Source: a virus
Strand: one strand, 5' to 3'
Virus record (IMG/VR): IMGVR_UViG_3300008259_000218
Coordinates: 1 to 22,526 of that record
DNA length: 22,526 nt
A model generated the notes under the pieces. That model ran no database searches, was not told where the DNA came from, and saw only the letters and a list, made by a program, of their open reading frames with translations. This document shows, one piece after another, positions 1 through 22,526 of the stretch. The position numbers and the translations under genes were made by a program. Every line of letters starts with the position of its first letter. Position 1 is the stretch's first letter.

Positions 1-965
1 GCTTTAAGTTGATTGTCTGCAATAAATGCTTCTTGAATCTTGGCAGATGGTTTTAAATTACTGGCATTTTTTTGTTCATCTGCTAATTTTTGACGTAATT
101 GACGATCAAGAAAACTATCACGCTCACGCGCTTTATTAGCGCGTTCAGTCTCTGTTTGCTGACGCTCCTTAAATGCCATGTCTTCAGCGCGTTTTACTTG
201 ATCGTTGCGTAAAGCTACAAGACTAGAAGTATCTTTACTTACTCCATCAATATATTCAACAGCACGTTGAATGCCTTGTTTTTTTAAAATAGCATCACCA
301 ATCTTTGAACCCGCTTTAGCAAAAGCAATTTCTGCCTGTTGCTCACCAAGCTCTCTGTTTGTTCTATATGTTTGCAAAGCTTCTTGAAGCTCTGTTTGCA
401 AAATAGTTACTTTGTTTTGCAATACCTTTATGTTCTTTTCAAAAATATCTTTTTCTCTTTTGTATATATCTGCTCTGCCTTTTTGGTAGCCTTCCAGCAT
501 CCCATTCATTGCACCCATTGTGTTGTAAGCAGATAACTTACCTTCCCCGCCTACTGCCATTCCAATAATTCCAATCAAGCTAAACATGGTTGCCATGTCT
601 TTAGCATTGTCTTTAGATGGAACAAATGCCGCATTTTTTAATTCATCTCTAGCAAGCTTTAATGCCTGACGTTCCGGAGATTCCTGCGCCATTCTTGCTT
701 CTTCTTGACGAAGCTGAAGCTTTTCTTCTTCTCTTGCAACCGTTCTCTCTTGGTCTAAACGCTGCTGTTCTGCCGCTGCCGCATCCATCTCTTGCATTAA
801 GCCAGATCGAGCCTTACGAGTTTCTTCCATTGCTGGAGCCATTTGTTCAGCAGTAACGTATTCTGGCTTTGTAGAACTTTTTGTGAATAATCCTTGTGTT
901 AATGGCAAGGATGGCATTTGTCCTAGCATCCGATTTTGAGTTTGGGTCTGTAAAATGTCAGCCAT
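1..965 (-). CDS. Large helical virion protein, truncated by the window edge
   Basis: The frame runs without a stop from ATG 965 to base 1, giving 321 codons, and continues beyond the window. GGAG is six bases before ATG 965; ATG 968 is adjacent and also possible. The protein begins MADILQTQTQNRMLGQMPSL, then has a charged helical region (EEEKLQLRQEEARMAQES), a hydrophobic Gly segment (TMFSLIGIIGMAVGGEGK), MNGMLEGYQKGRADIYKREK, and long coiled coils (NIKVLQNKVTILQTELQEAL, RANKARERDSFLDRQLRQKL). It follows two other probable internal proteins and is most likely the third member of the ejection set. A tape-measure role is an alternative, but the short-tail context speaks against it. Confidence 0.8.
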   Translation of the reverse strand, partial: MADILQTQTQNRMLGQMPSLPLTQGLFTKSSTKPEYVTAEQMAPAMEETRKARSGLMQEMDAAAAEQQRLDQERTVAREEEKLQLRQEEARMAQESPERQALKLARDELKNAAFVPSKDNAKDMATMFSLIGIIGMAVGGEGKLSAYNTMGAMNGMLEGYQKGRADIYKREKDIFEKNIKVLQNKVTILQTELQEALQTYRTNRELGEQQAEIAFAKAGSKIGDAILKKQGIQRAVEYIDGVSKDTSSLVALRNDQVKRAEDMAFKERQQTETERANKARERDSFLDRQLRQKLADEQKNASNLKPSAKIQEAFIADNQLK

Positions 966-976
966 CATAAGCTCCA

Positions 977-2170
977 TCAAACACGAGGTTTGGTAATTTG
1001 TTCTACGTCAGTATCATTTGCACCCATACCTACCAATATCCTAGCCATATTTGTGTAGTATGAATTTGTCATCTGTGTAGCATAACGATCTGCTTCCAAG
1101 CCAGTACGGATAGCACCAAGCATCAATTGATCGCCAATGTTGCTAATCTTCATTCCATAATCATATTGGTTAGCAAGAAGTTGTTGACGATAATTTTCTA
1201 TTTGTGCAGCCGCTTGTTGCGCTCCAACGCCGCCCCTAGCTTCAGCACCCTGTGCTAGTCTGGCTCTCATGGCTGCTAATGACTGTTGGCCTTGAGGCGT
1301 AAGCTGACCTGTCTCTGCTTGTTGAATTAGAGTAGCACCACGCTCACGATATGGACGAGCAATCTCTTCCTGCTCTGCTCTTGCCTGTCTTCCTTGCTCT
1401 GCCGCCTCTCTTGCACCCATAGCGCCCTGAATACCCAATCCAGCCGCTAGACCAAGACGCGCAAGCTCATTGCCAGAAAGTCCTGTAGCTTCTTTCAAAT
1501 AATCAACACCACGACGTACAAGACCTTTTTCTTCCCCTGCTCTACGCAATCCTTCTGCCCCTGTAATGGCCTCTCTTTCAGGGAAAGCAGCAGGTGTTGC
1601 ACCAGGCATTGTTGGGAATCCACGCTCATCAAAACCTTTTGCAACATTAGGAACATTAAAACGATCTAAAGTTGTTGGTACAGTGCCAAAACGATCAGCA
1701 CCCATAACAGCAGGGCTATAACCAAAATCACCTGTGCCTCTCACGTTGTAACTAGAAAGATAATCTGGAGTAATTGTTTGTGCATTTGATGCAGTGCCAT
1801 AAGGCTGACTAAAAATATCTGCTCTTGGCTCAACTTCTTGATAGCCAGTTGCAGCCGCATCTGAATAACCTTGAACATCTGCCGCAGTCATAGGAGATAC
1901 GCCGCCCCTATCCTGCGATGGCATATTTGCAAAATACTGATCTAAAGCATCATTTTCATCATAACCTTCGTAAAACTCCGGCAATCCGGTCATAGGATTT
2001 TCTGTAGCAGCGCCACCCATCCTTTGCAGCAACGCCGCCTCTTTAGGATTGATGTGAGCCAGAATAGAATCACCACGCCTACCTTGAGACTGTAGGAATT
2101 GTGCAATAGCTGGCAAATCAATATCAGCCATTACGTCTGTCTTCAACAGTTTTGCAATTTGTTTTGCCAT
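977..2170 (-). CDS. Probable internal virion (ejection) protein
   Basis: The protein has 397 residues from ATG 2170, which lies one base after the preceding stop; a GTG at 2179 is an alternative start. The N-terminal half is polar and Gly/Pro/Tyr-rich, with DIDLPAIAQFLQSQGRRGDS early. The C-terminal half is helical: GLSGNELARLGLAAGLGIQG, then an Ala/Arg/Glu/Gln coiled region (AREAAEQGRQARAEQEE) and YTQM-like amphipathic end segments. A similar order of large, helical, Gln/Ala-rich proteins late in the cluster is typical of podovirus ejection proteins that form the DNA-delivery channel. No enzymatic domain is visible. Confidence 0.72.
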   Translation of the reverse strand: MAKQIAKLLKTDVMADIDLPAIAQFLQSQGRRGDSILAHINPKEAALLQRMGGAATENPMTGLPEFYEGYDENDALDQYFANMPSQDRGGVSPMTAADVQGYSDAAATGYQEVEPRADIFSQPYGTASNAQTITPDYLSSYNVRGTGDFGYSPAVMGADRFGTVPTTLDRFNVPNVAKGFDERGFPTMPGATPAAFPEREAITGAEGLRRAGEEKGLVRRGVDYLKEATGLSGNELARLGLAAGLGIQGAMGAREAAEQGRQARAEQEEIARPYRERGATLIQQAETGQLTPQGQQSLAAMRARLAQGAEARGGVGAQQAAAQIENYRQQLLANQYDYGMKISNIGDQLMLGAIRTGLEADRYATQMTNSYYTNMARILVGMGANDTDVEQITKPRV

Positions 2171-2171
2171 T

Positions 2172-4892
2172 TTAGCCACCCAATTCGTCTTTAATTCTCA
2201 AGGATTCTACATTCCAAACATTCTTACGTTTACCTAATCTGCTACCAAACAAAGGTTCCCCTGGATCACCAATCCGCAATGCTTGTGATAAAGCTTGCAT
2301 AGCGGCTGTTGTTGATTTTGGAATAGGTTTTGTTGTTCCTGCTGCTTCACCACCTGGAGAAATCAAACCAAGCAATATTAAGTCTTCGTCTGTTATTGCG
2401 TCTGTACCTTCGCCTTCGCCCTCACCCTGACCTTCGCCGCCAATGCCATCGCCAGTGCCGCCTTTACCGGTGCCGCCTTCTCCAGTACCTTCCCCGCCCG
2501 TACCTTCCCCGCCAGTACCAGTTCCGGCAGCATCACCAATTCCTGCGCCTGTACCTGTTCCAGTGCCAGTGCCAGTGCCAGTGCCAGCGCCAGCGCCAGT
2601 GCCAATCTCGATAGATTCACCAGCGCCAGTACCCCCAACAGTACCCCCTACAGTGCCGCCTACAGTTCCACCAGTTGTGCCTCCAGTTATACCTGTTGTA
2701 GTGCCAGTTCCTGTAGTGTCACTAGGAACAGTACCTGCTGTACCACCTGTTGTAGTGCCACCAGTAGTAGTTCCAGTAGTAACATCACTGGGAACACTAG
2801 TGACTACGCCAGTTGGCGTACTAGGAACTGTGCCAGCAGTACCAGCGCCAGCAGTTCCCCCACCCGTAGCAGCTCCACCAGAAGTAGCGCCACTAGCGGC
2901 CCCTCCAGTGGTTGCTCCACCTGTAGTTGCTCCACCCGTAGTACCAGTTCCTATACCAGCTAAATTGATAATATCTTTTGTAATGTCTTTAACGCCAGCA
3001 GTTGATCCTCCTGAAACTGGTTGAGTAGTTGGCGTAACTGGAGTTTTAGGCCCAGTTGGAAAAATAATTGCATCAGTTTTAGGAGCTTGCGTACCACTAA
3101 CTTCAGTGAAACTAGGTCTAGTATTTTGACTTACAATTGTATCAATTGAATCTTTTTTGTATGAAAATTCATAAGTAAATTTTTTTATGTCTGGCTCATA
3201 AACAATTGTGTATCCAGTTTCTTTTCCTGTTACTGGATCTATTTTTGTTATATTTTTTTTATAACTTACAATACCATCTCTGTCTGTATATTTAATAACC
3301 TGTTCGCCAGTTTCTCCAGGTAAAGGCTGAAATTCTTTTAAAGAAGAAATGCTAGATGGTGCAGAAATATTTATAACAGCAGTTGGAAGAACACGATCAA
3401 CAGCATCTTGACCTGTTGGAGTAACTTTTATTCCTCCAACATCATAAGATTCATCAGACGCAAATCCAGCAGGTCTATTTTCAACTAATGGATCGCCTAT
3501 TTGCGTACCAGGTTTAACAGTGGTAGGCTGCCCTCCTTCAGAAATATTTCTAATTTTTTGTTCTGCATCACCACGATCACTTAAAACAAAATCAGCTACT
3601 GCACTTGCTAAAGCATCACTCTGCGACATTCCAGATTGTATATTTTTTGTATACTCTCCAGCAGCAGCAGCAATAGCTCTATCATCTGTTGCTCTTAAAA
3701 CTCCACCAGCAACAGCACCACCAGCAGCACCAGCTAATAAAGCAGTTTTTACATCTTGACCTAAGAGCGCAGCATTAACGCCTTGCGTAACAGAATTACC
3801 CAAAGTGTTTTGTATTATTGGATCTTTTAGTTTAGATAAGGCAGCAACATACTCACCAGCTTGGTAAGCTGTCATTCCAGCTACTGTTCTTTTTAATATT
3901 TCTTGAGGATCACCGCCATTAGTAATACCAGCAATAGTATTTGCTATCGCATTACCAGCAGCGGCAGATACACCTAAACTCCCGGCAAGAACATTACCCA
4001 TTGCAGGTAAAGCAATAGAACCCATAGCAAGTTCAGCAAAATCAAAAAACCGATCTATGCCACGAGGTTTATTTGCTTGAATGTTATATTCAATATCTTG
4101 TTGCGCTTGCTCTATTCCCAACTTTGTCGCATTGCTTATTACTGATTGCAATGCGCTAACATTTACATTTTCATTTTCTAATAAGTATTTAATTGTTTTT
4201 TGTAAATTATTATTATCTAAAGTATAGTCATTTGGGTTATAAGTGCTTTTGCTACCAGCGGTAACAATACGTTTAGTAATTCTGTGAACCTCATCAATCG
4301 CAAATTGTTTAGGATCAAAAAATGCTTTAGTAAGTTCCTCGTAAATTCTATTTATTTTTTTTTCTCTAATTTCATATGTGGCGCCCTTTTTTTCCAGAGC
4401 GTAATATTCTAAATCGCTATAAAGATCCTTTAAAGAAGGAATATATTTACCCATTCCTCCAACACCTACCCCATATCTATAATAAGAATTTGGAGCGCCA
4501 TTAACAAATCTATTTGCTTCTTCTATATTTGTAATTGGTTTTAAAGGCTCTTGTTTTTTAACTACCGTATTTGGCGGCGGCACAACTGATTGAGTTCCAG
4601 GAGGCGCTGCTGGGCCAGTAGCAACAGGTGTACCAGTTACTTTTTCCGCTACTCTTCCTAAAACATTAGCACCTAAACCAGAGCTAGTAACTGTAGGCGC
4701 AGCGGGAGTAACAGTAGCAGGAGGTGCGGTGGTAGTAGTTTTAGGCGCAGCGCTAGGTGTTACTGGTTCAGCTTTAATAACACCGCTTTGTATTGCGGCT
4801 AATAAATTTTTTGGCGTTCCAAAAGCTTTTGCCATTGAAAGGTCTACCGCACCTAATGGCGTAATTACTTTTTGAGATGGGCTGGTTGCCAT
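2172..4892 (-). CDS. Large virion protein with Gly/Thr low-complexity tract, probable internal protein
   Basis: The protein has 906 residues. Residues 1-120 are Pro/Thr/Ala-rich and probably disordered; 125-270 are helical and charged; 285-325 and 380-400 are hydrophobic Gly/Ala segments that could cross or perturb a membrane (GSIALPAMGNVLAGSLG, ALLAGAAGGAVAGGVL). About 500-600 is beta-like. Residues 645-830 are almost wholly Gly, Thr, Ala and later Glu. The C-terminus ALRIGDPGEPLFGSRLGKRK-NVWNVESLR is an ordered tail. The position after the tail module, the size and the hydrophobic segments resemble podovirus internal (ejection) proteins, which enter the host with the DNA. This is inference; no lysozyme domain is seen. 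Confidence 0.75.
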   Translation of the reverse strand: MATSPSQKVITPLGAVDLSMAKAFGTPKNLLAAIQSGVIKAEPVTPSAAPKTTTTAPPATVTPAAPTVTSSGLGANVLGRVAEKVTGTPVATGPAAPPGTQSVVPPPNTVVKKQEPLKPITNIEEANRFVNGAPNSYYRYGVGVGGMGKYIPSLKDLYSDLEYYALEKKGATYEIREKKINRIYEELTKAFFDPKQFAIDEVHRITKRIVTAGSKSTYNPNDYTLDNNNLQKTIKYLLENENVNVSALQSVISNATKLGIEQAQQDIEYNIQANKPRGIDRFFDFAELAMGSIALPAMGNVLAGSLGVSAAAGNAIANTIAGITNGGDPQEILKRTVAGMTAYQAGEYVAALSKLKDPIIQNTLGNSVTQGVNAALLGQDVKTALLAGAAGGAVAGGVLRATDDRAIAAAAGEYTKNIQSGMSQSDALASAVADFVLSDRGDAEQKIRNISEGGQPTTVKPGTQIGDPLVENRPAGFASDESYDVGGIKVTPTGQDAVDRVLPTAVINISAPSSISSLKEFQPLPGETGEQVIKYTDRDGIVSYKKNITKIDPVTGKETGYTIVYEPDIKKFTYEFSYKKDSIDTIVSQNTRPSFTEVSGTQAPKTDAIIFPTGPKTPVTPTTQPVSGGSTAGVKDITKDIINLAGIGTGTTGGATTGGATTGGAASGATSGGAATGGGTAGAGTAGTVPSTPTGVVTSVPSDVTTGTTTGGTTTGGTAGTVPSDTTGTGTTTGITGGTTGGTVGGTVGGTVGGTGAGESIEIGTGAGAGTGTGTGTGTGTGAGIGDAAGTGTGGEGTGGEGTGEGGTGKGGTGDGIGGEGQGEGEGEGTDAITDEDLILLGLISPGGEAAGTTKPIPKSTTAAMQALSQALRIGDPGEPLFGSRLGKRKNVWNVESLRIKDELGG
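2400..2960. repeat. Low-complexity repetitive DNA coding for a Gly/Thr tract
   Basis: This stretch codes for residues 645-830 of the 906-residue protein. The clearest unit is a hexamer CAGTGC/CAGCGC repeated seven times at 2561-2602, and a GGTV unit repeats near 2630-2670. Slippage here would add or remove codons in steps of two without breaking the frame. The opposite strand is open as Pro-Val repeats, which is a by-product of the composition. Confidence 0.8.
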
Positions 4893-4894
4893 AA

Positions 4895-5239
4895 TTAACT
4901 CGCAATCTTTAATGCAGCAACTATTTGCTCATGAATGTAGTAATGATTTGCTACCCAATCATAAAAATCATCTTCTACATTCCAATTAGAATCTAATAAA
5001 TTAAATGGATTATTTAAGTTTAATAAATTAGCAAAAGCATTATGTTCTACTTGGTGCGCCAATAACCAATCATCTAAGTTGTCAGGGTTTGCTTCCATTA
5101 AAGGAAAAGCAGGAACTGTCTTACCCTGATCCATCAATATTTCACGAAACAGTTTATGCTGGTATCCATTCTCAAATAGAAATTCTTGCAACGAATCAAC
5201 GTCACCAAATTTAACTATTGATAATTGATCCATGTTCAT
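4895..5239 (-). CDS. Conserved hypothetical phage protein
   Basis: The protein has 114 residues, coupled to the membrane-protein gene by ATGA. It is acidic and helical with several aromatics: DSLQEFLFENGYQHKLFREI, HQVEHNAFANLLNLNNPFNL and WNVEDDFYDWVANHYYIHEQ. I recall similar proteins near the internal virion genes of other environmental phages; no function is established. The His-rich motifs do not match a known metal enzyme. Two bases separate it from the next gene. Confidence 0.75.
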   Translation of the reverse strand: MNMDQLSIVKFGDVDSLQEFLFENGYQHKLFREILMDQGKTVPAFPLMEANPDNLDDWLLAHQVEHNAFANLLNLNNPFNLLDSNWNVEDDFYDWVANHYYIHEQIVAALKIAS

Positions 5240-5460
5240 GACTTATCAGCCTTGCCATCTAATTTATCAAATATCTGTTTCAGAATTTGCTTAATATCGT
5301 TAATGTCCTGACGGTAATCATCTTTAGCAACATACTCTTTAGGCAATTCACCCATCTTATCTTCTAGCTTCTGCACTTTGCGTGTCATACCATTCCAAGC
5401 ATACGCTGCTAGGAATCCAGCTATAGCTACAACAATATTAAATATCTGTTGATTGTCCAT
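5236..5460 (-). CDS. Small membrane protein with coiled coil, holin-like topology
   Basis: The protein has 74 residues. One membrane segment lies at about residues 5-22 (QIFNIVVAIAGFLAAYAW), followed by an amphipathic coiled coil (KVQKLEDKMGELPKEYVAKD, DINDIKQILKQIFDKLDGKA). This layout is that of XhlA-like holin or membrane-associated phage proteins, but reversed in order compared with XhlA, whose membrane segment is C-terminal. Its role could be lysis, host-membrane attachment or a virion component. The stop overlaps the next ATG as ATGA. Confidence 0.75.
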   Translation of the reverse strand: MDNQQIFNIVVAIAGFLAAYAWNGMTRKVQKLEDKMGELPKEYVAKDDYRQDINDIKQILKQIFDKLDGKADKS

Positions 5461-5472
5461 TTACACACCGTA

Positions 5473-5793
5473 TCAAATGCCATCGCCAGGCGTTACATAT
5501 ACAACAGCAGTGCCAGATGAAGTAACGCCAGTAAAATAAGCATTAGGTAAAAATGTTAAAACTTGTTGTGTATTAGCCAGTATAGGAATACTGGTTGCAA
5601 CATTGCCAGCATTTGTAGATGCAGACGCGCTAGTATTAGCCGCACCTATAAATACAGATACATTGCCAGCGTTAATAATTCGATATTGATTGCCGCCAAG
5701 CGTGTCAGAAGATGCCTGAACCGGAGTCGGGGCAGATGTATTTGCAGTAAAAGTTACTGTATTCCCTAGTTTTGTAAATGCTTGAACGCCCAT
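5473..5793 (-). CDS. Small beta-rich virion protein
   Basis: The protein has 106 residues with a strong AAGGAG before the ATG. The sequence GVQAFTKLGNTVTFTANTSA, then GNQYRIINAGNVSVFIGAAN and VTSSGTAVVYVTPGDG, shows alternating strands and many Thr/Ser/Ala, like a minor capsid or fibre-accessory fold. The efficient ribosome site suggests high copy number. No family is recognised. It closes the fibre module; the next gene is a membrane-type protein. Confidence 0.72.
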   Translation of the reverse strand: MGVQAFTKLGNTVTFTANTSAPTPVQASSDTLGGNQYRIINAGNVSVFIGAANTSASASTNAGNVATSIPILANTQQVLTFLPNAYFTGVTSSGTAVVYVTPGDGI

Positions 5794-5802
5794 ATTATCT
5801 CC

Positions 5803-6612
5803 TTACCAACTCCAAATAAATACTGCGCCATCACCGCCCCGACCACCTGCGCCGCCAGAAGACGTTCCAAATCCCCCGCCGCCTCCACCACAGCCAATAC
5901 CGCCATTTCCACCTGCGCCCCCGTTTCCTCCAGCAACGGAACCACCACCACCACCACTACCGCCCGCACCAACCATTATTGGTTGCGTAATAAAAAATCC
6001 ATTTCTCCCTGCGTTAGCAGCAGCAGCAATACCACCTGCTATTGTTGGGTATCCATAGTTGCAGGAAACAGAACCTCCGCTTCCGGTATTAGTACCCGAA
6101 CCTCCACTGCCACCAGATAAAAATGTAGTATTTGATGCTGCTAATGCATTGCCTGAAGCTGTTCCTGCGTGACCAGCTATAGATTTGAATATTCCAGCAG
6201 CGCCAAAAAAATTATTGCTGCTTGCAGAACCTCCACTGGTGGTTCCGCTGCCCCCTTGAGCATTTAATAATAGGTATCCAGTTCCGTCTTTTGCTTGATA
6301 AATAATTCTTGTTGGCCCTCCAGCACTGCCGGAAATTGCACTACCACCAGCGCTACCACCAGCTCCCCCAGCGCCAACAGATACACGCAACACATCTGGT
6401 ACAAAAATAGCCGGGCCAATCCATTGTGTCACTGCGCCAGAACCACTACCTTCTGTATTAATGCCGTTGCCGCCACCACCACCCGCCCCGATCAGCAGCA
6501 TCCTGACCATGCTTGCGCCTCTGGGCTTGACCCAATCGCGCACAGTTTCGCCACCGTAGAACTCTTGGTAGTTCGCGCCTTGTGGGGTAGGAAATCCAAA
6601 TACGTCTAGCAT
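5803..6612 (-). CDS. Glycine-rich adhesin-like protein, copy 3
   Basis: The protein has 269 residues, the longest of the three paralogues. It starts with LDVFGFPTPQGANYQEFYGG, DWVKPRGASMVRMLLIGAGG, followed by SGAVTQW, GTGYLLLNAQGG, FKSIAGHAG and TFLSGG. The C-terminal 70 residues are mostly Gly in runs (GGSGGGGGSVAGGNGGAGGN) and end GGDGAVFIWSW. Such runs fit polyglycine type II helices. It differs from copies 1 and 2 mainly by extra glycine tracts. The plus-strand frames opposite it are shadows of its GC-rich codons. Confidence 0.8.
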   Translation of the reverse strand: MLDVFGFPTPQGANYQEFYGGETVRDWVKPRGASMVRMLLIGAGGGGGNGINTEGSGSGAVTQWIGPAIFVPDVLRVSVGAGGAGGSAGGSAISGSAGGPTRIIYQAKDGTGYLLLNAQGGSGTTSGGSASSNNFFGAAGIFKSIAGHAGTASGNALAASNTTFLSGGSGGSGTNTGSGGSVSCNYGYPTIAGGIAAAANAGRNGFFITQPIMVGAGGSGGGGGSVAGGNGGAGGNGGIGCGGGGGGFGTSSGGAGGRGGDGAVFIWSW

Positions 6613-6616
6613 TGCG

Positions 6617-7276
6617 TCACCATGTGATTATTACTACGAGGCCGTCACCGCCGGGGCCAACCGCCGATACGCCACCACCACACCCAATACCTCCTCTTCC
6701 AGTGTTGCTTCCACCAACACCAACTATTATTGGTTGTAACTGAAAAAATCCAGAAGCATTACCTATGTTTGTTGAATAACCATAATTACTGGTGACAACT
6801 CCACCTGACGCTGCACCGCCACTTAAAAATGTTGTTCCAGACGCAGAAACGGCACCCGTAGTTCCATTTTGTCCTGCAATTGATTGATAAAACCCCATTG
6901 CAGTAAAAGCATTTGCGGCTGTTGCGGCTCCAGCAGTTGCTCCTGTGCCTCCTTCAGCGGATAGTAGCAAATAGCCAGTTCCATCTTTTTGCTGGTACAA
7001 CACAGAGGTTGTAGTTGGATTTCTACTACCAACTCTAATCGACAGTTCGTCTGGGATTAAAAAAGCAGGACACATAAAGTTAGTAACAGCACCAGAACCA
7101 CCACCCGTAGTAGCACCATCTCCATTTGCACCAGAACCAATCAAAGTAAACCAAACAAAAGACGCCCCTTGTGGCTTAACCCAAGTTACACCATTGTTTG
7201 CGCCAGACCTATTAGGCGCATTAAATATCTGCACATTCGCGCCCTGCGGTGTCGGGTAATTTATTGGATAGCTCAT
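6617..7276 (-). CDS. Glycine-rich adhesin-like protein, copy 2
   Basis: The protein has 219 residues from ATG 7276; the frame is open to a TTG at 7291, but the ATG sits one base after the preceding stop and its YPTPQGANVQIF then aligns with the other two copies. Shared blocks are TWVKPQGASFVWFTLIGSG, SGAVTNF, GTGYLLLSAEGG, YQSIAGQNG, TFLSGG and GRGGIGCGGG, ending in VIITW. Between blocks the sequence differs strongly from its paralogues, as expected for surface loops under selection. It is a probable fibre-tip or receptor-contact protein. Confidence 0.8.
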   Translation of the reverse strand: MSYPINYPTPQGANVQIFNAPNRSGANNGVTWVKPQGASFVWFTLIGSGANGDGATTGGGSGAVTNFMCPAFLIPDELSIRVGSRNPTTTSVLYQQKDGTGYLLLSAEGGTGATAGAATAANAFTAMGFYQSIAGQNGTTGAVSASGTTFLSGGAASGGVVTSNYGYSTNIGNASGFFQLQPIIVGVGGSNTGRGGIGCGGGVSAVGPGGDGLVVIITW

Positions 7277-7277
7277 G

Positions 7278-7913
7278 TTACCAACTCGCAATCAAAGCCA
7301 TGCCGGGGCCACCAACGCCAGAAGCAGAACCTCCACCGCAACCTATACCGCCCCTGCCTGAACTACTTCCACCCATACCTACAATAATTGGTTGCAGCAT
7401 AAAAAATCCATTTGCATCGTTTCCAATTCCATAACCGTAATTTGCTGTTTTAGAAGTAAAGCCACCGCCAGCAGTTAAAAAAGTGGTTGAGGATGGACTT
7501 GATGCGCTTCCATTTTGCCCAGCAATAGATTGGAAAAATCCAGATGCTGCAAATTGATTTGCTGTAAATGCAGTACCAGCAGTTGAGCCAGACCCACAAA
7601 ATCCTTGCAGCAAAGTAACAAGTCCACCTGATCCACGATATTGTATTCGCGTGTCATTTGATTGAGTTACAGCAACATACAAAATATCTGGTACGTTAAT
7701 AGCCGACCCATACCAAACTGTTACAGCACCAGAACCACCGCCAGAAGTGCCATTACCCGTTCCACCAGCGCCAATAAGCAACATATAAACATTGCTAATC
7801 CCTCTTGGTTTAACCCAAGTTTGGGTAGTTATGGTTGCTGACCCAGCGTTGTTGGCGTAAAACGTCTGAATATTGCAACCTTGCGGAGTCGGCAGATTAA
7901 ACAGGTCAAGCAT
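7278..7913 (-). CDS. Glycine-rich adhesin-like protein, copy 1
   Basis: The protein has 211 residues. It begins LFNLPTPQGCNIQTFY, then WVKPRGISNVYMLLIGAGG, and ends with PIIVGMGGSSSGRGGIGCGG and a terminal Trp. This plan (short beta N-domain, glycine-rich body, GRGGIGCGGG, hydrophobic strand, C-terminal W) is shared with the next two genes. Glycine-rich proteins of this type occur at phage fibre tips; in T4-like phages gp38 adhesins use polyglycine helices to hold receptor-binding loops. That function is inferred here from composition. It is coupled to the upstream gene by TAATG and is the least glycine-rich of the three. Confidence 0.8.
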   Translation of the reverse strand: MLDLFNLPTPQGCNIQTFYANNAGSATITTQTWVKPRGISNVYMLLIGAGGTGNGTSGGGSGAVTVWYGSAINVPDILYVAVTQSNDTRIQYRGSGGLVTLLQGFCGSGSTAGTAFTANQFAASGFFQSIAGQNGSASSPSSTTFLTAGGGFTSKTANYGYGIGNDANGFFMLQPIIVGMGGSSSGRGGIGCGGGSASGVGGPGMALIASW

Positions 7914-8098
7914 TACTCAGCCCAAGATGGTTTTGCAGCGTTGTCATCAACACAGGTGTACTCGACAGCTTCTTCGCCAACGGGTGTGCCATCAGCGCGA
8001 TAGACACCAATGTAGCTACCATCAGCGTCAAGATGTGCGTAGCCCTCTGACCCGTCAGAAAACTCAAGCAAGAACCAGCTATCAGTCTCGCGCCACAT
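7913..8098 (-). CDS. Small acidic hypothetical protein
   Basis: The protein has 61 residues. The start ATG 8098 shares its A with the preceding stop and has GGAG seven bases upstream; a longer frame would begin at TTG 8119 and is not preferred. It is acidic, with beta-like WFLLEFSDGSEGYAHLDADG and a C-terminal EYTCVDDNAAKPSWAE. There are no hydrophobic segments and no known domain. It lies between the fibre-associated protein and three glycine-rich genes and is again coupled (TAATG) to the first of them. Confidence 0.72.
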   Translation of the reverse strand: MWRETDSWFLLEFSDGSEGYAHLDADGSYIGVYRADGTPVGEEAVEYTCVDDNAAKPSWAE

Positions 8099-8538
8099 TA
8101 GTAGTCTCCAGCTACGCAAACAACCGAATAACCTGTACCAGCCGAACCTGTAGACGTACCAAACGTCACATACAGCAAGTAGTTTGCATTCAGCGCAAAG
8201 TTGATAGGTAGCTCAAACACAGACGATGCGGCAGTCTGAGATAGCGTCACGGCAGGAAGCGTAATCTCGTCATAGAGCCAAGTGTTCGTTGCGTTTGTCG
8301 TTGTGCTGCTAGACACAAAAATACGGCAAACAGTCGCTGCTGGAGAGCCAACAGGACGGAAACGAACCTTCTGCACATACGAGCCGTTAGCACCTGCGGT
8401 AAACAGCTTGTAAATATTTGCGCCAGTACCATCAAGCGCAGTGTTTGCGCTTGGGCCGACAATAAGACCAGAGTTATTACTGGCTACTGATTGCAGATCA
8501 CCGGCAATCGAATAAATAGGGGATGTATTTGCTGGCAT
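8098..8538 (-). CDS. Small virion protein downstream of the fibre
   Basis: The protein has 146 residues with GAGG before the ATG. It appears all-beta: SPIYSIAGDLQSVASNNSGL, then YVQKVRFRPVGSPAATVCRI, FELPINFALNANYLLYVTFG. This looks like a jelly-roll or similar virion surface fold, but no family is recognised. The stop shares one base with the next ATG (TAATG), so the next gene is coupled. A fibre-associated or decoration role is likely from location. Confidence 0.72.
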   Translation of the reverse strand: MPANTSPIYSIAGDLQSVASNNSGLIVGPSANTALDGTGANIYKLFTAGANGSYVQKVRFRPVGSPAATVCRIFVSSSTTTNATNTWLYDEITLPAVTLSQTAASSVFELPINFALNANYLLYVTFGTSTGSAGTGYSVVCVAGDY

Positions 8539-8548
8539 TTTTTACCTC

Positions 8549-9871
8549 TTACGGAAGAATGCAGTTAATAGAAATAGCTCTTACAAGGCCAATGGATGTC
8601 GTGCTGCCACCACCAGTTGCTGCCAGTGTTCCAGCAGTAAATGACAGTCCAGTACCAACCGTTACGTTTGAAAATCCACCTGATCCGTTACCGTACAAAA
8701 TGGATGTGCCGGATGTTGCAGGGGCATAATCAGTTCCAGCCGCAGCATTGGAAAAGCCTCCAGAGCCATTACCTTTTAGTATTGACGTACCCGAAGTTGC
8801 TGGGGCGTAATCTGTGCCAGATGAAGCTGCGCTAATGGCAGTTCCATTTCCTTTTAAAAGTCCTGTAACTGATGTGGATAACGTAATAGCAGCATTGGTT
8901 GTAGAGTTTGCAACCGTTCCAGCAAAACCATTTGCAGTAATAATAGAAACATTGCTTACAGTTCCCCCACCACCGCCACCACCACCTGTAGCAGAAAGCG
9001 TACCGCCAACAAATGTTAGGTTGGTTCCAATAGTGACATTACTAAAACCACCAGCGCCATCCCCATACAAGATAGAATTACCAGATGTAGCTGGCGCATA
9101 ATCAGTTCCAGAACTAGCCGCAGAAATAGCTGTTCCATTACCCTTCAACAAACCAGTTACCGTTGTTGACAGAGTAATTGCCGCATTTGTCGTTGAATTT
9201 GCTACTGTTCCAGCCAGGCCATTAGCAGATACCACAGTAACATTGCTAACAGTGCCACCGCTACCTGTTGCAGATAATGTGCCTCCAGCAAAAGAAACAC
9301 CGCTACCTATTGTGACGCTACTAAAACCGCCAGAACCATTGCCATAAAGAATAGATGCGCCACTGGTAGCAGGTGCATAGTCTGTGCCAGCAGATGCGTT
9401 ACTAAACCCGCCTGATCCGCTACCTTTTAATATGGAAGTTCCGCTTGTCGCTGGAGCATAGTCAACACCAGATGTTGCTGTAGCAATAGAACCTGTACCA
9501 TTACCTTTGAGTAAAGCACCAGAAGAAATTGTGACTAGACCAGTACCACCTTGAGGAACAGTAATCGTTGATGAAAGACTTGAAATAGTTGCATTGGTTA
9601 ATGTCAAATTACCAATAGTGGTAATAGTGCCACCCAAAGATACCGATGTGTTTCCAATGGTTACTGCACTATTTGCAAGATAATTATTCGGAAATGTAGA
9701 TGCTACGCTGCTAATTGTGACATTAGCCAACGACATATTATTGAGCGTTGTAACCGTATTACCAAGCTGGATAGCAGTGTTTCCAATAGTAATTGGCGTA
9801 GCAAAATTATTATCTAAACTAGATAACGCAATTGTTCCTGTTGCATTTGCAAAAGTATTTGGCACAGGCAT
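8549..9871 (-). CDS. Repeat-built tail fibre-like protein
   Basis: The protein has 440 residues with GAGG seven bases before the ATG. After an N-terminal region of TIGNTAIQLGNTVTTLNN-type strands, it is built from repeats: DYAPATSG occurs five times, usually followed by SILKGNGSGGFSN, and a longer unit with GTVANSTTNAAITLST and GLLKGNGTAISAASSG occurs twice. Such Gly/Ser/Thr beta repeats are typical of trimeric fibres or spikes. The C-terminus is short (IGLVRAISINCILP), with no large receptor-binding head and no chaperone domain. It may therefore be a fibre shaft that works with the following small proteins. Confidence 0.78.
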   Translation of the reverse strand: MPVPNTFANATGTIALSSLDNNFATPITIGNTAIQLGNTVTTLNNMSLANVTISSVASTFPNNYLANSAVTIGNTSVSLGGTITTIGNLTLTNATISSLSSTITVPQGGTGLVTISSGALLKGNGTGSIATATSGVDYAPATSGTSILKGSGSGGFSNASAGTDYAPATSGASILYGNGSGGFSSVTIGSGVSFAGGTLSATGSGGTVSNVTVVSANGLAGTVANSTTNAAITLSTTVTGLLKGNGTAISAASSGTDYAPATSGNSILYGDGAGGFSNVTIGTNLTFVGGTLSATGGGGGGGGTVSNVSIITANGFAGTVANSTTNAAITLSTSVTGLLKGNGTAISAASSGTDYAPATSGTSILKGNGSGGFSNAAAGTDYAPATSGTSILYGNGSGGFSNVTVGTGLSFTAGTLAATGGGSTTSIGLVRAISINCILP

Positions 9872-9872
9872 T

Positions 9873-11849
9873 TTAGAACCTCGTCCTTAATTCATGTTCA
9901 AACTGGAAGCCATTTATAACAATTGGCGTTGAGTTGCTATTAACTGTTATGCCTAAATATTTGCCCCACATTTCAGCATCAGATTTATATAAATAGTATC
10001 CAGAGCCAGGTGATGTTCCGCTAGTCCAGCCAATAATTTTCCCTAAATTATTAGTCCAATTAACTTCTTGCAAAGCATTATTTAGCCAAATAATTGTGTT
10101 AAAGAAAGTAATTTCAGGAGACTGCGCTGATTCAGAGTCTACATAAGCACTCATCTCTGTAGGCACTGAGCCTAGCGTTGCTTCAATACCAATTTTCAAT
10201 GCTTGCTTATCGCGGATAGGATCACCCATCGCATCTAAAGCAGTTTCAAGAATAATATCTACTGGAGTTTCATTATCGCTATATAACTTCAGCAGGTTCG
10301 TTCCATTTGTTCCAAACATCAGCAATCTACCGCCTGTTGAAATAGGCGCAACCAGCTTGACTTCCGTTTGGTTAGAAAAAAACCATTTCTTTTCAAAAAA
10401 TACCGCCTGTATATAACGATAAGTTCCACTATCGTTATAGCGAATATTAAATACAGCACAAAGAATGTTATTTAACAAAACCTGACCGCCAACAATGGTG
10501 GCAGTCGTAAAGTCTATGTCTGGAAATATGCCATCTAAAGCATCAGATATTTTTGATGTGGTAGAACCAACCAACGCATACACACCATATTCGTTCATAA
10601 ACAATACTGAACGGAAATAAGGGAAAATTGCGTAACTAAGTCGAGTACCAACAGAAGCAGAGATGTTGGTATTTGTAAAAATAGTAACGCCAGTATCCGT
10701 TACACGGACATCTGAAAAAACGTTGATACTATCTTCACCAAAAATGTACAAAAAGTTATTTGCTGACAGCAACTGGACAATATTGCTACGCAATGTATTG
10801 TCAGTCAGAGTAAGTGAGCCAGCAGAAACACTTGTAAAGTCATTGTAAGTGCCAGCAGCGCTATATGAAACAGTTCTTCCTTGTGAAACCCAGGTTCTAC
10901 CGCTAAATGTCTGGATTCCTGTAACTGGATCGGCGTTAATAATGGCTTTTGCAGTAGCATTACTTCCCCCGCCACCCGTAATCGTCACCGTAATATTGGA
11001 AGAATTGCTGTAATTGCTACCAGCATCTGTCATGATGACATTGACTACCTGACCACCCGACAAAATTGCCTGTCCTGTTGCCCCTGTTCCACCACCACCA
11101 GAAATTGTTACGACTGTATTCGATACATTGCTGTAACCAGTGCCACCATTTGTCACCAAAACAGAAACTGTGCCTGTGGCGAACGTCACAAGACTGCATA
11201 CAGCATTGGCATTAGTGCCGCCGCCGCCAGTAATCGTAATTGTAGGAGGCGACGTATAACCTGTGCCACCCTCAGTTAATATAATGGAACTTACCGTGTT
11301 GCCAGTGATAACTGCTTCCGCTTCAGCCTGTACACCGCCTGTTTGGTTAGGCGCAGAAATAATGACCGCTGGCTGGCTGGTATAACCACTACCCCTATTA
11401 ACAATTCCTATTGATCCGACTGCTCCGATAGCAACAAGATTAGTGCCATCCCATGAAAAAATGCCTTTGTTCCTATCCCCAATAAGAACGCGCTCACTTT
11501 TCCACTGGGTAATATTGACACCAGAGTTTGAAAAGGTGCTGGTAACAGCAACGTTTCCTTTTACATTCGCCTCAACGTCAACATACTCGCAACGACCATC
11601 TTCCTGAAATCCCAATATGTAATCTTTATTGTTAATGTTTGAAGACAACAATGTTGTTGTCACATTAGCAAATGAGATGCTCGTATTGGATTGGCCTGGA
11701 AGAGTCTTGATATTTGCATAGCCGATGGGCATAGCATTCTCAAGCCACGAAAACTCACCATCTTCAAGCGCAGTACGGTTAGCTTTCGTGTTTACGCCAC
11801 GAAATTGTTTGATGACACGGTACGACTTTTTCTGTTCAGCCGCTGCCAT
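9873..11849 (-). CDS. Large tail protein with internal glycine-rich repeats, possible nozzle
   Basis: The protein has 658 residues; the ATG follows the adaptor stop by two bases without a clear ribosome site, so coupling is likely. The N-terminus IKQFRGVNTKANRTALEDGE followed by FSWLENAMP and the later RTWVSQGRTVSYSAAGTYND with FIFGE-like strands (NNFLYIFGEDSINVFSD) suggest a beta-propeller-like tail tube or nozzle protein as found after the adaptor in short-tailed phages. Residues about 146-306 consist of roughly four copies of a unit with GxGYxSxPxVxITGGGGxxAxA, absent from the rest of the protein and looking like an inserted surface domain. The C-terminus ends FEHELRTRF. The nozzle role is inferred from order. 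Confidence 0.75.
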   Translation of the reverse strand: MAAAEQKKSYRVIKQFRGVNTKANRTALEDGEFSWLENAMPIGYANIKTLPGQSNTSISFANVTTTLLSSNINNKDYILGFQEDGRCEYVDVEANVKGNVAVTSTFSNSGVNITQWKSERVLIGDRNKGIFSWDGTNLVAIGAVGSIGIVNRGSGYTSQPAVIISAPNQTGGVQAEAEAVITGNTVSSIILTEGGTGYTSPPTITITGGGGTNANAVCSLVTFATGTVSVLVTNGGTGYSNVSNTVVTISGGGGTGATGQAILSGGQVVNVIMTDAGSNYSNSSNITVTITGGGGSNATAKAIINADPVTGIQTFSGRTWVSQGRTVSYSAAGTYNDFTSVSAGSLTLTDNTLRSNIVQLLSANNFLYIFGEDSINVFSDVRVTDTGVTIFTNTNISASVGTRLSYAIFPYFRSVLFMNEYGVYALVGSTTSKISDALDGIFPDIDFTTATIVGGQVLLNNILCAVFNIRYNDSGTYRYIQAVFFEKKWFFSNQTEVKLVAPISTGGRLLMFGTNGTNLLKLYSDNETPVDIILETALDAMGDPIRDKQALKIGIEATLGSVPTEMSAYVDSESAQSPEITFFNTIIWLNNALQEVNWTNNLGKIIGWTSGTSPGSGYYLYKSDAEMWGKYLGITVNSNSTPIVINGFQFEHELRTRF

Positions 11850-11851
11850 GA

Positions 11852-12697
11852 TTAGAACGGAGTGCTATAAGGATCAGGCAACCGGCGCGTCATTGTCGTT
11901 GCCAGAACAGCCTGAACTTGTTTTACATATTCCTGTTTGTATATCTCTGCCTCCCCATAGCTCTGCTCTTTGAACTTAGCTTTATATGCTGCATAAAAAG
12001 CCACAGGATTAGTATAAGGATCAATGATCTGATCTACAGTCTCAGCCGCCACTAATGGCGTAGGCAAAATAACTGTATCCATTTCCATCGTATAAATTTG
12101 ATCTGGAACTGGAGAGATATAAATTTTAGATTGCCCAAAAATAGAAAACGCAACAGGCCGACCAATATAGTTCTGCCAGTAACGTAATTGAGCGTTGAAT
12201 TGTGTCCAGGGCAAATATTGCAGTGGAACACGGCTATTGCCCCAGTAAAGATTGATATTGATAACATCTAAGGTCAATAAACCTTGTGGCAAAGCAACAT
12301 AATTTATGTTTTCTACATTGCCTACATAGGTTATTTGCGCTGTTCCATCAGCAAATGCTGTGCTTGGTGGGTAGCCACCATTAGAAGACGGATACGGTGG
12401 CGCAGTGCTACCCGTTGTACCAGCGGTAGTCACTTCATAAATAAAAATATTCGAGAAAAGATAGGTTCCCAGTGTGACAGGCGTATCCGCTGTCCATGCT
12501 ACAGGCTGCACAGCAGCGGCAACTGGAGCAAGTGGGGTTTGGGTAATCTGAATAGTACGGAGGCAACCAGTGTCACGGACAACACGCTCCCTACCCGAAT
12601 TTATGTAGTCGGTTAGTTCGGAGTCGGAATAAAAATTTCCGTTCGCATCATGCAAAAGTCTTCTGACTTCTGTGATGTAACTGGACAACGTTGCCAT
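11852..12697 (-). CDS. SU10-type phage adaptor (head-tail connector)
   Basis: The protein has 281 residues. GGGAA precedes the ATG. The opening TLSSYITEVRRLLHDANGNF followed by YSDSELTDYINSGRERVVRD is the hallmark of the phage adaptor family named from phage SU10, which forms a ring under the portal and links it to the tail. The middle is beta-rich with a VTLGTYLFSNIFIYEVTTAG segment typical of the variable insert, and the C-terminus returns to helices (FYAAYKAKFKEQSYGEAEIY). It lies immediately before the large tail protein, as expected. Confidence 0.85.
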   Translation of the reverse strand: MATLSSYITEVRRLLHDANGNFYSDSELTDYINSGRERVVRDTGCLRTIQITQTPLAPVAAAVQPVAWTADTPVTLGTYLFSNIFIYEVTTAGTTGSTAPPYPSSNGGYPPSTAFADGTAQITYVGNVENINYVALPQGLLTLDVININLYWGNSRVPLQYLPWTQFNAQLRYWQNYIGRPVAFSIFGQSKIYISPVPDQIYTMEMDTVILPTPLVAAETVDQIIDPYTNPVAFYAAYKAKFKEQSYGEAEIYKQEYVKQVQAVLATTMTRRLPDPYSTPF

Positions 12698-12710
12698 TTA
12701 ATTCCCATAT

Positions 12711-13049
12711 TCAAGCGGCTTTTTGGACGGTTCTCCCCACCCGACCTTCCGGAACGGGCGGGGGTACTAAGTCAATCGCCGGGGATAAGGAGCGATCTTG
12801 TTTAGACTTTTCTTCACTAACGATAAACTTTTCAAGATACGCCAATCCATCTGGCATATCGTTTAGCGTTTTAGCAAATCCAAGTCTTGCTACCACCGGC
12901 TCTTTGTTTTCAGAGCCATAACCGAATATGTGACGGGCGACTTCTACAGGTATTTCAACAGTTTCATTCACAGGGAACTTATACTGTTTAAACGCATATT
13001 CATCGACAAGAACCTTATCGGTCTTGTTAGTCACATAAACAGTTGTCAT
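12711..13049 (-). CDS. Hypothetical head-tail region protein
   Basis: The protein has 112 residues and its ATG overlaps the upstream stop as ATGA. The N-terminal half (VYVTNKTDKVLVDEYAFKQY, NETVEIPVEVARHIFGYGSE) forms a compact beta domain followed by VARLGFAKTLNDMPDGLAYL, and the tail is Pro/Arg-rich. From memory, similar small proteins with the VPxEVARHIFG block occur beside adaptor genes in podovirus-like phages; their role is unsettled. It is probably a connector or head-completion component. Confidence 0.72.
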   Translation of the reverse strand: MTTVYVTNKTDKVLVDEYAFKQYKFPVNETVEIPVEVARHIFGYGSENKEPVVARLGFAKTLNDMPDGLAYLEKFIVSEEKSKQDRSLSPAIDLVPPPVPEGRVGRTVQKAA

Positions 13050-13456
13050 AGAGTTACAACGTCACCAAAGACAGTAATATCGCAAGTGCCATCGCTAACC
13101 GCTGTATTCACTTTAACGTACAAGGAACCAGCGGAATAAACTGATGTAGCTGCACCAGCCGCCAGAGTAACATCCTGGAAAGTTGATGTGCTAGTAACAG
13201 AAGACAAAGTAGTGGCATTGCTAACAGCATTGGACGCATTACCATCGTTAGAGGTAAGAATCGTCACGCTGCCAGTAGCAATGCTTTTATTTGCGTTAGC
13301 GACCACAATCCTGCGAACTATGTATGAAGAGCCACCCACAACAGGGATTTGGGCAACTGCATTGCCAGTAGCGCCGACAGAAACGCCGACAGCCTTGCCA
13401 ATACCAAAGCTACCAAAACTATTGGGGTAAAGCGCACCTACATGGTTTGCATTCAT
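13046..13456 (-). CDS. Small virion protein of unknown role
   Basis: The protein has 136 residues with a strong AAGGAG site five bases before the ATG. It is Ala/Ser/Thr/Val-rich and beta-like throughout (SYIVRRIVVANANKSIATGS, VTILTSNDGN, SLYVKVNTAVSDGTCDITVF). The good ribosome site suggests abundant production. It resembles in style the 106-residue protein at 5473-5793, but I cannot show they are homologous. The stop overlaps the next start as ATGA. A head or fibre surface protein is likely. Confidence 0.7.
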   Translation of the reverse strand: MNANHVGALYPNSFGSFGIGKAVGVSVGATGNAVAQIPVVGGSSYIVRRIVVANANKSIATGSVTILTSNDGNASNAVSNATTLSSVTSTSTFQDVTLAAGAATSVYSAGSLYVKVNTAVSDGTCDITVFGDVVTL

Positions 13457-13465
13457 GTTGGCTCC

Positions 13466-13789
13466 TTATGCGTAAGTCTCAGACACAGCCTCACCGCCGT
13501 TCACTTGGAACAGGGTAATTGTCGGAGTACCAGACAGCACGTTGGCGCGAACGTTGACACCATCAGCTACAAAATAACCACCAGTGTTATTTGCAACAAC
13601 AACAGCCCAAGAAGCGTTGCTGATGTTGCCACTGGTATTGGTATTAAGTTCGATAGTGACGTTTGCCGTTGGAGCAATGTAATAGTCACCGGCAGGAACC
13701 GTGACCGTAGCAGTGCCAGCAGCATACGCTTGAAAAAATGCACCTGGGGCATCAGTAGACGCGCCAGCAACGAGGATTTTATTTGACAT
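13466..13789 (-). CDS. Small virion protein, possible capsid decoration
   Basis: The protein has 107 residues with GGGAGA upstream of the ATG. It is beta-rich, with alternating Thr/Val/Ala strands (TATVTVPAGDYYIAPTANVT, TPTITLFQVNGGEAV) and no Cys or membrane segments. It sits directly downstream of the major capsid gene, where decoration or head-stabilising proteins are often encoded. No family is recognised, so decoration is inference from place and composition. Confidence 0.7.
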   Translation of the reverse strand: MSNKILVAGASTDAPGAFFQAYAAGTATVTVPAGDYYIAPTANVTIELNTNTSGNISNASWAVVVANNTGGYFVADGVNVRANVLSGTPTITLFQVNGGEAVSETYA

Positions 13790-13802
13790 GACTATATCTC
13801 CC

Positions 13803-14804
13803 TTACAAAGTCAAAGAGTTGTAGCCCGTCACCTTCGTCATCGACTTAGGTTTCGTGTTGACTAGTTCTGCAATCATCAGAACAGCGCCCACATAACCAA
13901 TCTGCCAGTTAGGTAGAGTCGATTCAAAGCCCGTGAAGACAAACGAACCCTGCTCATGGATGTAGAGCGAGAGATAGTTGGTATTCAGGAAGTACACAGT
14001 ACCTTCTGGGCAATATGGATCAGGATAAATAGGAACACCAGCAACCATCAGTGCGCGGAAAGCAGCTTGTGCGCCGTTGGCATCACTGTCAAAGCCGGAG
14101 CCAGGAGTGATGACGTATTGCTCTTGACCAACATAGTCTTGAGCCAACAGAGTCCAAGTACCGAAACCGCAAACGCCGAATGATGGAACTTCAGCGCCAT
14201 TCTTCACTGTGCCAGAAATGTATTGCAGGATGTTTTGACGGGTCGGATTAACCGAACCGGCTGCATACTGCTTGGATTTCCACCAAGTATAGGTTGAACG
14301 GTCAATATTGCCGTAAGTGCCAGAATCGGCAACAGCGGCTGGCAGACCGATAAACTGCTGATTATTGCTTGTGTTGTTGTACAGCGAGGTTGCCATCGCA
14401 TCCATCATCACGTTGGTCGCATCATTCATACGAGCTTCGATCAGAGGGATAACGGCTGCATCCTGCTGGACTGCACCTTCCATACCCAGGAAGGGTACTG
14501 GAGCAATCATCAGTTTCAGGTTGAACTCAGCGTTATAAGCGCCTTGCTGGACAGACGGTTGAGCGAACGAGCCGCTGTAGTCTGACCATTGAGCGTTCAC
14601 AAACTGCGAACCCTGAACAGGAACGGTTACAGAGGAAACACCGCCAGAGGCTTGCTGACTGTTAGCAATCAGTGCCGCCATCAACGGGGTCGAGTTATAA
14701 AGTTGTACGACCAGTTTCGGGATAAATGCCCTACGGGTAACGTAGGTCAACTCAGTAAACTGAGTGGAACCCGAAGCCGGAAGAATGCCGCCACCAATAG
14801 GCAT
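13803..14804 (-). CDS. Major capsid protein (probable HK97 fold)
   Basis: The protein has 333 residues; ATG 14804 has GGAGA upstream. It should form the capsid shell. The N-terminal region STQFTELTYVTRRAFIPKLV, then NSTPLMAALI and PVQGSQFVNAQWSDYSG, resembles the start of HK97-like capsid proteins of podoviruses; the middle holds a long helical spine segment (IEARMNDATNVMMDAMATSL), and the C-terminal half has GVPIYPDPYCPEGTVYFLNT, typical of the late beta-rich A-domain. There is no obvious propeptide. It follows the scaffold gene directly, as is usual, with a 35-base gap carrying its own ribosome site. Confidence 0.88.
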   Translation of the reverse strand: MPIGGGILPASGSTQFTELTYVTRRAFIPKLVVQLYNSTPLMAALIANSQQASGGVSSVTVPVQGSQFVNAQWSDYSGSFAQPSVQQGAYNAEFNLKLMIAPVPFLGMEGAVQQDAAVIPLIEARMNDATNVMMDAMATSLYNNTSNNQQFIGLPAAVADSGTYGNIDRSTYTWWKSKQYAAGSVNPTRQNILQYISGTVKNGAEVPSFGVCGFGTWTLLAQDYVGQEQYVITPGSGFDSDANGAQAAFRALMVAGVPIYPDPYCPEGTVYFLNTNYLSLYIHEQGSFVFTGFESTLPNWQIGYVGAVLMIAELVNTKPKSMTKVTGYNSLTL

Positions 14805-14839
14805 AATCTATCTCCGATCTAAAAATATCCCCTATTCGC

Positions 14840-15370
14840 TCACAATCCTATTGGTTTTGGATTGCGGCGCAATTCATTCAATGCAGCAGCGGCTTCATTT
14901 CTAGCACCCTGAACTGGGTTCTTCCAGAACTGGTCAAGGTTGAACCCCTTGATTGCAGATGGATTGTATCCAGTAGGTGTTGGTGTCGCCGCCTGTTTCA
15001 TATACGACCAATACTCAGCCGCTACTTCATGGTTAGTAATGCCTTTATCAAGCATGACTCTTTCCACTTGTTCGATATCCTCATCACTTTCGATAAGACC
15101 TTTAGCCTTGAGCTTTGAGCGTCGGCGATTCAGTTCTTCAACCGCATCCTTTTCCCGCATCTGATTACGCAACGACTCAAGTTCGTTTTGCATCTTTGCG
15201 GTAGCTGCATTAGTTGCGTCCTCGATTTCCAACTCTGGAATCGGCATATCCGGTTTGGCTTTCTTCGTCAAACGCAGAAAGTCTTTACGAGTATTTGGAT
15301 TCTCAGCAAGTTGACGAGCTAGTGCAGCAAGTTCATCACGCGCTTCAGTGCTTAGATCTTCAAGTGACAT
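14840..15370 (-). CDS. Putative capsid scaffolding protein
   Basis: The protein has 176 residues. ATG 15370 follows an AGGGG site. The composition is almost wholly helical and charged: DLSTEARDELAALARQLAEN near the start, a coiled-coil stretch around AKMQNELESLRNQMREKDAV, and a more open, basic C-terminus (FWKNPVQGARNEAAAA and LRRNPKPIGL). A helical coiled-coil protein of this size directly upstream of the major capsid gene is the classical signature of a scaffold that shapes the procapsid and then leaves. No protease motif is evident. The assignment rests on composition and position. Confidence 0.8.
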   Translation of the reverse strand: MSLEDLSTEARDELAALARQLAENPNTRKDFLRLTKKAKPDMPIPELEIEDATNAATAKMQNELESLRNQMREKDAVEELNRRRSKLKAKGLIESDEDIEQVERVMLDKGITNHEVAAEYWSYMKQAATPTPTGYNPSAIKGFNLDQFWKNPVQGARNEAAAALNELRRNPKPIGL

Positions 15371-15392
15371 GGTTATCCCCTATTCTAAAAAC

Positions 15393-15417
15393 AAAAAAAC
15401 GCATCTTAAATGATGCG
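15393..15417 (-). terminator. Intrinsic terminator before the scaffold gene
   Basis: On the minus strand CGCATC, a 6-base loop and GATGCG form a perfect 6-base-pair stem (15400-15417), followed directly by seven T (15393-15399) and, after one G, five more T. This is a standard factor-independent terminator. It overlaps the end of the preceding gene, with the TAA in the loop. Only 22 bases separate the T-tract from the next ATG, too few for a downstream promoter. Confidence 0.8.
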
Positions 15418-15588
15418 CTTGCCGCCTGGTTTCTCAACCATCATTTTGTTCTTAGCACCAGCTTTAGCTGCTGAGTTAAGACCACCCATAGTTGCGAAAC
15501 GAGGTGTGTTAATGATTTGTCCGTTCTGCTGATTGTTGTCAGTAGGATTACGGGGTGCGGCTGCTCCGCGAGGTTTAAAAAGTTCCAT
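15406..15588 (-). CDS. Small basic hypothetical protein
   Basis: The protein has 60 residues, starting at ATG 15588 with AAGGA seven bases upstream. It is rich in Asn, Gly, Ala and Lys (NPTDNNQQNGQIIN, AAKAGAKNKMMVEKPGGKR) and is probably flexible. Its stop codon lies in the loop of the intrinsic terminator, so the gene ends exactly where transcription may stop. The function is unknown; a small nucleic-acid-binding or capsid-associated peptide would fit the charge. Confidence 0.72.
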   Translation of the reverse strand: MELFKPRGAAAPRNPTDNNQQNGQIINTPRFATMGGLNSAAKAGAKNKMMVEKPGGKRII

Positions 15589-15606
15589 CTTAGATTCCTT
15601 AAAAAA

Positions 15607-16071
15607 TTACATCATGCCAGGAACCGCTGGCGCGGTTGCCATCGCCTTGCCCTCTGGCGATTGACCACCAGCTTGCGGAAGCGATTGTAACATTTGCAAA
15701 ATTTCAGATTGTTTAAGTTCCTCTGAGCTATCCTTGCGCTTGCCTACTACGGACATCAGCGCCTTCATTGCCGCTACAACCATCTTTCCTTCTTTGGAAT
15801 TGGCTCCAATGCCAGGCAACGAACGTTTAATCAGATCGACAGCCAAACTTATATCAACCATTGCGCCTTCTTTTGAACCCATTGCAGGTTCAGGCGTAGA
15901 CATGGGGGCAGACATAGGCGGCGTTTCGGCACCACTCATGCCCTCTTCTTCGCCTTCACCTTCCTCTTCGTCTTCGGATTCCTCACCATCAGTCTTTACC
16001 TCAACTTCGACCTTTGGTTTCTTCTGCTGAGTTTCCATCAGCTTCATAAGTTCTTCAGAAGGAACGCCCAT
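15607..16071 (-). CDS. Acidic hypothetical protein, probable assembly factor
   Basis: The protein has 154 residues. I chose ATG 16071 because GAGG lies five bases upstream; a longer frame would begin with TTG at 16095 without such a site. After a helical start (VPSEELMKLMETQQ) there is a Glu/Asp tract (GEESEDEEEGEGEEEG), a Met/Pro/Ala-rich linker, then a helical domain around ISLAVDLIKRSLPGIGANSK and SEILQMLQSLPQA. The acidic, low-complexity composition next to the portal and scaffold suggests an assembly or chaperone-like virion protein. No known family is recognised. Confidence 0.75.
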   Translation of the reverse strand: MGVPSEELMKLMETQQKKPKVEVEVKTDGEESEDEEEGEGEEEGMSGAETPPMSAPMSTPEPAMGSKEGAMVDISLAVDLIKRSLPGIGANSKEGKMVVAAMKALMSVVGKRKDSSEELKQSEILQMLQSLPQAGGQSPEGKAMATAPAVPGMM

Positions 16072-16097
16072 ATCAACCTCAATAAAAATTTGCAATA

Positions 16098-16126
16098 GGA
16101 ATAACCAAATTGATAGCTTTTGTCAA
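16098..16126 (-). promoter_or_regulatory. Candidate sigma70-type promoter before the capsid-assembly genes
   Basis: On the minus strand TTGACA (16121-16126) is a perfect -35 box, followed after exactly 17 bases by TATTCC (16098-16103), a weak -10 with three matches to TATAAT. A start near 16091 would leave a leader of about 20 bases containing GAGG before the ATG at 16071. The perfect -35 and the non-coding position favour it; the poor -10 argues against it. Confidence 0.35.
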
Positions 16127-16132
16127 GCTATC
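16112..16132. promoter_or_regulatory. 8-base perfect inverted repeat (operator or RNA hairpin)
   Basis: GATAGCTT, a 5-base loop and AAGCTATC form a perfect 8-base-pair stem. On the minus strand the loop and arms contain TTGACA. There is no U-tract after it, so it is not a standard terminator. It lies in the largest non-coding gap in the window, between the micro-ORF and the acidic protein. It could be a protein-binding site over a promoter or an RNA hairpin in the leader. Confidence 0.6.
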
Positions 16133-16169
16133 GACGACATTTTCTTCCACGTTTTGCAGTCTTGTTCAT
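16128..16169 (-). CDS. 13-codon basic micro-ORF with a strong ribosome site
   Basis: AAGGAGAT lies five bases before ATG, about the best ribosome site in the window, and the frame MNKTAKRGRKCRR ends at TAG (16128-16130). The peptide is extremely basic. The stop codon lies inside the first arm of the palindrome at 16112-16132. It may be a real tiny protein, a leader peptide acting on the following hairpin, or the remnant of a longer gene. The start signal is direct observation; the roles are inference. Confidence 0.5.
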   Translation of the reverse strand: MNKTAKRGRKCRR

Positions 16170-16180
16170 TTTACATCTCC

Positions 16181-16348
16181 TTATCGTGACATTCTTCCTG
16201 AAAAACTACGGTTTTCAGTTCGGGGTGTATACGAGCGAACTGTACTGACTTTGTATTGCAGACTAGGGGCTTGCTCTCCACGTTGCAAATTTTCCGTTGT
16301 TACGCGAGGTTGATCTGCTTTTGGGCTAACGACACCGGGATTGTTCAT
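16181..16348 (-). CDS. Small hypothetical protein coupled to the portal gene
   Basis: I read this 55-residue frame directly: ATG at 16348 overlaps the portal stop as ATGA, and the frame runs MNNPGVVSPKADQPRV to SGRMSR before TAA at 16181. Composition is basic and Ser/Thr/Arg-rich without hydrophobic segments, so it is probably a small unfolded virion or assembly peptide. The coupling overlap is the same device used throughout this cluster, which supports it as real. No domain is recognised. Confidence 0.7.
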   Translation of the reverse strand: MNNPGVVSPKADQPRVTTENLQRGEQAPSLQYKVSTVRSYTPRTENRSFSGRMSR

Positions 16349-18006
16349 GCTGCCTCCGCTATTTGAGGTGGTTCTGCTGGCGGCTGACCGCCTTGAGGTT
16401 TTGGCTGTGCTTGTTGCTGCATTTGCATCATCTGCGCCGCTTCCTGCTTTTGCTCCATTACCTTTAGTTTCTCTTTTAGCAATTGTTTCATAGGTGGTTC
16501 AAGCAGGTCAAGCAGAGATTCGCGGTCAATGGCTTGAGCGTTGAATAGGCTGAAGGCCAACTGACGCAAATCTTCGGTAAAGATGGGGCTATTGGAATGC
16601 GCGTCTACTTTTACAACATAGTCATTCGTAAATTGGGCTGGAATAAACTTATTATTCTCAGCATCCAAAAGCTGCGTTGTATCGTACTTTTGAATCAGCT
16701 TCATGTACAAGGTCGCAACTTTTTCTAGCGAGTCTTCAATAATCAGCGCACGTTTTTTAGCGCGAGAAGAGCCAAGTCTTGCCAAACTAGCAGCATGGCT
16801 TTGGCTACGAACGCCAGACTCTCCACGACCTGCCATCACAGGGGTAATACCGGAGGCTTCTGCAAACATCACATCGACTTCGCGGATTACCTCAAAAAGA
16901 TCATTGGGGATATTGGGGGAAAGGCGTTCGACCTTAGCACTTGGCATATCGCTAGAGAGAAGACCGCCAGCGCGATTAAGGGCAAAATTCTTTTCATCCA
17001 ACAATCCTGTAAAGCCCATGAGTGCCGTTGGTGGAGAAACTTGTTTTGACAGCAAATCTAAAATTTCTGTCATGCGTTTATTGCGAAGCGCTTGCAAGAA
17101 TACTAAGCGCTGTACTTCTGACTGCCCCCAGTAGTAATCGTATTGTGGGTTAGGACAAATCTGAACGAAGGGCAACTCACCTTTCAAGAACATTGATTCG
17201 CCTGGTCGGTCATAAATGACAACATCAGGATCAGCAATAGTAACGCACTGATAGTCGCCTGTTTCGTCATTCCACACCCACAGTTCGTGCATCTCTACAG
17301 TGTCTTCAGCCACTCGCGCTTTGTAGCGATTCATGCCTGACAGATCAAGGTTGACTGTACGCATCATGTTCGGGTTGGTTTGCGACATGATGATGCGGTC
17401 AATACCTTCTGGAATATCTGTTGTCTGCTCATGGAAAGATGAGCTTACACGTTTTAGAATTTCATCGCGGCGAGGATGCGACCACAGACGCGCATATAGT
17501 TCTGACTTTGTAATGTAGTAACTTTGGACAACTGCTTCTTGCCGATCAGTGTAGGGTGTGTCTTCACGCAGAACGCCCATTGCGCCTGGATCGATCATGT
17601 ACGGATGAATACCGTTGTTGACTACCAGTTTGACAAAGGTGGTGTTGAAACACAGCGCCCAATTCAAAGCGTTTGAGAAAACCTGATCCGTATTAGAGTT
17701 CAGCCATTCATCATTAAGCTTATGCGCCATTGATTGCGTTCTTGTTAATTCAAACGGAGCAACGGACGCGCCTAAGTCGATAGAAAACCGTGTTGTTTCT
17801 GCCGAATAAAGAAAGCTACTTAGCTGGTCAATGTGCGGATAAATCTTATTGAAGATAGCTGGCGGTTCTTCAGGCGCTGCGCCAAACAAAAAATAAGAGC
17901 GCAAGGCTGCATAGTCAGCTTTACGCTCCCCTTTTGACACTAGGCACTTTTCTATCAGATCAAGATAGAACGCCTGTCGCTGTAGCGGCTCACTTGGGAT
18001 TCTCAT
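16345..18006 (-). CDS. Portal protein (head-tail connector)
   Basis: The protein has 553 residues, within the normal range for podovirus portals. Twelve copies form the channel at one capsid vertex through which the terminase packages DNA. The N-terminus KGERKADYAALRSYFLFGAA and IYPHIDQLSSFLYSAETTRF, the central YYWGQSEVQRLVFLQALRNK and the helical wing/stem region around VMFAEASGITPVMAGRGESG are typical of portal proteins that show early loading on the capsid. The C-terminus is Gln/Met/Pro-rich (QMMQMQQQAQPKPQGG) and probably disordered. The gene is coupled by ATGA to the zinc-ribbon gene upstream and by ATGA to a 55-residue gene downstream. Confidence 0.92.
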   Translation of the reverse strand: MRIPSEPLQRQAFYLDLIEKCLVSKGERKADYAALRSYFLFGAAPEEPPAIFNKIYPHIDQLSSFLYSAETTRFSIDLGASVAPFELTRTQSMAHKLNDEWLNSNTDQVFSNALNWALCFNTTFVKLVVNNGIHPYMIDPGAMGVLREDTPYTDRQEAVVQSYYITKSELYARLWSHPRRDEILKRVSSSFHEQTTDIPEGIDRIIMSQTNPNMMRTVNLDLSGMNRYKARVAEDTVEMHELWVWNDETGDYQCVTIADPDVVIYDRPGESMFLKGELPFVQICPNPQYDYYWGQSEVQRLVFLQALRNKRMTEILDLLSKQVSPPTALMGFTGLLDEKNFALNRAGGLLSSDMPSAKVERLSPNIPNDLFEVIREVDVMFAEASGITPVMAGRGESGVRSQSHAASLARLGSSRAKKRALIIEDSLEKVATLYMKLIQKYDTTQLLDAENNKFIPAQFTNDYVVKVDAHSNSPIFTEDLRQLAFSLFNAQAIDRESLLDLLEPPMKQLLKEKLKVMEQKQEAAQMMQMQQQAQPKPQGGQPPAEPPQIAEAA

Positions 18007-18482
18007 GGTTTTGAAACCTGTAGGTTTTCATGATCTTGCATATAACTCGCGGTCTTGGGTGTTGTCAAGTTCCCTAAAGTGGATGGTGACACACCTACGC
18101 TCTCTCCCGCAACTGATCTGAAAGCGTTTCCTTTTAGTAAAGTATCCATATTGAACTTGCCGCCGACGTTGCCCCACATCACGGCATCGCCAGGACGGGA
18201 TTCGCGGGGTGGTGGTGGTACGTCTTTGGGTACGGGCTTATTGTTTCTTGTGTAAAAGCCAGATTGGTTCTCGCCTTCACGGGCAGACTTGATGTTGGTC
18301 ATGTTGAAGTCGAGCGCCAACTGGTTGATGGTTTTGTCGTTGTGCTTGGTCGTATCAGATTTCATCCCTACTGGCTGCAAAAAGACCATCTGGACATTTT
18401 CTGTACAGCCATCAGGACAAACAGGCTCCCAAGCCTCAAAAAAACCATGCAAGTCGCATTTATAATCGTGCAATACCGCCAT
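18003..18482 (-). CDS. Zinc-ribbon-like protein upstream of the portal
   Basis: The protein has 159 residues. ATG 18482 has a strong GGGGAGG site five bases upstream. The N-terminus HDYKCDLHGFFEAWEPVCPD followed by GC places Cys, His, Cys and Cys in a zinc-ribbon-like spacing, resembling FmdB-type ribbons. The remainder is polar and probably disordered, with PVPKDVPPPPRESRPGDA in the middle and a Ser/Thr-rich tail. The stop overlaps the portal start as ATGA, so the two are coupled. The function is unknown; a virion or assembly role is likely from position. Confidence 0.8.
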   Translation of the reverse strand: MAVLHDYKCDLHGFFEAWEPVCPDGCTENVQMVFLQPVGMKSDTTKHNDKTINQLALDFNMTNIKSAREGENQSGFYTRNNKPVPKDVPPPPRESRPGDAVMWGNVGGKFNMDTLLKGNAFRSVAGESVGVSPSTLGNLTTPKTASYMQDHENLQVSKP

Positions 18483-18484
18483 AA

Positions 18485-18940
18485 TTACCTCCCCTTCATT
18501 GTTTCATCTAAACGATAATCACTATAATCAAACTTGTTTTTGATGCCTATTTTGAGTTTGATGCCTTCAGAAGTCATTTGTAGGCCGTATCCACGAGTAG
18601 CTATGGGTTTTGGCTCTTTCCTGTACTCCAAATATTTACGTCCGTAATGCACCATGACCCTGACTTTGCCATCTCTCCAGAGGCAATATGCTCTGGAAAC
18701 ACGCCTTTGGACTATTTCAGAGATAGGTCGAGTCTCTAAAACAAAGGTTTCGTGTAGGTGGTAGCGGCTAATTCCGCATAATTGTGCAAATAATTTGGTT
18801 GGAATGACCTTTTTCTTGTCTAAAAGCAGTCTTTTTACGACAGCTTTCAGTTCTGCTTTGGGTAAAACCTCAACTGACTCTCTCTCGTCGGTGGATGGTG
18901 TATCCATAATGTTCGAATAGTCTATAAATGTCGATTTCAT
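18485..18940 (-). CDS. Conserved phage protein with possible helix-turn-helix
   Basis: The protein has 151 residues if ATG 18940 is used (GGGTG four bases upstream); ATG 18907 is an alternative that shortens the 71-base overlap with the DUF5672 gene to 38. Residues about 45-75 (KVIPTKLFAQLCGISRYHLH) look like a helix-turn-helix of the type that binds DNA, followed by a basic segment (QRRVSRAYCLWRDGKVRVMV). The C-terminal block, GYGLQMTSEGIKLKIGIKNK and then DYSDYRLDETM, looks like a conserved phage motif. Its place between terminase and portal and its likely DNA binding make it a candidate small terminase or packaging factor; this is inference only. Confidence 0.78.
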   Translation of the reverse strand: MKSTFIDYSNIMDTPSTDERESVEVLPKAELKAVVKRLLLDKKKVIPTKLFAQLCGISRYHLHETFVLETRPISEIVQRRVSRAYCLWRDGKVRVMVHYGRKYLEYRKEPKPIATRGYGLQMTSEGIKLKIGIKNKFDYSDYRLDETMKGR

Positions 18941-19679
18941 GTGGCACCCGCTGAGTTTCCTCTTCTGTTAGCAGCCAATCCATTGTATTTTCGCCGGTTA
19001 GCCGCCGAAACCGGCTGTGATGCCCAAAAATAGACTGAAAATTGATATTGCCATGAGTAATTGGGCATAAATGCTCAAAAGAGAACAATTTTGACTCTTC
19101 ATCTGGCGCAAACCGCATTCCAACCGCCTCCAGATAGGGTCGTAAGAAGCAACAAATCTGCACATCCTCATTATTGAGTACATCAACGTCAAATCTTGTA
19201 CAAGTAATGCCATAACGGGTCGGGGCTTCCAAAAAGCGCTTACTTCTCAGGCTAAATCCACCGTTTTGCACAATTTTCAAATTGGGTTTGCCCACATACA
19301 TATACCCTGTCATGAATTCATTGTTTTCTGTCAGGGCGGCATGGGTCAAGCCACCAATAAAGTCGTACTGAAACCATTCATCGCGCCAATTATCAGCATT
19401 TAATGCCCACCCATCATGCTGAACAATCAATGCGTACTCTGTTTCTATAAAAGCATGAAGTTGATATATAACAAAATTGCTTTATCCCTGATACGTCATA
19501 GGCGAAGCCAAGAGCTTTTGCGGAATATTGGTATCTAAGGTTTCGTTGGTAATGAGCAGGGGCTGCGATCCTGGCAGTGCTTGGCAGGTTTTACGAATTG
19601 CATGAACGGCATCCAATCCTTTGCCATTGCCATAAATGGCGACTACCGTAATATTTTTAAATTTGTTATTGGTTTCCAT
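18870..19679 (-). pseudogene. DUF5672 family glycosyltransferase-like gene interrupted by one in-frame stop
   Basis: A continuous frame from ATG 19679 to TGA 18870 would encode about 269 residues, but a TAA stands at 19482-19484. Before it, KNITVVAIYGNGKGLDA is the usual opening of DUF5672 proteins. After it, without any frame change, come SNFVIYQLHAFIETEYALIV and then QHDGWALNADNWRDEW, YDFIGG, NGGFSLRSKRFL and GMRFAPDEES, all hallmark blocks of that family. The stop sits where relatives, as I recall them, have the Tyr of a YSxF motif, so a single TAY to TAA change explains it. The family resembles nucleotide-sugar transferases (QHDG in place of a DxD motif); the activity here is inferred. 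It could decorate a virion or host surface sugar. It lies between terminase and portal as a cargo-like insertion. A sequencing error is a real alternative. Confidence 0.82.
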
Positions 19680-20550
19680 AAATTCCAATTCGTTTTAAGT
19701 AGTCGGCAACATTGCGGCCTACGGCAATTTGTTCTGGTGTGCTGTCATCCTGAACTCTGCTGACATGGCGGGTGATCTTTTGGGCGATGAGTCTAGGCTG
19801 TACTTGCTCTGCGTAGGCTGCGGTTGCCAATGCTGCTGCCATGACGCGATCATCTTTGTTTCTGCCGGACGCATGGATTGCTGCATTCTCACGAATAATT
19901 GTTTTCATCTCGTCAATCAGATCAACGGAAAAAACATCCATCATGCCGCGCTCAAAATAATCCTTCATGTAAGAGAGCATTCGTTCTTTGCTGGAAGAGG
20001 TTGTCAACCAGCCAATCGAATTAGACAAGCCACCTAATGTGTCGTTACGTCGCCAGATGTAGTTGCTCATACTGCCAAGCACGTTCATGAGGTCATGCCC
20101 CATTGCGCCGCCAATAGCGGAGGCTTGGCGTTTCAAGTTTCTGAGTTCGTTGATGACAGCTTGACCAGGGCCGTTGACTTCAAGGTTGAGGGTGGAGTTT
20201 TTATAAGCGCCAGCAAGGTGGGCGATGACCCAAGCAAACTGGTAGGTGTTCATCTCAGATGTAGCAAACTCTGCCACTTGTTCCATACCGTCAGCATAGC
20301 AACGAAAAACTTGTATACAGAAGCGGTCAGCCCAATCAGAACTGCCATGAGCAGGATCAGCACCAATAACATAATAAGCCGTATCAATGGGTTCCTCCCA
20401 AATCTTCAGGGTTGACAGCCTTTCTGTTGACTTCAGCACTTCCGTATCCTGGAAGTTAGCACCCATCGTATAGCGGTAGTGGTCGCAGCTTATCTTCTTA
20501 GCATTCTTCATTGCGTCCGTACAACGGGCGTTAGAGAAGAAGCTCTTCAA
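19666..20550 (-). CDS. terL: Terminase large subunit, C-terminal nuclease part (gene split)
   Basis: This open frame continues the terminase in the +1 frame relative to the ATPase part; recognisable protein starts at about SFFSNARCTDAMK. It carries the RNase H-fold nuclease that cuts concatemeric DNA. Acidic signatures are present: IGADPAHGSSDWADR (first catalytic Asp), LNLEVNGPG (probable second acidic position) and GRNKDDRVMA (C-terminal Asp pair). No convincing Shine-Dalgarno site or start codon exists; the coordinate given is a TTG and ATG at 20511 is another candidate, so it is unlikely to be a free-standing gene. The sequence GAAGCT-8 bases-AGCTTC (20539-20558) forms a short hairpin exactly at the join. 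The 3' end overlaps the next gene by 14 bases. Confidence 0.85.
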   Translation of the reverse strand: MKSFFSNARCTDAMKNAKKISCDHYRYTMGANFQDTEVLKSTERLSTLKIWEEPIDTAYYVIGADPAHGSSDWADRFCIQVFRCYADGMEQVAEFATSEMNTYQFAWVIAHLAGAYKNSTLNLEVNGPGQAVINELRNLKRQASAIGGAMGHDLMNVLGSMSNYIWRRNDTLGGLSNSIGWLTTSSSKERMLSYMKDYFERGMMDVFSVDLIDEMKTIIRENAAIHASGRNKDDRVMAAALATAAYAEQVQPRLIAQKITRHVSRVQDDSTPEQIAVGRNVADYLKRIGIYGNQ

Positions 20551-21355
20551 ACAGCTTCCAGCGCCACCAGGCCATTTGTCTGCTGTTGATCTCAAAGTTG
20601 TAGAGTTTCTTAATATCTCTTGTCCACTCTTTCTCTTCAGAAGTCAGTTTGCCATCCCAATACACTTTATAAATTTGGGAGTCGCCAGGCACAGAGTAAA
20701 ACTGGTTACGCCACCAGCCGCAAAAGATAGCGCGTTGTGTACGGGCTTTTCTGGCAGTGACGTACATATCGTGAAACATATTAAAACCACGGGCAGTGGA
20801 TTCAAATATGTAGAGTCGTTTGTCGTTGGTTTCAGCCAGAGAGGCCAGCAGGGAGGCTAGACCTTCTTCGTCACCCCATGACGAGGTTTCAGTTCCGTGA
20901 AGGAACGTGATGCCCTTCCCACGACCCAGACTTCCTTTTGCTCGCAGCCCAGCGACCTGATAAAAGATTCGACTGCGATTCTTGAGTGCAAGCGAATTAC
21001 GATTGTGGGAGAGTATGGGTATTTTGTACTCTTTCGGTAGACCGTCCATATAGGCTGTGAGAGTGCCTTTGAACATATCTCTGTTTTCTTCTGTGTCTGT
21101 GACGAGGGTTCCGTTGAGTCCATTATTGATGTAATGCCAGTAAAGGTCTAAAGCCAGTGAGATAGTGGTAATACCAAGTTGCCGCCCTTTCAAGATAACA
21201 AAGAAGTGAACGCCTTCAGCCAACCCCGTAGCTATCTCATCCATGACATAGGTTTGCGTACCTAGCAGGTTGTCCATCTTCCGCAAGCCCTGCTCTTTTG
21301 TCTCAATCTTTAACTGTGTGCAGAACTTGTAAAACTGATTCAAATTAAATTTCAT
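20531..21355 (-). CDS. terL: Terminase large subunit, N-terminal ATPase part (gene split)
   Basis: This part has 274 residues. The start is ATG at 21355, preceded by AAGGA and overlapping the upstream stop as ATGA. The large terminase powers DNA packaging at the portal. The Walker A-like motif is KGRQLGITT near residue 65, typical of phage terminases, followed by a Walker B/coupling region around ITFLHGTETSSWGDEE, then ESTARGFN, which resembles the ATPase motif III region. The reading frame reaches RQMAWWRWKLFEE and then hits a TAA three codons later. In this family that Trp-rich helix is normally followed by a linker of the QEYP-x-TE-x-AF type before the nuclease domain. No such linker is seen here; the nuclease domain follows at once in another frame. 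I read this as a deletion combined with a frame change, either natural or an assembly fault. Confidence 0.88.
   Translation of the reverse strand: MKFNLNQFYKFCTQLKIETKEQGLRKMDNLLGTQTYVMDEIATGLAEGVHFFVILKGRQLGITTISLALDLYWHYINNGLNGTLVTDTEENRDMFKGTLTAYMDGLPKEYKIPILSHNRNSLALKNRSRIFYQVAGLRAKGSLGRGKGITFLHGTETSSWGDEEGLASLLASLAETNDKRLYIFESTARGFNMFHDMYVTARKARTQRAIFCGWWRNQFYSVPGDSQIYKVYWDGKLTSEEKEWTRDIKKLYNFEINSRQMAWWRWKLFEELLL
21015..21102 (-). repeat. Partner arm of the 88-base inverted repeat, inside the terminase gene
   Basis: This is the in-gene partner of 22439-22526, identical over 87 of 88 positions when inverted. It encodes the part of the terminase ATPase domain that follows the Walker A region. 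Reading continues normally on both sides here, so this is the original copy and the window-end copy is the derived one. Confidence 0.95.
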
Positions 21356-21534
21356 AGTTTCCTTGTACGCAAGATGCGGCACTTCTCTCTATCTTCCGGC
21401 GAGAAGTCAGGGCTAATCTCTGCCACCGTACAGGGCAAGGCAGGTTTGGCAGTTATTGCATTTATCATCCAAAAGACAGAGAAGGCCGCAATAGCGGCGT
21501 AGTACAGAATGGCAAGATAAGAGGCGTATTTCAT
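21352..21534 (-). CDS. Small membrane-anchored phage protein
   Basis: The protein has 60 residues. One hydrophobic segment covers about residues 4-28 (YLAILYYAAIAAFSVFW), and the rest is a short polar tail with two Cys and the block EISPDFSPEDREKCR. This architecture fits either an inner-membrane peptide with an outward tail or a secreted small protein. No lipobox is evident. The start overlaps the stop of the upstream gene as ATGA and its own stop overlaps the terminase start as ATGA, so expression is coupled on both sides. Lysis-related roles (holin or spanin-like) are conceivable from topology alone but unproven. Confidence 0.78.
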   Translation of the reverse strand: MKYASYLAILYYAAIAAFSVFWMINAITAKPALPCTVAEISPDFSPEDREKCRILRTRKL

Positions 21535-21791
21535 TTCCTGTTCTTCCTTCTATCTGTCTCAAAACCTTCCAGGTTCCAGTTGGCAATACGATCACGGGCC
21601 TCATAATCACGGGCAACCCGTAGCAGCTCTTTTGCCATATCAGGGCTATAACGCTCTTTCCAACTTGCTGCCAGCCGTTTCTTGCCATCCGGAGAGAACG
21701 TGTTGATAGCTTTCCTCATTTCCTCTTTCAACACCCGTCTGGACAATAAAAGCTCTTGCCGGTACTGCTCTTCAGGTTCTGGCTTCGCCAT
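21531..21791 (-). CDS. Hypothetical charged protein upstream of the terminase
   Basis: The protein has 86 residues, is strongly charged and is predicted helical, with landmarks FSPDGKKRLAASW and ARDYEARDRIANWNLEG. An AAGG lies at suitable distance before the ATG. Its 3' end overlaps the next start as ATGA. It is soluble, basic at both ends and directly upstream of the terminase, which is where a small terminase subunit often lies. It is short for that role and I see no clear helix-turn-helix, so this is only a possibility. Confidence 0.75.
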   Translation of the reverse strand: MAKPEPEEQYRQELLLSRRVLKEEMRKAINTFSPDGKKRLAASWKERYSPDMAKELLRVARDYEARDRIANWNLEGFETDRRKNRK

Positions 21792-21972
21792 CTATCACCT
21801 TACGCAAATGCGAGAGTTCAGCCAAGCATTCCGCAAGAAGGCCAGCAGAACGGGCATTCACCCGCCGTAACTCCATTACCAGTTCCGCATGATTCATCCG
21901 ACGTACCGCTTGCCAGTAATCATCCTGCTCCATGTCCACATAATCCTCGTGTAGCTCCACAACGTTGCTCAT
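21772..21972 (-). CDS. Small coiled-coil-like protein, paralogue B
   Basis: The protein has 66 residues. Start ATG at 21972 has a perfect AGGAGG four bases upstream. The acidic N-terminus (VELHEDYVDMEQDD) is followed by a helical region, MNHAELVMELRRVNARSAG, that matches the equivalent region of the preceding 70-residue protein at about 13 of 35 aligned positions. Conserved landmarks are M-H-A-x-L, E-L-x-R-V and S-A. No known domain is recognised. Its 3' end overlaps the next gene by 20 bases, so the two are probably translationally coupled. Confidence 0.82.
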   Translation of the reverse strand: MSNVVELHEDYVDMEQDDYWQAVRRMNHAELVMELRRVNARSAGLLAECLAELSHLRKVIDGEART

Positions 21973-21980
21973 AAAACCTC

Positions 21981-22193
21981 CTATTTGCCATCGTCTTCGA
22001 TCTCACGCTCCAACTCCGCAATCTTCTCCTGCGCCGACTGCAACATCTTCGCCGACTCCGTATGTACCCTCATCAACTCAGAAAACAACTGAGCATGGGT
22101 CATACCCCAACATTTCTCCATGTAATCCTTTTTGGCATTCTCCAACGCCAGCCAAGCATCATGACCATTCTGAACCTTCACAGAATCCTCCAT
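21981..22193 (-). CDS. Small coiled-coil-like protein, paralogue A
   Basis: The protein has 70 residues, is rich in Glu, Lys and Met, and is predicted by eye to be almost entirely helical with a coiled-coil C-terminal half (AQEKIAELEREIE). A G-rich stretch lies upstream of the ATG, although no clean AGGAGG is present. From MTHAQLFSELMRV onward it aligns without gaps to the neighbouring 66-residue protein (MNHAELVMELRRV), so the two look like products of a tandem duplication. Function is unknown. The position before the terminase would be compatible with a packaging accessory, but nothing in the sequence proves it. Confidence 0.8.
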   Translation of the reverse strand: MEDSVKVQNGHDAWLALENAKKDYMEKCWGMTHAQLFSELMRVHTESAKMLQSAQEKIAELEREIEDDGK

Positions 22194-22411
22194 ACCCGTA
22201 CCCCCTCCCCATCCTTCCTGGCTATAAACTTCCTCTGCAAACGCTTCCCAGCCCGCCAGTTCGCATTCAATACCACCTGCAACGCCACACCCACAATAAA
22301 GAAACTATCCCCTACCTCCATCTCCTCATGCGGATACCGACGACTTACCCTCTCCTCCGGTATAGGAATACTACTCTCAACCCTAATACCCGTATATTCA
22401 CTCATAAGCAT
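22178..22411 (-). CDS. Small conserved phage protein of unknown function
   Basis: The protein has 77 residues. I chose ATG at 22411 because an AGGAGG lies 6 bases upstream. A GTG at 22417 sits directly against that site and is too close; ATG at 22405 is a second option. The sequence contains the block YPHEEMEVGDSFF, then a basic segment (RKFIARKDGEG) and a C-terminal VRVWRI. From memory this arrangement recurs in small phage proteins of unknown role; I cannot name a function. The gene overlaps the next one by 16 bases and appears to open the small-gene cluster upstream of the terminase. To its right the sequence is disturbed by the inverted repeat, so what precedes it in the real genome is unknown. 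Confidence 0.8.
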   Translation of the reverse strand: MLMSEYTGIRVESSIPIPEERVSRRYPHEEMEVGDSFFIVGVALQVVLNANWRAGKRLQRKFIARKDGEGVRVWRIL

Positions 22412-22438
22412 ATACACCCTCCTGTGATAATCACTATA

Positions 22439-22526
22439 TCACAGACACAGAAGAAAACAGAGATATGTTCAAAGGCACTCCCACAGCCTATATGGACGGT
22501 CTACCGAAAGAGTACAAAATACCCAT
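22439..22526 (+). repeat. Inverted copy of an internal terminase segment
   Basis: This segment is the reverse complement of 21015-21102 with a single mismatch: C at 22481 where the copy in the gene predicts T. Read on the plus strand it encodes the terminase stretch from TDTEENRD to PKEYKIP, with Leu changed to Pro by the mismatch. It reaches the last base of the window, so its true length is unknown. It is the only plus-strand coding sequence I can support, and only as a fragment. The sharp junction at 22438/22439, the loss of gene context and the nearby source 1.3 kb away are what an inverted amplification or assembly chimera would give. A real inverted duplication is possible but less likely. 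Confidence 0.95.

Follow-up and report, generated by a model that had tools for sequence, protein, structure and literature searches.

Gene content of the locus

The window, by which we mean the whole stretch of DNA analysed, is a virus record of 22.5 kb whose genes include those for portal, major head and terminase. Three tandem genes on its minus strand, designated hereafter A (7278–7913), B (6617–7276) and C (5803–6612), encode proteins of 211, 219 and 269 amino acids with the C-termini LIASW, VIITW and FIWSW, respectively. The start of B was taken to be the ATG at 7276, which has a TTG upstream of it at 7291. The blocks PTPQG, WVKPxG, LIGxG, SGAVT, SIAG, TFL and GGIGCGGG and a C-terminal Trp are common to all three. 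Pairwise identities were 41–52% (BLASTP, single comparisons with composition adjustment; E 8e-27 to 2e-28), a similarity far above chance even allowing for the glycine-rich composition. The description of this region in an earlier note as three tandem paralogues with these blocks was thus confirmed, on the minus strand, and the variable segments and length differences that it reported proved to be real across the relatives of the three proteins. The strand, two further module genes and a fibre motif, all described here, are additions to that note. The gathering cut-off of the Pfam family PF21722, Gly_rich_2 (24.3 bits), was passed by C (32.6 bits, E 1.1e-7), with A (9.9 bits) and B (12.6 bits) of the window below it; 84 of 96 relatives of B and C matched the family at E<=0.01. 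Nothing was found in sequence searches of the PDB.

The genes A, B and C close a tightly coupled five-gene module, in which they are preceded by u146 (8098–8538, minus; 146 amino acids) and then u68 (7913–8098, minus; counted as 61 amino acids, the name deriving from a longer TTG ORF). The ATG of u68 overlaps the stop codon of u146 (TAATG), and the following junctions are TAATG (u68/A), TAACATG (A/B) and TGACGCAATG (B/C), implying coupled synthesis. The u146 protein is highly conserved (mean column identity 87%, 39 sequences); the corresponding value was 37–48% in three alignments of the tip proteins (A2–A4), of which A2 and A3 mix classes and A4, at 48%, contains B alone. Adjoining the tip genes, u146 is presumed to encode an adaptor or collar placed between the fibre and the tips, and u68 possibly an assembly factor; no named family was found for either.

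Before u146 lies a tail fibre gene (8549–9871, minus; 440 amino acids) made up of repeated units. Its product presumably carries the tips and ends in the presumed docking motif GLVRAISINCILP (8552–8590, minus). The general form of this motif, GLVRAIxINCIL[P/C], is near-universal and is found on otherwise unrelated fibre bodies, those before u146 being collagen-like or of several repeat types. Wherever the contig of a strong u146 locus reached far enough upstream, the preceding ORF ended in this motif or a near variant (79 scored by the strict pattern, the remainder by eye); the fibre C-terminus differed at distant u146 homologues.

Several other genes of the window, all on the minus strand, were also noted. 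A 658-amino acid protein with internal glycine-rich repeats (9873–11849) matched many tail fibre and baseplate PHROGs. Directly after C, a 106-amino acid gene with a good ribosome-binding site (GGAG; 5473–5793) was present in 5 of 77 non-redundant module loci, only in the phage background of the window. A 906-amino acid protein (2172–4892), which contains an extended low-complexity tract of Gly and Thr, occurred in only 3 of the 77 and was without a PHROGs match. The terminase large subunit (19666–21382) consists of two overlapping ORFs (20531–21382 and 19666–20595) and is annotated as one gene in the related phage MW202753; the split may stem from a frameshift or an intron, or from an error in sequencing.

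Conservation of the triad and distribution of the module

Relatives were identified in 68 viral loci, and further loci were obtained with B and u146 as seeds. Roughly 60 viral contigs, from several distinct backgrounds, carry the module. The order A-B-C was fixed in 57 complete and 3 end-truncated loci. Phylogenetic analysis resolved A (51 rows), B (50 rows) and C (47 rows) as three clades, each split from the rest by a branch with SH-aLRT support of 97–100, and the C-termini in complete loci followed the classes: IASW in A, I[TS]W or VTW in B and W[SAT]W in C. Divergent loci classed by HMM score as C-B-C or A-C-C were counted as triads because their C-terminal ends are still of the A, B and C types. 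In a scan seeded with u146, made without selection for tip copy number, each strong locus that was complete proved to have three tip genes (71 complete triples, 56 of them distinct, since some contigs are included as two overlapping loci). A single tip gene was found only at the distant u146-like loci L066 and L067; the distant locus L069 has three.

Among the 77 non-redundant loci, u146 was present in 73, u68 in 68 and the major capsid protein of the window in 6. Capsid families also varied by background (phrog_9953 in the window, phrog_1328 in L060), and the few shared capsids together with these differing families indicate that the module moves between phages. By shared non-module genes the 60 complete loci fell into 13 groups, some of which may be short-contig artefacts. 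Unrelated phages are known to exchange entire host-recognition modules, as among Alteromonas phages (PMC10579305). The nearest annotated phage (L072, MW202753.1) carries a fibre annotated as 'chaperone of endosialidase' at the expected place of the module (14477–16081), which suggests alternative host-recognition modules on one backbone. Neither B nor u146 had a relative in genome_contigs, and a prophage was not seen there either. In the literature searched, which consisted mostly of freely available papers, neither the triad nor the fibre motif was described.

Variation and exchange of single genes

In near-isogenic contigs, with flanks 92–98% identical, A and B dropped to 50–75% identity and C to 68–91%. 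For L040 and L056 the flanks were 98 and 98% identical at the nucleotide level, and A, B and C 58, 54 and 68%; for L123 and L166 the flanks were 98 and 97% and the tips 71, 70 and 79%; for L058 and L059 the flanks were 92 and 99% and the tips 58, 54 and 91%. The tips did not diverge in a few flank-similar pairs (L028 and L141). Single genes also move on their own between backgrounds: A of L015 and A of L038 were 96% identical although the backgrounds, and B and C, differed. Tree distances of A and B showed a correlation near zero, a value equally compatible with independence and with reassortment; those of B and C were weakly correlated. The sharp differences in A, B and C between near-isogenic contigs bear out the earlier suggestion of a receptor-contact type of protein, with a conserved frame and fast-changing parts.

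Variable segments largely coincided with loops and insertion points; the contrast between loops and strands was modest, as large in 10 of 268 circular shifts for C and in 41 of 210 for A, and the loops of A were not clearly more variable than its strands.

Candidate sources of variation were also considered. A diversity-generating retroelement (DGR) was rejected as the source, no RVT_1 reverse transcriptase being found in 16 records of 12–80 kb, many of them fragments. Switching by inversion was likewise rejected, since positions 5400–9000 are without strong inverted repeats and contain only short imperfect pairs. Contig ends, whose clustering in the cassette would be a sign of population variation, were not enriched there (22 of 89 vs 18 of 67).

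Predicted fold and comparison with known systems

AlphaFold2 single-chain models of C (pLDDT 94.0, pTM 0.90) and A (pLDDT 91.8, pTM 0.88) showed a framework of strands and, between them, long glycine-rich segments assigned to neither helix nor strand, as would be expected of polyglycine-II packing. Fold matches in the PDB were the tail tip of mycobacteriophage Bxb1 (E 6.5e-7), the fibre of cyanophage Pam3 (E 3e-5) and ALK/LTK. Foldseek probabilities for Pam3 (7ypx) were 1.00 (C) and 0.98 (A), and TM values of 0.31–0.47 to the phage matches denote moderate similarity. Many glycine-rich phage proteins made up the viral fold matches. The match of these confident models to glycine-rich phage tail-tip and fibre folds also supports the receptor-contact role suggested in the earlier note.

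The distal head of Pam3 gp24 (PDB 7ypx, 7yfw) shares the combination of TNF-like and glycine-rich parts with the A and C models and, like the A/B/C family, has a conserved stem and a variable tip (PMC9608196). It is a trimer whose hypervariable tip is the proposed host binder (PMC9608196), and for a gp24 relative from a Klebsiella phage, infection of a host with altered LPS was regained through changes in the glycine-rich domain (PMC12671077). Unlike the present genes, which are three shaftless paralogues after a separate fibre gene, gp24 is a single gene with an N-terminal helical shaft and forms a homotrimer; a Pam3-type alpha-helical shaft, which docks to the baseplate, was not found in the A and C models, which begin with a short low-confidence stretch followed by strands and have no N-terminal helix.

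For A and C alike, the Bxb1 tail tip (9d93, chains Qa/Qb) ranked first among the PDB fold matches, although Bxb1 differs from the window module in phage type and attachment. We know of no three-gene set of this kind there. Bxb1 gp33 and parts of gp29 have been described as PPII bundles (PMC13243192). The glycine-rich domain of ALK/LTK belongs to an animal receptor and resembles A and C by predicted fold only.

The likeness to gp38 adhesins raised in the earlier note was not upheld. The T-even gp38 proteins (T2, S16, PP01) are also separate tip proteins after a fibre gene, but each is one gene with a beta-helix domain, whereas the window has three genes. The gp38 family models gave no Pfam match at E<=1 (only Gly_rich_2 was matched) and no PHROGs match, and S16 gp38 (6F45) did not appear among the 50 PDB fold matches listed for A or among the 50 listed for C. 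Homology to gp38 was rejected on these grounds, the TNF-like and glycine-rich Pam3 fibre being the closer structural type.

The cultured Rhodobacter phages RcOceanus, RcBaka and RcMeacham share with the window the order fibre, u146 homologue (identity about 45%, across 64% of its length) and Gly_rich_2 gene, but have one glycine-rich gene where the window has three, no u68 annotated between and another fibre C-terminus; a one-gene form of the arrangement thus exists. In RcOceanus (L126, MW677520.1, 4594–7238) a DUF2793 fibre, the u146 homologue and the single Gly_rich_2 gene are all annotated as hypothetical.

Proposed function of the module

Very probably A, B and C form the receptor-binding tip of the fibre in one form or another. 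The analysis shows the module, the triad, its hypervariability, the independent exchange of its members and the predicted fold; virion location, docking and receptor binding are inferred. Each protein would consist of a TNF-like beta-sandwich, the constant frame, with variable loops and glycine-rich polyglycine-II segments projecting from it, and the three would dock via u146 onto the conserved C-terminal motif of the fibre. As an A:B:C heterotrimer, each subunit would offer its own variable surface, and recombination would swap A, B or C bodies independently and the whole module between phages. We give about even weight to this complete proposal, of which the heterotrimer, with prospects slightly short of even, is the least certain element. 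It appears the most likely arrangement because the solved relative of the fold is a trimer and exactly one A, B and C are kept. Three-chain heads of comparable logic are found in complement C1q. That an obligate A:B:C head arose by triplication of a Rhodobacter-like one-gene tip, with its three surfaces reassorted combinatorially and the module plugged into unrelated fibres through the common docking peptide, is a plausible but more speculative extension.

Besides the fixed triad and the trimeric relative, the heterotrimer is supported by the single motif and single u146, by the coupled translation, by class-specific strand residues and by covariation of A41 and B218 across several backgrounds. 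At thresholds of 75–80%, all 7 class-determining residues lay in core strands, which hold 24% of residues (p 4e-5); at a looser threshold of 60% the enrichment weakened, to 9 of 20. At C position 267, for instance, the residue is Ala, Ile/Val or Trp in A, B and C, respectively. Such residues could equally specify three different homotrimers. Covariation between A and B showed a general excess (152 pairs above z 4 vs about 7 expected) that may reflect shared deep ancestry, and the free reassortment of A and B counts against a heterotrimer.

Three separate homo-oligomeric tips (A3, B3, C3), at different sites or stacked and each recognising a different receptor or part of one, would accommodate the independent exchange and the separate clades as independent units, as well as the homotrimeric state of Pam3 gp24 (PMC9608196). 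Against this stand the single fibre motif and single u146 of each module, the class-specific core-strand residues and a copy number held rigidly at three, where occasional losses or doublings would be expected of independent tips; we consider it possible, though rather unlikely. It is improbable that receptor contact is limited to one or two of the three proteins and that the others, diverged for assembly, are structural or chaperone-like: C is longer than A and B and usually more conserved in near-isogenic pairs, and dedicated chaperones occur beside related fibres (PMC9608196), but all three proteins vary in near-isogenic contigs and one fold is predicted for A and C. The earlier note had offered hetero-oligomers or a choice of receptors, and its first option fares better, since three classes kept together argue against a loose choice of spare tips; alternative tips used one per virion, which tandem paralogues with divergent surfaces might suggest, are very improbable given the coupled junctions, the retention of all classes in order, the lack, within 5400–9000, of strong inverted repeats on either side of a switchable segment and that of a reverse transcriptase in the 16 records.

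To our knowledge, phage receptor-binding tips of this fold are each encoded by one gene. A conserved trio whose members are exchanged independently, if true, would amount to host recognition of a combinatorial kind, and the transfer of tips between unrelated fibres and phages would be accounted for by the common C-terminal motif. The module also offers a signature by which the receptor-binding genes of uncultured viruses can be located.
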